NCBI RefSeq assembly: GCF_039839785.1
Contig: NZ_JBDOQT010000001.1
Span: 3,348,001-3,412,000 of the forward strand
Direction of reading: 5' to 3'
DNA from: Pelagibius sp. CAU 1746
GTDB lineage: Bacteria; Pseudomonadota; Alphaproteobacteria; Kiloniellales; Kiloniellaceae
DNA: 64,000 bases
Under the pieces are notes generated by a model. It was not told the DNA's origin, made no database searches, and saw nothing but the letters and a program-made list of their open reading frames with translations. The translations under genes and the position numbers were made by a program. Position 1 is the first letter of the stretch. The number at the start of each line of letters is the position of its first letter. This document shows positions 1-64,000 of the stretch, piece by piece.

Positions 1-1
1 T

Positions 2-1543
2 TTCTGCGAGTCCTGGGGTTACCGCTACGACTACATGGTGGTTCTCGACGCCGACAGCATCATGACCGGGGCCTGCCTGGTCGAACTGACGGCCCGCATG
101 GACGCCAACCCCCGCGTCGGCCTGATCCAGGTGCCGCCACTGCCGGTGCTGCGCGAATCCCTCTTCGCCCGGAGCCAACAGTTCGCCGGCAGCGTCTACG
201 GTCCGCCCTTTGCCGCCGGCCTCGCCTACTGGCTGGAGGGCGATTCCAACTATTGGGGCCACAACGCCATCATCCGCGTCGCCCCTTTCACCGACCACTG
301 CGGCCTGCCCGAACTGCCCGGACGCGAGCCCTTCGGCGGCGAAATCCTCAGTCACGACTTCGTCGAAGCCGCCTTGCTGCGCCGGGCCGGCTGGGAAGTC
401 TGGCTGGCCGACGACCTAGACGGCAGTTTCGAGGAGCCGCCGCCGACCCTGATCGACCACGCCAAGCGCGACCGCCGCTGGTGCCAGGGCAACCTGCAGC
501 ACCTGGGCGTGGTCGCAGCGCGGGGACTGCGGCCGCTCAGCCGGCTGCACTTCGTCATGGGCGTGATGTCCTACCTCTCGTCGCTGCTGTGGCTCTTGCT
601 GCTGGCCCTCTCCGGACTGGAGGCCTGGCGCCAGGAGCGTACCGAGCACAGCTATTTCATCGACGGCGATCTCTTCCCCAATTGGCCGGTATCCTACGCC
701 TTCGAGGCGACCACCCTGCTGGCCATCACCTTGGGCATTCTCTACCTGCCCAAGGTCTTCGGCTATCTCACGCTGCTCGGCGACCGGCGGCGCCTGGCCG
801 CCCACGGCGGCGCCCTGAAGGCCGCCCTCGGCGTCGTCCTGGAAAGCCTGATGTCGATCCTGCTATCGCCCATTCTCATGCTGTTCCAGAGCGGCTTCAT
901 CGTCTCCATCCTGGCCGGCCGCAGCGTGCGCTGGGCGCCGCAGCAGCGCGACGACGACGAGACGTCATGGCGCGAAGCCGTCGCCGCGCACAGCGGCCAT
1001 ACTGCCTTCGCCCTGTTGGCCGGCGGCGTCAGCTATGCCTTGGTCCCCGACTTCTTCTGGTGGCTTACTCCGGTTTTGGCGGGCCCGCTGCTCTCCATCC
1101 CGCTGTCACGCTTCACCAGCCGCGCCGACGTCGGACGCAAATTGCGGGACTGGGGACTGTTCCTCACGCCCTGCGAGAGCGAGCCGCCGGCAGTGCTGCA
1201 ACGCTTGGCGGAGGAGCTGGCGGAGAAATCGGCGGAGGACCCGCAGGCCAAGGCGCCCGAAGGCCTCTCGCTCTTCGAGCAGGCGATCGGCGATCCCTTC
1301 ATGAACGCGCTGCACCGGACCCTTCTGGAGCGTGAGCCGCGCGCCAAGAGCGAACGCCTGCGCCTCGACGGCCTGATTGCCCGCTGGCAGGAGGGCGGCC
1401 CCGGCTGCCTCAGCCGGGACGAAAAACGCGACCTGCTGAGCGATCCCACCTCGATGGCCACCCTGCACGCCCTAGCCTGGCAGGGACGCGAGGACCAGCC
1501 GCCGGGCGATGGCACCGCCCCTCACGGCGCGGTGACGGCCTGA
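2..1543 (+). CDS. opgH: Glucans biosynthesis glucosyltransferase OpgH (MdoH), C-terminal part
   Basis: The frame is open from the window edge (base 2), so the N-terminus lies upstream; 513 residues remain of a protein usually 600-850 long. OpgH is an inner-membrane GT2 enzyme that polymerises UDP-glucose into the beta-1,2 backbone of osmoregulated periplasmic glucans. Visible are the LDADS acidic motif, the second catalytic region around SHDFVEAALLRRAGW, and the acceptor-site RRW in RDRRWCQGNLQHL. At least four hydrophobic segments follow (for example MSYLSSLLWLLLLALSG), and the soluble C-terminal tail ends GAVTA. The partner OpgG/OpgD-type periplasmic protein is not adjacent but about 35 kb away at 37116. 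Family assignment is firm; the true start is outside the window. Confidence 0.93.
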   Translation, partial: FCESWGYRYDYMVVLDADSIMTGACLVELTARMDANPRVGLIQVPPLPVLRESLFARSQQFAGSVYGPPFAAGLAYWLEGDSNYWGHNAIIRVAPFTDHCGLPELPGREPFGGEILSHDFVEAALLRRAGWEVWLADDLDGSFEEPPPTLIDHAKRDRRWCQGNLQHLGVVAARGLRPLSRLHFVMGVMSYLSSLLWLLLLALSGLEAWRQERTEHSYFIDGDLFPNWPVSYAFEATTLLAITLGILYLPKVFGYLTLLGDRRRLAAHGGALKAALGVVLESLMSILLSPILMLFQSGFIVSILAGRSVRWAPQQRDDDETSWREAVAAHSGHTAFALLAGGVSYALVPDFFWWLTPVLAGPLLSIPLSRFTSRADVGRKLRDWGLFLTPCESEPPAVLQRLAEELAEKSAEDPQAKAPEGLSLFEQAIGDPFMNALHRTLLEREPRAKSERLRLDGLIARWQEGGPGCLSRDEKRDLLSDPTSMATLHALAWQGREDQPPGDGTAPHGAVTA

Positions 1544-1575
1544 GACGCCCGTCGCCGTCACCTATTCTAACTGTC

Positions 1576-1620
1576 ATCCCGGGCAAGCGAGCGTTAGCGA
1601 GCGCGAGCCGGGATCCAGAG
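1576..1620. repeat. Palindromic intergenic repeat
   Basis: A compact palindrome: TCATCCCGG on the left is answered by CCGGGATCCAG on the right, with GCGAGCG units repeated in the middle. It lies 30 bases after the opgH stop. Repeats that start TCATCCCGG and end CCGGGATCCA are common between genes in alphaproteobacteria. It may also serve as a transcription terminator or mRNA end for opgH. The role is inferred; the symmetry is seen directly. Confidence 0.6.
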
Positions 1621-1640
1621 GCGGGCGCTCGAGCGCTTGC

Positions 1641-1962
1641 CCCTGGACCCTCGGGTCAAGCCCACGGCTGTCCGGTTTAGGGCGCAAGATGAAAGGAAGG
1701 CCTTCGGCCTCCACCCCCCCTCCTAACCTCCCCCCATCAAGGGGGGAGGGACTTTTGTCAGGCGCCCCAACAAATTATCCCCTTCCCCTTCGATGGGGGA
1801 GGGCTAGGGTGGGGGTGACACCCTAGCCGCCTCCAGCCGCCAGCCTGGCCAGGCACCTTTCCTGTCTCCGTCACAACCGCTGTCGTCAAACCACTGAAGC
1901 GGAATCCAATTCAAGCAACTGCCTAGTTCTAAACCGGACAGCCGTGGACATGTCCCGAGGGT
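1641..1962. repeat. Long imperfect inverted repeat enclosing a nested hairpin
   Basis: CCACGGCTGTCCGGTTTAG at 1662-1680 is repeated exactly in inverse at 1929-1947. The similarity extends outwards on both sides through ACCCTCGGG/CCCGAGGGT, giving arms of about 40 bases. Inside is a second inverted pair: a C-rich block at 1711-1738 (CCTAACCTCCCCCCAT-like) and its G-rich counterpart at 1791-1817. No reading frame in the element looks coding. The size and nested symmetry resemble a miniature inverted-repeat element or a composite of two dispersed repeats; no target-site duplication was recognised. Confidence 0.55.
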
Positions 1963-2020
1963 GACAGTGTAGCGTGGGAAGGCACGGCCAGCGCGATCAC
2001 AGAAGCTGCTGACCACAAGG

Positions 2021-2227
2021 TCAGTCAGCAGGTTTCCAATTAATTCCTGGCATCAGGGACTCCGCGGCCCGAACCGCTTCTTGGAGCGTTGCGTGGGGTT
2101 CTGATGCGGCCCGGAACATGCCCTGTTCGCCCGGTGAGCCCCACTGAATGATGAAGCAGGGGGCTTTCCGATCCTCACGAACGTCCGGCGGATCGTCGAG
2201 ATCGCCAGAGCCATAGGTGACCTCCAT
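2021..2227 (-). CDS. Small hypothetical protein
   Basis: A 68-residue frame from the ATG at 2227, beginning MEVTYGSGDLDDPPDVREDR and ending in GINWKPAD. Its composition is balanced, unlike the Arg/Pro/Ala-rich shadow frames around it, and it reads like a real soluble acidic protein. The open frame continues upstream with sensible sequence (VVIQIGICLYAGTVPTEVRI), so the true start could be a non-ATG codon further up, or this could be the remnant of a longer gene next to the repeat element. No signal peptide or membrane segment. I do not recognise the family and existence is uncertain. Confidence 0.35.
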   Translation of the reverse strand: MEVTYGSGDLDDPPDVREDRKAPCFIIQWGSPGEQGMFRAASEPHATLQEAVRAAESLMPGINWKPAD

Positions 2228-2345
2228 CCGGACAATCCGAACTTCTGTCGGAACCGTGCCGGCATAGAGGCAGATGCCGATCTGAATGACTACGTCGCTT
2301 GCTCCAGATGACGTGCCCCCTCCCGCACGCGAAACCACGCGACCC

Positions 2346-3089
2346 TCAGCCTTTCCGGAAGACGAAGGCCGCCAGGGCGCCGGCGGCAACCGCCAGCAGC
2401 ACCGCGATGATGCCGTAGAGGGCCGAGTAGTTGTAGGCGAAGAAGAAGACGTCGGCACCCAGTCCGGCCTTGCGGACGATCAGCGGCGTCGTCTGGGCGT
2501 GCGTCACCCGGCCGTCCTGCAGCATGAAGACTTCCACGTCGTAGAAGCCAGTGGGCACGTTGGCCGGGAAGTGCAGCCGGGTGCGGAAGAGCTGCCCGCC
2601 CAGGAAGGAAATATCCGTGGCGCCAGCGGCAAAGAGGCCCTGGCGCTCCTTATTGCGGATCAGAGCGGCACGAAACTTCGCCAGATCAGCCTCGCCGACA
2701 TCGTCGTCGAGGCTGCGCAGGCGGAGGAACTGAGCCCCCATGCCGTGGCGCATGCGCGTCACCTCGCTGGCGATCTCGTCCAGGGGCGCGCTGCTGCGCA
2801 CGGCATAGAAGCTCGGCACCCGCTCGAAGACCACGCGGCGGTCGTTGATCCAGACGCCGGCATAGCGGCCCTTGCGCCAGACGGTCGTCTCCTCCTCCGG
2901 GCCGCGGACCACGACGACCACGTTGCTGTTCGCCTCCACCGTGCCGAACAGCAGCACTTCGGTGCCCACGAAGCCGGTGGTGATCTGGATCTGATGCTCG
3001 GAGAGGTCGGCGATCAGAGGGGTCTGCGCGGCCCCCGGCATGGCCAGCAGGAAAACGGCGATCGAGAGGAAGACGGCACGGAGGTTCAT
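2346..3089 (-). CDS. TIGR02186 / Alph_Pro_TM family membrane-anchored periplasmic protein
   Basis: About 247 residues. An N-terminal signal peptide (MNLRAVFLSIAVFLLAMPGA) is followed by a periplasmic domain with LSEHQIQITTGFVGTEVLLFG and VPTGFYDVEVFMLQDG, and a single C-terminal membrane helix ending AAFVFRKG. This is the pattern of the alphaproteobacterial TIGR02186 family, which is usually next to TauE/SafE genes. The start at 3089 is preferred because a GGGAGGGG ribosome site precedes it and it sits one base after the stop of the TauE gene, implying translational coupling. An upstream in-frame start at 3119 would lie inside that gene. The biochemical role is unknown; the context suggests it helps the sulfite/organosulfur exporter. 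Confidence 0.85.
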   Translation of the reverse strand: MNLRAVFLSIAVFLLAMPGAAQTPLIADLSEHQIQITTGFVGTEVLLFGTVEANSNVVVVVRGPEEETTVWRKGRYAGVWINDRRVVFERVPSFYAVRSSAPLDEIASEVTRMRHGMGAQFLRLRSLDDDVGEADLAKFRAALIRNKERQGLFAAGATDISFLGGQLFRTRLHFPANVPTGFYDVEVFMLQDGRVTHAQTTPLIVRKAGLGADVFFFAYNYSALYGIIAVLLAVAAGALAAFVFRKG

Positions 3090-3090
3090 G

Positions 3091-4011
3091 TCAATGCGCC
3101 CCTCCCGCGCCGATGGCATAGAGATCGTCCGGCGTCACCACCAGATCGAACAACAGCTTGCCGCAGACCCCCAGGACCATGAGCGCGAGCAGGATGCGCA
3201 ACTGCTCGCCGCGCAGGCGGGTGCCCGCCCGCGTGCCGATCTGGGCGCCGATCACCCCGCCGGTCAGCAGGATGAGGGCCAGAACCGCATCAACGGTCTG
3301 ATTCTGCGAGGCCTGCAGGAAGGTCACCGTCGCGGTGACGAAGATGATCTGGAACAGCGAGGTCCCGACCACCACGGAGGTCGGCATGCCCAGCAGGTAG
3401 ATCATGGCGGGGACCATGATAAAGCCGCCGCTGACACCCATGATGGCGGCCAGAATACCGACGATGAAGCCGATAAAGATGGGCAGCAGGGCGGAGATAT
3501 AGAGCTTCGACTTGCGGAATCGGATCTTGAACGGAAGACCGTGCATCCAGTGATGCTGGTGGAGCTTGCGGCGGACGTCGACCTGCCGGCGGCGGCGGAA
3601 CATGGCGCGGCTGGCCTCCATGAACATCAGGCCGCCGACGATGCCCAGGAAGACCACGTAGCAAAGGGAGATCACCAGATCGAGCTGGCCGAGGCCGCGC
3701 AGGACGGTGAAGAGCCAGACGCCAAACAGAGAGCCCAGGGTGCCGCCGATCAGCAGCACGAACCCCATGCGGAAATCGACGTTGCCGCGGCGCCAGTGCG
3801 CCAGCACGCCGGAGACCGAGGAGGCGACGATCTGGTTGGCCTCCGTGGCCACCGCCACCGCGGGCGTCACGCCGATAAAGATCAGCAAGGGCGTCATCAG
3901 GAAGCCGCCGCCCACACCGAACAACCCGGAAAGAAACCCGACGGCACCGCCCATGCCCAACAGAAGAAAGACATTCACAGAGATCTCTGCGATGGGCAGA
4001 TAGATATTCAT
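3091..4011 (-). CDS. TauE/SafE family anion (sulfite/sulfonate) exporter
   Basis: 306 residues, all hydrophobic segments and short loops, with the two-fold repeated family signature: GLFGVGGGFLMTPLL in the first half and IMGVSGGFIMVPAMIYLLG in the second. TauE/SafE proteins export sulfite or small organosulfur anions across the inner membrane. ATG at 4011 is chosen over a TTG just upstream. It follows soeC by about 130 bases on the same strand and is coupled to the TIGR02186 gene downstream, so export of sulfite not handled by SoeABC is the natural reading. A close paralogue sits at 50669-51589, with most residues shared, including the opening IYLPIA and SLCYVV. Substrate is inferred from neighbours. 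Confidence 0.88.
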   Translation of the reverse strand: MNIYLPIAEISVNVFLLLGMGGAVGFLSGLFGVGGGFLMTPLLIFIGVTPAVAVATEANQIVASSVSGVLAHWRRGNVDFRMGFVLLIGGTLGSLFGVWLFTVLRGLGQLDLVISLCYVVFLGIVGGLMFMEASRAMFRRRRQVDVRRKLHQHHWMHGLPFKIRFRKSKLYISALLPIFIGFIVGILAAIMGVSGGFIMVPAMIYLLGMPTSVVVGTSLFQIIFVTATVTFLQASQNQTVDAVLALILLTGGVIGAQIGTRAGTRLRGEQLRILLALMVLGVCGKLLFDLVVTPDDLYAIGAGGAH

Positions 4012-4145
4012 CAAAATCGGCTTTCGATCGGCCGTGCGCGGCAGGGCCTAAACTTAGTGTTCCGAGCTTAGCTTTCGTAGATACAGCATTGCAATAAAAG
4101 CATTATTAAATAGGCGTCCAAAGCCCGATTACAGCGCGGATCGGC

Positions 4146-5096
4146 TCATGCACGGCTCTCTCCGTAATAAAGGGTGACCACGTGCTTGGCCTCGGCGAAG
4201 AACAGCCAGCGCTCGACCGCCAGCCCGGCGGCCAACAGCGGCACGCTCACCACCGCGGCCAGCAGGCTGCCGACCCCCGGCAACGCCTGGCCCAGGCCGG
4301 TCAGCAGCAGGGGCGCCAGAAACCCCAGCAGCAGCGTCAGGCGGCGAAGCTTGGCGGCGTGCTTGCGGGCGATCCGGAAGCCCATCTCCTGCATCAGATA
4401 ATTGGACTCGCTGTGCGGCGCTTCGAGCAGGCGCACCCTGCCCTGCGGGCCCAAGCCGGTCGCCGACTCCGCCGTCCCGGCGGGCGCCGCCCGGGCCACA
4501 TCGCTCCAATAGGCCAGCTTGACCAGCGCGGAGAGCCCGAAGAGCAGCACCACCAGCCAGGGAAAACCATCCCGGAGCGGCAGGGCCCAGACCTGCAGCA
4601 GCAAATTCAACAGCACCGCGCCCGAAAGCGCCGAGAGCACAAGATAGCCCGGCAGGGTCCAGGCGGAGGCCCAGGCGCGGATCGTCCTGAGCGAGGCATA
4701 GATCATCGCCGTGCAGATCACGGTGACCAGACAGCAGAGGCTGGCCAGCAGCCCCACGGCCGCCGCCGTACCGCTGTTGGTTCCCGCGATCACCCAATAG
4801 AAGGCGAAGAGACCGACCGGCAAGAAGGTCGTCACGGCGGCCACGCCTTCCCGCGACAGCCAGGACGACCGCCACTGGGTCAGCGCCCGCCAGGCGCGCT
4901 CCGGGTGGCCGAGGTGAAAGGTGGAGGACAGGAGGCCCGTCACCACCAGCCCGAGGCCCAGTACGAAGGCCGTGAGCCCGAACCAGCGCTCTGCGGGCAG
5001 CCCGCCGAAGGCCGCCAGCAGCCCGAGCCAGGCGAGCAGCCCGTAGCCCGCGCCCGAGGCGGTGGTGAAGAGAATGACCGATTTCGCCGGATGCAC
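4146..5096 (-). CDS. soeC: Sulfite dehydrogenase membrane anchor SoeC (DmsC/NrfD-like)
   Basis: 316 residues from a GTG at 5096, which has a GGGGA ribosome site and lies 17 bases after the soeB stop; a longer frame to 5165 would run into soeB. The protein is an eight-helix-type membrane anchor of the DmsC family, beginning VHPAKSVILFTTASGAGYG, with conserved FHLGHPERAWRALTQWRSSW and REGVAA. It should bind the FeS subunit to the inner membrane and pass electrons between quinone and SoeB. Position as third gene in an A-B-C order matches the cytoplasmic sulfite dehydrogenase arrangement. A DMSO or thiosulfate/polysulfide reductase anchor is the alternative. Confidence 0.85.
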   Translation of the reverse strand: MHPAKSVILFTTASGAGYGLLAWLGLLAAFGGLPAERWFGLTAFVLGLGLVVTGLLSSTFHLGHPERAWRALTQWRSSWLSREGVAAVTTFLPVGLFAFYWVIAGTNSGTAAAVGLLASLCCLVTVICTAMIYASLRTIRAWASAWTLPGYLVLSALSGAVLLNLLLQVWALPLRDGFPWLVVLLFGLSALVKLAYWSDVARAAPAGTAESATGLGPQGRVRLLEAPHSESNYLMQEMGFRIARKHAAKLRRLTLLLGFLAPLLLTGLGQALPGVGSLLAAVVSVPLLAAGLAVERWLFFAEAKHVVTLYYGESRA

Positions 5097-5112
5097 TAGC
5101 CTGTCCCCTTTC

Positions 5113-5865
5113 CTAGCGACTGAGCACGCGGTCGACCCAGCGGGCCAACATCCCCGCCGGCTCACCCTCGGGCGTGGCGGGCTGCAGGGCGGCGCCGGAG
5201 CCGGCCTCCGGCGTCTGGCGCTTGGGGCGCGGCGGCAGATAGCGATTCACCGGTTTGCACTCCTGCTCCGGCATGAGCTCGTAGCCGCCGCGCGCGGCCA
5301 CCAGCAAGGAGACTTCAGACTGTGGATCGCCGAGATCGCCGAAGTGGCGCGCGCCCGCCGGACAGGTCGAGACGCAGGCCGGCACGCGGCTGCGCGGGTC
5401 CAGGTTCTCGTTGTAGATCTTGTCGACGCAAAGCGTGCACTTCTTCATCACGCCCGCATCCTCGTCGTACTCCCGCGCGCCGTAAGGGCAGGCCCAGGAG
5501 CAGAGCTTGCAGCCGATGCAGGCCTCGGCATTGACCAGTACGATGCCGTCCTCCTGGCGCTTGTAGGAGGCACCGGTCGGGCAGACGGTGACGCAGGGTG
5601 CGTCCTCGCAGTGCAGGCAGGACTTGGGGAAATGAACGGTGCGGCTGTCGCCGGTCTCGTCCACCACCTCGAAGGTGTGGATGCGGTTGAACCAGACGCC
5701 GCTGGGATCGGCCCCGTAGGGATCGCTGTCGGTCAGCGGCGCCGAATGGCCGGAGGTGTTCCACTCCTTACAGTTCACCGCGCAGGCATGACAGCCGACG
5801 CAGATGTCGAGGTCGATGACCAGACCCAGTTTCACCGGGCCGGGGTCGCGCGGCAGACTGGTCAT
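5113..5865 (-). CDS. soeB: Sulfite dehydrogenase iron-sulfur subunit SoeB
   Basis: 250 residues with four cysteine clusters typical of DmsB-like electron-transfer subunits: CVGCHACAVNC, CLHCEDAPCVTVCP, CIGCKLCSWACPYG, and a last group with CTLC...CVSTCP. There is no export signal, consistent with a cytoplasmic complex. The ATG overlaps the soeA stop by four bases (ATGA), and the gene is followed closely by soeC, so the three should be made together. It carries electrons from the molybdenum subunit to the membrane anchor. The C-terminal 40 residues are Pro/Ala-rich and likely unstructured. Subunit type is certain; sulfite as substrate rests on soeA and the TauE neighbour. Confidence 0.9.
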   Translation of the reverse strand: MTSLPRDPGPVKLGLVIDLDICVGCHACAVNCKEWNTSGHSAPLTDSDPYGADPSGVWFNRIHTFEVVDETGDSRTVHFPKSCLHCEDAPCVTVCPTGASYKRQEDGIVLVNAEACIGCKLCSWACPYGAREYDEDAGVMKKCTLCVDKIYNENLDPRSRVPACVSTCPAGARHFGDLGDPQSEVSLLVAARGGYELMPEQECKPVNRYLPPRPKRQTPEAGSGAALQPATPEGEPAGMLARWVDRVLSR

Positions 5866-8800
5866 GCGCCCTCTCCTCCGCCGCTCTCGCCTTCCGGCTT
5901 CTTCACGTTGCCCTTGCCGTCGGCAACGCCTGGCACGGTGACCGAAACCTCGTGGCGGTTACCGATCCATTCGCGGAAGCGCACGCCCTGTCCTGCGCCG
6001 GCGGGGCGGCGATCCTTCAAGTCGGCGCCGTAGCGCAGCTTGCCGCCCTCATCCAGGCCGCGCCGCGGCGGCGCCTTCACGGGGTCCATCAGCGGGTCCG
6101 TCGCGCCCTCCTCGCCAGGCCGGCAGCGTTCCAGGCGGACGCGCAGATCGTACCAGGCGGCCTGGCCGGTCACCGGGTCGGAGTTGGAGTAGCGGTGGCC
6201 GCCTTCACGCTCCGGCAGCAGTTCCGAGATGATGTGGTTCAGCAGGAAGCCGCGGTTGCTCTCCGGCGCTTCCGGGTCCAGGCCCCAGGCGCCGCGGCGC
6301 TTGCCGATGGCGTTCCAGGTCCACACCGTCGACGGATTGACGCCGTACATCAGCCGCACCTGCCCCTTCACCCGGCCGTGGGGGCTGACGACCCAGACCC
6401 AGTCGTCGTCGGCGACGCCGAAGTGTGCCGCGGTGTCGGGGTGGACATAGAGCCGGTTGCGCGCGGTGATCTGGCGCAGCCAAGCATTCTGCGACCCCCA
6501 GGAATGGTACATGTGCATCGGGCGTTGGGTGATGGCGTGAAGGACGAACTCCTCACCGTCGACCGCGGCTTCCTCCAGGGGCGGATACCAGATCGGCAGC
6601 GGATCGAAATAGGCCTCGACGCGGGCACGGTCGCCGGCGGGCGGCTGCACCTTGCCGTGGCCCCGCGCGGCGAGGCGGAACTTCTGCAGGATCTCGCTGT
6701 AGAGCTGCATGACGATGGGCTCTTCCGTCGGGATCCAGCCCATGGTCTTGGCGTAGCTCAGATAGCTCTTGTTGGCATGTTTGAAGTAGAGCTGGTCCGG
6801 AGTCAGGTGATGGACCCAAAAGCAGCCGTTGTCGATATAGCGTTGCAGCTGATCGGGATTGGGAGCGCCGGTGCCCTGCTGTTTGCCCTCCGGGCCACGC
6901 CAGCCGGCCAAGGGACCGATGCCGGGCGAACGCTCGTGGTTGGCGATATAATCCGGATAGCCGCCCGGGTATTTCGGCTCGCCATCGTTGTAGACGAAGC
7001 CGGGAAGCTGCAGGCGGTTCGCCAGGTCGATCAGCACATCCTGGAAGGGCCGTACGTCGCGATCGGGCGGGCAGACCGGCTGGCGGATGGCGTCGGCCGG
7101 GCCATGGGCGCTGCTGATCGGGCGGTCGAGCAGCGAGATGCAGTCCCAGCGCTCCAGGTAGGTGGTATCCGGCAGAATCAGGTCCGCGTAAGGCACCATC
7201 TCCGAGTAATAGGCGTCGGAGTAGATGATCTTGGGAATCTTATAGCCGCCGGTCTCAGGATCCTTATCGGTCAGGTACTTCAGGGTGCCCTGGACGTTCA
7301 TGGAGGAATTCCACCCCATGTTCGCCATGTACATCATCAGCACGTCGATCGGATAGGGGTCGCCCGCCCAGGCGTTGTGAATGACCATGTGCATCAGGCC
7401 GTGGGCAGCCAGGGGGAACTCCCAGCTATAGGCCTTGTCGATGCGGGTCGGCCGCCCCTCGGCGTCGACCTGAAGGTCGTCCGGCCCGAGAGGAAAGCCC
7501 AGCGGCATGCCGGGCAGCGGACGCTCCGGCGCCGCCGTCTTGCCGGCAGGCTGCGGGCTGGGCGGGATCAGCTTGGGAAACGGCGCCTTGTAGCCGAAGC
7601 CGCCGGGGCAGTCGATGGAGCCCAGCAGCATCTGCAGCAGGTGAATGGCCCGGCAAGTGTGGAAACCGTTGGAGTGGGCCGAAATGCCGCGCATGGCATG
7701 CATGGAGACCGGACGGCCGATCATCTTGTCATGCTTGCGCCCGGCCCAGTCGGTCCAGGCGACGTCCAGTACCACCTCCTTTTCGAAGGCGGCCTCCGCC
7801 AACTCGGCGGCAATGCGCTTGATCGTCGCCACAGGAAGGCCGACGCGCCCGGCCACCGCCTCCGGCGCGTAATCCGGGTCGAGGTAGCGCTTGGCCAGGA
7901 TCTCGAAGACCGGTACCGCGGCGCGGCCGTCGGGCAACCTGTAGCGCCCGACCACGGCAGCCTTGGCGGTTACGTCTGAGGTCGGTGCCGGGGCCCCGCG
8001 GGCCATGTCCCAGCACAGGGTGGCGCCTTCCGCGTTGCGCGCGAAAAGTCCATCTTCCGGCCCCCCGGGATCGTCGATCACCAGCCAGGTGGCGTTGGTG
8101 TAGCGGCCCAGGAAGTCCCAGTCGATCTTCTCCGCCTTCAGGAGTTCGTGCACCAGCGCCAGCACGAAGAGGCCGTCGGTGCCGGGACGCAGGCCAATCC
8201 ACTCGTCGGCGACCGCCGAATAGCCGGTCTTCACGGGGTTGACCGAGACGAACTTGGCCTGGCCCTTCGTCTTCATGCGGCCGAGGCCGGCCTTGATGGG
8301 GTTGGAATCGTGGTCCTCGGCGACGCCGAACAGCATGAAGTAGCGCGTGTGATCCCAGTCCGGCTCACCGAACTCCCAAAAGGAGCCGCCGATGGAATAG
8401 AGCCCGGCCGCTGCCATGTTGACCGAGCAGAAACCGCCGTGGGCCGCGAAGTTCGGGGTGCCGTACTGCATCGCCCACCAGCCGGTCAGGGACTGGCTCT
8501 GGTCGCGGCCGGTGAAAAAAGCGAAGCGCCGGGGATCGGTACTGCGCACCTCGCCCAGCCACTCGGTGGCCAGGGCCAGGGCCTCGTCCCACTCGATTTC
8601 CTTGAACTCGCCGCTGCCGCGCTCGCCCGTGCGCAGCAGGGGCTTCGACAGGCGCGCCGGCGAATAGTGCTGCATGATCCCCGCCGACCCCTTGGCGCAG
8701 AGCACGCCCTTGTTGACCGGGTGGTCGGGGTTTCCTTCCAGGTAGCGAACCTTGCCGTCTTTCAGATAGACGTTGATGCCGCAACGGCAGGCGCACATGT

Positions 8801-8885
8801 AGCAGGTGGTTTGCTTAATTTCGTCGGCGACTTCCGGACAGGTATTGACGGTTTCCTGCCCGGTATCCAACTCACTCCTGATCAT
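5862..8885 (-). CDS. soeA: Sulfite dehydrogenase molybdopterin subunit SoeA
   Basis: 1007 residues of the DMSO-reductase superfamily. Near the N-terminus, CYMCACRCGINVYLKDGKV gives the first cysteines of the [4Fe-4S] site, completed by VLCAKG about 28 residues later. There is no twin-arginine signal, as expected for the cytoplasmic Soe enzyme and unlike periplasmic DmsA or PsrA. Further family landmarks are GSAGIMQHYSPARLSKPLLR, WEFGEPDWDHTRYF, LILPDTTYLERWD and a C-terminal molybdopterin-binding domain. The reaction is oxidation of sulfite to sulfate with electrons to quinone through SoeB and SoeC. soeA is the first gene of a run continuing through tauE. Thiosulfate or polysulfide reductase-type activity is the main alternative. 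Confidence 0.87.
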   Translation of the reverse strand: MIRSELDTGQETVNTCPEVADEIKQTTCYMCACRCGINVYLKDGKVRYLEGNPDHPVNKGVLCAKGSAGIMQHYSPARLSKPLLRTGERGSGEFKEIEWDEALALATEWLGEVRSTDPRRFAFFTGRDQSQSLTGWWAMQYGTPNFAAHGGFCSVNMAAAGLYSIGGSFWEFGEPDWDHTRYFMLFGVAEDHDSNPIKAGLGRMKTKGQAKFVSVNPVKTGYSAVADEWIGLRPGTDGLFVLALVHELLKAEKIDWDFLGRYTNATWLVIDDPGGPEDGLFARNAEGATLCWDMARGAPAPTSDVTAKAAVVGRYRLPDGRAAVPVFEILAKRYLDPDYAPEAVAGRVGLPVATIKRIAAELAEAAFEKEVVLDVAWTDWAGRKHDKMIGRPVSMHAMRGISAHSNGFHTCRAIHLLQMLLGSIDCPGGFGYKAPFPKLIPPSPQPAGKTAAPERPLPGMPLGFPLGPDDLQVDAEGRPTRIDKAYSWEFPLAAHGLMHMVIHNAWAGDPYPIDVLMMYMANMGWNSSMNVQGTLKYLTDKDPETGGYKIPKIIYSDAYYSEMVPYADLILPDTTYLERWDCISLLDRPISSAHGPADAIRQPVCPPDRDVRPFQDVLIDLANRLQLPGFVYNDGEPKYPGGYPDYIANHERSPGIGPLAGWRGPEGKQQGTGAPNPDQLQRYIDNGCFWVHHLTPDQLYFKHANKSYLSYAKTMGWIPTEEPIVMQLYSEILQKFRLAARGHGKVQPPAGDRARVEAYFDPLPIWYPPLEEAAVDGEEFVLHAITQRPMHMYHSWGSQNAWLRQITARNRLYVHPDTAAHFGVADDDWVWVVSPHGRVKGQVRLMYGVNPSTVWTWNAIGKRRGAWGLDPEAPESNRGFLLNHIISELLPEREGGHRYSNSDPVTGQAAWYDLRVRLERCRPGEEGATDPLMDPVKAPPRRGLDEGGKLRYGADLKDRRPAGAGQGVRFREWIGNRHEVSVTVPGVADGKGNVKKPEGESGGGEGA

Positions 8886-9527
8886 CGATCCTCCAAGTCC
8901 CCACCCGGCCCGGTTCGCCCCGCGCCGAAAGCCGCCGCGCGACCTTCATCAGACCAACCCTCGCTCCGGCGCCCTGCCGCCGCCACAGCAGGGAATCGCC
9001 GAGCCCGATCACGGCCGGTCTTCGGTACCACAGCTTAGTCGAACGCCCGTTCGGCGCTTCTATCTAATTGCTTCGTCGAAGATAACAGGTATTCCGGGCG
9101 ATTCAGCCCCTGGCCCCATAAATTGTTTGCGCCTGGATACAGAAAATGCGCCACCGGCCTTTCCGTCAGTCCAAGCCTTTCTCAAATGTGGGAATCCGCC
9201 GCACCGGCCCGGCGCTTCCGCCCGGACCTCCCCCGCCACGAAGAGACTTCACCAGAGATGAAACCTATCGCGGCCTGCCCGCGTAGGTATGAACAGCCGG
9301 GCCTCACGGGGTTCGCCCCGCGGCGCCGGCAAAGGGCGGCCCTTTGGATGGAGGCCCCCGACACGGGACTGAAGCAGCGGAGACTTCCCCTGCCTTCAGG
9401 CGAAGTGGCCACCGTTCACGGCAGAGCGGCGCCAAGGGCGGTGGTCACTTCCACCCACCGGGGAGAGTCTCTGCCTCTTTCTCGCTCCAAACACCGGGCT
9501 CTGGCGGAGGCCTGGAAGCCCGCGGGT
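8886..9527. other. Long gene-free region between soeA and the pentapeptide gene
   Basis: About 640 bases without a convincing protein. The first part should hold the soeA promoter; an AT-richer patch lies near 9061-9130. From about 9300 to 9475 the sequence is packed with perfect or near-perfect hairpins, listed separately. The frames here are rich in Arg, Pro and Ser and look non-coding. Confidence 0.5.
9307..9471. ncRNA. Candidate structured RNA or structured leader (strand unknown)
   Basis: Three consecutive foldable units: CGGGG-TTCG-CCCCG at 9307-9320; CAAAGGG-CGG-CCCTTTG at 9330-9346; and a nested pair in which GAAGTGGCCACCG (9402-9414) faces CGGTGGTCACTTC (9439-9451) inside GAGACTTCCCC (9380-9390) facing GGGGAGAGTCTC (9460-9471). 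The outer and inner stems are collinear, as in a long RNA hairpin with internal loops. I tried the common riboswitch cores, RNase P, tmRNA and SRP motifs and none fits. It could be a small RNA, the 3' end of the pentapeptide mRNA, or a long soeA leader; minus-strand transcription would suit both neighbours. Confidence 0.35.
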
Positions 9528-10226
9528 TCACTCCCCGCCGCAGGGCCAGTTCTGCGGCGCGCTCAGCCCCGCCGGCAGTTTGGTTTCGGCGTCGCCGCAG
9601 GCGACATCGAGCTGATGCTGGGTGAGCCCCTTCACCGGCGAGAGGTCGGCACCCTCGAAGTGGGTCAGATAGGTGTAGGCGCCAGTGAAGTCGCTGCCGC
9701 CCAGCTTGGCCCCTTTGAAAACCGCGCGGGCGATCTCGGCGCGTTGCAGGTTGGCCCCTTCCAGATTGGCGTCGACCATGACGGCGCGGCCCAATTCGGC
9801 CTTCTCCAGCCTGGCACCGCTGAAGTCCGCCCCGGTGAAGTCGGTCCGCGCCATCTCCGCCTTGCTCATGTCAGCCCCGCGAAGGACGGCCTGGCTGAAG
9901 TTCGCACGGTCCCCGCTGGACTTGATCAGCACCGCGCCCGTTAAATCGGCCCCCGCCAGACGTGCATGTTCGAAGTTGGCTTCGGTCAGGTCGGCGCCCA
10001 TCAGCTTGGCCTTGGCCAGATCGCTGCGGCTGAAGTCAGTGCGCAAGAAGGTTCCTTTGCTAAGGTCGCGCTCCCGCAGGATCAATCGCCGTTTCTCGCA
10101 CTTCGTCCAATCCACCCCCGCAGCCGGGCTGTCGCCGCAGCCGGCGGACACCGGCCCGGACAGGACAGCCAGGGAAAGCGGCACGGCCGCCAGGCCGAGG
10201 GCGAGACTGCGAATTGCGTACTTCAT
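9528..10226 (-). CDS. Exported pentapeptide-repeat protein
   Basis: 232 residues. A signal peptide (MKYAIRSLALGLAAVPLSLA, cleaved near SAGCG) precedes about 150 residues of A(D/N)LxX-type pentapeptide repeats such as LMGADLTEANFEHARLAGAD and ANLEGANLQRAEIARAVF, which form a right-handed quadrilateral helix. Cysteines near both ends of the mature protein (CGDS, TKCEK, VACGD, WPCGG) could form disulfides in the periplasm. ATG 10226 is chosen because the signal peptide begins there; upstream frame is non-coding in character. Pentapeptide proteins range from gyrase mimics to scaffolds, and nothing nearby indicates a partner, so the function is open. Confidence 0.82.
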   Translation of the reverse strand: MKYAIRSLALGLAAVPLSLAVLSGPVSAGCGDSPAAGVDWTKCEKRRLILRERDLSKGTFLRTDFSRSDLAKAKLMGADLTEANFEHARLAGADLTGAVLIKSSGDRANFSQAVLRGADMSKAEMARTDFTGADFSGARLEKAELGRAVMVDANLEGANLQRAEIARAVFKGAKLGGSDFTGAYTYLTHFEGADLSPVKGLTQHQLDVACGDAETKLPAGLSAPQNWPCGGE

Positions 10227-10570
10227 GCCGCCGCCGAGCTCCATTCTGTTGCGGTTCTTGCGAAGGATGGTAGCGAAGGAGTACCGCCTTGAACAGCTAT
10301 GCTCGCTGCCTCGTGATCGAATGCCCTCACAACCCAAGAGACCCTCAGCGTCCTCCTTGCAGCCGCCGCGCCTCGGCAAGGCTCTTCATAGCCTTTGCGC
10401 CCACCGGCGGCGGCCCTGGTGGAAATCCGGGGTTGAATGTCTCCGGCCTCCCACTCTCCACCCGATCCGGGGTTCGGCATCCTGGCGAAGGCCCGGAAGC
10501 TCCGCGCAAGTCCCCTCACCGCCGTTCCCGCGCGGGTAAAGACCGCTTGCCAGCGGGCGCGCCGCATCGC

Positions 10571-11578
10571 TCAACGCAGCGGGCTGAGGTTCTGCAGGAA
10601 CATCTCCGCGCAGGCTGCCCAGGAGTAACGCAGGGCGTGGGAACGGCAGGCCGAGCGTGGCTGTTTGATCGCCTCATCGACCGCCATCCTCAGGTCTTCG
10701 TTCAGCGCCCCGACCCCCGCGCCGTCGACGATGTCGAGCGGGCCCGGCACCGGATAGGCGGCGACCGGAAGGCCGCTGGCCAGGGCCTCCAGCATCACCA
10801 GGCCGAAGGTATCGGTCCTGCTGGGAAAGACGAAGACATCGCCCGAAGCGTAGTGCGCGGCCAGTTCCTCGCCCTGCTGCGCGCCGGCGAAATAGACCTC
10901 GGGGAACGCCGCCTGCAGTTCCGCGCGCTGCGGCCCGTCGCCGACCACGACCTTGGAGCCGGGCAGCGGCAACTCCAGAAAAGCGCGGATATTCTTCTCC
11001 ACCGCCACGCGGCCGACGTAGAGATGAACCGGCCGCGGCAGATTCAGGCCGTCCAGCGCCTTGGGCGCCGCGGGGCGGAACAGCGCCGTGTCGACGCCGC
11101 GGGTCCAATCGGCCAGGTTCCGAAAGCCTTCGGCCTCCAGTTCGCGCTTCATGGAATCGGTCGCCACCATGGTGGCCCTGGAGGGCTTGTGGAACCAGCG
11201 CATGAAGGCATAACCCCAGGAGACCGGCAGGGGCAGGCGCGCGCTGAGGTACTCCGGAAAGCGCGTATGGTAGGAGGTGGTGAAGGGCAGCCCGCGCTTC
11301 ACGCAGTAGTTCCTGACCGCCAGGCCGATGGGGCCTTCCGTGGCGATGTGGATGGCATCGGCGCCCAGCGCCTCGATGCGTTTGGCCATGCCGATCCCGG
11401 GCAGCACCGCCAAGCGGATCTCCGGATAGGACGGACAGGGAAAGGTGCGGAACTGGCCGGGGCAGATCACCTCGAAGCTGTGGCCCCGGGCCTCCAGTTC
11501 CTCGCGCACGCGGTTCAGGGTCCGCACCACGCCGTTGATCTGCGGGTGCCAAGCGTCGCTCGCCAGCAGGATTTTCAT
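10571..11578 (-). CDS. Family 4 glycosyltransferase
   Basis: 335 residues of a GT-B, retaining GT4 enzyme. The N-terminal domain opens MKILLASDAWHPQINGVVRT with the glycine-rich acceptor loop. The C-terminal domain contains YVGRVAVEKNI, VVVGDGP and the nucleotide-sugar site SRTDTFGLVMLEALASGLPV, whose two glutamate-type positions match the EX7E pattern loosely. The protein resembles GDP-mannose- or UDP-sugar-dependent glycolipid glycosyltransferases. Its start is 15 bases after the stop of the LpxH-like gene upstream on the same strand, a pairing that suggests glycolipid or envelope work. Donor and acceptor cannot be read from sequence. Confidence 0.85.
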   Translation of the reverse strand: MKILLASDAWHPQINGVVRTLNRVREELEARGHSFEVICPGQFRTFPCPSYPEIRLAVLPGIGMAKRIEALGADAIHIATEGPIGLAVRNYCVKRGLPFTTSYHTRFPEYLSARLPLPVSWGYAFMRWFHKPSRATMVATDSMKRELEAEGFRNLADWTRGVDTALFRPAAPKALDGLNLPRPVHLYVGRVAVEKNIRAFLELPLPGSKVVVGDGPQRAELQAAFPEVYFAGAQQGEELAAHYASGDVFVFPSRTDTFGLVMLEALASGLPVAAYPVPGPLDIVDGAGVGALNEDLRMAVDEAIKQPRSACRSHALRYSWAACAEMFLQNLSPLR

Positions 11579-11592
11579 GTGTTCTGAAGACC

Positions 11593-12393
11593 TCAGGCCG
11601 CCACCGTGACCGGCTCCAGCATCGGGAAGGCGCGCAGCTCCGCCCAGGGCAGGATCTCCAGCCGGCCGTCCATGTGCTCGACCAGGGCGGTGCAGCTCTC
11701 CACCCAGTCGCCGTCGTTGATATAGAGGATGCCGTCGATCATGCGCATTTCCGCCAAGTGGATGTGGCCGCAGACCACGCCGTCGGCGCCCCGGCGCCGC
11801 GCCTCGTCGACCACCGCTTCCTCGAAATTGCTGATGAACTGGACAGCGTTCTTCACCCGGTGCTTCAGGTAGGCCGACAGCGACCAGTAGCCGAAGCCCA
11901 GCTTGCGGCGCAGGTAGTTGAACCAGGTGTTGACGTGCAGCATGGTGACGTAGGCCCAGTCGCCCAGCAGCGCCAGCCAGCGCGCATACTTCACCACACC
12001 GTCGAACTCATCGCCGTGGATCACCAGCAGGCGTTTGCCGTCGGCGGTCTCGTGAACCGCCTCCTTCTTCACCTCGACACCGCCGAAGTGACTCCCAAGG
12101 TAGTCGCGCAGGAACTCGTCGTGATTGCCGGGCACGTAGACGAGCTTCATGCCCTTGCGCACCTTGCGCAGCAGCTTCTGCACCACGTCGTTGTGTGCCT
12201 GGGGCCAATACCAGGTGCGCTTCAGGCGCCAGCCGTCGACGATGTCGCCGACCAGATACATGGTCTCGCAGTCGGTGTGCCTGATGAAGTCCAGCAGGTA
12301 GTCCGCTTTGCACCCGCGGGTCCCGAGGTGGATGTCGGAGATGAAGACCGCACGGTAGCGCGAAGGTCGGGAATAGCGTGTCAGGCCGTCCAT
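11593..12393 (-). CDS. LpxH-like metallophosphoesterase (UDP-2,3-diacylglucosamine diphosphatase-like)
   Basis: 266 residues with all calcineurin-like metal motifs: SDIHLGTRGCK, GDIVDGW, PGNHDEF, HGDEFDG and GHIHLAEM. The order and spacing fit the LpxH-related branch found in alphaproteobacteria, often annotated UDP-2,3-diacylglucosamine diphosphatase. True alphaproteobacterial lipid A synthesis generally uses LpxI, so this copy may instead act on another pyrophosphate or glycolipid phosphate. It is the first gene of a two-gene unit with the GT4 enzyme. Soluble, probably membrane-associated; no signal peptide. Confidence 0.85.
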   Translation of the reverse strand: MDGLTRYSRPSRYRAVFISDIHLGTRGCKADYLLDFIRHTDCETMYLVGDIVDGWRLKRTWYWPQAHNDVVQKLLRKVRKGMKLVYVPGNHDEFLRDYLGSHFGGVEVKKEAVHETADGKRLLVIHGDEFDGVVKYARWLALLGDWAYVTMLHVNTWFNYLRRKLGFGYWSLSAYLKHRVKNAVQFISNFEEAVVDEARRRGADGVVCGHIHLAEMRMIDGILYINDGDWVESCTALVEHMDGRLEILPWAELRAFPMLEPVTVAA

Positions 12394-12732
12394 GTTCCGG
12401 ATCCGCAGAAATCGAGTGGATCGCAGGAAAACCAGCGATCTTTCCGCGGCTTATAGCAACAGCCCGTTACAGTACAAGGCTACCGGGGCCAAGTTGGCGC
12501 AATTATAACGGCAGGGTCATGATACCATCACTGAAGTGTCATCTTGGCTTTGTCTTGGGGGGTTCCGGCCGGTAAAGGGTGACGGCGGGCTGCGGCCGTG
12601 GCAAGGCCGTCTCGAATCGGCATCGGGGACTTCTTGTCACGAAACGGTAAGCGTTAGGGGCCTGTACGGCGGCCCCGGCACTGGCTACAAGAAGTCAGCC
12701 TCCCCCCTGCCGAGAACGAGCTGAGTCTTGCC
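12394..12732. other. Divergent intergenic region
   Basis: About 340 bases separating the minus-strand phosphoesterase/glycosyltransferase unit from the plus-strand phosphonate-type unit. It must carry both promoters. The stretch near 12490-12540 (GCGCAATTATAACGGC and following) is AT-richer than its surroundings and is the likeliest promoter zone. No gene, repeat or clear operator was recognised. Confidence 0.45.
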
Positions 12733-13503
12733 GTGACCGTCTCCCAACCGCCCCAGCCCCGCTATGCGGTCTACTACGCGCCGCCGCGCGCCTGCGCCTT
12801 GTGGCGCCTGGCGCAACGCTGGCTGGGACGCGACTGCGAGAGCGGCGAAACGCTCGAGCAGCCGCTGCTGGAGGGCTGGACCGCCGAGGACATCTCGTCG
12901 TTCACCGGCAGCCCGCGGCACTATGGCTTCCATGCAACCTTGAAAGCTCCCTTTCGGCTGGCGCCCGGAGCCTCCCTCCGGCACCTCCACGACAGTCTCG
13001 GCGCCTTCGCCGCCGGACGGCAGGCCTTCCTGGCCCCGCCGCTGGAGGTCTCGGCCATCGGGCCCTTTCTTGCCTTGACCCTCTCAACGGCGTCGCCGGA
13101 GATGGAGAGCTTGGCCGCAGCATCGGTGCGGGACCTCGACGGCCTGCGCGCCCCACCGAGCGAGGCCGACCTGCAGCGGCGCCTCGCGGCAGAACTGTCG
13201 CTCCGCCAGGAGGAACTGCTGCGGACCTGGGGTTATCCTTACGTGCTGGACGAGTTCCGGTTCCATATGACCCTCACCGGCCCGATCGCCGACCAGGGGC
13301 GGCGCGAGGCACTGCGGAACGATTTGCAAACCCTGTTCCGGCCGGTGCTTGCGGACCCCGTTCCGGTTACCGAGATATGCCTCTATAGTCAGAACTCGAC
13401 CGAGGCGCCCTTCACCCTGGTGGACCGGTTCCGCCTCGCCGGCGAGCCCGCCGCCCCTTTCGAGAAAAGCGCCGGCGGTGCATCAGGAGCAACGCTCTCA
13501 TGA
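12733..13503 (+). CDS. DUF1045 / TIGR03223 phosphonate-operon protein, 2H phosphoesterase fold
   Basis: 256 residues from a GTG. Two 2H-superfamily signatures are visible, HATL at about residue 67 and HMTL at about residue 178, in contexts RHYGFHATLKAPF and FRFHMTLTGP. These are the paired His/Thr residues of RNA-ligase/cyclic-phosphodiesterase-like enzymes, and this arrangement is that of the DUF1045 family found in C-P lyase operons. A hydrolytic role on cyclic ribose phosphate intermediates is the family's suggested function. It overlaps the next gene by four bases (ATGA) and leads a three-gene unit with a PhnZ-like oxygenase and PhnN. No C-P lyase core genes are present in the window. Confidence 0.82.
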   Translation: MTVSQPPQPRYAVYYAPPRACALWRLAQRWLGRDCESGETLEQPLLEGWTAEDISSFTGSPRHYGFHATLKAPFRLAPGASLRHLHDSLGAFAAGRQAFLAPPLEVSAIGPFLALTLSTASPEMESLAAASVRDLDGLRAPPSEADLQRRLAAELSLRQEELLRTWGYPYVLDEFRFHMTLTGPIADQGRREALRNDLQTLFRPVLADPVPVTEICLYSQNSTEAPFTLVDRFRLAGEPAAPFEKSAGGASGATLS

Positions 13504-14099
13504 CCCAGATCCCCAAATCCGAACGCCGCGGCGGCGACGCGATGCCGGGCGATCCCGTCAGCCACCTCCTATCGATGCTGGATCGGCTGGGCGCGGAGCG
13601 TTACGGCGGCGAAGAGGTGACACAACTCGCCCACGCGCTCCAATGTGCGACCTTCGCCCAGCGCGCGGACGCCCCCGACAGTCTGGTCGCCGCCGCCCTG
13701 CTGCACGATATCGGCCACTTGGTGAATCCTCACGATGAAGGTGCGACCCTGCGCGGCATCGACGCAGCCCACGAGAAAATCGGTGCGGGTTACCTGGCAC
13801 GCTGGTTCGGGCCGGCAGTCACCGCGCCGGTGGCACAGCACGTGGCCGCCAAACGCTACCTCTGCCACGCCGAGCGGGGTTACTTCGCCCGCCTGTCGGA
13901 GGAGTCCGTGCGCAGCCTTGCGGTTCAGGGCGGCCCCTTCTCCGCTGAGCAGGCCGCCGAGTTCCTGGCCCGCCCCTACGCTCAGGACGCGGTGGCGCTC
14001 AGGCGATGGGATGAATTGGCCAAGGATCCCGAGATGGCGACGCCCTGCCTGGAGGACTTCCGGCCGGTGCTCGAGCGCGCCCAGCGCCGGGGCGCCTGA
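13500..14099 (+). CDS. PhnZ-like HD-domain di-iron oxygenase (phosphonate degradation)
   Basis: 199 residues. The HD metal set is complete (HALQCA at residue 45, HD at 69-70, H73, H91, H114 and a late Asp near 171), and the diagnostic YGGE at 35-38 and the QHVAAKRYL lysine are present. This combination is that of PhnZ, which cleaves the C-P bond of 2-amino-1-hydroxyethylphosphonate using O2, rather than a plain phosphohydrolase. PhnZ normally needs the hydroxylase PhnY, which is not in this window. Overlaps the DUF1045 gene by four bases and precedes phnN by one base. An oxygenase acting on another alpha-hydroxyphosphonate is equally possible. Confidence 0.8.
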   Translation: MTQIPKSERRGGDAMPGDPVSHLLSMLDRLGAERYGGEEVTQLAHALQCATFAQRADAPDSLVAAALLHDIGHLVNPHDEGATLRGIDAAHEKIGAGYLARWFGPAVTAPVAQHVAAKRYLCHAERGYFARLSEESVRSLAVQGGPFSAEQAAEFLARPYAQDAVALRRWDELAKDPEMATPCLEDFRPVLERAQRRGA

Positions 14100-14100
14100 T

Positions 14101-14670
14101 ATGCCGCAGGCAGACGGCGGGCCCGGTCATCTGTTCCTTGTGGTGGGCCCCAGCGGCGCCGGCAAGGACAGCTTGATCGAGGGTGCACGCCGTGCCCTCG
14201 CCGACCTGCCGCAGTTCACCTTCCCCCGGCGCATAATCACCCGGCGCAGCGATCCGGGCAGCGAGGATCACGCCACCCTCAGCGAAGCGGAGTTCGACGC
14301 GCAGCGAGCCGCCGGCGCCTTCTTCCTGCACTGGGACGCACACGATCTGCGCTACGCCTTGCCCGGATCCATCGCCGATGCACTGGCCGGCGGCGGCACG
14401 GTCGTCGCCAACGTCTCGCGCAAGGTGATCGCCGAGGCCTGCCGGCGCCACCCGATGACCACCGTCGTCTTCGTCACCGCCCCGCCGGAAGTCCTGGAGC
14501 GCCGGCTGCTGGCGCGCGGGCGCGAGGATGCCGCCGCGGTCACGCGCCGCCTGGACCGCAGCGCCGCCTTACCGGATGGAGCCGAGGTGGTCACCGTCGT
14601 CAACGACGGCCCCCTGGAAAGCGCGGTAGAGCGCTTTGTCGCCGTTCTGAGATCATCGGCAGACGCCTGA
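14101..14670 (+). CDS. phnN: Ribose 1,5-bisphosphate phosphokinase PhnN
   Basis: 189 residues, guanylate-kinase-like fold. The P-loop GPSGAGKDS is at residues 16-24, followed by FPRRIITRRSDPG and FVTAPPEVLERRLLARGRE, both characteristic of PhnN. The enzyme phosphorylates ribose 1,5-bisphosphate to PRPP, the last step that recovers the ribose after C-P lyase action. The ATG lies one base past the stop of the PhnZ-like gene, so the three genes are one transcriptional unit. Without phnGHIJKLM here, either the lyase is elsewhere in the genome or PhnN recycles ribose bisphosphate from another source. Confidence 0.87.
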   Translation: MPQADGGPGHLFLVVGPSGAGKDSLIEGARRALADLPQFTFPRRIITRRSDPGSEDHATLSEAEFDAQRAAGAFFLHWDAHDLRYALPGSIADALAGGGTVVANVSRKVIAEACRRHPMTTVVFVTAPPEVLERRLLARGREDAAAVTRRLDRSAALPDGAEVVTVVNDGPLESAVERFVAVLRSSADA

Positions 14671-14733
14671 TCCGGCGGCGGAGCCGCCTGGGGATGCTTC
14701 CGGGCAAAGGCCGTGAGGACGCCGGTCTTTCCT

Positions 14734-17649
14734 CTACGCCGCCTTCGAGGTGAGATAGTCGTCGATCCGCACCTCGTCGATCTGCTCCTTCGACATATAG
14801 CGCTCGGCGTAGGTGCGATAGATGCCCGAGGTGAGGAAGAGGTCGAAGAGGTCGGGATCGACATGTCCTTCGGCGGCCATGCCTGCCATGATCCTGATCG
14901 CCACCGAGAGGGGCTTGCCTTTCTTGTAGGGGCGGTCCGCAGCGGTCAGCGCCTCGAAGATGTCGGCGATGGCCATCATGCGGGCAACGGGACTCATATG
15001 GTCGCCCTTGAGTTTACGTGGATAGCCGCCACCGTCGATCCGCTCGTGGTGGCCGCCGGCCAGTTCCGGCACGTCGCGCAGATGTCGCGGATATGGCAAG
15101 GCGGAGAGCATGACGATCGTCTGGATGATGTGGTCGTTGATCTTGTAACGCTCTTCGTCGTTCAGGGTGCCGCGCCGTACCGAGAGGTTGTAGAGCTCAC
15201 CGCGGTTGTAAAGATGCTCCGGCTGCTTCAGCTTGAAGCCCCATTCGTTGTCCGCGCCCAACACCTCCCGCCCCGGCCGCGGGATGATATGGTCGGGACG
15301 ATCCGCCAGCAGGGCTTCGACCGCCGGCAGTACCGGTCGCGGCGCGGAGCGCTTGCGGTTGCATTCGTCCTTGGAGGTGCCGATGGTGTCGTCCAGAGTC
15401 CGCGCCCAGGTGCGGCGGGCAATCTCGCGCAGCCGTCCGAGCTTATCGTCGCCGAGAAACTCGCCGCCTTCGTTGCACTGCGCGACAAAGGAAAATTCCT
15501 CGTCCAGTTGCCGCCAGGTTTGGTCCCGCACCGCCTCGGCCTTTGCCGGGTCTTCGCCCGAGAGAACCGCCAGCAATCTGGCGATCTCGGCGTCCCGCTT
15601 CAGGACCTCGAAGCGCATGCGGACTTCGTGGATCCGATCATAGATGGTCTCCAGCTTGGTCGCCTTGTCGACGACGTACTCAGGCGAGGTGATCTTGCCG
15701 CAGTCGTGCAGCCAGGCAGCGACATGGACCGCCTCCCATTGGTCTTCCGTCAAGGAGAAATCCTGGAACGGTCCCGAAGTCGCCTTCTCCGCGGCCGCGG
15801 CCAGCATCTTGGTCAACTGCGGAACGCGCTCGCAGTGCCCGCCGGTATAGGGGCTCTTCGCATCGATGGCCCCGGCAATGAGGGCAATGAAAGCCCGGAA
15901 CAGCAGTTTTTCCGAGGCGATGAGCTGCCGTGTTTCCAAGGACACGGCGGCGATGCCGGTCAGCGCCCCGACCAGCGCCTGGGCGCCGGGGCCGGCCTGC
16001 CCGGCATCGAGGAACAGGATGGCGCCAATCGCCTCGTTCTTGCGGTCACGCAGCGGATAGCAGAGTGCCTTCCCGAAGCACTCGTGGCCCTCGATCTTCG
16101 CGAGCCCCGGCAGATCCATCTCGGCGGCGCCGACCTCGCCCTTCACCGCGCTGCGCTGCCCGGATTGAAGAGCTTCGCTGACCAGAAGCGGCACCGGATA
16201 GGTCCTGTCTTTCTCCAGCTCCATCCGCTCGATGCGCCGGCCGTCCTTGTAGGCCACCGGAGCCAGGCCGTCGGCCTGTTGCGGCATCACGTAAAGAACG
16301 GCTTTCTCGACGCCCAGGACCGCCGACAGCTCACTGAGAATGGTCGGCTGAAGGGAAATGATATCCTTCTCCCGGGAAATCAGGTCAAGCAGATGGGAAT
16401 AGCGGTTCAAGGTCGCCTGCAGCGACTGAAAACCCTCCGTGAGATTGCGGACCTCGACGATCCGGGAACGGCTTGGCAGCGGTGTGCCGTAGTCGAACTT
16501 CCGGAACCGCTCGGCGGCGGCCGTCAATCTCGCCAGCGAGCGGCTGATCGAAAATGCGGCAAGAAAGGTGAGCAAGAGGGCGATCACGAAAACCAGGGCC
16601 GAGGACTCCAGCATCTCCCGCATGGTGTCATAGGCCTCGGCCAGGAGCTCACGCTCCGGGATGGTGATGATCAGGTGGTGGGCGGCACCTCCCCGCAACC
16701 GGACAAGGAAATTCCAACCGAGATAGGCTTCCCCGGCGACGTCGAACCGCCGCAGCCCTTCCTCGCCCAGGCCAAGCTCGCTGAAAGCCCTTATCGACTC
16801 CGAGGCGTAGTTCTCGAGGGTCGTCATGTCCAGAACGTGGTTGGTTCTGGCCACGATCAGGCGGCTCGCATCATCGGCGGCGATTACGTCTCCATTCTCG
16901 GTCGCCAGGACAACACGCGACGACGGCGTCGGCTTGCGTGTGCTGAGCAACTCGGCCACCGCGGCGAGGCTGTAGTCCGCCCCCACGACGGCGTCGCCTT
17001 GGCTGCCGCCGATGGCGAAAGTCATCCCCAGCTCATGGGTCGTTGCGAAAATGTAAGGTTCCGTCCTGGCAATGCCGGTGGTCGTCAACGCCTTGCGGTA
17101 CCACGGACGCCGGCGCGGATCGTATTCGTCCGGGTAATCCGGTTTGACGACCTGGCCGACGACGTCTCCCGCAGCGTCGAGGTAGATGAACCGTCCATCG
17201 GCCTTGCCTTGCTCCCGGTCGATGCTCTGGACGACGTAGCGGACGTTGTCGGCAACGTCGAACAGAAAGCGCTCCATCTCCGTTCGTAGGCTGCGCACCA
17301 AGAAGAAATCGCCATCGCGGTAGCCGACGTAATAGGCGTTGACGCCGCGCGAAGATCCCAGTGCTTGGGCGAAGACGGGGAAGTGGTCGAGGCGCCCTCT
17401 CCACGTCGCTTCTTGTTTGACCTGGTGCTGGCCGATCAGGGCCACTCCCAACTCGACAGGTTCAACCAGGCTGTCGAAGGCTTGGCGCACTTCCATAGCG
17501 GAGCGCTCGGCGAGCTGCGCCCCGTCGTTTTCCATCAGTTCCGTCGTGCGCTGATAGCCGACCCAGGTCAGCACCGCGACGGTCATAACGGTCAAGAGAC
17601 CGAAGAGGGCCGACAGGTGGACGACCAGCGGAAGGGCAAAGGCTCTCAT
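14734..17649 (-). CDS. Cache-HAMP-GAF-HD-GYP transmembrane signalling protein
   Basis: 971 residues. Order: membrane helix at about 8-30; extracytoplasmic dCache-like sensor (about 35-340, with PDYPDEYDPRRRPWYRKAL); second helix about 350-368; HAMP about 369-425; GAF-like domain about 430-570; then an HD-GYP domain. HD is at 648-649 and the HHE..DGGGYP signature at 867-877. The two halves of the HD-GYP domain are about 220 residues apart instead of about 60, so there is a large insertion at about 655-835. The domain should hydrolyse cyclic di-GMP in response to a periplasmic ligand. Single gene, convergent with phnN. Confidence 0.9.
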   Translation of the reverse strand: MRAFALPLVVHLSALFGLLTVMTVAVLTWVGYQRTTELMENDGAQLAERSAMEVRQAFDSLVEPVELGVALIGQHQVKQEATWRGRLDHFPVFAQALGSSRGVNAYYVGYRDGDFFLVRSLRTEMERFLFDVADNVRYVVQSIDREQGKADGRFIYLDAAGDVVGQVVKPDYPDEYDPRRRPWYRKALTTTGIARTEPYIFATTHELGMTFAIGGSQGDAVVGADYSLAAVAELLSTRKPTPSSRVVLATENGDVIAADDASRLIVARTNHVLDMTTLENYASESIRAFSELGLGEEGLRRFDVAGEAYLGWNFLVRLRGGAAHHLIITIPERELLAEAYDTMREMLESSALVFVIALLLTFLAAFSISRSLARLTAAAERFRKFDYGTPLPSRSRIVEVRNLTEGFQSLQATLNRYSHLLDLISREKDIISLQPTILSELSAVLGVEKAVLYVMPQQADGLAPVAYKDGRRIERMELEKDRTYPVPLLVSEALQSGQRSAVKGEVGAAEMDLPGLAKIEGHECFGKALCYPLRDRKNEAIGAILFLDAGQAGPGAQALVGALTGIAAVSLETRQLIASEKLLFRAFIALIAGAIDAKSPYTGGHCERVPQLTKMLAAAAEKATSGPFQDFSLTEDQWEAVHVAAWLHDCGKITSPEYVVDKATKLETIYDRIHEVRMRFEVLKRDAEIARLLAVLSGEDPAKAEAVRDQTWRQLDEEFSFVAQCNEGGEFLGDDKLGRLREIARRTWARTLDDTIGTSKDECNRKRSAPRPVLPAVEALLADRPDHIIPRPGREVLGADNEWGFKLKQPEHLYNRGELYNLSVRRGTLNDEERYKINDHIIQTIVMLSALPYPRHLRDVPELAGGHHERIDGGGYPRKLKGDHMSPVARMMAIADIFEALTAADRPYKKGKPLSVAIRIMAGMAAEGHVDPDLFDLFLTSGIYRTYAERYMSKEQIDEVRIDDYLTSKAA

Positions 17650-18131
17650 CGGCGCGCGTCCTTGTCACGATCAAGGGTCCGATTGACCGAATGTCAAAAT
17701 CACACCTTCACGCCACCTACCCCATAAGCGTGAAAAAGAGCATAGACACATCCATTTAGAGAAGTGAAGGGCAATTCACGACCGTGGCTTGCGTGCACGC
17801 GCTGCTCCCCTGTGCCTATCGGTTGACTGCGGCGGCTCGCGCCGCGGCCCTCGGGAGCGGAAAACGCCCTAAAATTGATTTGACTAATGAATTATTCCCG
17901 CTATGGAGACGTGAAAATTCCGGTGGCCGGTGAAACCCTGTGGCGGCGCCGGGCGTAACTCAGAACAGAAACCCACCCGCGCTTGCCGCGAATACCCGAA
18001 AGGGGTATTTGCCGAGAAAGCTCTTTTGGTTAAGGAAGCGTTATATGTTTGCCGTTGAAAGTCGCGCTGTCTCACTCTGCGCCTGCTTCGCCAGGCGCAA
18101 GTTCCGTTCACGCGACAAGGTTGGCCTCCAC
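17650..18131. other. Intergenic region upstream of the HD-GYP gene
   Basis: About 480 bases between divergent genes. The HD-GYP promoter is expected in the AT-richer sequence at 17690-17770. An in-frame upstream ATG for the next gene at 18045 has a good AAGGAAG ribosome site, so part of this stretch may be coding. No repeat or RNA feature recognised. Confidence 0.4.
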
Positions 18132-18359
18132 ATGGACAGCAAACCCGCTTCCCAGGATCCGCGCCTGCTGATCTGTCGTGTCCTGGCCGACATGCCGCCG
18201 TCAACGGCCGAGGAGATCGCGCAAGCGACGGGGCTGGATCCGGAGACTGCCGCCGGCCATCTGGACAAACTGGCGGCCGCCTACCGGATCATGTTCAATC
18301 CGCTGACCAAGCGCTTCAGCCTGCCGAAGGCCCGGCCGGCCGCGGGGATGGCCGCCTGA
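18132..18359 (+). CDS. Small helix-turn-helix-like protein
   Basis: 75 residues from ATG 18132, or 104 residues from ATG 18045, whose AAGGAAG site is stronger. The core AEEIAQATGLDPETAAGHLDKL reads as a winged-helix recognition segment, followed by YRIMFNPLTKRFSLPK, which would be the wing. It could be a minimal DNA-binding regulator of the kind that precedes or controls local genes. I do not recognise a named family. The upstream 29 residues (MFAVESRAVSLCACFARRK) look less protein-like, hence the shorter choice. Confidence 0.5.
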   Translation: MDSKPASQDPRLLICRVLADMPPSTAEEIAQATGLDPETAAGHLDKLAAAYRIMFNPLTKRFSLPKARPAAGMAA

Positions 18360-18475
18360 GGCCCAGCGGCGTTGCCGCCCCCGGCGGGACTTTATACTTA
18401 GCGGCCCGTTAACCGCTTTTTCTCATCTGTCTGCTGTACTCGACGCCGAGAAGCACCATCGAAGCTGTCTTGGCC

Positions 18476-19264
18476 ATGATGTTCAGACGCGCTGCCGCCG
18501 CTCTTTTCGGGCTGTTCCTGGCCGCCGCCTATCCGGCGTCGGCACAGGATCTTGCCGCCGAAAGGCTGGCCTCGCGCGATCATCCGATGCCCGAGGCGAC
18601 GGACATCAACATCATTACCGCCATCGACGTTTCCGACTCGATCACCCAGCAAGAAGAGGCGCTGCAATACGACGGCCTGTCACGCGGCGTGGTCGACCCG
18701 CGTTTCCTTGCCCGCGTCTCAGAGGGCCGGCGGCAGCGGGTCGGCTTCTTCGCCTTCACCTGGTCCAGCGGCGGCGACATAAAGATCGTCGTCCCCTGGA
18801 CGGTGATCGAAAACCATGCCGACGCCACCCGTGTCGCGTCTCTTCTCGACGCCGCGCCGCGGATCGACCGCAGAGGCTACGGCATCTTTCGTCCCTCCAG
18901 CATGGACCATGGCGCCCGCGGGATGACCGATATCGCCGAAGCCGTAAGGTCGGCGCTCGAGATCAGCATGGCCGCGCCCTTCCCGGCCCACCGCTCGGTC
19001 ATCAACGTCCTCAGCAACGGCGTCGACAACGACGGTCAAGACCCGCGTGCCGTGCGGGATCAAGCGATCCGCCAGGGGGTGACGATCAACGGCGTGGTGT
19101 TCGGAAACATGCCCGACCTGCCGGACTACTTCCGCCGAAACATCGTCGGCGGCCCCGGCGCCTTCCTGATGACGGTCGGAAAGCCATCGGACCTGCCGGT
19201 CGCCCTGGAGAAGAAATTCTGGCAGGACTTGGTCGCGGAACTGCCCACGCCGGCGGCCGGCTGA
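18476..19264 (+). CDS. Exported DUF1194 protein (von Willebrand A-like)
   Basis: About 262 residues. Signal peptide MMFRRAAAALFGLFLAAAYP, cleaved after ASAQ. The mature part has the MIDAS-type metal motif DVSDS (in ITAIDVSDSITQQE), the conserved FFAFTWSSGG and the GVDNDGQDPRAVRDQA segment of the DUF1194 family, which has a von Willebrand A-like fold. Such proteins are periplasmic and have no assigned biochemical role. The start at 18476 (Met-Met) is taken over a TTG six bases upstream. Convergent with the DUF547 gene; no obvious operon partner. Confidence 0.85.
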   Translation: MMFRRAAAALFGLFLAAAYPASAQDLAAERLASRDHPMPEATDINIITAIDVSDSITQQEEALQYDGLSRGVVDPRFLARVSEGRRQRVGFFAFTWSSGGDIKIVVPWTVIENHADATRVASLLDAAPRIDRRGYGIFRPSSMDHGARGMTDIAEAVRSALEISMAAPFPAHRSVINVLSNGVDNDGQDPRAVRDQAIRQGVTINGVVFGNMPDLPDYFRRNIVGGPGAFLMTVGKPSDLPVALEKKFWQDLVAELPTPAAG

Positions 19265-19321
19265 CCCGATCCGGAGCCTGCCTGCCCATCCCCTTTACCG
19301 CCACCTGTTACGGCTCGCGGT

Positions 19322-20158
19322 CTAGGGGTCCGCTGTATCGTTCAGCGCCCAGTCGTAGACCGTGCCGCCGATCTCTCTCTTTTCCGCCAGGGCCGCCGCC
19401 AGATCCGGCGACGCATAGCGGCGCAGATGCGCCAGCAGACCCTCGACGGACCCCCCGAAGTCCTCCAGGAACCAGTCGTAGATCTTCGAGACCACGACCT
19501 CGCCGCCAGCGACGGTTACGCCACGCGGATGATTGACGTAGCTTCGGGCCGCCTCCGCGAGCTGCCGTTCGGCATCCCCGCCCCGGTAGGCCGTCGGCGC
19601 AAGGTTGGGGCACCCGAGAGAGGCGCAGTTGACGGCATAGTGGATGCGCGGGTCGCTCCAGACCGGCCGTAGAATGCGGTGCTCGATGTCGTTCAGAGTC
19701 AAGGCCACGCCCTCTACCGTGACCAACGCGGCATCCCAGGGACCGTCGGCAAACCAGCCGGGCGAAATATCGATGTCGCGGATCGACGCCACCGGATAGT
19801 GCCGCGCGACCACCTGCAGCGTTACCGCATTGTAGAGATTGATCCAGTAAGCAAGCTGCTGGCTGCGGTTGAGAGTGCTGACCGGAACCGCCTCCAGCTC
19901 CGCAACGATGCCCGCGAGGGTCTCTGCTTCCGCGCCGGCGAGGCTGCGGTAGTCGACCCGGTTGATCCCGTCCCCGCTGCCCGTCACGACCCGCCGCAGC
20001 AGGGCGTCCCAGGCGACGAATTCCAATCTTTCGCGGCTGTCCGGCGCATGACGTTCCCAACGCGGCCAACGCTCCGCCGAGGGGGCGAAGAGCCTCTCGG
20101 CGGAACCAAATCCGCCAAGGGGGAGGATCAGGAGGAACAGCAGGGCGGCGCGATACAT
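19322..20158 (-). CDS. Exported DUF547 protein
   Basis: 278 residues. Signal peptide MYRAALLFLLILPLGGFGSA. The family hallmarks are LAYWINLYNAVTLQVVARHY, the cysteine motif NCASLGCPNLAP, and VSKIYDWFLEDFGG. The conserved Asn/Cys/His-type residues suggest a transglutaminase- or papain-like fold, but no activity has been firmly assigned to the family. The tail ends ALNDTADP. Ends close to the DUF1194 gene on the opposite strand. Confidence 0.85.
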   Translation of the reverse strand: MYRAALLFLLILPLGGFGSAERLFAPSAERWPRWERHAPDSRERLEFVAWDALLRRVVTGSGDGINRVDYRSLAGAEAETLAGIVAELEAVPVSTLNRSQQLAYWINLYNAVTLQVVARHYPVASIRDIDISPGWFADGPWDAALVTVEGVALTLNDIEHRILRPVWSDPRIHYAVNCASLGCPNLAPTAYRGGDAERQLAEAARSYVNHPRGVTVAGGEVVVSKIYDWFLEDFGGSVEGLLAHLRRYASPDLAAALAEKREIGGTVYDWALNDTADP

Positions 20159-20288
20159 GGATCGTCCAAATTTCTGGAGACGAAGGCCCTTTCAGTCTGC
20201 CGCCCACCGGCCGCCACGCAAATTCAATCCTGCGCGATCTGTTTGGCACAGGGTGCCGGCACTGCGCGGACAGCCGCCGCGCCCCGCC

Positions 20289-21239
20289 TCAAGGCTCGAT
20301 AAGGTTCTGCGGCCTGCCATCCAGGAAGGAGAGGACGTTGTCGGCCGTCACACGGTACATCGTTCGATAGTTCTCCCGCGACACGTAGCCGATGTGCGGG
20401 GTCCCTACCACGTTGTCGAGGCGGCGCAACGGATCGTCGGCCGGCAATGGCTCCTCATCGAAAACATCCAGGGCGGCGCCGCCGATGCGCTCCGCCTCCA
20501 AGGCCGCCAGCAGGGCGGAGCGGTCGACAATCGGCCCGCGCGAAGTGTTGACGAGCCAAGCATCCGGCTTCATCAACGCCAGTTCGCGCGCGCCCACCAA
20601 GCCGCGGCTGCGCTCGCTGAGCTTGAGGTGCAAGGTGATGAAATCGGCCTGACCGAACAGCGTATCCTTTTCGACAGCCTCGGCCCCGCATTCCGCGGCT
20701 CGCGCCGGCGTCAGGTTCTGGCTCCAGGCGACGACCCTCATTCCGAAGGCACGGCCATAGCCCGCCACCAGGCTGCCCAGACGTCCCAAGCCGACGACGC
20801 CCAGGGTGGCTCCGTTCAAGTCGCGTCCAAGGCCAGCCTGCCAACCGCCCGCGCGGAACGAACGGTTCTCCATATCCAGGCGCCGGGCCGCCGCCATGAT
20901 CAACGCCCAGGTCAGCTCCGCCGCCGCATGGGCCGAGGACGGCGTGCCGCTGACGGCGATGCCCAGTTCCTTGGCCGCGGCCACGTCGACGGAAGCGTTG
21001 CGGTGACCTGTTGTGACCAACAGTTTCAACTTGGGCAGACGCTCCAGCAAGGCCCTGGGAAAGGGTGTGCGCTCCCGCATAATGCAAACGACCTCGAAAT
21101 CGCACAGCCGCGCCACCAGCGCATCGGGGTCCACGATGGTGTCGCGGAACACCGTCACCGCCGCCTTGGCGTGCACCGCCGACCAATCGGCGCTGCTCAA
21201 CGCCACCCCCTGATAATCGTCCAAGAGTGCGATCTTCAT
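20289..21239 (-). CDS. D-2-hydroxyacid dehydrogenase family protein
   Basis: 316 residues from ATG 21239, starting MKIALLDDYQGVAL. The NAD-binding loop GVVGLGRLGSLVAGYGRAFG and catalytic Arg (NTSRGPIVD), Glu (DVFDEEPL) and His (TPHIGYVS) of the D-2-hydroxyacid dehydrogenase family are all present. Substrate is not evident; phosphoglycerate dehydrogenase-like and hydroxypyruvate/glyoxylate reductase-like members share these features, and the lack of an ACT domain argues against SerA. The longer frame to 21395 has no coding character. Single gene between the DUF547 gene and the sigma-54 regulator. Confidence 0.88.
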   Translation of the reverse strand: MKIALLDDYQGVALSSADWSAVHAKAAVTVFRDTIVDPDALVARLCDFEVVCIMRERTPFPRALLERLPKLKLLVTTGHRNASVDVAAAKELGIAVSGTPSSAHAAAELTWALIMAAARRLDMENRSFRAGGWQAGLGRDLNGATLGVVGLGRLGSLVAGYGRAFGMRVVAWSQNLTPARAAECGAEAVEKDTLFGQADFITLHLKLSERSRGLVGARELALMKPDAWLVNTSRGPIVDRSALLAALEAERIGGAALDVFDEEPLPADDPLRRLDNVVGTPHIGYVSRENYRTMYRVTADNVLSFLDGRPQNLIEP

Positions 21240-21645
21240 GCCTATCGTCCTAACCTCATTATCGCTTCTCCGCCTGCTCTGCGGCCATCTCGACCCAGTA
21301 CCGAGGCCTCCTCCGAGGCGGCACCGGAAAGGCCGAAAGGAATAGCACCTTAGATACTCCCGCGGCAGGCCATCGCCGCGTCCGGCGTTCGTCACGGCGT
21401 TCGATATCCAAGGGACACGCAGCGCCGCAATCCCAGCACGCAGAGCGCCTTCCCGCCCCCTCCCCCGCCTCCGGCGAAGTAGGCCTTTGGTTTAGGTTTA
21501 GAGCCGTTTGCGCCGCCACCGGAACAATCATAGCGCTTATGCACCGTCGTGAGCATTACACATAAAAGCTACACTTCGCTACTAGCCAGGCGTTGATGCA
21601 ACCGGCACCGAAGCAGAACGAATACCAGCCGGTTCAGGGGAGAGC
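21240..21645. other. Intergenic region upstream of the sigma-54 activator
   Basis: About 400 bases between divergent genes. An AT-rich patch near 21535-21590 (CATTACACATAAAAGC) is the probable promoter zone for the activator. No -24/-12 type promoter is visible here, so the activator itself is probably not RpoN-dependent. No gene seen. Confidence 0.45.
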
Positions 21646-22884
21646 ATGAAGCCGGAGCGGATCGAGAGCACGGCCCAAGCAGACGGCCAGTTGGGGCGGT
21701 CCGAGATAATGGCGATTGGCCACGCGGAGCTGGCCGATCTTCTGGTCAAACTGTGTCAGACCGACCCCAATCTGAACGCCCTGCTGCGCGGGCTGAAGCC
21801 GCAGAGGCACGGCCAGACCGCTGCCGAGCGACCATCCTCAGCCTTCGCGGAGCCCTTCATGGTCGGCGAGAGCCCAGCGATGAAAGCGGTATTCGAAGCG
21901 ATTCGCCGCTTTGCGCGCACCGATGCTCCGGTCCTCATCGAAGGCGAGAGCGGCACCGGCAAGGAACTCGCCGCGCAGGCCATACACGAACGCTCGGACG
22001 CCTCCGCCGGCCCCTTCGTGGCGATCAACTGCGGCGGCCTGCCTTCTTCTCTCGTCGCCTCCGAACTCTTCGGGCACGAGAAGGGCGCCTTTACCGGCGC
22101 GCATCAACGCAAGATCGGCAAGATCGAAGCAGCCAACGGCGGCACCCTGATGCTCGACGAGATCGGCGACATGCCGCTGGACTTGCAGCCTCACTTGCTG
22201 CGTTTCCTGCAGGAACTGACCATCGAAAGGGTCGGCAGCAACAAGCCGGTGCCCTTGACGCTAAGGGTCCTCGCTGCAACCAATCACAAGCTGGAGGAGC
22301 AGGTGCGCCGCGGCGCGTTTCGCGAGGATCTCTTCCATCGCCTGAACTGCTTGCGGCTGGACATCCCGCCGCTGCGCCAGCGCGGGGATGATATCATTCT
22401 GCTGGCAAAGTTCTTTGTGAGGCGCTTCTCCGCCGAGATGGACCGTGGCGACTATCGCCTGAGCAGCCCGGCCGTGGAAGCCATTCGCCTCTATTCCTGG
22501 CCCGGCAACGTCCGTGAGCTGATCAGCAGGGTCAGGCGCGCGATAGTGATGGCCGACGACCCGCTCCTATCGCCCCGCAACCTCGGGCTCGACGGCAACG
22601 CGATTCCCGATAGCGCCAACGATCATGCAGCCGGCCAAGCGACGGAACGCGCAGCGCCGCCCGATTCGGAGGAGATCTCGCGGCGCCCCACCGACTGCCG
22701 GACAACCACATTGGAACAGGTAAAGGCGCGCGTGGAGGAACGGATGGTTCGCGAAAGCCTGGGCCGGCACGCCCAGAACGTGACCTCGACCGCGCGGGCT
22801 CTCGGTGTCTCCCGCGTCACGCTCTACCGGCTGATCGACAAATATCACATCCGCAGCAGGGCCGCACCGACGCGGGCCAACTAG
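21646..22884 (+). CDS. Sigma-54-dependent enhancer-binding activator (Fis-type HTH, no receiver)
   Basis: 412 residues. A short N-terminal region (about 1-68) has no response-regulator receiver. The AAA+ domain carries Walker A GESGTGKE (100-107), the sigma-54 contact loop GAFTGA (147-152), Walker B TLMLDEIG (about 167-174) and the arginine-rich [20 protein letters not shown] Fis-type helix-turn-helix lies at about 380-402 ([16 protein letters not shown]). It should remodel RpoN-holoenzyme at -24/-12 promoters. Two such promoters are found 4-6 kb away at 26676 and 27330, in front of small exported-protein genes, which are the obvious targets. The barrel gene starts 22 bases downstream on the same strand. 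Confidence 0.92.
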
Positions 22885-22906
22885 AATCGAAACAGAGGAA
22901 GTGGTC

Positions 22907-24232
22907 ATGCCTACAGTCAATCCCGGACGCTCGATCGGATCGGCAGTGGTGAGCTCCCTCGGCATTGCCCTCCTCTCCGGCACCGCCTTTGCCCAGGACA
23001 TCCCGCAGCACCAGCCGGTGATCTACACCGTCGGACAGTTGTACGATCTGATCGAGAAACAGCGCGAGCAGTTGGAAGCGCAGCGCCTCCGGATCGACCA
23101 ACTGGAACATGCCATCCGGGGAATATCCGGACAGCCGCCCTACCAGATCGCGCCCGGCGCCGATAGCGGCTCTCCTTACCCACAGCCCAGCTCCGGCCGC
23201 AACGCGGCACCGGGCGTTATCTACGTGACCGCTCCGTCCGGGCCACAGCAAGCGCAGGGCGGGACGCCGGACCGGCCCGTCGGCGAGGAGGACCCCGACG
23301 CTCAACGCCGGCGTATCGACGTGTCCGGCGTGCAGGACATCGGCGGCGTCCTGACCCGCAGGAACCACCTGGTAGTAGAACCGTCGATCGAATACGAAAA
23401 CACCACAAGCACTCGCTTCTTCTTCGACGGCGTCGAAATCATCGAGACCGTTCTGGTCGGCGACATCGAAGTATCGGACGCCGACCGCGATACCATAACC
23501 GCCGCGGGCACGGTACGTTACGGCGTGACCGACCGCTCGGAAGTCGAAGTCCGCGTCCCCTTCGTTTACCGCAACGACGATGTGACCCGCGACGTGGTCG
23601 GCGGCGGCGGCGGCTCGGAAGCCAGCAGCCTCGATGCGGCCAATCTTGGCGATATCGAAGCCACCTTCCGCTATCAACTGAACTCCGGGCAGGACGATTG
23701 GCCCATCTTCGTCGCCAACGCCCGGGTGAAGTCTCCCACCGGGCGCGGCCCCTTCGACGTCGACCGCGATGAGGACGGAATCGAGACGGAGCTTTCCACC
23801 GGATCCGGCTTCTGGGCCGTCCAGCCCAGCGTCTCGGTCATTTATCCGAGCGATCCGGCGGTGTTTTTCGCCAATGCCAGCTATACTCACAGTTTTGGCT
23901 ATGACGTGGACGAGACGATTGGCGACTCTCATGTCGGCGACGTTCAGCCCGGCGACGTTGTCGGCTTCGGCTTCGGGATGGGATTTGCACTGAATAACAA
24001 GGCGTCCTTCAGCGTCGGCTACGCTCACGATTTCGTCTTCGAGACGGAGCAGGAGATCGACGGCACCACCATCAAGTCCGACAGCTTCGATGTCGGGCGA
24101 CTGAGCCTGGGCTTTTCCTACGCCCTCACCGACGACATCAACATCAACCTCAACACCCAGGTCGGCATTACCGAGGATGCCCCGGACGTCGTGCTGACCT
24201 TGCGCACCCCCATCACTTTCGACCTGAACTGA
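22907..24232 (+). CDS. Outer-membrane beta-barrel with N-terminal coiled coil (FapF-like transporter)
   Basis: 441 residues; ATG 22907 has a GAGGA ribosome site. A signal peptide (to about FAQ, residue 30) is followed by a coiled coil at 41-72 (QLYDLIEKQREQLEAQRLRI), a Pro/Gly/Ser-rich linker to about 130, and then a long run of alternating amphipathic strands ending with an aromatic-poor but typical barrel close (LRTPITFDLN). Coiled coil, linker and barrel in this order is the plan of FapF, the outer-membrane pore of the Pseudomonas Fap amyloid system. Directly follows the sigma-54 activator and converges on the lipoprotein/C39 operon. Homology to FapF is inferred from architecture only. Confidence 0.75.
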   Translation: MPTVNPGRSIGSAVVSSLGIALLSGTAFAQDIPQHQPVIYTVGQLYDLIEKQREQLEAQRLRIDQLEHAIRGISGQPPYQIAPGADSGSPYPQPSSGRNAAPGVIYVTAPSGPQQAQGGTPDRPVGEEDPDAQRRRIDVSGVQDIGGVLTRRNHLVVEPSIEYENTTSTRFFFDGVEIIETVLVGDIEVSDADRDTITAAGTVRYGVTDRSEVEVRVPFVYRNDDVTRDVVGGGGGSEASSLDAANLGDIEATFRYQLNSGQDDWPIFVANARVKSPTGRGPFDVDRDEDGIETELSTGSGFWAVQPSVSVIYPSDPAVFFANASYTHSFGYDVDETIGDSHVGDVQPGDVVGFGFGMGFALNNKASFSVGYAHDFVFETEQEIDGTTIKSDSFDVGRLSLGFSYALTDDININLNTQVGITEDAPDVVLTLRTPITFDLN

Positions 24233-24273
24233 CGAGGCCCCGGCGACCGGCGGCGACGGATCGCCCGCCCGAA

Positions 24274-24945
24274 CTACTGCAGAGAATTGACGAAGGCCTG
24301 GTGGAGTTCGAGCGGCAGCGGGCGATGCCCCCTGCCGATGTTCGGCCCGCCTTTGTGGAGCCGCGTGAGATTGAGGATATCGATGGCCAGAACCGAGACG
24401 CTACGGATATCGATACCGCTCTGGTCCGTGATGATCGTGGTGCCGATCCCATTGGGCCCGCCAACAGCGTGAATGATCCGGGTGGTTCCCAGTTCACCCC
24501 CGCCCAGGACGATCGAACTGGGATTCGCGAAACGCCCGTGATTGGCGAGGATCTCATCGTAGGTCAGAACCGAGGTCAATTGGGGAACGCCGTTGACGAT
24601 GGTCTCGAACCTGAAACCAAAATCGATCCTCATTCCGCCGGCGACGATGTAACCGCCGCGCTGCTGGTCAAGAACCCGGCGCTCGACCACGTCGTCCCGC
24701 GCGATCGGCTGCCCGCTGGCCATGGCCACCAGCACGTTGCCCTGCCCGGGACATCCGGATCCGGCCTCGGCCGCGCCGTCTCCGGGGCCGCAGGGCTGGG
24801 CAGCCCGCAAGGCCTGGTGGCTTGTTACGCTGGAGCAGGCTGCCACGCCCAGCGCCGCCACGGCCGCCAATACGCAGCCTCTCACCGCCCGGCCGGCACG
24901 TCCGAAGGTCTTTCTATGGGCTGTCGGTACGACTCTGCTGGACAT
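24274..24945 (-). CDS. Outer-membrane lipoprotein of the amyloid-like cluster (possible FapE counterpart)
   Basis: 223 residues from ATG 24945, which has a strong GAGGAGG ribosome site 11 bases after the C39 gene stop. A lipobox (GVAACSS, Cys37) marks it as a lipoprotein. The mature protein has VLDQQRGGYIVAGG at about 91-104, then a beta-rich region with FRFETIVNGVPQLTSVLTYD and ITDQSGIDIRSVSVLAIDIL. Two cysteines (CGPG, GCPG) lie just after the anchor. The RGG segment resembles a double-glycine leader site recognised by C39 peptidases. Last gene of the minus-strand operon. Function not known; an accessory role in assembly at the outer membrane is inferred. Confidence 0.72.
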   Translation of the reverse strand: MSSRVVPTAHRKTFGRAGRAVRGCVLAAVAALGVAACSSVTSHQALRAAQPCGPGDGAAEAGSGCPGQGNVLVAMASGQPIARDDVVERRVLDQQRGGYIVAGGMRIDFGFRFETIVNGVPQLTSVLTYDEILANHGRFANPSSIVLGGGELGTTRIIHAVGGPNGIGTTIITDQSGIDIRSVSVLAIDILNLTRLHKGGPNIGRGHRPLPLELHQAFVNSLQ

Positions 24946-24956
24946 CGGATGCCTCC

Positions 24957-25691
24957 TCAGCGCAAGCCCGATCCGGGCAGATAGATCGTGATGTTCGCCA
25001 GGTTGCTCTGGGCAACCGCCGGCCCTAGCGGCGCCTTGGGATGAGCGGCCCAATCCTCGACGAGGTTGAAGTTCGCCTTGGCCACGTCGACCTTGGTGCG
25101 AACGACGAAAACGATGTCGTTTTCCAGAAACTCCTCGAAGGCCGCCCGCTTGTACCGTTGAATGCCGCGCGACGGATCGCCGACAAGGACATCCTCTGAG
25201 GAGATTCCCTTGATCACGACGAAGTGCCGATAGCCGCTGATGTTCAGCAGGACGATCGCCGGGACGCCGACCTCGGCCAGCTTATCGAGAGAGACCCGGA
25301 AGCCGTCGGCCGTATAGCCCTGGGTGTCCAGGTACCGTTTCATATCGAGCAGCGAGAATCCCTGGGCCATGATCTTCTCGCGATCCCCGGCGGCGAACAT
25401 CGCTTGGAAGACCTCTTCCTCATGGGTGGGGCGATTGTAATGATAGGAGAGCAAAGTCGCGACCGCGGCCGAACCGCAAGAAAAGTCGCGCTCCTGCCGG
25501 ATCACCGACTCCCATTTGCGCTCCCTGAAGCTCTTTACCTTGAGATTGAACGCCATGCCGCCGGCGGAGACGAAACGGGCCTCCGCACCCCTGGCAACGG
25601 ACAATGAGAGGTTCGATCCCGCCAGCAGGCCGGCGACCGTCAGCAGGCAGGCCACATGCCGAAGGGCCGTAATGCTCTGTGCCTGTCCCAT
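24957..25691 (-). CDS. C39-family cysteine peptidase (FapD-like)
   Basis: 244 residues. An N-terminal hydrophobic stretch (about 10-32) is a signal or anchor. The catalytic elements of a C39 peptidase are complete: Gln66 and Cys72 in RQERDFSCGSAAVATLL, His156 in GYRHFVVIKG and Asp172 in VGDPSRG. There is no ABC transporter portion, so it is a stand-alone periplasmic peptidase, as FapD is in the Fap system. It sits between the small exported proteins and the lipoprotein in one operon (12 bases after the preceding stop), so processing of one or more of these is the likely job. Confidence 0.85.
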   Translation of the reverse strand: MGQAQSITALRHVACLLTVAGLLAGSNLSLSVARGAEARFVSAGGMAFNLKVKSFRERKWESVIRQERDFSCGSAAVATLLSYHYNRPTHEEEVFQAMFAAGDREKIMAQGFSLLDMKRYLDTQGYTADGFRVSLDKLAEVGVPAIVLLNISGYRHFVVIKGISSEDVLVGDPSRGIQRYKRAAFEEFLENDIVFVVRTKVDVAKANFNLVEDWAAHPKAPLGPAVAQSNLANITIYLPGSGLR

Positions 25692-25702
25692 TGCGCCCGC
25701 CC

Positions 25703-26077
25703 CTATGGCGAGACCGTGCTGTCGAGCACGGTCACCGCTATGACGTTCTGGACCTGTATGGCGTTGTTGTGGCCGGTATTGAAGATGTTCACCGACATTA
25801 TCTGGCCGGCGAAGGTATGAGATCCGAAATTGTTGTCACCGGCCGCCGCCAGCACATCTCCGGTGATGTCGACGGTCTGTTGCTGCGCGCCGATGGCCTT
25901 GGCGAGCTCGGCCTCATCGATTGCCAGGGCCATGCCGCGCTCCTCGGCCAGTTCCTGCGCCGGCACCGCTCCCCAATCCAGGAACGCGCTCTCCGCCGCC
26001 GCCGGAACCGCGCTGCAGAGAACGCCGGCGCCGGCGATGGCTGCCGAAAAGGCGAGCCTTTGCATCTTGGACAACAT
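25703..26077 (-). CDS. Small exported Asn-rich protein, amyloid-subunit-like
   Basis: 124 residues from ATG 26077, chosen for the GGGAGG site seven bases upstream. Signal peptide to about AAAE. The mature chain has an ELAEERGMA segment near 42-50 and a C-terminal half rich in Asn, Gln, Val and Ile: DNNFGSHTFAGQIM then GHNNAIQVQNVIAV. This half aligns with the neighbouring 104-residue protein (NNNFGNNTFRAQVL, then GVNSALQGANSVAI), so the two are paralogues. Short, aromatic-poor, Asn/Gln-containing repeats and a dedicated barrel and peptidase next door suggest a secreted fibre subunit or nucleator. No named family recognised. Confidence 0.72.
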   Translation of the reverse strand: MLSKMQRLAFSAAIAGAGVLCSAVPAAAESAFLDWGAVPAQELAEERGMALAIDEAELAKAIGAQQQTVDITGDVLAAAGDNNFGSHTFAGQIMSVNIFNTGHNNAIQVQNVIAVTVLDSTVSP

Positions 26078-26197
26078 GGCAACGCCTCCCAAGCATTGCA
26101 GGTTGCGAGATCGTCTCCGCGGGGGGGTCCGGTGCCCCCCGGACGGGAGCGCACCGGACAGGCCTCCTCGCAGAAGCCGTTTTACGATCTCAAAGGG

Positions 26198-26512
26198 TCA
26201 GTTCATCACGTTGGCGCCGATGGCCACCGAGTTGGCGCCCTGCAGGGCCGAGTTGACGCCCGAGTTGATGTTCTGCTGGTTCAGCACCTGGGCGCGGAAG
26301 GTGTTGTTGCCGAAGTTGTTGTTCAGAACGTTGCCCTGCGCCTGCAGGAGGGCGTTCATGGTGTTGACGTTCCCGTTGTTGGTGTGGGTCTGACCGAGGA
26401 CGCTGACGGCCACGGCGGTATTCTCCTGGTCGTCGAGGAAGGCCCAGGACGGGCTCGTCCCGCCAATGATCAGGGCGAAAGCCGAGGCGGCTGCGATAAG
26501 AGATTTCTTCAT
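26198..26512 (-). CDS. Small exported Asn/Gln-rich protein, amyloid-subunit-like
   Basis: 104 residues from ATG 26512 with a GGAG site. Signal peptide MKKSLIAAASAFALIIGG to about SWA. The mature 80 residues are strikingly Asn/Gln/Ala/Val-rich (QTHTNNGNVNTMNALLQAQG, NNNFGNNTFRAQVLNQQNI, NSALQGANSVAIGANVMN) with no Cys, Trp or Lys, as expected of functional-amyloid subunits. The repeats recall curlin or Fap subunits in composition but match neither motif closely. First gene of the operon that continues into the paralogue, C39 peptidase and lipoprotein. A perfect -24/-12 promoter lies about 165 bases upstream, leaving a long leader with a CCACGC/GCGTGG hairpin (26552-26568). Confidence 0.78.
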   Translation of the reverse strand: MKKSLIAAASAFALIIGGTSPSWAFLDDQENTAVAVSVLGQTHTNNGNVNTMNALLQAQGNVLNNNFGNNTFRAQVLNQQNINSGVNSALQGANSVAIGANVMN

Positions 26513-26675
26513 GATCGGTCTCCTAGTGTTGCTTTTTCCGGTCCTTCGCTTCCACGCGGGAAGCGTGGCTTGCCGGAAGGTTCCCTCGCCGGCCGCCTTC
26601 ACCCCCGAAGGGGCCGGCCGCCCTGTGGGACCTCCCGCATGAAGGCCTGCTTCGCACGCCTTCCCCCGGACAAGA

Positions 26676-26691
26676 AGCAACAGCCGTGCCA
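26676..26691 (-). promoter_or_regulatory. Sigma-54 (-24/-12) promoter
   Basis: On the minus strand TGGCACGGCTGTTGCT: a perfect TGGCAC at -24 and TTGCT at -12 with the required five-base spacing. It points at the Asn-rich exported-protein gene starting at 26512. The encoded RpoN activator is 4 kb away in the same cluster. A short inverted repeat, GGGTT-TCAG-AACCC at 26766-26779, lies about 80 bases upstream and is a weak candidate activator site. Confidence 0.85.
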
Positions 26692-26945
26692 CAGCGCGCC
26701 GGTCTCCTCTTTGGCCTGGATTCCCTTGGGTCATGGACGGGCCGCCGCGGCCCCCGGCTTCGATGGGGTTTCAGAACCCGACGGCAGGGGTTCATCTGGC
26801 TTTACAGTCCGTCCGCTTGTGCAACAGCCGGCGCCGCAACCGGTCTCGCGGCTGAAACGTATCGAGAGCTTTACGGTGTAAGGACGACGGACCCTGCAGT
26901 TGGCGTTGACGGCCTTCAGCGAAGGGCGGAGAAGACCCGGCCCCT

Positions 26946-27257
26946 TTATCGGGACTTCGCACTGACCGAGTTCATTCCCTGCCCGCCGGACATCACGCGC
27001 GGCTGCGGCGCAGGCGGCCGGCCCTGTTTCATCTCGTCCCAGAGGATGACCCCGAAGTCGTTGACCGGGCCCGGCACAGGCTGCATCTCAAGGCCGGCGC
27101 CGCGCGCGGCCTCCCGGCTCAATGCCCCTGCGTCGAGCGGTGCCGCATCCAGCAGCAGCAAAGCGTCTCCGGTTTGATTTTGCCAAGCCCGGCCGCTGCC
27201 CGGCGCCAACAGAGCCGACGCAAGCACCAGCGTGGCGGCGACTGCCCATTTGATCAT
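26946..27257 (-). CDS. Small exported protein of the amyloid-like cluster
   Basis: 103 residues from ATG 27257. Signal peptide MIKWAVAATLVLASALLAPG, cleaved near GRA. Mature part: WQNQTGDALLLLDAAPLDAG, then LSREAARGAG at about 46-55, then a Pro/Gly/Met-rich tail. The RGAG segment echoes RGM and RGG segments in the 124-residue protein and the lipoprotein nearby. It has its own perfect sigma-54 promoter 73 bases upstream, which ties it to the same regulon although it is separated from the main operon by about 430 bases. No family recognised. Confidence 0.7.
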   Translation of the reverse strand: MIKWAVAATLVLASALLAPGSGRAWQNQTGDALLLLDAAPLDAGALSREAARGAGLEMQPVPGPVNDFGVILWDEMKQGRPPAPQPRVMSGGQGMNSVSAKSR

Positions 27258-27329
27258 CTGGTCCTCCGCGGTTCCGCTCGGCTTCGCCGGTTGTCCGGCG
27301 CGATGTCCCGTCGTCCCGCAGTGACGAAA

Positions 27330-27344
27330 GCAATCAATGTGCCA
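27330..27344 (-). promoter_or_regulatory. Sigma-54 (-24/-12) promoter
   Basis: On the minus strand TGGCACATTGATTGC: exact TGGCAC and TTGC elements with five-base spacing, 73 bases before the start of the 103-residue exported protein and just after the LuxR-type regulator gene. The only other perfect match I noticed in the window is at 26676, on the same strand and in the same cluster. Confidence 0.85.
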
Positions 27345-27378
27345 GCGTCGTCCGAACCATCGAGGATCTACATCGCGG

Positions 27379-28197
27379 CTACGCCAGACCGGCGCGGCCA
27401 ACCGGAAAGACCGAGCCCCCGGGGCAATTCGTAAACCTCACCCTGCCGTCCGCGTTCTGCCGCGGGGCCGGCGAAGCGTCCTGGCTGCCGTCGCCTTCCG
27501 CCCAATCGTCCGCGGCCCGGCCGCCGCCGCGACGTTCCGTCCCGAAGACCTGCGCGGCGAAAAGCGCCGCCTGGGTGCGATTGTGAACCCCCAGCTTGCG
27601 GAAGACCGTGCGCAACTGAGCCTTGACCGTACCTTCGGCGATGCCCAGTTCGCGCGCGATCAGCTTGTTGGATTTTCCGTCCACCAGCCGCTCGAAGATC
27701 ATCGTCTGACGGCGGCTCAGAGACTGAACCGGCTTCTCCACTTCACCGGCGCCGGGTTCGCCACCGGCCGGCGCAGTACGGCAAGACGGTTCCGATGACG
27801 CCATCAAGGCCGAAACCGGCGCGTAGGCGCCTCCGGCCAACACCAGTTCCAGAACCCGCTCCAAGACCGCGAGACTGTCACTTTTGAAGATGTACCCCCT
27901 GGCGCCCTGCTGGATCGATCGGCGGGCATCGAGCGGCCTCTCCGAAGCGGAGACCACGACAAGCGGCGTTTCCGGGCGCAATTCGACGAGACGGCGAATG
28001 CTCTTGTCAGGATCCATTCCCGCCATGCACTGATCGCAGAGTATCAGGTCAAGGTCGCCGGATCCGCTGAGAATAGTCTGCAGCCCGTTATAATCGGATG
28101 CCTCCACCACCTCTATCTCGTCGCCGAAGGCATCGCTCAGCGCGCATCGCAGCCCCGCACGAAAGAGCGCATGGTCATCGGCCAGGGCAACTTTCAT
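27379..28197 (-). CDS. LuxR-family response regulator
   Basis: 272 residues. An N-terminal receiver starts MKVALADDHALFRAGLRCAL, with acidic pair ADDH and the presumed phosphorylated Asp in LILCDQCMAGMD; the switch Ser and Lys appear in VVVSASE and YIFKSDS. A LuxR-type helix-turn-helix follows (LSRRQTMIFERLVDGKSNKL, IARELGIAEGTVKAQLRTVF). The 60-residue C-terminal tail after the HTH is low-complexity. No sensor kinase is adjacent. Its location immediately upstream of the sigma-54-driven exported-protein genes suggests that it takes part in their control, as the LuxR-type CsgD does for curli, but this is inference from position. Confidence 0.88.
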   Translation of the reverse strand: MKVALADDHALFRAGLRCALSDAFGDEIEVVEASDYNGLQTILSGSGDLDLILCDQCMAGMDPDKSIRRLVELRPETPLVVVSASERPLDARRSIQQGARGYIFKSDSLAVLERVLELVLAGGAYAPVSALMASSEPSCRTAPAGGEPGAGEVEKPVQSLSRRQTMIFERLVDGKSNKLIARELGIAEGTVKAQLRTVFRKLGVHNRTQAALFAAQVFGTERRGGGRAADDWAEGDGSQDASPAPRQNADGRVRFTNCPGGSVFPVGRAGLA

Positions 28198-28849
28198 CGA
28201 TCACCCCTCCTCCACCTGCGAGCATCGCCTACGGAGTTCTACGGAAGAGACATCTCGCCCGGTTCACGAGCGTTTGCCGCCGCGCCGCCGGGGGTTCCGG
28301 ATACGGGCCCTCTCGAAAGCGATTTCTCACAGCACGCACCCCCGCAAGGCAGGCAAGTAGGCTTGATGCATCGACTATGATCCAATCCGGGAGCGGCGGC
28401 TCCGGCGATAATCAGACCGGAGATCGCACGGCCGCTTCATTCAGAAAGTCAGGCATGAGCCCTTTCGCTCACGTTTCGCGCTGCCGCAGCCGCCAAGCTG
28501 CTCGGAAGCGCGAGGCTCCGCTTTCCGAATACTCCTGACAGGAAGGATAACGCTGCCGCCGAAACAAATACAATGACTTTCACGGAGCAACGTGACTTTC
28601 CGGCGAACGTAATCGAAAAATATTCCTGAGGCAGTACGAAATGAAAAGAAAAGTCAGAGGCGGCGGAATACATTCGCAATTTTTAGGAAACTGTTTGGTG
28701 AAACACAGGAAGCAGCAGGTCCGGCCCCGCCTTCTACCGCGCCAAGGCCGATTCGCCACAACAAGGGAGACCAGATCGGATCCACAGGGGCGGTGGATCG
28801 CCTCTGGCGATTCCCGCCGGCCCTGATCAGCCCTAGCGGTTTCCTTGCT
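28198..28849. other. Gene-poor region upstream of the LuxR regulator
   Basis: About 650 bases with no convincing gene on either strand. The part at 28555-28700 is clearly AT-richer than the window average (for example AATCGAAAAATATTCCTGAG), with a repeated TGACTTTC, and is likely regulatory for the minus-strand regulator or a trace of acquired DNA. No -24/-12 element found. Confidence 0.4.
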
Positions 28850-29026
28850 CTACTGCCCGCCGTTCTTTGTCTTGAAGAGCATGACATAGAATTCATAGAT
28901 CGCCATCACGGCGACGACGACGATCACCGCGATCAGTTCGGGATCGGGGACAAAGCCGACCAGGATACCGAAGAATCCGAGCAGCACAGCCACGGCCAAG
29001 ACGCCAATCACCTTATCAATTATCAT
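28850..29026 (-). CDS. Small two-helix membrane protein downstream of the amidase
   Basis: 58 residues. Starts MIIDKVIGVLAVAVLLGFFG, then ILVGFVPDPELIAVIVVVAV and a short charged tail ending FKTKNGGQ. Two hydrophobic helices are separated by a PDPE turn. Start ATG at 29026 has an AGAGGG site; it lies 27 bases after the amidase stop, so it is probably the last gene of the dctPQM-amidase unit. The clean hydrophobic pattern and codon structure make it a real gene despite its size. Function unknown. Confidence 0.7.
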   Translation of the reverse strand: MIIDKVIGVLAVAVLLGFFGILVGFVPDPELIAVIVVVAVMAIYEFYVMLFKTKNGGQ

Positions 29027-29053
29027 ATCTTCGTACCCTCTGCATCGCGCGTT

Positions 29054-30400
29054 CTATGCCGCTTCGGCAAGAAATCCGGCCAGCCAGTGCGCGCTGCGCA
29101 GCAGACGGCCGTCGTCGCCGCGCCGGCCGACCAGTTGCACGCCGACCGGCAAGCCATTCTCCCCCTGCAACAGCGGCAGCGTCACCGCGGGCGTGCCGCA
29201 GAAAGTCCAGATGCCGTTGAAGGCCGGGCTGCCGGTGGAACTCAGCCCTTCCGGCGCCGCCCCCGGGGAAGCCGGCGTGAGAATCGCATCGTATCGGCTG
29301 AAGATCGCCTCCAGCGCATCGTTCAACAGCCGCGGCCAGTCGAGAGCCGCCAGGTAATCGTGCGCCAGGATACGCCGGCCCTCGTCTATAGCCTGCTGCA
29401 TCTCGCCGCTCAGCTTGTCGCGGCCGCGCCTTTCATAGTGGTGATAGGACTTGGAAAGCTCCGCGAGCTGCACCAACTCGCAGAGCTGCAGCGCCTGTGC
29501 GAAAACCGGCGGCAGTTCCACCTCGTCACAGTTCTCGCCCAGGGCCTCCGACAACTCGGCGAAACCGTCGTGAACGTCGGCCGAAGCGGTGTCCCAGGCC
29601 GGCTGGCGCACCAGGGCGAAGGCCGGATTCACCGGCGGCGCGGACGCGGCGGTCTCCGGCAGGCGCGGCGACGGCATCAGGGCGGTCGCCGGATCGCCGT
29701 CGTCCTGGCCGAAGAGGCTGTCGGCCAGCAAGGCGGCCGCGCCGATGCTGGCGCCGAAGACGCCCAGGGTATCCAGCGACGGCGCCTGGGAAAGCACCCC
29801 GCTGCGCGGTATCGCGCCGAAGGTCGGCTTGTAGCCCACCACGCCACAAAAGGACGCCGGCCGGATCACCGAGCCCACGGTCTGAGTGCCCAGCGCCAGC
29901 GGCACCATGCCCGCGGCCACCGCGGCGGCGGACCCCGAGGAGGAGCCACCGGGAGTGTGGGCCGGATCATGGGGATTGCGCGTCTTGCCCGGACTGCGCA
30001 GGGCCAGTTCGGTCGTCACCGTCTTGCCCATGATGAGCGCGCCGGCCTGCTTCAGACGTTTGACCACGTAGGCATCGGCTGACGGCTTGCGGCCGGCATC
30101 CAGCGGCGTGCCGTTCTCGGTGGGAATCCCCTCGGTGTCGATGACGTCCTTCAAACCCACCGGCAGGCCATGCAACGGTCCGATGGGGCGCCCGGCCGCG
30201 CGATGCTCGTCCAGCCGGCGGGCCTGCTGCATCACATGGTCGCCATCCAGCCAGGCCCAGGCGCCGACGTCCTCCTCGCGGCGGCCGACGACGCCGAGGC
30301 AAGCCTCGGCCAATTCCACGGCCCTAAGCGCGCCACCGGCGAGCCGGTCGCGCAGTTCGACCGCATCGAGCCTCAGGATATCGTCGTTCACCACAACCAT
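29054..30400 (-). CDS. Amidase-signature-family hydrolase
   Basis: 448 residues. The Ser-cisSer-Lys triad is visible: Lys in GLPVGLKDVIDT, Ser in GGSSSGSAAAVAAG, and the second Ser in GTQTVGSVIRPAS. The family hydrolyses amides in many small molecules; the GatA subunit of the tRNA amidotransferase is excluded by the absence of GatB/GatC and by the shorter, divergent C-terminus. The gene begins four bases after dctM stops, so the amide is probably the imported TRAP substrate or a product of it. Substrate is unknown. Confidence 0.87.
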   Translation of the reverse strand: MVVVNDDILRLDAVELRDRLAGGALRAVELAEACLGVVGRREEDVGAWAWLDGDHVMQQARRLDEHRAAGRPIGPLHGLPVGLKDVIDTEGIPTENGTPLDAGRKPSADAYVVKRLKQAGALIMGKTVTTELALRSPGKTRNPHDPAHTPGGSSSGSAAAVAAGMVPLALGTQTVGSVIRPASFCGVVGYKPTFGAIPRSGVLSQAPSLDTLGVFGASIGAAALLADSLFGQDDGDPATALMPSPRLPETAASAPPVNPAFALVRQPAWDTASADVHDGFAELSEALGENCDEVELPPVFAQALQLCELVQLAELSKSYHHYERRGRDKLSGEMQQAIDEGRRILAHDYLAALDWPRLLNDALEAIFSRYDAILTPASPGAAPEGLSSTGSPAFNGIWTFCGTPAVTLPLLQGENGLPVGVQLVGRRGDDGRLLRSAHWLAGFLAEAA

Positions 30401-30404
30401 CGGC

Positions 30405-31823
30405 TCACCCGTAGATCAGGCCAGGCAGCCAGAAGGCGATCTGCGGCTGCAGGTAGAGCACCGCCATGGCAACAAACACCAGCAGCAGGAAGGGGAAGCA
30501 GCCCTTGAATATCTGCACCAACTGCACTTGAGGTGGCGCGATCCCCTTCAGGTAGTAGGCCGACATCGCCATCGGCGGAGTCAGGAAGGACGTCTGCAGG
30601 TTCAGGGCCACGAGAATGCCGAAGAACAGCGGGTCGATGCCGAAGTGCGGCAGCAGCGGCAGGAAGATCGGCACGAAGATGATGATGATCTCCGACCACT
30701 CGAGCGGCCAGCCGAGCAGGAAGATGATGAGTTGGGCCAGCAAGAGGAACTGCAGTGGCGAGATGTTGAGGCCGGTGACGAACTCGTTGATGACCTGCTC
30801 ACCGCCCAGGTAGGAGAAGACCGAGGAGAAGGTCCAGGACCCGACGAAGAGCCAGCAGACCATCGCCGTCGTGCGCACCGTGAGGTAGACCGATTCCCGC
30901 AACCGATTCCAGGTCAGCGCCCGATAAGCGACGGCCAGGACCAGGCCGCCCAGCGCGCCGATCGAGGCCGCTTCTGTCGGCGTCGCCAGGCCGAAGAGAA
31001 TAGCGCCCAGAACCGCCAGGATAAGAAAGGCGAGCGGGAAGAACGACGTCAGCAGCAACACGACGAGCTTGAAGAAAGGAATGTCCGGCACCTCGTCGGC
31101 CCTTGGTCGCGGCGCCACTTGCGGCTGCACGATAGCGCGCCCCACCACATAGCAAAGATAGAGTCCCGAGAGCAGAAGCCCCGGCAGGATCGCACCGGCA
31201 TAGAGCTGCACGATCGACACACCCGAGGAAGCGGCATAGACGATCAGCATGATCGACGGCGGGATCAGGATGCCCAGCGTGCCGCCGGCACAGATGATGC
31301 CCGACGCGAAGCTGCTCTCGTAGCGCGCGTTCAACATGGCCGGCAGCGCCAGCAGCCCCATCAGCGTCACCACCGCGCCGACGATGCCGGTGGCGGTGGC
31401 GAAGAGCGTGCAGGTGATGAGCGCCGCCACGGCCATGGAGCCGGGAATCCGCCGCGAGGCGATGTTCAGGGTGGAGAACAGCCGCGCGACGATATTGGCG
31501 CGCTCCACGATATAGCCCATGAAGAGGAACAGCGGCACCGCCGTGAGGACCTCGTTGGTCATCACCGAGTATGTCTGATTGATGAAGAGGTCGAAAATCC
31601 GGTTGTTGAACAGGCCTTCGACCCAGAGCTCCGCCTGGGTCCAGGAATCCGCGCCCCCTTCCACCGCCCGGTTATAGGCCCGCCACATGCGCGGGCCGTC
31701 GAAGTAGGCGTAGTAGCCGAAACTGATGCCCATGGCCATCAGCGTGAAGGCGATCGGAAAGCCCAGGAAGATGATGATAATGAAGATGCCCAGCATGAAG
31801 AGGGCAATTTGCGGATCGCTCAT
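30405..31823 (-). CDS. dctM: TRAP transporter large permease DctM
   Basis: 472 residues with about 12 hydrophobic segments. Typical DctM landmarks are ALFMLGIFIIIIFLGFPIAF at the N-terminus, FLFMGYIVERANIVARLFST, and CAGGTLGILIPPSIMLIVYA. It forms the Na+- or H+-driven translocation unit with DctQ in the inner membrane. The start overlaps the dctQ stop by four bases. The length and sequence resemble the TakM type associated with keto/hydroxy acid and related carboxylate binding proteins. Confidence 0.93.
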   Translation of the reverse strand: MSDPQIALFMLGIFIIIIFLGFPIAFTLMAMGISFGYYAYFDGPRMWRAYNRAVEGGADSWTQAELWVEGLFNNRIFDLFINQTYSVMTNEVLTAVPLFLFMGYIVERANIVARLFSTLNIASRRIPGSMAVAALITCTLFATATGIVGAVVTLMGLLALPAMLNARYESSFASGIICAGGTLGILIPPSIMLIVYAASSGVSIVQLYAGAILPGLLLSGLYLCYVVGRAIVQPQVAPRPRADEVPDIPFFKLVVLLLTSFFPLAFLILAVLGAILFGLATPTEAASIGALGGLVLAVAYRALTWNRLRESVYLTVRTTAMVCWLFVGSWTFSSVFSYLGGEQVINEFVTGLNISPLQFLLLAQLIIFLLGWPLEWSEIIIIFVPIFLPLLPHFGIDPLFFGILVALNLQTSFLTPPMAMSAYYLKGIAPPQVQLVQIFKGCFPFLLLVFVAMAVLYLQPQIAFWLPGLIYG

Positions 31824-32464
31824 GAGCGCGTGTCACCCCGGCCGGTGTTTTGGTCCAACGGCTTTACGTAGTCGATGGCCTCGGAACCGTGGTCGAGCAC
31901 CTCGTGCGCCTTCTTGTCCATCAGCATGACCTCGGTTTCCTCGATGTCGTCGGCTGCCCGCAGCCATTCGTTTGTGCGGATGCAGAGGATGCAGCGCATG
32001 ATCTGGGCGATACCCTGGACCACCAGCAGCAGGCCCGCCGCCACGATCACCGACTTCAGCTGGAAGACGGGGACGCCGGCGGGGCTGTTTACGCTGACCT
32101 CCAGATAGCCCCAGGAACGCGCGGCATACTTCCATCCGGAAAGAACGAGGGCCAGAACGCCGGGGAAGAAGAAGATGAAGTAGAGGACCAGTTCCACCTT
32201 CGCCTGGGTCTTCGGCTGCCAGAGCCGGTAGATGAAATCGCCGCGCACGTGGCCGCCGCGCGACAGCGTGTAGGCGCCGCCCATCATGAAGAGCGTGCCG
32301 TACATGATGAAGGAGACGTCCAGCGACCAGGAGGTCGGCGCGTTCAGCAGGTAACGCACGAAAACCTCATAGGCCATGCCGAAGGTCATTACCAGGATCG
32401 TCCAGGCAAAGGCCTTGCCGAACCAGGCCGAAAGCCGGTCGGCAAACCTGATGTAGCGGATCAT
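31820..32464 (-). CDS. dctQ: TRAP transporter small permease DctQ
   Basis: 214 residues, four hydrophobic segments. Conserved features are YEVFVRYLLNAPTSWSLDVS and TLSRGGHVRGDFIYRLW, the usual DctQ motif with the charged HVRGD. C-terminal 60 residues are soluble and acidic. Works with DctM in the inner membrane. Separated from dctP by 125 bases holding a strong hairpin. Confidence 0.92.
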   Translation of the reverse strand: MIRYIRFADRLSAWFGKAFAWTILVMTFGMAYEVFVRYLLNAPTSWSLDVSFIMYGTLFMMGGAYTLSRGGHVRGDFIYRLWQPKTQAKVELVLYFIFFFPGVLALVLSGWKYAARSWGYLEVSVNSPAGVPVFQLKSVIVAAGLLLVVQGIAQIMRCILCIRTNEWLRAADDIEETEVMLMDKKAHEVLDHGSEAIDYVKPLDQNTGRGDTRS

Positions 32465-32528
32465 CGCCTCATCTCAGCCATTGTTGAATGCTTCGAAAAC
32501 CAACTGCTTGCCGGGGGCAATCAGCAAT

Positions 32529-32569
32529 CCGCTCCGGCGCCGGTATTGTGGACCGAGCAGCCGGAGCGG
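32529..32569 (-). promoter_or_regulatory. Intercistronic hairpin between dctP and dctQ
   Basis: CCGCTCCGG at 32529-32537 is answered by CCGGAGCGG at 32561-32569, a nine-base perfect stem with a 23-base loop, between the stop of dctP and the start of dctQ. There is no U-run, so it is more likely an mRNA-stabilising or partially terminating structure that keeps the binding protein in excess over the permease, as is common in binding-protein operons. Confidence 0.6.
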
Positions 32570-32589
32570 TCATGCAGAAATCCCGCAGC

Positions 32590-33729
32590 TTACAGTTTCA
32601 GCTTGCCAGGGAAGTAGTGGTTATAAGCAAGCGCGTAGTCCGGCGAGTTCATCAACTCGTAGAACACAACCCGCTCAACCCAGGCGCGCTGGCTGTCGAG
32701 GACCTTTTTCATGTAGGCGTCCTCTTCCAGGGTCGGGATCAACTCGTCCCAGGCCTTCAGCTCGGCGTCGAGGATCTCCTTGGAGGTCCGGTGGACGGTC
32801 ACGCCATGTTCGGACTGCAGCTTCTGCAGGTCCGAAGAATAGTTATCCAGCGCGAGCGCGGTATTGGAGGTGCTGACCGCCTCCACGCCGTACTGCAGGA
32901 TGGCCGACAAATCGTCCGGCAGGTCGTCGAAGAAATCCTTATTGAAGAGGAATTCGAACGACTCACTGGCCTGGTGATAGGACGACAGCATGTAGTTCTT
33001 GGCCACGTCCTGAGCACCGAAGCGCATGTCGGACGACGGATTGTTGAACTCGAAGGCGTCGATCACGCCGCGCTCCATGGCCGGCACGATTTCACCGCCC
33101 GGCAACTGGGCCACGCTCATGCCGAGACGTTGCATGAGATCGGCGGCCAAGCCCACGGTGCGGTACTTGAAGCCCTGCAGGTCCGACACCTTGCTGACCG
33201 GCTCCTTGAACCAGCCGAAAGGCTGAGCCGGCATCGGGAAGCCGTAGAAGCCATAGACGTTGAGGCCGAGAATCTGCTGGGTCAGTTCCGCGTAGAGCTC
33301 CTTGCCGCCGCCGGCATAGAACCACGCCAGCATGGTGTTGGCGCTGCCGCCGAACACCGGACCGGTGCCGAACAGCGAGGCGGCCTTGTGCTTGCCGTAC
33401 CAGTAGACCGGCACGGTGTGGGCGGCATCGAGCACGCCGTCGTTCACCGCGTCCAGCACCTGGAAAGCCGCGACCACGGCGCCAGCAGGCAAGAGGTCGA
33501 CTTTCAGGCGGCCGCCGGACATCTTTTCCACGCGCTCGACATACTGGCGGGCGAAATCCATCCAGATATCGGAGGCCGGCCAGGACGTCTGCATCTTCAC
33601 AACCAGCGGGGCCTGGCCGATGGCAGCCGGCGCCGCCAGCGTGCTCGCCGCGGTCGCACCGGCGGCAATGGCGCCGCCTTTCAGGAGCTTGCGGCGCGAT
33701 ACTGCTTTTGTTTCGGACTTATTCTTCAC
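32590..33729 (-). CDS. dctP: TRAP transporter substrate-binding protein DctP (TakP-like)
   Basis: 379 residues from a GTG at 33729 with GGGAGG eight bases upstream. A twin-arginine signal (AVSRRKLLKGGAIAAGA) indicates Tat export. The mature part contains KMQTSWPASDIWMDFARQY, YGFPMPAQPFGWF and the substrate-contact region FEFNNPSSDMRFGAQDV, all like the alpha-keto acid-binding TakP branch. It delivers a carboxylate-bearing ligand to DctQM. First gene of dctPQM-amidase-small membrane protein. Ligand cannot be read; the amidase and the nearby N-methylglycine enzymes suggest an amide or methylated amino compound. Confidence 0.92.
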   Translation of the reverse strand: MKNKSETKAVSRRKLLKGGAIAAGATAASTLAAPAAIGQAPLVVKMQTSWPASDIWMDFARQYVERVEKMSGGRLKVDLLPAGAVVAAFQVLDAVNDGVLDAAHTVPVYWYGKHKAASLFGTGPVFGGSANTMLAWFYAGGGKELYAELTQQILGLNVYGFYGFPMPAQPFGWFKEPVSKVSDLQGFKYRTVGLAADLMQRLGMSVAQLPGGEIVPAMERGVIDAFEFNNPSSDMRFGAQDVAKNYMLSSYHQASESFEFLFNKDFFDDLPDDLSAILQYGVEAVSTSNTALALDNYSSDLQKLQSEHGVTVHRTSKEILDAELKAWDELIPTLEEDAYMKKVLDSQRAWVERVVFYELMNSPDYALAYNHYFPGKLKL

Positions 33730-34382
33730 AGCTTTCCTCCCATTTTTATTGATGACCCGTCGTGGGCCGGTCCTCCTCGGACTTTGGCTGGCATCGAGAC
33801 CGGACGTCACCAACCCTTCAAAACTAGCACAAACCACCTTCGATTCTTGTGCAAATCCACAAATCGTGAACATACCGCAGAACCGAAACGGAACCGACCA
33901 GGCGACAACCCGGCCACCGCACCAGCGGCCGCGTGGCGGCGCCGTGGCGGTATTGCGGCGATCAATTGACTGAAATTCCTGGTCGCAGGCGACCGTCACC
34001 GGCGGTGCGACAGCCCTCGCCACGACCGCGCGATACCGGCGCTACCCAAGGTCCTGCGGCGCGCTGTTGCTTTCCTCCCTAAGTACCATTTCGTTCCACC
34101 GCCCCTGTTTCCCGAGGCTTTCACCGTGGCTGATTCCCGCAGTCCGGGAACCCGCTTCATACTGCACGACAAATCTTCGTAACCACAACAGAAATTGGTC
34201 GAAAATTGGTCCTGCAGCGGGTTGTTTTCCATACCAGTTTTGGCCCGATACGCCCTTTAAGGCCGGCCGGAATACTACGCCGCCGCCACAACCATGACCA
34301 TAGCGGAAGACAACTTATTCGTCGCTATCGGCCATCTCGCAATCGCTCCGGCGAGAATGGCGATGCCGGCTGCCGGCCCCGC
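33730..34382. other. Intergenic region upstream of dctP
   Basis: About 650 bases between dctP and the end of the dimethylglycine-dehydrogenase-like gene, both on the minus strand. It should contain the dctP promoter, probably near 33840-33900 where AT content rises. Short frames here have no coding character. Nothing else recognised. Confidence 0.45.
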
Positions 34383-36797
34383 CTACCCCAGCATCCGCTC
34401 GCGCCGGGGGTCGAACAGCGGCTCCGGCTGCAGTCGCGCCGCACGGAGGTCCCCCAGGATCTCGATCTGAAAGCCGCCGCCGGCCGCCGCCAGCTCCGCC
34501 GGCACATAGGCCAGCGCCACCGAGCAGTCGGCCCAGTGGCAGTAGCCGCCGGAGGTGACCCAGCCGACCACCCCGCCGTCGTGCCACACCGCCTCGTCGC
34601 CCACCACGTCGGCGCCGGCCGCATCGACGACGAAAGTGACGAGACGCAGCCTGGGGCCGGCGTCCTTCTCTCTCAGCACCGCGTCGCGGCCGATGAAGTC
34701 GTTCTTGCGCAGGTCGACGAAGCGGCCGAGCCCCGCCTCCGCCGGGGTGTAGATCGGGCGGTACTCGCGCGCCCAGGTGCCATAGCTCTTCTCCAGGCGT
34801 AGGGAGAGAATGGCGCGGAGGCCGAATTGCCGCAGGCCGAGGTCCCCGCCGGCCGCCAAGAGGTCGTCATAGAGGCGGCGCAGATCGTCCGGGGCCACCC
34901 AAAGCTCATAGCCCAGGTCGCCGGTGAAATTGATCCGCCCGACCCAGGCCGGCACCATGCCGAGATCCATCCGCCGGAAATCCATGAAGGGAAAGGCCGC
35001 GTTGGAAACGTCGGCATCGGTGAGCCGCGCCAGCAGCTCCCGCGACTTCGGCCCGGCGACGATAAAGCCGTGCATATCGCGGCTGCGCGCGCGCAGCGTC
35101 ACTCCACTGTCGGGGAGGTGCTGTTCGAACCAGCGCATGTGATAGTCCTCGGCAGGGCCCGAGCCGAAGATGAAGAAGCGCTCCGGCCCCGCCTTGGCGA
35201 CGGTGAAGTCGCCGATGATCTTGCCGGCGGGGTTCAGCATCGGCGTCAGCACCAGACGGCCCTCCCGCGGCATGCGGTTGGCCAGCAACTGCGAGAGCCA
35301 GCCCTCGGCCCCGGGTCCCGTCACCTCGTACTTGGCGAAGATGGCCGTCTCCGTCATGCCGACCGCCTCTCGCACCGCCTTGCACTCGGCCTTCACGGTC
35401 TCGAAAGCGTTGGAGCGGCGGTAGGTCGGGGTCTCGATGGGCTCCTCGCCCTCGGGGGCGAACCACAGAGCGTGCTCCATGCCGTAGGACGCGCCGAAGA
35501 CGGCGTTTTCCTCCTTCAGGCGATCGTAGATCGCCGTGGTGCGCAGCGGCCGCCCCGCCGGAAGCTCCTCGTTCGGGAAGGTGATGCGGAAACGGCGGCC
35601 GTAGTTCTCCCGCACCTTGGCGTTGGTGTAGGCCATGGTCGCGAAATCGCCGAAACGGGATACGTCCATGGCGAAAACGTCGAAGCCCGGATCGCCCTCG
35701 GCCATCCAGTTGGAGAGCGCCAGGCCGACGCCGCCGCCTTGACTGAAACCGGCCATGACGCCGCAAGCGACCCAGAAATTCTTCAGACCGCGCACCGGGC
35801 CGACCAGCGGGTTGCCGTCGGGGGCGAAGGTAAAGGGGCCGTTGATGGCCTGCTTGATGCCTGCCGTCTCCAGCGCCGGGAAGTGGTCGAAGGCAAGCTC
35901 GAGGTTGCCGGAAATGCGGTCGAGGTCTGGCGGCAACAGCTCATGGCCGAAGTCCCAGGGTGTCTGCTTGGGCGACCAGGGCACGCAGTTGCGCTCGTAG
36001 GTGCCCATCACGAGGCCGCCGCGCTCCTGGCGCATGTAAATCTCGGCGCCGAAGTCGATGCAGTGCGGCAGTTCCTGGTCGCGCCCCGCCACCTCCGCCA
36101 TTTCATCGGTGACGAGGTAATGGTGCTCCATGGCCAGCACCGGCAGTTCCAAGCCGACCATGCGGCCGACCTCGCGCGCCCAGAGGCCGCCGCAGTTCAC
36201 CACGTGCTCGGCCTTGATGCCGCCCTTGTCCGTAACGACTTCCCATCCCCCGCCGCTCAGCGGCTGCAGATCCACCACGCGGGTGAAGCGCTCGATCTCG
36301 GCGCCGCCCAGGCGCGCCGACTTGGCGTAGGCGTGGGTGACGCCTGAGGGATCGACGTGGCCCTCCATCGGGTCGTGGAGCGCGCCGAGGAAGCGCTTCT
36401 CGTTGATGAGAGGATGCAGATCCTTCGCCTCCTCCATGGAGATGAGCTCGGTCTCCAGGCCCAAGACCCGCGCCTTGCCCTGGGTCACCTTCAGGAAGTC
36501 CAGCCATTCCGGCGTGTCCGCCAGCATCAGGCCGCCCGGCATATGCACGCTGCAGGACTGGCCGGAGATCGCCTCGATCTCCTTGTAGAGGCTGATGGTG
36601 TAGCTCTGCAGCTTGGCGACGTTGGGGTCGGAGTTCAGCGTGTGCATGCCGCCGGCGGCGTGCCAGGTCGATCCCGAGGTCAGCTCGCTGCGCTCCAGCA
36701 GCACCACGTCGCGCCAGCCGGCTTTGGTCAGGTGGTAAAGGACGCTGCAACCGACGACACCGCCGCCGATAACAACGGCCTGAGCATGGGATTTCAT
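34383..36797 (-). CDS. Dimethylglycine/sarcosine dehydrogenase-like flavoprotein with GcvT domain
   Basis: 804 residues. N-terminal DAO-type FAD domain: Rossmann loop IGGGVVGCS at 10-18 and SGSTWHAAGG, in which His46 is at the place of the covalent flavin link in dimethylglycine and sarcosine dehydrogenases. A central FAO_M-type linker follows, then a C-terminal aminomethyltransferase (GcvT) half from about residue 430, with MHGFIVAGPKSRELL and FTGDLGYELWV. The enzyme should oxidatively remove an N-methyl group and pass formaldehyde equivalents to tetrahydrofolate. It lies upstream of the TRAP operon on the same strand. Exact amine (dimethylglycine, sarcosine or other) is undetermined. Confidence 0.9.
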   Translation of the reverse strand: MKSHAQAVVIGGGVVGCSVLYHLTKAGWRDVVLLERSELTSGSTWHAAGGMHTLNSDPNVAKLQSYTISLYKEIEAISGQSCSVHMPGGLMLADTPEWLDFLKVTQGKARVLGLETELISMEEAKDLHPLINEKRFLGALHDPMEGHVDPSGVTHAYAKSARLGGAEIERFTRVVDLQPLSGGGWEVVTDKGGIKAEHVVNCGGLWAREVGRMVGLELPVLAMEHHYLVTDEMAEVAGRDQELPHCIDFGAEIYMRQERGGLVMGTYERNCVPWSPKQTPWDFGHELLPPDLDRISGNLELAFDHFPALETAGIKQAINGPFTFAPDGNPLVGPVRGLKNFWVACGVMAGFSQGGGVGLALSNWMAEGDPGFDVFAMDVSRFGDFATMAYTNAKVRENYGRRFRITFPNEELPAGRPLRTTAIYDRLKEENAVFGASYGMEHALWFAPEGEEPIETPTYRRSNAFETVKAECKAVREAVGMTETAIFAKYEVTGPGAEGWLSQLLANRMPREGRLVLTPMLNPAGKIIGDFTVAKAGPERFFIFGSGPAEDYHMRWFEQHLPDSGVTLRARSRDMHGFIVAGPKSRELLARLTDADVSNAAFPFMDFRRMDLGMVPAWVGRINFTGDLGYELWVAPDDLRRLYDDLLAAGGDLGLRQFGLRAILSLRLEKSYGTWAREYRPIYTPAEAGLGRFVDLRKNDFIGRDAVLREKDAGPRLRLVTFVVDAAGADVVGDEAVWHDGGVVGWVTSGGYCHWADCSVALAYVPAELAAAGGGFQIEILGDLRAARLQPEPLFDPRRERMLG

Positions 36798-37115
36798 AAA
36801 AACTTCCTTGTGTTACCGCCTGTTCTTCTATTCCCCTCCCGGGATCCGCCAGTTCCAGGAATAGTCGGCTGCCATCCGCCTTTCAGGTCCGCAAGCGACC
36901 ATCCGTGGCGCGGAGAGGATAAGGCGCGGGGCGGCGCGGCAGCGGGAAATGGAACATTTCCTCCGCTGTGGCGTCAGTCTTGACGACGGCGCCCGTTGCG
37001 GCCGCTTGCCACCGTCTTTTGCCCGGAAATTGCCCTTGGCCGGGACGCGGCGCCGTCGCTTAGGGTCTGCCCGCATTTCCCGCCCCTCCGACAGACAGAG
37101 ACACGAGACCGCCTC
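36798..37115. other. Divergent intergenic region
   Basis: About 320 bases between the dimethylglycine-dehydrogenase-like gene and opgD. Both promoters must be here. GC-rich throughout with no obvious operator, repeat or RNA. Confidence 0.4.
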
Positions 37116-38762
37116 ATGCCGAGACCGTTTTCCCGACGCAGGCTGCTGGAACTGGCCACCCTGGGGGCCGCCTGCGGCGCCGCCGGTCCTGCCCTGCTGG
37201 GGCCGCTGGAGGCCTGGGCGCAAAGCACCGCCGGCCTGCGCTTCGGCCCGGCGCGGCCCTTCAGCTTCGAGGCGCTGACCGGGCGTGCGAAAGAGGCTGC
37301 CGCCGGGCCTTACCGGCCGCCCTATCGCCCGGCGCCGGAAGTGGTGGAGCAGATCGACTACGAGGCTCACGGCAAGATCCGCTTCGACCCCGGCCGGGCG
37401 CTCTACGGCCCCGGTGCGTCCGGACCGCAGAGCGCCTATCCGGCGACCTTCTTCCATCTCGGCCGCTTCTTCGGCAAGTCGGTGAAGATGCACGACCTGC
37501 GGGACAGCGCAGGCGGCATGGCCGCGCGGGAGATCCTCTATGCGCCTGACTATTTCGAGATGCCGCCGGACTCCGTCGCCCGCGAACTGCCCGAGGATTC
37601 CGGTTTCGCAGGATTTAGATTGCAGGAATCGACGGGCCGCGACGACTGGCGGACCCACGACTGGATCGCCTTCCTGGGCGCATCCTACTTCCGCGCCATC
37701 GGCGAGTTGGAGCAATACGGCCTCTCGGCGCGCGGCGTGGTGGTGAACCCGACGCTCTCGGGCCCCGAGGAGTTCCCCGACTTCACCGAGTTCTATATCG
37801 CTCCGGCCGCGCGGCCCGGCGATGCGGTGGCTGTCTACGCCCTGCTGGATGGCCCCAGCCTGACCGGCGCATTCCGCTTTTCCCTGACGAGGAACGCGGG
37901 CGTCACCATGGACGTGGAGAAGCACCTCTTCCTGCGCCGCGATGTGGCGCGGCTCGGCCTGGCGCCCTTGACCTCCATGTACTGGTACGCGGAGGGCGAC
38001 CGTCCCGCCCGCGTGGACTGGCGCCCGGAGATTCACGATTCCGACGGCCTGGCGCTGTGGACCGGCAAGGGCGAGCGCCTCTGGCGGCCCCTCAACAATC
38101 CGCAACGGGTCACCCTTTCCTCTTTCTTCGACGACGACCCGCGCGGCTTCGGCCTGCTGCAGCGCGATCGCGATTTCGACCACTACCTTGACGGCGTCCG
38201 CTACGAGCGCCGCCCCAGCCTCTGGGTCGAGCCGCTGGGCGACTGGGGTCCCGGCAGCGTCCAGTTGCTGGAGATTCCCACCGACGACGAGATCCACGAC
38301 AACATCGTCGCCTGCTGGGTACCGCAAGCGGCGGCAAGAGCGGGCGACAGCCGGCATCTGACCTACCGTCTCCACTGGCTGGCCGAAGAACCCTATCCGG
38401 CCCGCGACTTCGCCCGGGTGACAGCCTCGCGCCTGGGCCGCGGCGGCCAGCCCGGCAAGCCGCGACCGCCGGGGCTCACCAAGTTCGTGGTGGATTTCGA
38501 CGGCGGGCGCCTGCCGGGCCTGTCGGCCGGAAGCGAGCCGGAACCGGTGGTCACCGCCTCACGCGGCAACGTTTCCCGCAGTTTTGCCGAGCCGGTGCCG
38601 GGCAGCGATACGTGGCGCGCCGTCTTCGATCTTGAACTCGACTATGGAGGCATCGGGAGCGAAGAGCCGGTGGAACTGCGGATGTATCTGGCGCTGGGCG
38701 ACCAGCCGCTCAGCGAGACCTGGCTCTACCAGTACCGGCCGGACCGCGAGCCCCCCAGCTAA
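37116..38762 (+). CDS. opgD: Periplasmic glucan biosynthesis protein OpgD/OpgG, Tat-exported
   Basis: 548 residues from ATG 37116. A twin-arginine signal (FSRRRLLELATLGAACGAAG) sends it to the periplasm folded, which is the OpgD rather than the OpgG mode of export in E. coli. The body matches the family: AYPATFFHLGRFFGKSVKMH, the DFTEFYI and MYWYAEGDRPARVDWRPEIH segments, and GFGLLQRDRDFDHYLDGV. These proteins act on the beta-1,2-glucan backbone made by OpgH, as branching or hydrolysing factors. It is a single gene here, with the opgH gene about 35 kb away at the window start. Confidence 0.92.
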   Translation: MPRPFSRRRLLELATLGAACGAAGPALLGPLEAWAQSTAGLRFGPARPFSFEALTGRAKEAAAGPYRPPYRPAPEVVEQIDYEAHGKIRFDPGRALYGPGASGPQSAYPATFFHLGRFFGKSVKMHDLRDSAGGMAAREILYAPDYFEMPPDSVARELPEDSGFAGFRLQESTGRDDWRTHDWIAFLGASYFRAIGELEQYGLSARGVVVNPTLSGPEEFPDFTEFYIAPAARPGDAVAVYALLDGPSLTGAFRFSLTRNAGVTMDVEKHLFLRRDVARLGLAPLTSMYWYAEGDRPARVDWRPEIHDSDGLALWTGKGERLWRPLNNPQRVTLSSFFDDDPRGFGLLQRDRDFDHYLDGVRYERRPSLWVEPLGDWGPGSVQLLEIPTDDEIHDNIVACWVPQAAARAGDSRHLTYRLHWLAEEPYPARDFARVTASRLGRGGQPGKPRPPGLTKFVVDFDGGRLPGLSAGSEPEPVVTASRGNVSRSFAEPVPGSDTWRAVFDLELDYGGIGSEEPVELRMYLALGDQPLSETWLYQYRPDREPPS

Positions 38763-38890
38763 GGCGCAAAGTCACCCCAGACGCCTTCCGCGTGCAAAGC
38801 ACGCAAGGGATACGCCTTGATCCGGCCAAGCGACGCCGACTATCGTCAATTGGATTAATCAATCTGATGATGGTTGAGGGCGGAAAATCT

Positions 38891-39451
38891 ATGCCGGGGC
38901 AGAAGACCACCCAGGAACCCATGGATGGCGGAGACACGGACACCTCAGTCCGCATCGAGGATGCCGACCTGCGCCGGCTGTTCGATTACTGGCGGTCCCT
39001 GCGCCAGGGACGCTCCATGCCGTCGAAGAACGACATCGACCCGCTGGATATCGGCTGGGCGCTGTCGCGGATCTACCTGCTCGACTACACGCCCGCCGCG
39101 GGCTTCGTGTATTGCCTGGCGGGGGTGGAAGTGGCCGGAGTCTTCGGGCGGGCGAACCTCAAAGGCCTGAAACCGCGCGACTTCCTGCCGCCGGATCGTG
39201 CCGTCATGGTCGAAGGGCTCTTTCGCCGGGTCGTCGAGGAGCGCTGCGTCATGTGGATGAAAGGACTGATCTACCTGCGCGCAGACAGGGTGCCCACGGG
39301 CGAACGCCTCTTCCTGCCGCTCGGCGACGACGCGGGGAACGAGGTCACCGGGATTCTCGGCATGACCGTGGTCCACTCGGTCGCTCCGGAAGGCCCCATC
39401 GGAATGAGTTATCCCAAGGACCATTTCGTTCCGGTCGATGACCTGCCCTGA
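38891..39451 (+). CDS. PAS-like (PAS_5 type) protein, copy 1
   Basis: About 186 residues from ATG 38891, preceded by GAGGGCGG; several in-frame ATGs upstream are possible. Shows the PAS_5 pattern: LRRLFDYWRSLR near the start, MPSKNDIDPLDIGWALSR, then LLDYTPAAGFVYCLAGVEV and a GxxxxxGILGMTV end. Such alphaproteobacterial proteins contain a lone PAS fold and no output domain. It is followed 26 bases later by a clear paralogue. Ligand and partner unknown. Confidence 0.75.
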   Translation: MPGQKTTQEPMDGGDTDTSVRIEDADLRRLFDYWRSLRQGRSMPSKNDIDPLDIGWALSRIYLLDYTPAAGFVYCLAGVEVAGVFGRANLKGLKPRDFLPPDRAVMVEGLFRRVVEERCVMWMKGLIYLRADRVPTGERLFLPLGDDAGNEVTGILGMTVVHSVAPEGPIGMSYPKDHFVPVDDLP

Positions 39452-39477
39452 AATCGCAACATCGAGAGGGCGCGTCC

Positions 39478-40035
39478 ATGGCGGCGAATAGGGAGCGGCC
39501 TGGCCCAAGCACCGGAGAGTCTCCCGCCGTGTCCTTCCTGGAGAAGCCGGACCTGCGCAGGCTGTTCGATTACTGGCGGTCCCTGCGCCGGGGACGCCTC
39601 ATGCCGTCGAAGAACGACATCGACCCGCTGGATATCGGCTGGGCTCTGTCGCGGGTCTTCCTCATGGACTACCGGCCCGCCGAGGGCTTCACCTACCGGC
39701 TGGCGGGCACGGAGGTCTCAAGCGTCTTCGGGCACTCCAACCTCAAGGGGCTGAACCTACGCGACGTGGTGAAACCGGAGCGCCTGGCCTTGATCGAAAG
39801 CGCCTGGACGCGGGTGGCGGAGGATCAAAGCGTCGTCTGCATGTCGGGCATGGTCTACCACGGCGTCGACCGGACCTCGATCGGCGAACGCCTGCTGCTG
39901 CCGCTGGCCGACGAGGCCGGGGGGCCGGTCACCGGCCTGCTGGGCATGACGGTCGCCAATTGGGTGACGGGCGAGGTTACCGAGGAGATGAGGGCCATCG
40001 ACGTCAAGGCTATCCCCGTCGAAGAGATTCCTTGA
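39478..40035 (+). CDS. PAS-like (PAS_5 type) protein, copy 2
   Basis: 185 residues. Tandem paralogue of the preceding gene; the block from LRRLFDYWRSLR through NDIDPLDIGWALSR is nearly identical at DNA level, while the rest has diverged (RIYLLDYTPAAGF versus RVFLMDYRPAEGF). Ends VKAIPVEEIP. Convergent with the flavoprotein gene five bases on. Probably arose by recent duplication or was homogenised by gene conversion. Confidence 0.8.
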   Translation: MAANRERPGPSTGESPAVSFLEKPDLRRLFDYWRSLRRGRLMPSKNDIDPLDIGWALSRVFLMDYRPAEGFTYRLAGTEVSSVFGHSNLKGLNLRDVVKPERLALIESAWTRVAEDQSVVCMSGMVYHGVDRTSIGERLLLPLADEAGGPVTGLLGMTVANWVTGEVTEEMRAIDVKAIPVEEIP

Positions 40036-40039
40036 GGCC

Positions 40040-41383
40040 TCAGCTCCAAGGAAAAGGACTGTGGGAGACCGGGTGCAGGTCGCCTTCGGCGTAGCGCGAG
40101 AAGCGGAAGGGCTTCAACAGTTCGGGCGTCCCGTTCAGCATTTCCTCGGCCACCAGCTTGCCGACGCCGATCATCTTGTAGCCGTGGTTGGAGTCCGCGA
40201 TGACGTAGGCGTTCTCGCGGAAGCGGTCGAAGACCGGGAAGGAGTCCGGCGTGAAGCAGCCGATGCCGCCCGAGGGCTCCTTCTTGTAGAGGCCGATCTT
40301 CCCCTCGAAGCGCTTGTGGCAATGCGCCAGGGCCGAGCACCACATGTGCACGAACTCCGGCGAGGCGACGAACTCCGGCGAGGACGGCCCATAGGGGTCG
40401 ATGGCGACATCGTCGACCGGCGTGGTGACCTCGTAGGGCGAGGCGCCGCCCTGCACGCCGTTGAAATGGAAATCCGGCTTGTAGTAGATGCCCCAGAGCT
40501 GGTCGGTGATGAGTGAGCCGTCGACGTCGGAATGGAGCGGCGCGTCGGTATCCACGTGCATGACCGGCGGCATGGCGCCGTCGTTGGTGGTGAGGGTGCC
40601 CGGCTCGACGCCCAGCACCCCCTCCTCCAACTGCCAGTAGCGCCACATGGGCACGTCCTCGTGCAGCGTGCCGTCCTTGCCCTTGATGGCGACGCTCTTG
40701 GGCAGCTCCAGCATGTCCCAGAAGTCGCGCACCCAGGGACCCGTACCGATGACGAGCTGGTCGCAGGCGATGCGCCCCTTGTCGGTCTCGACGGCGGCCA
40801 CGGCCTCCGAATTGTGGCCGAACTCGAAGCCGGTGACGGTGACGCCGGTCAGCACGCGCACGCCCAGCGCCTCGGCCTTGCCGGCGAGGCCGTAGAGCGC
40901 CGCGGTGTTGTTGGCGTAGCCGCCCTTTTTCTCGTGGAGGACCGAAGTGATGCCCTTGGCCTGCCAGTCGTCGAAGAGCCCCTTCATGTAGCGGTCGGAA
41001 TCGCCTGCGCCCTCGATGAAGACCGACTCGTACCCGATGGCCTGCTGCTGCTTGTAGATCGAGGCGACGTCCTCGTGCATCACCTCCGGGCTGATCTGCA
41101 TATAGCCGACGGGGTGGTAGCTGTAGGCCTTGGGGTCGCTCTCCCAGACCGCGACCGAGTGCGCCATGAGCTCGCGCATGGCCGGCTGGAAGTAGTTGTT
41201 GCGCACCACCCCGCAGGCGATGCCGCTGGCCCCGGCGGCGATGCCGCCCTTGTCGATAACGAGCACGTCCTTGCCGCCGCCCTGGCCCCGCGCCTCCAGC
41301 GCCTGCGCCAGGTGCAGCGCGGTCGAGAGACCGTGGATACCGGCGCCGATGATCACGTAGCGGCTGCTGTCCGGAAAGGCCAT
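40040..41383 (-). CDS. FAD-dependent DAO-family oxidoreductase (sarcosine oxidase beta-like)
   Basis: 447 residues from ATG 41383 with a GGAGGAG site; the longer frame upstream is not coding in character. FAD loop VIIGAGIHGLSTALHLA, the second DAO motif VVRNNYFQPAMRELMAHSV, and C-terminal IADSNHGYKMIGVGKLVAEE. It resembles SoxB-type single-subunit oxidases of secondary or tertiary amines. It contains a six-residue tandem duplication, SPEFVASPEFVHMW. The family includes demethylases of betaines; no partner subunits are adjacent, so it probably works alone. Specific substrate unknown. Confidence 0.85.
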   Translation of the reverse strand: MAFPDSSRYVIIGAGIHGLSTALHLAQALEARGQGGGKDVLVIDKGGIAAGASGIACGVVRNNYFQPAMRELMAHSVAVWESDPKAYSYHPVGYMQISPEVMHEDVASIYKQQQAIGYESVFIEGAGDSDRYMKGLFDDWQAKGITSVLHEKKGGYANNTAALYGLAGKAEALGVRVLTGVTVTGFEFGHNSEAVAAVETDKGRIACDQLVIGTGPWVRDFWDMLELPKSVAIKGKDGTLHEDVPMWRYWQLEEGVLGVEPGTLTTNDGAMPPVMHVDTDAPLHSDVDGSLITDQLWGIYYKPDFHFNGVQGGASPYEVTTPVDDVAIDPYGPSSPEFVASPEFVHMWCSALAHCHKRFEGKIGLYKKEPSGGIGCFTPDSFPVFDRFRENAYVIADSNHGYKMIGVGKLVAEEMLNGTPELLKPFRFSRYAEGDLHPVSHSPFPWS

Positions 41384-41535
41384 GGAACTCCTCCAGGGGG
41401 CTGATTTCCGGGAGAGACTAAGATCTTTCCGGGGCCTTGGGCGCACAATCGGCGAGAACGATAACCCTGCATCGGCTGAAGCGATGACCGGTAAAATCAG
41501 GGTGGCGGAGGTCGCTTTCGCGCTAAACTGCAGGA

Positions 41536-42021
41536 ATGAAGCTTCCGTTTTTTGGTACCCGGCCCCGCAGAGCTCAGGAACCCAGTGCGGCGGTATACCT
41601 GCGCGACGCGCAGATAGTCTTGCACTCCCAGTCAAAGACGGATGTCGGTGTCTGGATCGCTTGCGCCCCTTTCCTCACGCTGGCATCGGATTCGTCCGAC
41701 CAGGAGTTGGGCGAGGCCGTCCTCGCAGCCTTGGCCGGGTCCAAGGAGAATGTGCCTCATCCGAACCAGTCGAAAAGGAGCAAGATCGTCACGCCGCTGC
41801 TGAAAGCGGCCAAAGTGAAGTCATGGAACACCTTCGCGCGTGACACATCGTCGGTAAGCCTCAGACAGCGCGAAAACACAACATTCTTCACGCCGATGGA
41901 AAACCAGGGTACGAAGAGTGGCTTCGTCGATATGCAAGGCTCCGCGCTTTCGATCCTCGATGGTTCGGCGCAGGAGGTCGGCGCAGCGCTCCGCGAAGCG
42001 CTTGATCTGGCGGGTCGGTGA
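41536..42021 (+). CDS. Hypothetical protein, possibly immunity-like
   Basis: 161 residues beginning MKLPFFGTRPRRAQEPSAAV. Features: TDVGVWIACAPFLTL, LGEAVLAALAGSKENVPHP and a C-terminal VGAALREALDLAGR. The layout with two short helical LG.A....AL segments reminds me of CdiI-type contact-dependent inhibition immunity proteins, but I cannot confirm this. No signal peptide. Codon use is less GC-biased than neighbours, suggesting acquisition. Followed 15 bases later by a small exported protein. Confidence 0.6.
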   Translation: MKLPFFGTRPRRAQEPSAAVYLRDAQIVLHSQSKTDVGVWIACAPFLTLASDSSDQELGEAVLAALAGSKENVPHPNQSKRSKIVTPLLKAAKVKSWNTFARDTSSVSLRQRENTTFFTPMENQGTKSGFVDMQGSALSILDGSAQEVGAALREALDLAGR

Positions 42022-42036
42022 TATGGGACGGGGCGG

Positions 42037-42465
42037 ATGATGAAGACCAAAGCCCTTCAATGCCTTACGGCCCTGCTTACCCTGAGCGTTACAGCTCTCC
42101 CCTCCGCAGCCGCGGCGGAGCAAACTCCGGCGACCTACTGCGTAACGATCAGCGTGACTATCGAAGAAACTGAAGCTCTCGTAAGCCGCCTGGATGGCTT
42201 TGCCCTCAATGCCGGTCTGACCTTTGAGACCACCGATCCTGGCGGCCGCTACTACGTGACTTCTGATGATTCCGCCATGATCGCTTTGCGTAACGGCATG
42301 GCGGAGTTCGGATCGATCTTGTCCTATGTTCCAATGAACAAGGAAGCTTCGGGTGATTTGCCTGTGAAGCTCGAGCAATTCGTGGCCCAGAGAATTTCGC
42401 CCAGTTACGATACGATGCTTTGTCAGGAGATCGACGGCTTCAGCATGCCCACGATCTTTCGCTAA
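42037..42465 (+). CDS. Small exported hypothetical protein
   Basis: 142 residues. Signal peptide MMKTKALQCLTALLTLSVTA, cleaved after AAA. The mature domain has two Cys (TYCVTISVTIEETEAL and TMLCQEIDGF) that may form a disulfide, and alternating strand-like segments. Lies close downstream of the 161-residue hypothetical and may be co-transcribed with it. I do not recognise the family. Confidence 0.65.
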   Translation: MMKTKALQCLTALLTLSVTALPSAAAAEQTPATYCVTISVTIEETEALVSRLDGFALNAGLTFETTDPGGRYYVTSDDSAMIALRNGMAEFGSILSYVPMNKEASGDLPVKLEQFVAQRISPSYDTMLCQEIDGFSMPTIFR

Positions 42466-42607
42466 GTTTGGGCAGTGGCTTGCCGCCGCTCCTGCCGGCC
42501 CCTTCATCGGCCCCCTTGATGGAAGGGCGAATTAGAGGAACCAAGGCCGCTTTGCGACTAGTGTAAGCGGGAGCGCATCCCTGCCCCAGGACCCCGAGGC
42601 GATAGGC

Positions 42608-43027
42608 ATGGAAGTCAAAGAGCTTTGGACCGATGCGGACTTCGACCAGATGGGTTGGCACGACTGCCGCATCTACGCTGTGCGGTTTCCGGACAGCGAA
42701 CACCGGCTGACGCTGGATATCGACTATATCTTCCGCTGGGAAAAGCTGCCGGACGGCAGCTTCCGGTTCTGGGTCTCGCCCTGCGAACTGGTCTTCCGGA
42801 ACGTGTCGGACTTCAAGGCCGGGGTCGACTTCAAAGACTACATGCAGCTCTTCATCATGGAGCTGAAGCGCGGCGATCCGCGCCCCTCTCCCTATGGGCA
42901 AGTCACCCTCCGGGACTATGAAATCGACTGCGACAACGGCCGGATCGCCTTCGCAGCCAGCGGTTTCGAGCAGCGGATCCGGGAGCAGCCCCGGCCGCTC
43001 GGCCCGGAGCAGGATCTGGGCCGCTAG
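42608..43027 (+). CDS. Hypothetical acidic protein
   Basis: 139 residues, MEVKELWTDADFDQMGWHDC at the start, LDIDYIFRWEKL in the middle, FRFWVSPCELVFRNVSDF after it. Rich in Asp, Glu, Trp and Phe, no export signal. The WHDC and DIDYIFRW pattern occurs in small proteins that often sit alone or beside polymorphic-toxin loci; a link to immunity proteins is only an impression. A coding sequence is likely from its composition. Confidence 0.65.
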   Translation: MEVKELWTDADFDQMGWHDCRIYAVRFPDSEHRLTLDIDYIFRWEKLPDGSFRFWVSPCELVFRNVSDFKAGVDFKDYMQLFIMELKRGDPRPSPYGQVTLRDYEIDCDNGRIAFAASGFEQRIREQPRPLGPEQDLGR

Positions 43028-43148
43028 CCCCTCCATCACCCCTGCCGATTCCCGAGATTGAATAATCCGATAGTACCGCCCGGCGCTGGACCTAGGCGGG
43101 CCGCCGCGGCCTAATGGCCCGACCTCAGTTCCCAGGAACCCTTTGGAT

Positions 43149-44408
43149 ATGGCGCGATATTCGGTCTTTTCGCTGCTCGGCAACGCCCTGAGCGGCAACA
43201 GGAAGTGGGAGCGCGTATGGCGCTCACCTGAGCCCAAGCCGGCCTATGATGTCATCATCATCGGCGGCGGCGGGCATGGCCTGGCCACGGCCTACTATCT
43301 GGCCAGGAACCATGGCATCACCAACGTCGCGGTGCTGGAAAAGGGCTGGCTGGGCGGCGGCAACGTCGGGCGCAACACCACCATCGTGCGCTCCAACTAC
43401 ATGCTGCCGGCCAACGCCCATTTCTACGAACACTCGATGAAGCTGTGGGAGGGACTCTCCCGGGACCTAAATTACAACGTCATGTTCTCCCAGCGCGGGG
43501 TGCTGAACCTGGCGCACAGCCCAAGCCAGATGGACGCCTATGCGCGGCGCGGCAACGCCATGCGCCTGCACGGCATCGACGCCGAGTTGCTGGACCGCGA
43601 TCAGGTCGCCAGATACGCGCCCGGCATCGACATGTCCCCGACCACGCGCTTCCCCATCGCCGGCGGCCTGCTGCAGCCGCGCGCCGGCACCGCGCGCCAC
43701 GACGCGGTGGCCTGGGGCTTTGCCTACGGCGCCGACCGTCAGGGCGTCGACCTGATTGAAAACTGCGAGGTGACCGGCTTTATCCGCGAGGGCAGCGCCA
43801 TCGTCGGCGTCGAAACCACGCGCGGCACCATCCGCGCCGGCAAGGTCGGCGTCGCCGTGGCCGGCAACTCCTCGGTAGTGCTGCAGAAGGCAGGGCTGAA
43901 CAACATTCCCATCGAAAGCCACGTGCTGCAGGCCTTCGTCTCCGAGGCACTGAAGCCGCTGATCGACGGCGTCGTCACCTTCGGCGCCGGACACCTCTAC
44001 ATCTCCCAGTCGGACAAGGGCAGCCTGGTCTTCGGCGGCGATATCGACGGCTACAACTCCTACGCCCAGCGCGGCAACCTGCCCATCGTGAAGCACGTGG
44101 CGGCAGCCGCCGTCACGCTCTTCCCCAACCTCGCCCGCCTGCGCCTGCTGCGCTCCTGGGGCGGCATCATGGACATGTCGATGGACGGCAGCCCGATCAT
44201 CTGCAAGGGGCCGGTCGACGGCCTCTACATCAACGCCGGCTGGTGCTACGGCGGCTTCAAGGCGACCCCGGCATCGGGCTGGTGCTTCGCCTCGACCATC
44301 GCCAACGACGCCCCGCACGAGCTGAACGCCGCCTTCACCCTGGAGCGCTTCTGCCAGGGCCGCGTCATCGACGAGCGCGGCGCCGGCCCGCGCCCCGAAC
44401 TTCACTAA
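43149..44408 (+). CDS. soxB: Sarcosine oxidase beta subunit SoxB
   Basis: About 419 residues from ATG 43149 (a TTG lies six bases earlier). FAD loop DVIIIGGGGHGLATAYYLA, the NVGRNTTIVRSNYM segment, and TARHDAVAWG with His184, corresponding to the FMN-linking histidine of heterotetrameric sarcosine oxidase. SoxB binds FAD and oxidises sarcosine to glycine and formaldehyde in the cytoplasm. It is the first gene of soxBDAG. Assignment is firm from sequence and order. Confidence 0.95.
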   Translation: MARYSVFSLLGNALSGNRKWERVWRSPEPKPAYDVIIIGGGGHGLATAYYLARNHGITNVAVLEKGWLGGGNVGRNTTIVRSNYMLPANAHFYEHSMKLWEGLSRDLNYNVMFSQRGVLNLAHSPSQMDAYARRGNAMRLHGIDAELLDRDQVARYAPGIDMSPTTRFPIAGGLLQPRAGTARHDAVAWGFAYGADRQGVDLIENCEVTGFIREGSAIVGVETTRGTIRAGKVGVAVAGNSSVVLQKAGLNNIPIESHVLQAFVSEALKPLIDGVVTFGAGHLYISQSDKGSLVFGGDIDGYNSYAQRGNLPIVKHVAAAAVTLFPNLARLRLLRSWGGIMDMSMDGSPIICKGPVDGLYINAGWCYGGFKATPASGWCFASTIANDAPHELNAAFTLERFCQGRVIDERGAGPRPELH

Positions 44409-44436
44409 AGCCATACTGCATTAGGAGGCCGCAAGA

Positions 44437-44730
44437 ATGCTGATCCCCTGCCCCCATTGCGGCCCGCGCGACGTCGGTGAATTCACCTACGGCGGCGACG
44501 CCACCAAGGAGCGTCCCGATCCCGAAAGCGCCAGCGCCGAGGACTGGTGCGATTACGTCTTCCACCGCGACAACCCGCGCGGCCGCCACGTCGAGTACTG
44601 GCACCACGGCCAGGGCTGCCGCCTATGGCTGAAGGTGACGCGCGATACCGTGACCCACAAGATCGAAGGCACCGAGCTCGTCGGCCCTTGGGCGGAATCG
44701 GCGCCGAAGCAAGGGCGCGACGTGGCATGA
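44437..44730 (+). CDS. soxD: Sarcosine oxidase delta subunit SoxD
   Basis: 97 residues. Zn-binding type CPHCGPRDVGEFTYGGDA at the start and YVFHRDNPRGRHVEYWHH with GCRLWL further on, the standard SoxD signature. The stop overlaps the soxA start by four bases (ATGA). Structural subunit of the heterotetramer. Confidence 0.95.
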   Translation: MLIPCPHCGPRDVGEFTYGGDATKERPDPESASAEDWCDYVFHRDNPRGRHVEYWHHGQGCRLWLKVTRDTVTHKIEGTELVGPWAESAPKQGRDVA

Positions 44731-47693
44731 GCGGCTATCGCCTTTCTTCCGGCGGGCAGATCGACCGCAGCAAGCCGCTGAGCTTCACCTTCGACGGCAA
44801 GCGCTATCAAGGCTATCAGGGCGACACCCTGGCCTCGGCCCTGCTGGCCAACGGCGTCGACCTCTTCGGGCGCAGCTTCAAGTATCACCGCCCGCGCGGC
44901 CTCTTTTCGGCCGGCGTCGAGGAACCCAATGCGCTGGTCACGCTGCGCAGCGGCGCGCGCGCCGAGCCCAACACCCGCGCAACGGTGATCGAGCTCTACG
45001 ACGGGCTGGAGGCGACGAGCCAGAACCGCTGGCCTTCCCTCGCTTTCGACGTCATGGCGATGAACCAACTCGCCGGGCCGATCCTCTCGGCGGGCTTCTA
45101 CTACAAGACCTTCATGGGCCCGACGGCCAAGGCCTGGATGCTCTACGAGCACTTCATCCGCAAGGCGGCCGGCCTCGGCGCCGGGACCAAGCTGCCCGAC
45201 CCGGACCGCTATGAGGAGATGAACGCCTTCTGCGATGTGCTGGTGGTCGGCGCGGGCCCGGCCGGCCTCATGGCCGCCACAGCCGCGGCTTCCAGCGGCG
45301 CGCGCGTCATCCTCGCCGACGAGCAGGTCAGCCTGGGTGGCAACCTGCGCGGCTCAGCCAGCGCCCAGGACAGCCTTGCTGAGCTGGCGGCGCTCGACAA
45401 CGTCACCCTGCTGCCGCGCACCACGGTCTATGGCTACTACGACGACAACACCCTGGGCGCCGTGGAGCGCGTTGCCGACCACGTCGCGGCCCCGGCCGAA
45501 GGCCAGCCGCGCGAACGGCACTGGACCATCCGCGCCAGGCAAGTGGTGCTGGCCACGGGCGCCATCGAGCGGCCCATCGTCTTCGGCGACAACGACAAGC
45601 CGGGCGTCATGCTGGCCGACGCCGGCCGCCTCTATATCGAGCGCCACGGCGTCGCTCCGGGCCGCCGAGTCGCCCTCTTCGCCAACAACGACGGCGCCTA
45701 TCGCAGCGTCGCGGCGCTGGCCACCGCCGGCGTGGCCGTGAGCGCCATCGTCGACGCCCGCCGGGAGATCGGCGCCGAGGCGCAGGCCATCGCCGTGGAG
45801 AGCGGCGCGGAACTGCTGCTCGGTCAGGCGGTCACGCGCGCGCTCGGCGGTCAGCGGCTCAGCGGCATAGAAGTCGCGGCCTTCGATCCTATCCAAGGCG
45901 CGCGTGACGGCGCCCAGCGCCAGATCGGCGCCGACTGCCTGCTGGTCTCCGGCGGCTGGACCCCGACCATCCACCTGGCGAGCCAGGCCGGCGGCCCGGC
46001 GCGCTGGGACGACACCCTGACCGCCTTCCTGCCGGGCGAGGCCTCGCAGCCCTGGCGTGCCGCGGGAGCCTGCAACGGGGCGCTCGGGACCGCCGCCGCC
46101 CTCGCCGAGGGTGCGCAAGCCGGGTCGGAGTCGGCGCGCGCCTGCGGACTTTCGCCCCATCCGGCGGCCCTGGCGGGCGCGGAAGACGAACCCCTGGCCG
46201 ACGCGCCGCTGCCGGTCTGGGACGCCCGCCCCCCGCACGGCAAGGGCAAGGCCTTCGTCGATTTACAGCATGATGTCACGGCCTCGGACATCTCCCTCGC
46301 CCACCGCGAGGGCTTCCGTTCGGTGGAACACCTGAAGCGCTATACCACGCTGGGCATGGCGACCGACCAGGGCAAGACCTCCAACGTCACCGGGCTGGCG
46401 CTCATGGCGCGGGAGCTCAAGCTCTCGATCCCCGAAGTCGGCACCACCCGCTTCCGCCCGCCCTATACGCCGGTTTCCCTCGGCGCGCTGGCGGGCCAGG
46501 CACGCGGCGCCCACTTCCGGCCGACCCGGCGCTCGGCGCTGCACGACTGGCACCTCGCAAACGGTGCCGAGATGCAGGCCGCCGGACTCTGGCTGCGCCC
46601 TCGCACCTATGCCGGAAGCAACGAGACGGTGGAACAGGCTTATATCCGCGAGGCGCGCCAGGTACGCGAGAGCGCGGGCCTGGTCGATGTCTCGACTCTG
46701 GGCAAAATCGACGTGCAGGGTCCGGACGCGGCGGAGTTCCTGAACCGAGTCTACTCCAACGGCTTCCTGAAGCTGCCGGAAGGCAAGGCGCGCTACGGCC
46801 TGATGCTGCGCGAGGACGGTTTCCTGTGGGACGACGGAACCACCTGGCGACTCAGCGAGACCCAATTCCTCATGACCACGACCACCGCCAACGCCGCGCC
46901 GGTGCTCTCGCAACTGGAGTTCCTGCTGGCGGCGGTCTGGCCGGAACTGAAGGTCGCCGTCACCTCTGTCACCGAGCAGTGGGCGGGCATGGCTGTCTCC
47001 GGCCCCAAGAGCCGCGACGTTCTCGCCGCCGTCCTCGACGATGTCGACATGTCGAACGAGGCCCTGCCCTTCATGGGCGTGCGCAAGGGGCACTTGGGCG
47101 GCCTGCCGGTGCTGGTGGCCCGGCTCTCCTTCTCCGGAGAACTGGCCTACGAGGTCTACTGCGGCGCCCATCACGGGGAAGCAGTGTGGACCCGCATTCT
47201 GGAGGCGGGCGAACCCTTCGGCATGATCCCCTACGGCGTCGAGGCGCTGGGCACCCTGCGCATCGAGAAGGGCCACGTCGCCGGGCCGGAGCTGGATGGC
47301 CGCACCACGGCGGCGGACCTGGGCCTGGGCGGCATGACTTCGCGCAAGAAGCACTACATCGGTTCGTCGATGCTGGAGCGCGATGGGCTCTCCGATCCGG
47401 CGCGGCTGAAACTGGTCGGCTTCGTCTCCGCCGACGGCGGCAGGATCCGCGCCGGCGCGCACCTCATCGCCGCCGAGGATGCCGCCTCTCCGCCACGCAG
47501 CCTCGGCCACGTGACCTCCACCACCTACAGCCCGGCGCTGGAAAAGTACATCGCCCTCGGCCTGCTGGAGAACGGGCCGGAGCGCATCGGCGAAAAGCTC
47601 CTCGCCACCTACCCCCTGAAGAACATCAGCGTGGAGGTAGAGGTGGTCTCTTCCCACTTCTTCGATCCCGACGGGAGCCGCATGCATGTCTGA
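44727..47693 (+). CDS. soxA: Sarcosine oxidase alpha subunit SoxA
   Basis: 988 residues from ATG 44727. N-terminal ferredoxin-like domain (FDGKRYQGYQGDTLASALLA), an NAD-binding flavoprotein domain with VLVVGAGPAGLMAATAAAS at about residue 170 and VVLATGAIERP, and a C-terminal GcvT-like aminomethyltransferase from about residue 597 (FRPTRRSALHDWH, VSGPKSRDVLAAVLDDVD). The tetrahydrofolate site in that half captures formaldehyde as 5,10-methylene-THF. Overlaps soxD by four bases and soxG by eight. Confidence 0.95.
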   Translation: MSGYRLSSGGQIDRSKPLSFTFDGKRYQGYQGDTLASALLANGVDLFGRSFKYHRPRGLFSAGVEEPNALVTLRSGARAEPNTRATVIELYDGLEATSQNRWPSLAFDVMAMNQLAGPILSAGFYYKTFMGPTAKAWMLYEHFIRKAAGLGAGTKLPDPDRYEEMNAFCDVLVVGAGPAGLMAATAAASSGARVILADEQVSLGGNLRGSASAQDSLAELAALDNVTLLPRTTVYGYYDDNTLGAVERVADHVAAPAEGQPRERHWTIRARQVVLATGAIERPIVFGDNDKPGVMLADAGRLYIERHGVAPGRRVALFANNDGAYRSVAALATAGVAVSAIVDARREIGAEAQAIAVESGAELLLGQAVTRALGGQRLSGIEVAAFDPIQGARDGAQRQIGADCLLVSGGWTPTIHLASQAGGPARWDDTLTAFLPGEASQPWRAAGACNGALGTAAALAEGAQAGSESARACGLSPHPAALAGAEDEPLADAPLPVWDARPPHGKGKAFVDLQHDVTASDISLAHREGFRSVEHLKRYTTLGMATDQGKTSNVTGLALMARELKLSIPEVGTTRFRPPYTPVSLGALAGQARGAHFRPTRRSALHDWHLANGAEMQAAGLWLRPRTYAGSNETVEQAYIREARQVRESAGLVDVSTLGKIDVQGPDAAEFLNRVYSNGFLKLPEGKARYGLMLREDGFLWDDGTTWRLSETQFLMTTTTANAAPVLSQLEFLLAAVWPELKVAVTSVTEQWAGMAVSGPKSRDVLAAVLDDVDMSNEALPFMGVRKGHLGGLPVLVARLSFSGELAYEVYCGAHHGEAVWTRILEAGEPFGMIPYGVEALGTLRIEKGHVAGPELDGRTTAADLGLGGMTSRKKHYIGSSMLERDGLSDPARLKLVGFVSADGGRIRAGAHLIAAEDAASPPRSLGHVTSTTYSPALEKYIALGLLENGPERIGEKLLATYPLKNISVEVEVVSSHFFDPDGSRMHV

Positions 47694-48279
47694 CGTTCTC
47701 TCGCCTCTGAAGGGCCATAACGAAGCCCGCGTGCCCACAGGTGAAGCGGGCGTCACACTCACCGAGCGCAAGCTGATCTCCCTGGTGCAGGTAGCCGCCT
47801 GGCCGGAAACCGCCGAACAGGTCGAGGGCATCATCGCCTCCCTGGTCGGCTGCGCGCCGCCGCAGGGGCCTTCGGGATCCAGCGGCGGTGCCGGAGGTGC
47901 CATCCTGGCGCTCAGCCCCGGGCGCTGGCTGGTGGAGAGCAGCGATCCCCGTCTCGCCCAGCAGCTCTGCGGGCAGATCCCGCCGGCTCTGGGCGCCGTC
48001 ACCGACCTCTCCCACGCCCGCATCGCCATCCGGATCGCCGGGCCCAAGGCCGCCTGGGTGCTGGCCAAGGGGTTCGCCCTCGACCTGCACCCCGAAGCCT
48101 TCCCGCCGCTGAAGGTGGCACAGTCGGCAGCCCACGAGATGGGCGTGATCCTGCGCCGCCTCGGGACCGAGAGCTTCGACCTTTATGTCTACCGGGGCTT
48201 CGCGCTATCGTTCTGGGAATGGCTGACCGAGGCGGCGGCGGAGACAGGTTACCGCGTCGATCCGCCCGGCAGCGCCTGA
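47686..48279 (+). CDS. soxG: Sarcosine oxidase gamma subunit SoxG
   Basis: 197 residues. Family features: LTERKLISLVQVAAWPE, LALSPGRWLVESSDPRL, VTDLSHARIAIRIAGPKAAW and the C-terminal FDLYVYRGFALSFWEWL. It completes the soxBDAG heterotetramer. The start overlaps the soxA stop by eight bases. A hairpin that could end transcription coincides with its stop codon. Confidence 0.93.
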   Translation: MSDVLSPLKGHNEARVPTGEAGVTLTERKLISLVQVAAWPETAEQVEGIIASLVGCAPPQGPSGSSGGAGGAILALSPGRWLVESSDPRLAQQLCGQIPPALGAVTDLSHARIAIRIAGPKAAWVLAKGFALDLHPEAFPPLKVAQSAAHEMGVILRRLGTESFDLYVYRGFALSFWEWLTEAAAETGYRVDPPGSA

Positions 48280-48300
48280 GGCCGTTCCCACGGCCTCATT
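48277..48300 (+). terminator. Weak terminator-like hairpin after soxG
   Basis: TGAGGCCG-TTCCCA-CGGCCTCA, a perfect eight-base stem with a six-base loop, overlaps the soxG stop. It is followed by TTAAAA rather than a clean T-run, so termination is probably partial and lysR may be read through. Confidence 0.5.
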
Positions 48301-48319
48301 AAAAGGGGCCGATTGTTCG

Positions 48320-49315
48320 ATGGAATTGCCGCAGGGCTTCGACCTGAAGTCGATCCGCGTCTTCGTCATGGTGGCGGAGGCCGGCGGCATGACCTCGGCC
48401 GCAAAGCAACTCGGCCTCACCCAGTCCAGCGTCTCCCAGATCGTGAGCAATCTGGAGGAGGCGCTCGGCAGCACCCTCTTCGACCGCTCGGTCCGCCCCC
48501 TGGCGCTGACCGCCGCCGGCACCACGCTCTACGAGCGCGGCCGGGCCATGCTGGCCGAGGCCGGCGACCTCTACCGCGACCTGCGCGACCGCGAGCTGAA
48601 GCAGCTCTCCAGCCTGACGCTGGCCATGGCCGAGAGCATCGCCAACTCGGTCGGCCCGCAGCTTGTCGCCGAACAGCGCGGCCTCGCCAAACGCTGGCGC
48701 ATCTGGGCCGGCATCTCGCCGGACAATCACGCCTTGCTGATGAACCACACGGTGGATGCGGTGGTCACCACCACCGACGAGTTGGACGGGGTCGAGGGCC
48801 TGGAGAGCCACGCCCTTCTCACGGAGCCCTTCGTTCTGGTCTTCCCCGCGAACTACGATGGCCCCAGCGAGCCTCTGGAGGCACTGACCGGCATGCCATT
48901 CGTGCGCTACTCCCTGCGCTCGGCCATCGGCCGCCAGATCGAGGGACAGCTCAATCGCCTGCGCCTCAACGTGCCCATCGACGCCGAGTTCGACACCGCC
49001 ATAAGCCAGTTCTCGGCGGTGGCCGGCGGCATGGGCTGGAGCATGACCACACCGCTCTGCCTGCTGCAGGAAGTCGGCCGCCTGGAGCGCCTGCGCATCG
49101 AACCGCTGCGCCGCGGCCGCTTCTCGCGCCCCATTTCCCTGGTGGCCCGGCGCGGCGATCTGGGGGCGACGCCCGAGATGCTGGCCGCCGCCATCCGTGA
49201 CATCCTGCGCCGCCGCCTGCCTGAGCTTTACGGGCCTCTTCCCTGGTTGGCGGAGAGCATCGTCTGGCCGGAAGACGGCGCGCCGCTACTGCGCAGCATC
49301 CAGGGGCGCGGCTGA
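48320..49315 (+). CDS. LysR-family transcriptional regulator
   Basis: 331 residues. N-terminal winged helix: GFDLKSIRVFVMVAEAGGMT, SAAKQLGLTQSSVSQIVSNL, LFDRSVRPLALTAAG. C-terminal periplasmic-binding-like ligand domain with TTTDELDGVEGLESHAL and FVRYSLRSAIGRQIEGQL. It sits directly downstream of soxG and upstream of an SDR and a VOC gene on the same strand, so it may regulate any of these; LysR proteins are usually transcribed divergently from targets, which is not the case here. Confidence 0.9.
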   Translation: MELPQGFDLKSIRVFVMVAEAGGMTSAAKQLGLTQSSVSQIVSNLEEALGSTLFDRSVRPLALTAAGTTLYERGRAMLAEAGDLYRDLRDRELKQLSSLTLAMAESIANSVGPQLVAEQRGLAKRWRIWAGISPDNHALLMNHTVDAVVTTTDELDGVEGLESHALLTEPFVLVFPANYDGPSEPLEALTGMPFVRYSLRSAIGRQIEGQLNRLRLNVPIDAEFDTAISQFSAVAGGMGWSMTTPLCLLQEVGRLERLRIEPLRRGRFSRPISLVARRGDLGATPEMLAAAIRDILRRRLPELYGPLPWLAESIVWPEDGAPLLRSIQGRG

Positions 49316-49335
49316 AGACCGATATAGGGGGGACA

Positions 49336-50079
49336 ATGGCAAGGCTGCACGGCAAGCGCGCGATCATCACCGGGGGCGGCAACGGCATCGGCGCCGCCGC
49401 GGCCATGCTCTTCGTGCGCGAAGGTGCCCAGGTGGCGATCCTCGACACCGACCGCGAGGCCGGCGAGCGCGCCGCGGCGGCGGCCGAGGCCGAGGGCGGC
49501 GAGGTTCTGTTCCTGCAGGCCGACGTCAGCGAGCCGGAGGATGTGGAGGACGCCATCGACGAGGCGGCCGGCACCTTCGGCGGACTGGACGTGCTCTACA
49601 ACAACGCCGGGGGCGCCGCACCGCGCGACGGCAGTTTCCTCGACATTCCACTGGAGGAGTTCTGGCGCACGGTCTCGGTGGATCTCTACGGCACCTTCCT
49701 GGCCAGCCGCATCGCCGTGCCCTACATCCAGGAGGCCGGCGGCGGCGCGGTCATCAACACCGCCTCGATCCGCGCCCTGAAAGGGACCCGGGGGGCCGAC
49801 GCCTACTCCGCCGCGAAGGGCGGCATCGTCGCGCTGACCCGGGCTATGGCCCTGCAGTGCGGGCCGCTGGGCATCCGCGTCAACGCCATCGCTCCGGGGG
49901 CGGTGCTGACCGACCGCACCCGCGGCCTCGGCATGACCGACGAGATCGACCCGCAGTGGCGCGTCGCGCCCGGCCAGCCGCTGGAGGTCGCCGAACTGGC
50001 CGTTTTCCTGGCCTCCGACGAAGCCAGCCTGGTCAACGGCGCCATCATTCCGGCCGACGGCGGCGGCGCGGCGTTTTAA
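49336..50079 (+). CDS. Short-chain dehydrogenase/reductase
   Basis: 247 residues. Classical SDR: cofactor loop IITGGGNGIGAAAA, an acidic residue in AILDTDR that favours NAD, YNNAGGAA, and the catalytic Ser/Tyr/Lys in INTASIRAL and ADAYSAAKGGIVALTRA. C-terminal DGGGAAF end. Located 20 bases after lysR and 17 before the VOC gene, so probably one unit. Substrate unknown. Confidence 0.9.
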   Translation: MARLHGKRAIITGGGNGIGAAAAMLFVREGAQVAILDTDREAGERAAAAAEAEGGEVLFLQADVSEPEDVEDAIDEAAGTFGGLDVLYNNAGGAAPRDGSFLDIPLEEFWRTVSVDLYGTFLASRIAVPYIQEAGGGAVINTASIRALKGTRGADAYSAAKGGIVALTRAMALQCGPLGIRVNAIAPGAVLTDRTRGLGMTDEIDPQWRVAPGQPLEVAELAVFLASDEASLVNGAIIPADGGGAAF

Positions 50080-50096
50080 AGCAAAGGAAAGGCCGC

Positions 50097-50465
50097 ATGA
50101 AGCTCTCGACGCCAGTGCCCATCCTGCGCATCTTCGACGAAGCCAAGGCCAAGGAGTTCTACGTCGACTGGCTCGGCTTCGCCGTCGACTGGGAGCACCG
50201 CTTCGAAGCAAACCTGCCCCTCTACATGCAGGTGTCGAAGGACGGCTGCCTGCTGCATCTCTCCGAGCATCATGGCGATTCCACGCCGGGGGCCAGATTG
50301 CGCATCGAGTGCGACGACATCGACCGCTTCGCCGCCTGGCTGCAGGCCCGGCCCTACAACTACGCCCGGCCCGGCGACCCGGAACAGATGCCCTGGGGCA
50401 CGCGGGAGATCACCCTGAGCGACCCCTTCGGCAACCGCCTTACATTCTCCAGCCCGGTGGCATAG
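50097..50465 (+). CDS. VOC-family glyoxalase/bleomycin-resistance-like protein
   Basis: 122 residues from ATG 50097 with a GGAAAGG site. VOC fold pattern: PILRIFDEAKAKEFYVDWLG, LYMQVSKDGCLLHLSEHHG and the C-terminal ITLSDPFGNRLTF. Proteins of this compact type are often annotated glyoxalase superfamily/BRP. Metal ligands cannot be assigned with certainty. Follows the SDR gene by 17 bases. Confidence 0.85.
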   Translation: MKLSTPVPILRIFDEAKAKEFYVDWLGFAVDWEHRFEANLPLYMQVSKDGCLLHLSEHHGDSTPGARLRIECDDIDRFAAWLQARPYNYARPGDPEQMPWGTREITLSDPFGNRLTFSSPVA

Positions 50466-50668
50466 GCGCCTTCCAGGGCAAACGGGTCGACAGCCAGCCA
50501 TGCTTCGACTAGAAGAAAAGACGGTCCCGCCACGCCGCAGCCGCTGCGGTTCCCGGCCCGACCCGATCCACTTCTCCTCCCCGGCACCGCCGGCCCGGCC
50601 GGCGGTGTAATTGCGTTGAGCGTACCGCGGTAACGTCCTCTGACGAGGGAAAGCTCCAAGCTCATTCT

Positions 50669-51589
50669 ATGGAAATCTATCTCCCCATCGCCGGCATCTC
50701 CGAGAACCTTTTTCTCATTCTCGGGCTTGGCGCGGGGGTTGGCATGCTCTCAGGCATGTTCGGCGTCGGCGGCGGTTTCCTGCTCACCCCGCTGCTCATG
50801 CAGATCGGCATCCCGCCGCCCGTGGCCGTGGCCTCGGCGGCCAATCAGGTGATCGGCGCCAGCGTATCCGGCTGCATGGCGCACTGGGCGCGGCGCAACG
50901 TCGATTTGAAGATGGGGATGATCCTGCTTCTGGGCGGCTTCGCCGGCTCGACGGTGGGAATCTGGGTGTTCCGCCTGCTGCGCGCCCTCGGCCAGATCGA
51001 ACTGACCATCTCACTCTGCTACGTCGTCCTGCTGGGTGCCCTCGGCACCCTCATGCTGGTCGACGCGCTGAAGATGTTCTACCGCAGGGGCAAGGGCGGC
51101 ACGGCGGTGGCGCGCGGCGCCCACCGCCACACCTGGATCCACCACCTGCCTTACAAGATGCGTTTCCGGCGCTCGAAGCTCTATATCTCGGCGCTGGTCC
51201 CGGCCGGCGTCGGCTTCTTCGTCGGCTTCCTCTCGGCCATCATGGGGGTGGGCGGCGGCTTCGTGATGGTTCCGGCGATGATCTATCTGATCGGCATGCC
51301 CTCCTCCGTGGTGGTCGGCACCTCCCTGTTCCAGATCATCTTCGTCAGTGCCAACGTCACGGTGCTGCAGGCCGTCACCAACCAAACCGTGGATGCCCTG
51401 CTTGCCCTGCTGCTGCTGGTCGGCGGTGCGGTCGGGGCACAGATCGGCGCGCGCGTCGGCGCGCGCCTGCGCACCGAGCAGTTGCGCATCCTGCTGGCCC
51501 TCATGGTGCTGGCCATGAGCATTGAAGTTTTTCTGGAGCTGGCGGTCCCGCCCGAGGATATCTACTCGATCAGCGGGACCGCTTCCTAG
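50669..51589 (+). CDS. TauE/SafE family anion exporter, second copy
   Basis: 306 residues with the duplicated family motifs GMFGVGGGFLLTPLL and IMGVGGGFVMVPAMIYLIG. It is a near full-length paralogue of the exporter at 3091-4011, the same length and starting with the same IYLPIA. No sulfur-metabolism gene is next to it. A TIGR02186 partner is absent here. The stop is 58 bases from the stop of pgi on the opposite strand. Confidence 0.88.
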   Translation: MEIYLPIAGISENLFLILGLGAGVGMLSGMFGVGGGFLLTPLLMQIGIPPPVAVASAANQVIGASVSGCMAHWARRNVDLKMGMILLLGGFAGSTVGIWVFRLLRALGQIELTISLCYVVLLGALGTLMLVDALKMFYRRGKGGTAVARGAHRHTWIHHLPYKMRFRRSKLYISALVPAGVGFFVGFLSAIMGVGGGFVMVPAMIYLIGMPSSVVVGTSLFQIIFVSANVTVLQAVTNQTVDALLALLLLVGGAVGAQIGARVGARLRTEQLRILLALMVLAMSIEVFLELAVPPEDIYSISGTAS

Positions 51590-51647
51590 AGCAGATCAGG
51601 GTCGGCTGGAATCGCCCAAGGCGATCCACCGTCCCTGTGACTCCGAT

Positions 51648-53288
51648 CTAGCCAGCGCGCAGCTTCGCCAAGGTCTTCAGGAGGCCGATGGTCGAGCCGT
51701 CCCGGCCGTCGGCGGCGGCTTCCCCCTTCACCATCGGCAGCAACTCGCCCGCCAAGCGTTTGCCCAGCTCCACGCCCCACTGGTCAAAGGAGTTGATCCC
51801 CCAGATGCGGCCCTGAACGAAGACCTTGTGTTCGTAGAGGGCAATGAGCCGGCCCAGGGTGCGCGGGCAGAGCTTGCGGTACAGCAGGGTGTTGGACGGC
51901 CGGTTGCCGGGGAAGACCTTGTGCGGCACCAAGGCCTCGACGTGGGCCGCGTCCAGGCCTGCGGCCGCCAGCTCCTCGCGCGCCTCCTCGGCGGTCTTGC
52001 CGCGCAGCAGCGCCTCGGACTGCGCCAGGCAGTTGGAAACCAGCAGTGCATGGTGATCGCCCAATTGCTCCTGCGGTTCGGCGGCCAAGAGAAAATCGCA
52101 AGGGATGACGTCGCTGCCCTGATGCAGCAGTTGATAGAAGGCGTGCTGACCGTTGGTGCCCGGCTCGCCCCAGACCAGAGGGCCGGTCGCCTCGGCCACC
52201 GGATGGCCGGTCAGGCTCACGCCCTTGCCGTTGGATTCCATATCGAGCTGCTGCAGGTAGGCGGCGAAGCGCTCCAGGCGCTGGTCGTACGGCAACACGG
52301 CGTGGGAAGCGAAACCCCAGACGTTGCGGTACCAGACGCCGAGCAGCGCCAGCACCACCGGCAGGTTGGCGGCCAAAGGGGCCGAGCGGAAGTGCTCGTC
52401 CATTTCGAAAGCGCCCTTCAGGAACTCACCGAAGCGCGCCGGGCCGATGGAGATCATCACCGGCAGGCCGATGGCCGACCACACCGAGTAGCGTCCGCCG
52501 ACCCAATCCCAAAACCCGAAGATGCGGTTTTCCGATATCCCGAACTCGGCCACCGCTTCCAGGTTGGTGGAAACGGCGGCGAAGTGATCGGCCACCGCCG
52601 CCTCCCCCAGGGCTTCGACCAGCCAGGCCCGCGCCGAGCGGGCGTTGGTCATGGTCTCCTGGGTCGTGAAGGTCTTGGAGGCAACGAGGAACAGCGTCTG
52701 CCGCGGGTCGAGCCCCCGCAGGGTGTCGCTCAGGTGCGCACCGTCGACGTTGGAGATGAAGTGGCAGCGCAGTTCGGGCCGTCCATAGGGCGACAGTGCC
52801 CGGGTCACCATGGACGGCCCCAGGTCGGAGCCGCCAATGCCGATGTTCACCACATCGGTGAAACGCTCGCCCGTGGTCCCGCCGGCGGCGCCGTCACGGA
52901 TCGCCTCGGCAAAGTCGCCCATCGCCGCAAGAACTTCGCGCACATCGCCCATGACGTCGTGACCGTCGAGCAGCACGGGGCGTTCGGAGCGGTTGCGCAG
53001 CGCCGTGTGCAGGACCGCCCGCCCCTCGGTGCTGTTGATCCTCTCGCCGTCGAACATGGCCTCGCGCGCGCCCTCGATATCGGCGGCCCGCGCCAGGGTC
53101 AAAAGCTTCTCCATGGTCTCGGGCAGGACGAGGTTCTTGGAATAATCGAGCAGCAGATCGTCGAGCTGCAGCGAGAAGCGCGTAAACCGCTCCGGGTCCT
53201 CGGCGAAGAGGTCGCGCAGCCGCCGGCCCTTCATCTCCCAGTGATGGGCCCGCAGATCCTCGAAGGCTTTCGCGACCGCTGCTGTCAT
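51648..53288 (-). CDS. pgi: Glucose-6-phosphate isomerase
   Basis: 546 residues from ATG 53288. Family signatures are complete: [46 protein letters not shown] and the C-terminal [14 protein letters not shown]. It interconverts glucose 6-phosphate and fructose 6-phosphate. ATG overlaps the eda stop by four bases; last gene of zwf-pgl-edd-eda-pgi. The presence of pgi here lets fructose 6-phosphate enter the Entner-Doudoroff route. Confidence 0.96.
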
Positions 53289-53941
53289 AACGCTTCTTGT
53301 CCGCAGGCTGTCAGCCCGGCCGCATCGCGGGCCAGGGCCTCGATCTCGTCCCAGGCCCCGGCGGCCACCTTGTCGCCCGGCGCCACCCAGGAACCGCCAA
53401 CGCAGACCACGTTGGGCAGCGCCAGGTAGCTGCCGGCGCTGGCGCGCGAGATGCCGCCGGTCGGGCAGAAGGCGATGCCGGCCAACGGCGAGGCCAGCGC
53501 CTTCAGGTAAGCGACGCCGCCCGCGGGCTCGGCCGGGAAGAATTTCTGGAAGCGGTAGCCCCGCTCCAGCAGGGCCATGGCCTCCGAGGCCGTGGCCGCC
53601 CCGGGCAGCAACGGCACCGGGCCGTCCTCGACCGTCGCCAGAAGGTCCGGGGAAGCGCCGGGCGAGACCATGAAGCGGCAGCCGGCCTCGACCGCCTGCT
53701 CCACCTGCCTGGCCGTCAGCACCGTCCCGGCGCCGACCACCGCACCCTCGACCTCGGCGGCGATGGCACGGATCGATTCCAGCGCTGCCGGCGTGCGGAA
53801 GGTCACCTCGATGGCCTTGAGACCGCCGGCCACCAGGGCCCGCGCCAGCGGCACCGCCGCCGCCAACTCGTCGATCACCAGCACCGGCACCACCGGCGCC
53901 AGCTTGAGGACCGCTTCGATCCCCCTTTGGCCTTCCGTCAC
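53285..53941 (-). CDS. eda: 2-dehydro-3-deoxyphosphogluconate (KDPG) aldolase
   Basis: 218 residues from a GTG overlapping the edd stop by four bases. KDPG aldolase motifs: [38 protein letters not shown], and Schiff-base Lys in [15 protein letters not shown] follows. Cleaves KDPG to pyruvate and glyceraldehyde 3-phosphate. Member of the complete ED operon. Confidence 0.95.
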
Positions 53942-55782
53942 GATCCCCCTCCGAAAACGTCCGCGCCCCCAAAAACATGAGCGCCTTGGTCGGCGGGCCC
54001 CGCCGCCGCCCTGAAGGATGCAAAAAGTTCGCGCCCAAGGCCAGCTTGGCTGGCCGAAAGATCGGCTTGGGCTTCCTCACGCGCCGACCAGACCTCCTCC
54101 GGAACCAGCGCCGTCAAGGTCCCCGCCACCGCATCGAGACGTACCATATCACCGTCGCGCAGCTTGGCTATGGGGCCGCCCGCGGCGGCCTCCGGCGTCA
54201 CATGGATGGCGGCCGGCACCTTGCCGGAGGCGCCGGACATGCGCCCGTCGGTCACCAGCGCCACCTTGAAACCGCGGTCCTGCAGCACGCCCAGCGGCGG
54301 CGTCAGCTTGTGCAGTTCCGGCATGCCGATGGCCCTGGGCCCCTGGAAGCGCACCACAGCGACGAAATCCTTCTCCAATTGGCCGGCCTTGAAGGCCGCC
54401 ATGAGGTCGTCCTGGGATTGGAAGACCACCGCCGGCGCCTCGATGACGTGGCGCTCCGGCGCCACCGCCGAGACCTTGATCACCGCGCGGCCCAGGTTGC
54501 CGTCCAGCATCTTGAGGCCGCCGCTGGCCGAGAAAGCCTGCCCCAGTGGCGCCAGCACCTCTTCGTCGTGGCTCTTGCTGGCCGCCGGCTCCCAGACCAC
54601 CGAGCCGTCATGGGTCAGCTTCGGCTCCTGGCGGTAGGACTCGAGCCCCTGCCCCCAGACCGTGGCGACGTCACCATGCAGCAGACCGCCGTCGAGCAGT
54701 TCCGCGATCAGAAAGCCCATGCCGCCGGCAGCGTGGAAGCGGTTCACGTCGGCCAGGCCGTTGGGATAGATGCGGCACAGCAGCGGCACCACCTCGGACA
54801 GGTCGGCGATGTCGTCCCAGGTAAGCTTGATGCCCGCCGCCGCGGCCATGGCCACCAGGTGCAAAGTGTGGTTGGTGGAGCCGCCGGTGGCGTGCAGGCC
54901 GACCACGCCGTTGACCACCGCGCGCTCGTCGATCATTTCGCCGACCGGCGTATAGGCGTTGCCCAGCGCCGTGATGGCCAGCGCCCGCTTGGCCGCCTCC
55001 GCCGTCAGAGCGTCGCGCAGCGGCGTGTTGGGGTTGATAAAGGAAGCACCCGGCAGATGCAGGCCCATGATCTCCATCAGCATCTGATTGGAGTTGGCAG
55101 TGCCGTAGAAAGTGCAGGTGCCCGGACCGTGGTAGGACTTGGACTCCGCCTCCAGCAGCTCGTCGCGGCCGATCTTGCCCTCGGCGTAGAGCTGGCGGAT
55201 GCGCGCCTTCTCGTCATTGGGCAGTCCCGAGGTCATGGGGCCAGCCGGCACGAAGACCGCCGGCAGGTGCCCGAAGGACAGCGCCGCGATCACCAGGCCC
55301 GGCACGATCTTGTCGCAGACGCCGAGGAAGACCGCGGCATCGAACATGTTGTGGGACAGCCCCACCGCCGCGGCCATCGCGATGACGTCGCGTGAAAAGA
55401 GCGACAATTCCATGCCCGGCTGGCCTTGCGTCACGCCATCGCACATGGCCGGCACGCCGCCGGCCAGCTGCGCCACGCCGCCGGCGTCGCGCGCCGCCTG
55501 CTTGATCAGTTCCGGAAAGCGCTCGAAGGGCTGGTGAGCCGAGAGCATGTCGTTGTAGGCGGTGATGATGGCGAGGTTCGGCACCACATCGCCCTTGAGG
55601 GCGGCCTTGTCGGCGAGGCCGCAGGCGGCGAAGCCGTGGGCCAGGTTGCCGCAGGATAGCGTGCTCCGCCGCGGGCCGCTCTCCCCGGCAGCGCGGATCC
55701 GCTCCAGATAGGCCTGGCGGCTGCCGTGGCTGCGCGCGCGCAGGCGCTCCGTCACCTCGGCCACGCGGTCATGCAGGGTCAT
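53938..55782 (-). CDS. edd: Phosphogluconate dehydratase
   Basis: 614 residues, IlvD/Edd family. FeS-ligand cysteines in [12 protein letters not shown]-type, [19 protein letters not shown] and [12 protein letters not shown] regions, and the [15 protein letters not shown] segment near the C-terminus. Converts 6-phosphogluconate to KDPG. The context (pgl upstream, eda overlapping downstream) selects Edd over the dihydroxyacid dehydratase IlvD. 39 bases separate it from pgl. Confidence 0.95.
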
Positions 55783-55821
55783 GGCTGTCCTCCTCGCTCG
55801 GCGTCCCTGGCGGCGATGCCG

Positions 55822-56540
55822 TCAAGGGCACCAGTAGATCTCAAGCGGCAGTCCGGGATGGCGCAGAACGGCGCGCACGGGCATATCTGTCAGCGGGCCG
55901 CCCTGCAGCGCAGTTTCCAGCACCGCCGCCTTCTCCGCCCCTTCGATGTGAAGATAAGCGCTCCGGGCCGCTGCGATGAGGGGCAAAGTCAGGGTGATCC
56001 TTGCCTCCTCCGCGCCCGGCGCGCGCTGCGGCAGCACCAGGGCGCTGCCGGCCGGGTCGACCGCCTCCGCCAGGCGGTCGCCGCCGGGAAAGAAGGAGGC
56101 CGTGTGCCCGTCGGCCCCCATCCCGAGAACGACGGCGTCGAAAGGCAAGGGCAAGGCCGCGATGCGGGCCGTCACCTCGCGCAGCCCCTCTTCCGGGCCG
56201 GCATCGGAGGTCACCAGGCTCACCACCCGTGCCGCCGCCGCGGGCCCCTGCAACAGGCCACGGCGCAGCAGGGCCTCGTTGGAGCGCGGGCTGTCCACTT
56301 GCACCCAACGCTCGTCCACCAGAGTCACCGAGACCTTGGACCAGTCGAGTTCCTGGCGCGCCAGGGCGGCGAAGAAGCGCGCCGGCGTGCGGCCGCCGGA
56401 AAGCGCCAGGCAGGCCGTGCCGCGCGCCGCCAGCCCCGCCCGCAGTTTGTCGGCCACCGCTTCCGCCAGCGCCGCGGCCAAGCCATCCGGCGTCTCGAAG
56501 TCGCGACGCGGTATAGTCATCTGAGGGCCTTGCAGCCCCA

Positions 56541-56541
<1 letters not shown>
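55822..56541 (-). CDS. pgl: 6-phosphogluconolactonase
   Basis: 239 residues if started at ATG 56541, which overlaps the zwf stop (TGATG) and follows GAGGACG; an internal ATG at 56520 gives 232 residues. Family motifs: LALSGGRTPARFFAALA, VTLVDERWV, and LGMGADGHTASFFPG. Hydrolyses 6-phosphogluconolactone made by Zwf. Belongs to the ED operon. Confidence 0.92.
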
Positions 56542-58016
<1,475 letters not shown>

Positions 58017-58369
58017 AAGAGTCTAGCTGCCAGTTGTTGGTACAGGGAGAAATTCAACGATCGGTGCGGAGCGGCAGGGGTCTCCCCGAAGGCGCCCCGA
58101 AAACTACACCGATTCGACCGACATTAAATCAATCTTCTTGAGGAACCTGCGCGGCAACCGCCGTGCCACCCCGCATCGCCCCTCCCGGCGCGCCTACAGT
58201 CAAGACGGGAATTTGTGCAGGACCCTCAAGCGCCCGCTCCGCTTCTCAAGCCCCCGGTCCGTCGGTAGTTTCTTTTGAACCTTTTCGCGCCCCTTGCCGA
58301 CCTATGGGCAGAAGCGGGGGGATTTTCCTGTCCCGAACCGTGAATTCAGCCTTTCTGTGGGAGTAGAAA
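58017..58369. other. Divergent intergenic region
   Basis: About 350 bases between zwf and the secreted-protein gene on opposite strands. AT-richer sequence at 58095-58140 (GACATTAAATCAATC) is the likely zwf promoter region. No hexose-regulator operator could be identified by eye. Confidence 0.4.
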
Positions 58370-59659
58370 ATGCCTTCCTTCAAGACCTTCGCTCAAGGGG
58401 CGTCGGCCCTTGCCTTGGGCCTTGCGGCCCTGACCGCCCCGGCCCAGGCGGGCCAGACCTCGGACCACGTCTACAGCATTCAGCTGTCCCGGGACGGGAT
58501 CAGCGGCACCGTGGTCCTCAAGAACACCTCGGCAAACAAGCACGTCAACGCCGTCGACATTCAGCCCACGAAACCGAACCTCAGCATCTCCTTGAGCGGT
58601 TGGGTGAGCTGCGAGAAGCCACCGGCGCTCGCCGAATCGCGTCTCTCGCCCAACGGAACCAAGATGTACTTCGGCACGCTTGGGCTGGGGCACGGGCAGG
58701 TCTGGGAACAGAACGTTCTCTACGAGGCGACCTATCTGCCGAGCCATGCGGGATGGGATCGCGCCAACCCGATCACCAAAGCGCATAAGGAGACCACTTC
58801 GGTGGATCAGGATCCTTTCGTGGTGCCGCTGGCCAAGGTCAAGAACGGCCCCGCCAACTTGCGCTTCGACCCGGTGGCGATCTTCAATCAAAAACTCCAG
58901 GACCACCTGGACGGCGGAGGCGACAAGGTTGCCTTCCTGCGCCAGAACCACAGCTTCTCCGTCGACCGTCCGATCAGCCTGGGCGCCACCTGTGTGTACC
59001 ACTACAACAATCCGAACAAGAACACGATCGGCGGCGCTTGGGAGACCGTCATGGTGCCGCTGACCATCCATTACGAGGGCGATCCGGCGATCAACGACAC
59101 GCCGGTCCTGAACGCGCAGATCGGCGGCAATACGCCGAACGGGTTTCAGGCCGGTCCCTCGCCCTTCAAGATCACCAGCATGAGCTTCCAGCCCAACATG
59201 CCGCACCATGTCGGCGCCTGCCCGGCGACAACCAAGATCAGGGTGAACTACATGGGCCAGGGCAAGGGCGAAATCCGCATCCGCATCAACGATGGCGGCA
59301 CCACCATCCACGATTCCCAGAAGATCGCCTTCGACTCGAAGAACGGCAAGCAGTTCTACGACTTCGAGATCGAGACGCCGAAGGCCTCCAAGTTCGACCT
59401 TAACAAGACGGTCGCGCATAACCTGCGCGTCTACGTGCGCGGCAAGGACGCGGACGAGCAGATCTGGCCGAGCCACTATGAGTACAAGGACGCCGCGCTG
59501 TGGAAGCACCGCTGCACCCCGCAGGTGAACCCGACCCTCAGCGGCGGCGTGGTCGGCGGCGTCAAGCAGGGCGGCGGCGCCAGCCCCAGCCCCACCGTGA
59601 AGCCGAAACGGGCGGTGCCGGTCGATCCGACCCCGTCGCGCCCCGCACGCGCCGACTAG
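58370..59659 (+). CDS. Secreted protein of unknown function
   Basis: 429 residues. Signal peptide MPSFKTFAQGASALALGLAA, cleaved after AQA. The mature chain has few Cys (WVSCEKP, ATCVYHY, VGACPAT, KHRCTPQ; an even number suggesting disulfides) and several strand-rich blocks, for example IRVNYMGQGKGEIRIRINDG, compatible with two or more beta-sandwich domains. C-terminal 50 residues are Gly/Pro/Lys-rich low complexity (GGVVGGVKQGGGASPSP). I do not recognise the family. A clear terminator follows, so it is a monocistronic unit. Confidence 0.75.
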   Translation: MPSFKTFAQGASALALGLAALTAPAQAGQTSDHVYSIQLSRDGISGTVVLKNTSANKHVNAVDIQPTKPNLSISLSGWVSCEKPPALAESRLSPNGTKMYFGTLGLGHGQVWEQNVLYEATYLPSHAGWDRANPITKAHKETTSVDQDPFVVPLAKVKNGPANLRFDPVAIFNQKLQDHLDGGGDKVAFLRQNHSFSVDRPISLGATCVYHYNNPNKNTIGGAWETVMVPLTIHYEGDPAINDTPVLNAQIGGNTPNGFQAGPSPFKITSMSFQPNMPHHVGACPATTKIRVNYMGQGKGEIRIRINDGGTTIHDSQKIAFDSKNGKQFYDFEIETPKASKFDLNKTVAHNLRVYVRGKDADEQIWPSHYEYKDAALWKHRCTPQVNPTLSGGVVGGVKQGGGASPSPTVKPKRAVPVDPTPSRPARAD

Positions 59660-59675
59660 TCCGGCACATCGCATC

Positions 59676-59710
59676 GGGCCCCGAGGAATGACGTTTCCCG
59701 GGGCCCTTTT
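59676..59710 (+). terminator. Rho-independent terminator
   Basis: GGGCCCCGAGGAA pairs with TTTCCCGGGGCCC around a TGACG loop and is followed by TTTT. It lies 16 bases after the stop of the secreted-protein gene. Confidence 0.85.
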
Positions 59711-59843
59711 CGCGTCCTGAAAGCGCGGTTCCCAGGTTTCCGGCGGGCCGCATGACGGGGTTGCGGCAACGTCATTGGGACTTGGGCCCCCGAAGCGGGT
59801 AATCTTGACGCCGTTCAAGATTTCCTGCCGACAGCCTTTTCAG

Positions 59844-61064
59844 ATGTCCGACACCAGCCTCGCCAAACCGGCCCTGCGCCTGCCTGAATTCGTCGCGCTG
59901 TTCTCGCTGACGACCTCGCTGATCGCTTTCAGCATCGACGCGATCCTGCCGGCGCTGAGCGACATGGGTACGGCGCTGGCCGTAGGCGATCCCAACGACA
60001 CCCAGCTCATCGTCACGCTCTTCATCTTCGGCATGGTCTTCGGCGAGCTGTTCTTCGGGCCGCTGTCGGACGCCATCGGGCGCAAGAAGGCGATCCTCCT
60101 GGGTCTCGCGATCTATGGCGCCGGCACCGTCATCGCCATGACCGCCGGCTCGCTGGAGCAGATGCTGCTGGGGCGCATCGTCCAGGGGGTCGGCGTCTCC
60201 GGCCCGAAGATCGCCAGCCGGGCGCTGATCCGCGACCAGTTCGAGGGCGCGGCCATGGCGCGCATCATGTCCTTCATCATGATGGTCTTCATCCTGGTGC
60301 CCATGCTGGCGCCGGCGCTGGGCCAGGCGATACTGGCCGTCGCCGACTGGCGCGGCATCTTCAACGTCTTCCTGGCCATCGCCGCCGTGGTTGCCCTGTG
60401 GCTGCAGGTCCGCCAGCCGGAAACGCTCACGCCTGAGCGGCGTATCCGCTTTTCCCTGGCATCGATCCTGGCCAACGGCCTGCTGATCCTGCGCCACGGT
60501 CCGGTCATGGCCTACACCTTCGCCGCCGGCTTGGTCTTCGGCGCGCTGCTGCTGTATCTCAGCACCGTCCAGGCCATCTTCACCGACCTCTACGGTGTCG
60601 GCGACCGCTTCGCCCTCTATTTCGCAATCATCGCGCTCAGCGTCGGTCTGGCCTCCTTCTCCAACAGTCAATTGGTCATGCGACACGGCATGTACCGCCT
60701 CTCGACCGCCGCCCTGGCGGGGCTGATCATCTTCGCCGGCCTGTTGCTCGCGGTGGCGCGCGGCCATGGCGGTGTGCCGCCCTTCCCGCTCTTCATGGCG
60801 CTCTGTTTCGCCGTCTTCTTCTGCAACGGCCTGCTGTTCGGCAATCTCAACGCCATGGCCATGCAGTCGCTGGGCCGCGTCGCCGGGCTCGGCGCTTCAA
60901 TGATCGCCTCGATCTCCAGCCTGGTCGCCGTGGTCCTCTCCATCGTCATCGGGCGCTTCTACGACCAGACGGTGGTGCCGCTCGCCATCGGCTTCCTCAT
61001 CGCCGGCGCCTGCTCCCTGGCTCTGGTGCTGGCGGCAGGGCGCGGCCGCCAGGGCGAGATCTGA
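59844..61064 (+). CDS. MFS multidrug exporter, Bcr/CflA-like
   Basis: 406 residues from ATG 59844, preferred because the upstream extension (MGLGPPKRV...) is not membrane-like. Twelve hydrophobic segments. Conserved DHA1 features: FIFGMVFGELFFGPLSDAIG (the loop 2-3 G-x-x-x-D-x-x-G-R/K-K motif continues GRKKAI) and GRIVQGVGVSG. The Bcr/CflA branch exports drugs or amino acids such as cysteine by proton exchange. Monocistronic. Confidence 0.87.
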   Translation: MSDTSLAKPALRLPEFVALFSLTTSLIAFSIDAILPALSDMGTALAVGDPNDTQLIVTLFIFGMVFGELFFGPLSDAIGRKKAILLGLAIYGAGTVIAMTAGSLEQMLLGRIVQGVGVSGPKIASRALIRDQFEGAAMARIMSFIMMVFILVPMLAPALGQAILAVADWRGIFNVFLAIAAVVALWLQVRQPETLTPERRIRFSLASILANGLLILRHGPVMAYTFAAGLVFGALLLYLSTVQAIFTDLYGVGDRFALYFAIIALSVGLASFSNSQLVMRHGMYRLSTAALAGLIIFAGLLLAVARGHGGVPPFPLFMALCFAVFFCNGLLFGNLNAMAMQSLGRVAGLGASMIASISSLVAVVLSIVIGRFYDQTVVPLAIGFLIAGACSLALVLAAGRGRQGEI

Positions 61065-61163
61065 GGTCAGGCGCGCAAAGCGAAATTCCGTCGCCGAGAG
61101 ACTTGCCGCCGCTTGCGCCCTGCGCTAAGGGCGGAAAGGATACCGCCTGGCTTAGGACTCGCC

Positions 61164-62324
61164 ATGACCGTGACTCCCACTCCCTTCTCCCTCAACGCCG
61201 TGCCGGAAATCCATTTCAGCGCCGGCCGCAGCCGCCGCCTGGCTGACGACGTACAGGCCGTCGCCCCCGGCGCTGGGAAGGTTCTGCTCGTAGCCGACGG
61301 GGCCCTGGTGGAGCTCGGGTCAGCCGCGCCAATGGTGCGGAACCTGGAGGAGAGCGGCGCGACAGTCGGGCTCTATGCGGACATCGCCGGCGAGCCCAAG
61401 GCGGCGCAGATCGACGCCGCCGCAGAAGCGGCCCGCCGCCTGGGCGCCGGCGCGGTGGTCGCCCTGGGCGGCGGCTCGGCCCTCGACATCGGCAAGGTTG
61501 CGGCCGCCATCGCGCCCGCAGGGAAAGACGCCATGCACTATGCTCTGGCCGCCCAGCCGCTGCCCGCCGGGGGCCTGCCGGCGATCTGCCTGCCGACCAC
61601 CGCCGGCACCGGCTCGGAGCTTTCGGCCACCAACATCTTCAGCGGCCCCGCGGGCAAGAAGCTGTGGATCTGGGGCCAGGAAACCAAACCCCGGCGCGTC
61701 ATCCTGGACCCGGAGCTGACCCTCTCCCTGCCGCCGCAGCTCACCGCCTGGACCGGGCTCGACGCCTTCGTCCACGCCCTTGAGGCCTGCACCAACCGCC
61801 ACGCCAACCCGGGCAACAGCCCGACCTGCCACAAGGCGCTGGCGCTGATCGCCGGGGCGCTGGAAACGGCGGTGAGGCGTCCCGGCGACCTGGCGGCGCG
61901 CGGCGACATGCTGCTCGGCTCGGCCTTCGCCGGGATCGGCATCGACAACTGCGGCACCGCCGTCGCTCACAACATCTCCCATGCCCTGGCCGGCCTGGCG
62001 CCGATCCACCACGGCCTGGCCACCGCCCTGGGCCTGGAAATCACCCTCGCCTGGTCCGCCGCGGAAGATGACGGCTGTTTCGCCGCCGCGGCGCGGGCCT
62101 GCGGCCTGACGAGCGCGGAAGACCTGCCCGGCTGGTACAGCGGCCTCATGACCCGCTGCGGCGTCGCGCGCCGCCTGCCCGAGGCCTTCCGAAGCTTCGA
62201 CGCCGCAGCCCTGGCCGCCGAGATGCGGGCCGCGGAGAACCAGCCTATGCGCCTGGCCAGCGCCCGCGAGGTCACGGAAGCCGACATCGACCGCTTTGCC
62301 GGCGCTATGATGGCCCTCGCCTAG
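61164..62324 (+). CDS. Iron-containing alcohol dehydrogenase
   Basis: 386 residues from ATG 61164. NAD-binding GGGSALDIGK and TTAGTGSELS, then metal-ligand positions in TGLDAFVHALE and HNISHALAGLAPIHHG. The family oxidises or reduces small alcohols/aldehydes, including lactaldehyde, 1,3-propanediol and phosphonoacetaldehyde-related compounds. Forty bases upstream of the enolase-superfamily gene on the same strand; the pair may act in one catabolic route. Substrate unknown. Confidence 0.88.
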   Translation: MTVTPTPFSLNAVPEIHFSAGRSRRLADDVQAVAPGAGKVLLVADGALVELGSAAPMVRNLEESGATVGLYADIAGEPKAAQIDAAAEAARRLGAGAVVALGGGSALDIGKVAAAIAPAGKDAMHYALAAQPLPAGGLPAICLPTTAGTGSELSATNIFSGPAGKKLWIWGQETKPRRVILDPELTLSLPPQLTAWTGLDAFVHALEACTNRHANPGNSPTCHKALALIAGALETAVRRPGDLAARGDMLLGSAFAGIGIDNCGTAVAHNISHALAGLAPIHHGLATALGLEITLAWSAAEDDGCFAAAARACGLTSAEDLPGWYSGLMTRCGVARRLPEAFRSFDAAALAAEMRAAENQPMRLASAREVTEADIDRFAGAMMALA

Positions 62325-62363
62325 AGTCGCCCGACCGAGAGCCGAAGGAGAGCGGACCTACTC

Positions 62364-63485
62364 ATGACGATCATCGCCCGCATCGACGTCAGCCACCACC
62401 GCCTGCCCCTGGACCCGCCTTTCGTGGCGAGTTGGGACGGCCGCCCGCGCCAGCACTTCGACGTCACCGTGGTGCGGGTCACCGACAACGAGGGGCGCGT
62501 CGGCATCGGCTCGGGCGACCTGCTGCTCGGCCTGCAGGGACACGAGGACCTCTTCATCGGCCAGGACCCCCGCCGCGTGGAGCGCCACTACGAGGTGCTG
62601 TCCCACATCCAGTTCCACTACGGGCGCTGCTGGCCGCTGGATTTGGCGCTCTGGGACCTGACCGGCAAGATCACGGGAGAGCCGGTGTGGCGCCTGCTGG
62701 GCGGGCGCAGCGACCGGGTGCGGGCCTATGCCTCCTCCGGCGTGCTGCGCGACCCCAAGGCCATGGCGGAGACCGCCGAGCGCTTCGCCGAAGCCGGCTT
62801 CGGCGCCATGAAGGTCCGCTTCCATCGAGGGCATCGCGGGGGCGACTGGCGCGACGACATCGCGGCGCTGGAATCCGTGCGCGAGCGGGTCGGTGCTCGA
62901 TTGGAGCTGATGGTGGACTGCAACCAGGGTTGGCGCATGCCCTGGGACACCGAGGCCCCCTGGACGCTGAAGGACGCCATCGCCGTGGCGCGGGAACTGG
63001 AGCGCCTGGACGTCTACTGGATGGAGGAGCCGCTGCACCGCGCCGACCGCGACGGGCTGAAACGCCTGCGGAATTCCGTCGACCTGCGCATCGCCGGCGG
63101 TGAGATGACGCGCGAGCTCTACGAGTTCCGCGACCTCATCGCCGAGGGTTGCCTCGATGTGGTGCAGCCCGACTGCGCCCTGGTCGGCGGCATCACCGGC
63201 CTGCGCCGGGTGGCGGTCATGGCGCGGGAGTTCGGTATCGCCTTCACGCCGCACACCTGGTCCAACGGCTTCGGCGTGGTGGCCAACACCCACCTTGCCG
63301 CCGGGCTGGGCGAAGCCGCCTTCATCGAGTTCCCCTTCGATCCGCCGGAGTGGAGCCTCGAGCGGCGCGACTATCTGCTGACCCAGCCCTTCGCCCAGAA
63401 GGACGGCTGGCTACAACTCGGCGAGGCCCCCGGCTTCGGCGTGGAGCTGGACGAGGCCACCCTGGCGGCCACAAAAATCGGATGA
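62364..63485 (+). CDS. Mandelate racemase/muconate lactonizing enzyme family protein
   Basis: 373 residues. Metal ligands are visible as Asp185 (LMVDCNQGW), Glu221/222 (WMEEPL) and Glu247 (AGGEMT), with His297 in FTPHTWSNG as the presumed general acid/base. The Lys-x-Lys site of the family reads MKVRF (Lys150, Arg152), as in some acid-sugar dehydratases and other mandelate racemase subgroup members. Probably an acid-sugar or hydroxyacid dehydratase or racemase. Substrate not determinable. Confidence 0.87.
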   Translation: MTIIARIDVSHHRLPLDPPFVASWDGRPRQHFDVTVVRVTDNEGRVGIGSGDLLLGLQGHEDLFIGQDPRRVERHYEVLSHIQFHYGRCWPLDLALWDLTGKITGEPVWRLLGGRSDRVRAYASSGVLRDPKAMAETAERFAEAGFGAMKVRFHRGHRGGDWRDDIAALESVRERVGARLELMVDCNQGWRMPWDTEAPWTLKDAIAVARELERLDVYWMEEPLHRADRDGLKRLRNSVDLRIAGGEMTRELYEFRDLIAEGCLDVVQPDCALVGGITGLRRVAVMAREFGIAFTPHTWSNGFGVVANTHLAAGLGEAAFIEFPFDPPEWSLERRDYLLTQPFAQKDGWLQLGEAPGFGVELDEATLAATKIG

Positions 63486-63602
63486 GTCATCTCCAGCATT
63501 ACAATCACTGCGCGCAGAACCTCTCGTTGCATTGATTAAGGGTGGATTCACCCAAATCCGTCAATATGCCCACCCCCGGTAAGCAGGGCCGGGAAAGAAA
63601 CA

Positions 63603-64000
63603 ATGCTGCGATGCAGCACGATGGGCTTCACGCGAAGGGGACCGCGCGTGTTCGACGGAAAGTCATTCGACGCGGACGAAGAGGTCCGCTGCCAGGCTTC
63701 GGTGCTGGAAGCCCTGGATGCCATGCATATCGGCATCTCCATCTTCGATGCCGGCCTGCGGCTGATCACCGTCAACAAGGCCTTCATGACCCTGCTCGCG
63801 TTCCCGCCGGAGATGGGCCGGCCGGGCACGCCCCTGGAAGCGCTTTTCCGCCTCAATGCCGAGCGCGGCGAGTACGGCGAGGGGGACATCGGCGCGATGG
63901 TCGAGGAACGCCTGGCATTGGCACGGAAGTTCGAACCGCACAACTTCCGCCGCGAACGCCCGGACGGCACGGTGCTGGAGATCATCGGCACGCCGCTGGC
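63603..64000 (+). CDS. PAS-domain signalling protein, N-terminal part
   Basis: The frame is open to the window end, so only about 132 residues are seen. The first ATG is at 63603; a GTG at 63648 preceded by AAGGGGA is an alternative. The segment VLEALDAMHIGISIFDAGLR, then LITVNKAFMTLL and a FPPEMGRPGTPLEALFRLNA end, is the PAS_7 pattern found at the head of alphaproteobacterial histidine kinases and diguanylate cyclases. Output domain lies beyond the window. Confidence 0.8.
   Translation, partial: MLRCSTMGFTRRGPRVFDGKSFDADEEVRCQASVLEALDAMHIGISIFDAGLRLITVNKAFMTLLAFPPEMGRPGTPLEALFRLNAERGEYGEGDIGAMVEERLALARKFEPHNFRRERPDGTVLEIIGTPL

Follow-up and report, generated by a model that had tools for sequence, protein, structure and literature searches.

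A probable Fap-type functional-amyloid export system outside the Pseudomonas Fap clade in Pelagibius sp. CAU 1746

The locus examined here lies within a stretch of 64,000 nucleotides of the Pelagibius sp. CAU 1746 genome (contig NZ_JBDOQT010000001.1, positions 3,348,001 to 3,412,000; hereafter the window) and comprises eight open reading frames (Table 1), all of them present at or near the coordinates given in the initial annotation. A gene caller based on codon usage selected the same eight genes, placing later starts in the barrel, lipoprotein and C39 peptidase genes and giving a low score (8.7) to one of the three small exported proteins, small3. Signal peptides and the lipobox of the window proteins were read by eye. 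For the lipoprotein and small1 to small3, no Pfam family matched up to an E-value of 1, and neither NCBIfam (best 0.0095, to an oxidoreductase model) nor PHROGs (best 0.11) returned a credible match, while an Rfam search at gathering scores of the 18-33 kb section of the window found no known structured RNAs.

Table 1. Genes and promoter-like sites of the locus (positions in the window)
Feature	Position	Strand	Basis
Sigma-54 enhancer-binding activator, BrfA-like	21646..22884	+	Sigma54_activat 1.6e-67; tblastn
FapF-type outer-membrane barrel, N-terminal helix and flexible linker	22907..24232	+	NCBIfam, PDB, fold
FapE-like protein, lipobox-like VAAC, leader motif VLDQQRGGY	24274..24945	-	FapE profile, alignment
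FapD-like C39 cysteine peptidase	24957..25691	-	NCBIfam FapD 3.3e-45; catalytic residues
FapB-like single-repeat exported protein, leader VPAQELAEERGM (small1)	25703..26077	-	Genus repeat profile
FapC-position subunit, one Asn-rich repeat (small2, 104 aa)	26198..26512	-	Same-genus repeat profile
RpoN -24/-12-like site GTGGCACGGCTGTTGCT, upstream of small2	26676..26692	-	Score 12/13
Third small exported protein, GVILWDE and loose leader-like stretch LSREAARGA (small3)	26946..27257	-	ILWDE-type motif
RpoN -24/-12-like site CTGGCACATTGATTGCT, upstream of small3	27329..27345	-	Score 12/13
LuxR-type response regulator	27379..28197	-	GerE 2.7e-18; Response_reg 3.6e-13

The barrel protein matched the NCBIfam FapF family with an E-value of 3.7e-52 and 177.5 bits, a score below the curated naming cut-off of 700, and FapF (5o67, 5.2e-32) was its sole sequence match in the PDB using phmmer. 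The AlphaFold2 model displays a helix at residues 42-73 and a low-confidence linker followed by the barrel; in a fold search with this model the 18 top matches were FapF chains, with target-normalised TM-scores of 0.81-0.87 as opposed to 0.65-0.67 for a COG4313 channel. By sequence and predicted fold the protein is a FapF homologue, as initially proposed, with a putative periplasmic coiled coil that is visible only as the predicted helix. Its one significant Pfam match, to Phenol_MetA_deg (3.5e-6), would fit a phenol- or metal-type uptake porin that merely adjoins unrelated exported proteins, yet the PDB match and the fold, both to FapF, speak against such an identity for the barrel, and C39 and FapE-like neighbours recur beside such barrels, rendering this explanation scarcely credible. 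Grouping with unrelated porins had been put forward as a check on the annotation, and its outcome favoured Fap.

The C39 peptidase matched Peptidase_C39 in Pfam (1.7e-18) and scored 154.1 bits against NCBIfam FapD, below the curated naming cut-off of 330, while C72, H156 and D172 are invariant across 18 aligned sequences including that of the window. Its sequence identifies it as FapD-like, in line with the relation originally suggested, with catalytic residues retained and a putative periplasmic location. The active Cys of FapD is required for FapC secretion according to PMC5557850, which in 2017 stated the target of FapD to be unclear; as of 2018 it was "yet to be determined" (PMC6173800).

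A FapE profile from which the genus of the window was excluded detected the lipoprotein (3.9e-11) as the sole significant match among 675 window frames, and the part of the profile following the leader still ranked it first (7.7e-4). The lipoprotein is accordingly a FapE homologue by profile rather than by close sequence, which bears out the FapE counterpart named in the initial annotation; its structure model was poor (pLDDT 59.8). Among C39 loci, a FapE-like frame is present at 109 of 116 (104 of 111 once duplicate records are removed), 96 of these frames being situated directly 3' of the C39 gene and 13 on the same strand within long frames that start inside it.

With regard to the small proteins, the combined Asn and Gln fraction is 0.34 in small2 (after the signal), 0.17 in small1 (after RG) and 0.11 in small3, so that of the two Asn/Gln-rich exported proteins originally reported small2 is strongly and small1 only moderately so. 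In four species of the same genus, the gene in the place of small2 encodes a protein of 757-794 aa with eight imperfect repeats, of which small2 keeps one; the "much shorter subunits" initially described are therefore a feature of this genome and not of those four species. A profile of the 32 repeats of these species detected small2 (3.6e-17) and small1 (7.7e-6), supporting the proposed Asn/Gln-rich subunit counterparts. Homologues of the small proteins beside such barrels, a further check, were thus found within the genus, and outside it the sequence links are weak: the repeat profile of FapB-like proteins from other taxa reached small1 at an E-value of only 0.7, and profile-profile comparison with those repeats gave 82.8% for small1 and 0.2% for the genus repeat directly.

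A one-repeat subunit may fail to form fibres, a point against the amyloid reading. The loss of seven repeats could also mean that the locus is a decayed Fap-like system with a non-functional subunit. Against this, all eight frames are open, the catalytic residues and both RpoN-like sites are retained, the small2 frame is intact with a signal-like N-terminus, and relic repeats, sought across positions 24000-28700, were not found; we regard decay as quite unlikely. Assembly collapse was rejected as the cause of the short small2, given that the repeat cores of the one relative measured (L030) share only 60-79% DNA identity. A second repeat protein elsewhere was also ruled out, as a search of the same genome with an eight-repeat homologue returned small2 and small1 and nothing else. 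If the system functions as proposed, a genus whose fibre subunit has either eight repeats or one would offer a naturally occurring comparison for asking what repeat number is required in a functional amyloid.

Comparison of the relatives suggests a short signal that the protease of the machine may cut. A motif resembling a double-glycine leader, approximately [VIL]xxxELxx[LM]RGGF, is nearly always present on FapE and often on single-repeat subunits. Its strict form, LxxxRG[GKR], precedes 68 of 93 FapE bodies as compared to 4 of 1887 background stretches, and a loose form precedes 91 of 93 as compared to 622 of 1887; many of the 25 bodies that lack the strict form belong to the Halomonadaceae. 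The choice of FapE seeds relied on a motif regular expression, and the leaders were aligned by means of a regular expression in which the residue type is set at -7, -3 and -2, so that these columns are partly selected; a fairer set is provided by the 40 loci never chosen through a motif expression, at which the strict leader occurs in 19 and the loose leader in all 40. FapB-like proteins, for which location and the presence of a short N/G string, and not the leader, served as the criteria of choice, carry the strict form in 35 of 79 cases against 10 of 650 proteins; some loose picks (for example L039 and L097) are excluded from these 79 and retained in a second set of 81. An ILWDE-type motif as in small3 was found at 12 of 111 loci, with VRGR ahead of it in five and looser stretches in the others, and FapE of the Pseudomonas clade bears a form resembling E[LM]xx[LMI]RG[RK] at 11 of 12 loci. 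What is new here is that the leader, on comparative sequence grounds, proposes candidate FapD clients together with a cut site, which can be checked by point changes. Counting against leader cleavage as the explanation, PMC5557850 describes mass spectrometry of UK4 in which FapA to FapD yielded peptides throughout while FapE gave none in approximately its first 70 residues, a gap larger than the leader would predict.

The double-glycine character of these leaders, frequent on FapB-like proteins of the small1 kind, is also consistent with export of small signalling or bacteriocin-like peptides by the C39 peptidase and barrel, with no amyloid involved. The Neisseria nap island, in which the peptidase NapP and the FapF homologue NapF are paired with such peptides in the accessible text of PMC11798529, provides a precedent. 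That text, however, predicts the mature Nap peptides to be cationic helices of 16-36 aa and describes an immunity-like gene, with no mention in the same portion of FapE or Asn-rich repeats, whereas the products encoded in the window have an acidic pI (4.1-5.1) and a length of 76-80 aa, and include one Asn-rich protein alongside a FapE homologue, and the genus possesses eight-repeat homologues. A peptide-export role is on this basis unlikely.

Control by RpoN, as initially annotated, is supported by sequence signs. Of the -24/-12 sites in the window, the two with the highest scores precede small2 and small3; when its bases were shuffled 100 times, at least two sites scoring 12 or higher arose in four of the shuffles. 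In four relatives (L025, L026, L028 and L030), the repeat gene is preceded by a site scoring 11-12, and a second, scoring 11, is located further upstream; enrichment across all loci was weak (0.23 versus 0.13 per 10 kb; 24 of 111 loci). The window activator gave 297-331 bits in tblastn with activators beside six other fap-type loci and at most 227 bits with six paralogues of its own genome; it resembles fap-linked activators. A putative RpoN promoter and an adjacent activator are hence both in place, a combination comparable to that of P. fluorescens, where fapA-E is transcribed from an RpoN promoter and requires the adjacent activator BrfA (PMC9207406).

The locus shares with Fap (fapABCDEF and brfA) the FapF barrel, the C39 peptidase FapD, FapE and Asn-rich repeat subunits, in addition to the adjacent sigma-54 activator and RpoN-like promoter. 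It differs in gene order (small3-C-B-D-E, with F on the opposite strand), in a FapE leader ending in RGG instead of RG[RK] and in the leader on its FapB-like protein. For FapA, which known Fap systems often lack (PMC3792158), a weak three-seed profile found nothing in the block (best window match E 0.19, outside it). The repeat pattern of FapB and FapC, X15GX4NX3GX6NX7 (PMC3792158), has no match in small1, small2 or the four eight-repeat proteins of the genus, and Asn/Gln-rich matches to it occur at 11 of the 12 loci in the Pseudomonas clade and at 12 of the remaining 95. In a quick, midpoint-rooted FapF tree, which gave long-branch warnings and from which the short row L113 and four duplicates had been removed, the window falls outside the Pseudomonas Fap clade, in another clade of 87 rows (SH-aLRT 98). 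It is therefore not a Pseudomonas-type Fap system, as it belongs to a different, well supported FapF clade and its repeats do not follow the Fap pattern. A C39 peptidase and barrel also characterise Fil (FilB and FilC, a "putative pilus system" in NCBIfam), which is linked to Acinetobacter, but the window proteins score lower against FilC (72.9 versus 177.5 bits for FapF) and FilB (114.5 versus 154.1 bits for FapD). Curli is likewise an Asn/Gln-rich repeat amyloid exported across the outer membrane, a likeness to the system proposed here; no component of the locus matched a curli family in Pfam or NCBIfam searches.

In Pseudomonas, the Fap machine builds amyloid fibres in the biofilm. We consider it probable that the locus encodes a Fap-type functional-amyloid export system of another clade, working along the following lines; the main idea of the initial annotation, a Fap relative, is thereby upheld, whereas its view on subunit length is not. 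We infer that the activator and RpoN would switch on the genes for small3, small2, small1, the C39 peptidase and FapE, and that Sec would carry their products through the inner membrane, with FapE perhaps becoming lipid-anchored. Removal of the signal peptide would leave FapE, small1 and perhaps small3 with a second, double-glycine-type leader, approximately [VIL]xxxELxx[LM]RG, which the periplasmic C39 peptidase would recognise and cut at RG(G), freeing these clients to pass the FapF barrel, where they would start and build the Asn-rich fibre. More tentatively, with the odds slightly below even in view of the strict leader at only 19 of the 40 fairer loci, recognition by FapD-type peptidases of a bacteriocin-style double-glycine leader behind a Sec signal may extend across the superfamily, with FapE, many FapB-like single-repeat subunits and perhaps the ILWDE protein as clients and the periplasmic cut licensing passage through FapF. 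The signal would be hidden in Pseudomonas because FapE there ends in RG[RK] and not RGG, the window FapE may be lipid-anchored until cut, and the fibre subunit would have shrunk from eight repeats to one.

The locus is not a lone alphaproteobacterial case: in a survey of the class, FapF-family matches occurred in 27 of 385 sampled genomes (that of the window included), of which 19 also have a C39 match no more than 10 kb away. The comparative set outlines a large clade of putative amyloid-type exporters beyond Pseudomonas Fap. Five loci are duplicate records and were omitted from the LuxR, RpoN-density, ILWDE and repeat-pattern counts. A LuxR homologue lies within 7 kb of the C39 gene at only 7 of 111 loci, being linked in the genus and rare elsewhere, which rules out this regulator as a core part. 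A congener (G003, locus L041) carries a FapF of the Pseudomonas clade.

All genes named in the initial annotation are present as open frames, as found by the gene caller, in the block at 21646-28197, where small1, the C39 peptidase gene and the lipoprotein gene are spaced by 11 nt each and the barrel and lipoprotein genes are convergent.

Genes of the block, in their order on each strand
Feature	Position in window	Strand
LuxR regulator		minus
Small exported protein small3	26946-27257	minus
Small exported protein small2	26198-26512	minus
Small exported protein small1	25703-26077	minus
C39 peptidase	24957-25691	minus
Lipoprotein	24274-24945	minus
Sigma-54 activator		plus
Barrel		plus

The proposal that this set is a relative of Fap, the functional amyloid of Pseudomonas, proved right. 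Pfam views the barrel as a phenol-type porin (3.5e-6); NCBIfam returned FapF (3.7e-52) and FilC (3e-20), and a single-sequence PDB search up to E 1 yielded the FapF entries 5o67, 5o65 and 5o68 only (5.2e-32 to 6.7e-31). Its AlphaFold2 model (34 sequences, mean pLDDT 78) contains a helix at 42-73, a low-confidence linker and a barrel, and the structural check bore out the assignment, as the best 18 PDB fold matches are FapF chains (target TM 0.81-0.87), ahead of a COG4313 channel (TM 0.65-0.67). The peptidase matches FapD (3.3e-45) and FilB (5.5e-33) in NCBIfam, and C72, H156 and D172, invariant in 18 aligned sequences including that of the window, would constitute the catalytic triad by analogy with the C39 domain of CvaB as described in passages of PMC10233263.

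In the loci inspected, the protein following C39 is similar to FapE of loci inferred to be of Pseudomonas from FapF scores above the NCBIfam cut-off. A profile of 50 FapE-type proteins, built without the window's genus, gave the window lipoprotein as its sole significant match among 675 frames (3.9e-11), while a profile of the post-leader part still ranked it first (7.7e-4); its VAAC is, by eye, lipobox-like. A FapE-like frame occurs in 109 of the 116 C39-peptidase loci compared (104/111 once five duplicate records are dropped).

The window system is not Fap sensu stricto but belongs to a different clade: it departs from the Fap repeat pattern, scores below the NCBIfam curated cut-offs and falls outside the Fap clade of FapF. 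In a quickly built FapF tree with 103 rows, the window protein lies in a clade of 87 (SH-aLRT 98) with Halomonadaceae, Burkholderiales, Lysobacteraceae, Rhodanobacteraceae, Ectothiorhodospiraceae, Geobacteraceae, one myxococcal MAG, Acidithiobacillus and Alphaproteobacteria, and the inferred Pseudomonas loci form a separate 12-row clade (98), which also holds two loci (L164, L165) that belong to a single further family within the class of the window and the congener locus L041. By exclusion, 95 loci were placed in the clade of the window; of these, 87 have the barrel, 92 a frame resembling FapE, 81 one resembling FapB and 72 all three.

FapF-family matches were found in 42/398 genomes of the phylum sample and 27/385 of the class sample, and 19 of these 27 also have a C39 match no more than 10 kb away. 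The peptidase was matched in 20 of 98 related genomes, own included, four of which have weak matches only, in frames of more than 700 aa. It was matched in five of seven congeners and in neither of the other two; four carry the window-type locus, and the fifth (G003) carries L041, whose FapF is of the Pseudomonas clade and which also encodes canonical Fap repeats and an ILWDE protein. In a collection of named genomes, the nearest C39 loci are those of a Rhodospirillales MAG (LYSY01000001) and a Pelagibius sp. MAG (JANQMC010000138). L027 and L029 (same genus) and L042 (same order) hold another C39 and FapF-like pair, which is strongly diverged and forms a long branch of its own in the FapF tree; Asp/Val-rich exported-looking proteins lie close to it in L029 and L042.

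Passages of PMC3792158 report Fap only from Beta-, Gamma- and Deltaproteobacteria and note that its own FapD and FapF profiles match larger families, and PMC6173800 later added 25 genera and fapD-fapF pairs from five more phyla; the wider family had therefore been glimpsed before, and the alphaproteobacterial occurrence is not put forward as a first report.

Concerning the subunits, four same-genus loci (L025, L026, L028 and L030) share the window's gene order, and their small2-position products have 794, 757, 781 and 773 aa, respectively, each with eight repeats whose core approximates SLNNNFGxxTFxNQVINQNNINSGINSAQQGANTxAIAV. A profile of these 32 repeats matched small2 (3.6e-17) and small1 (7.7e-6) and, below 0.5, nothing else among 675 window frames; a whole-genome search found no further repeat protein, and no relic repeats were found inside the block. 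Judged from these sequence matches, small2 represents the FapC-position subunit in a form with one repeat, and small1 is a FapB-like subunit that likewise has a single repeat. That small1 is related to FapB-like proteins from other taxa is no more than suggested (profile E 0.7; profile-profile 82.8%), the genus repeat itself giving 0.2% against their repeats in profile-profile comparison. In L031 and L033, of the window's family, Gly/Asn/Ala-rich low-complexity proteins are encoded upstream of the FapB-like gene, and the major subunit may therefore change type between genera.

The target of FapD is stated to be open in a passage of PMC5557850 and "yet to be determined" in one of PMC6173800, and no later answer was seen among the papers listed in literature searches outside subscription journals and preprints. 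The same text of PMC5557850 describes canonical C39 sequences as absent from Fap proteins, points to GG and GA motifs within FapE and records its N-terminal peptides as missing. A double-glycine-type leader behind the signal peptide is a candidate cut site. With the FapE body located by the post-leader profile in 93 loci, strict LxxxRG[GKR] precedes it in 68 (4/1887 background stretches) and a loose form in 91 (622/1887); in 40 FapE never picked by the motif regex, the counts are 19 and 40. Of 85 unique leaders, 69 have V/I/L at -12, 44 have E at -8, all 85 have L or M at -7 and 57 have it at -4; 83 have R at -3, 77 have G at -2, 75 have G at -1 and 69 have F at +1, columns -7, -3 and -2 being constrained by the regex used for alignment. 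This register matches that of the double-glycine leader, LSxxELxxIxGG.

FapB-like proteins carry the strict leader in 35/79 cases (background proteins 10/650) and a relaxed one in 70/79 (123/650). Pseudomonas-clade FapE has a form like E[LM]xx[LMI]RG[RK] in 11/12 loci, with single variations, and the FapA-position protein of four loci has LSDxDIxxISSG or near it (one instance, LGDADFARVSGG). The ILWDE-type motif of small3 recurs in frames of 12/111 loci, preceded by VRGR in five and by looser stretches in the rest and in the window. C39 and FapF are paired a second time in the Neisseria nap island, which carries GG peptides according to passages of PMC11798529; this adds plausibility to the leader reading and is at the same time the source of the main rival explanation, that the block's pair exports GG peptides as in that island. 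The block probably works like Fap.

Signs of the proposed RpoN control are present. Scored against YTGGCACG-N4-TTGCW (GG and GC obligatory, maximum 13), the window has two sites at 12, both upstream of the block's small genes, and none elsewhere; two or more arose in 4 of 100 base shuffles (mean 0.29), and five sites score at least 11 (shuffle mean 2.7). The four same-genus loci have two upstream sites of 11-12 in the same order, and over 111 loci enrichment is weak (0.23 vs 0.13 per 10 kb). In 74/111 loci (48/64 where 7 kb is available on both sides) a sigma-54 activator is encoded no more than 7 kb from C39, and in 7/111 a LuxR regulator is. With one and the same program, the activator of the window reaches 297-331 bits when compared with those of six fap-type loci and no more than 227 with six paralogues from its own genome. 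In P. fluorescens PF07 the fapA-E promoter was mapped as RpoN-dependent, with the adjacent BrfA required, according to part of PMC9207406.

The protein at 19322-20158 (MYRAALL...) has look-alikes by eye that adjoin the cluster of L025 (4248-4964) and that of L028 (14876-15592) and is perhaps a conserved neighbour. Elsewhere in the window, adjoining, strongly similar proteins at 38891-39451 and 39529-40035 (LRRLFDYWRSLRxGRxMPSKNDIDPLDIGWALSRVF) represent an apparent tandem duplication, and similar membrane-type proteins with IYLPIAxIS...LSGxFGVGGGFLxTPLL lie 47 kb apart at 3091-4011 and 50669-51589.
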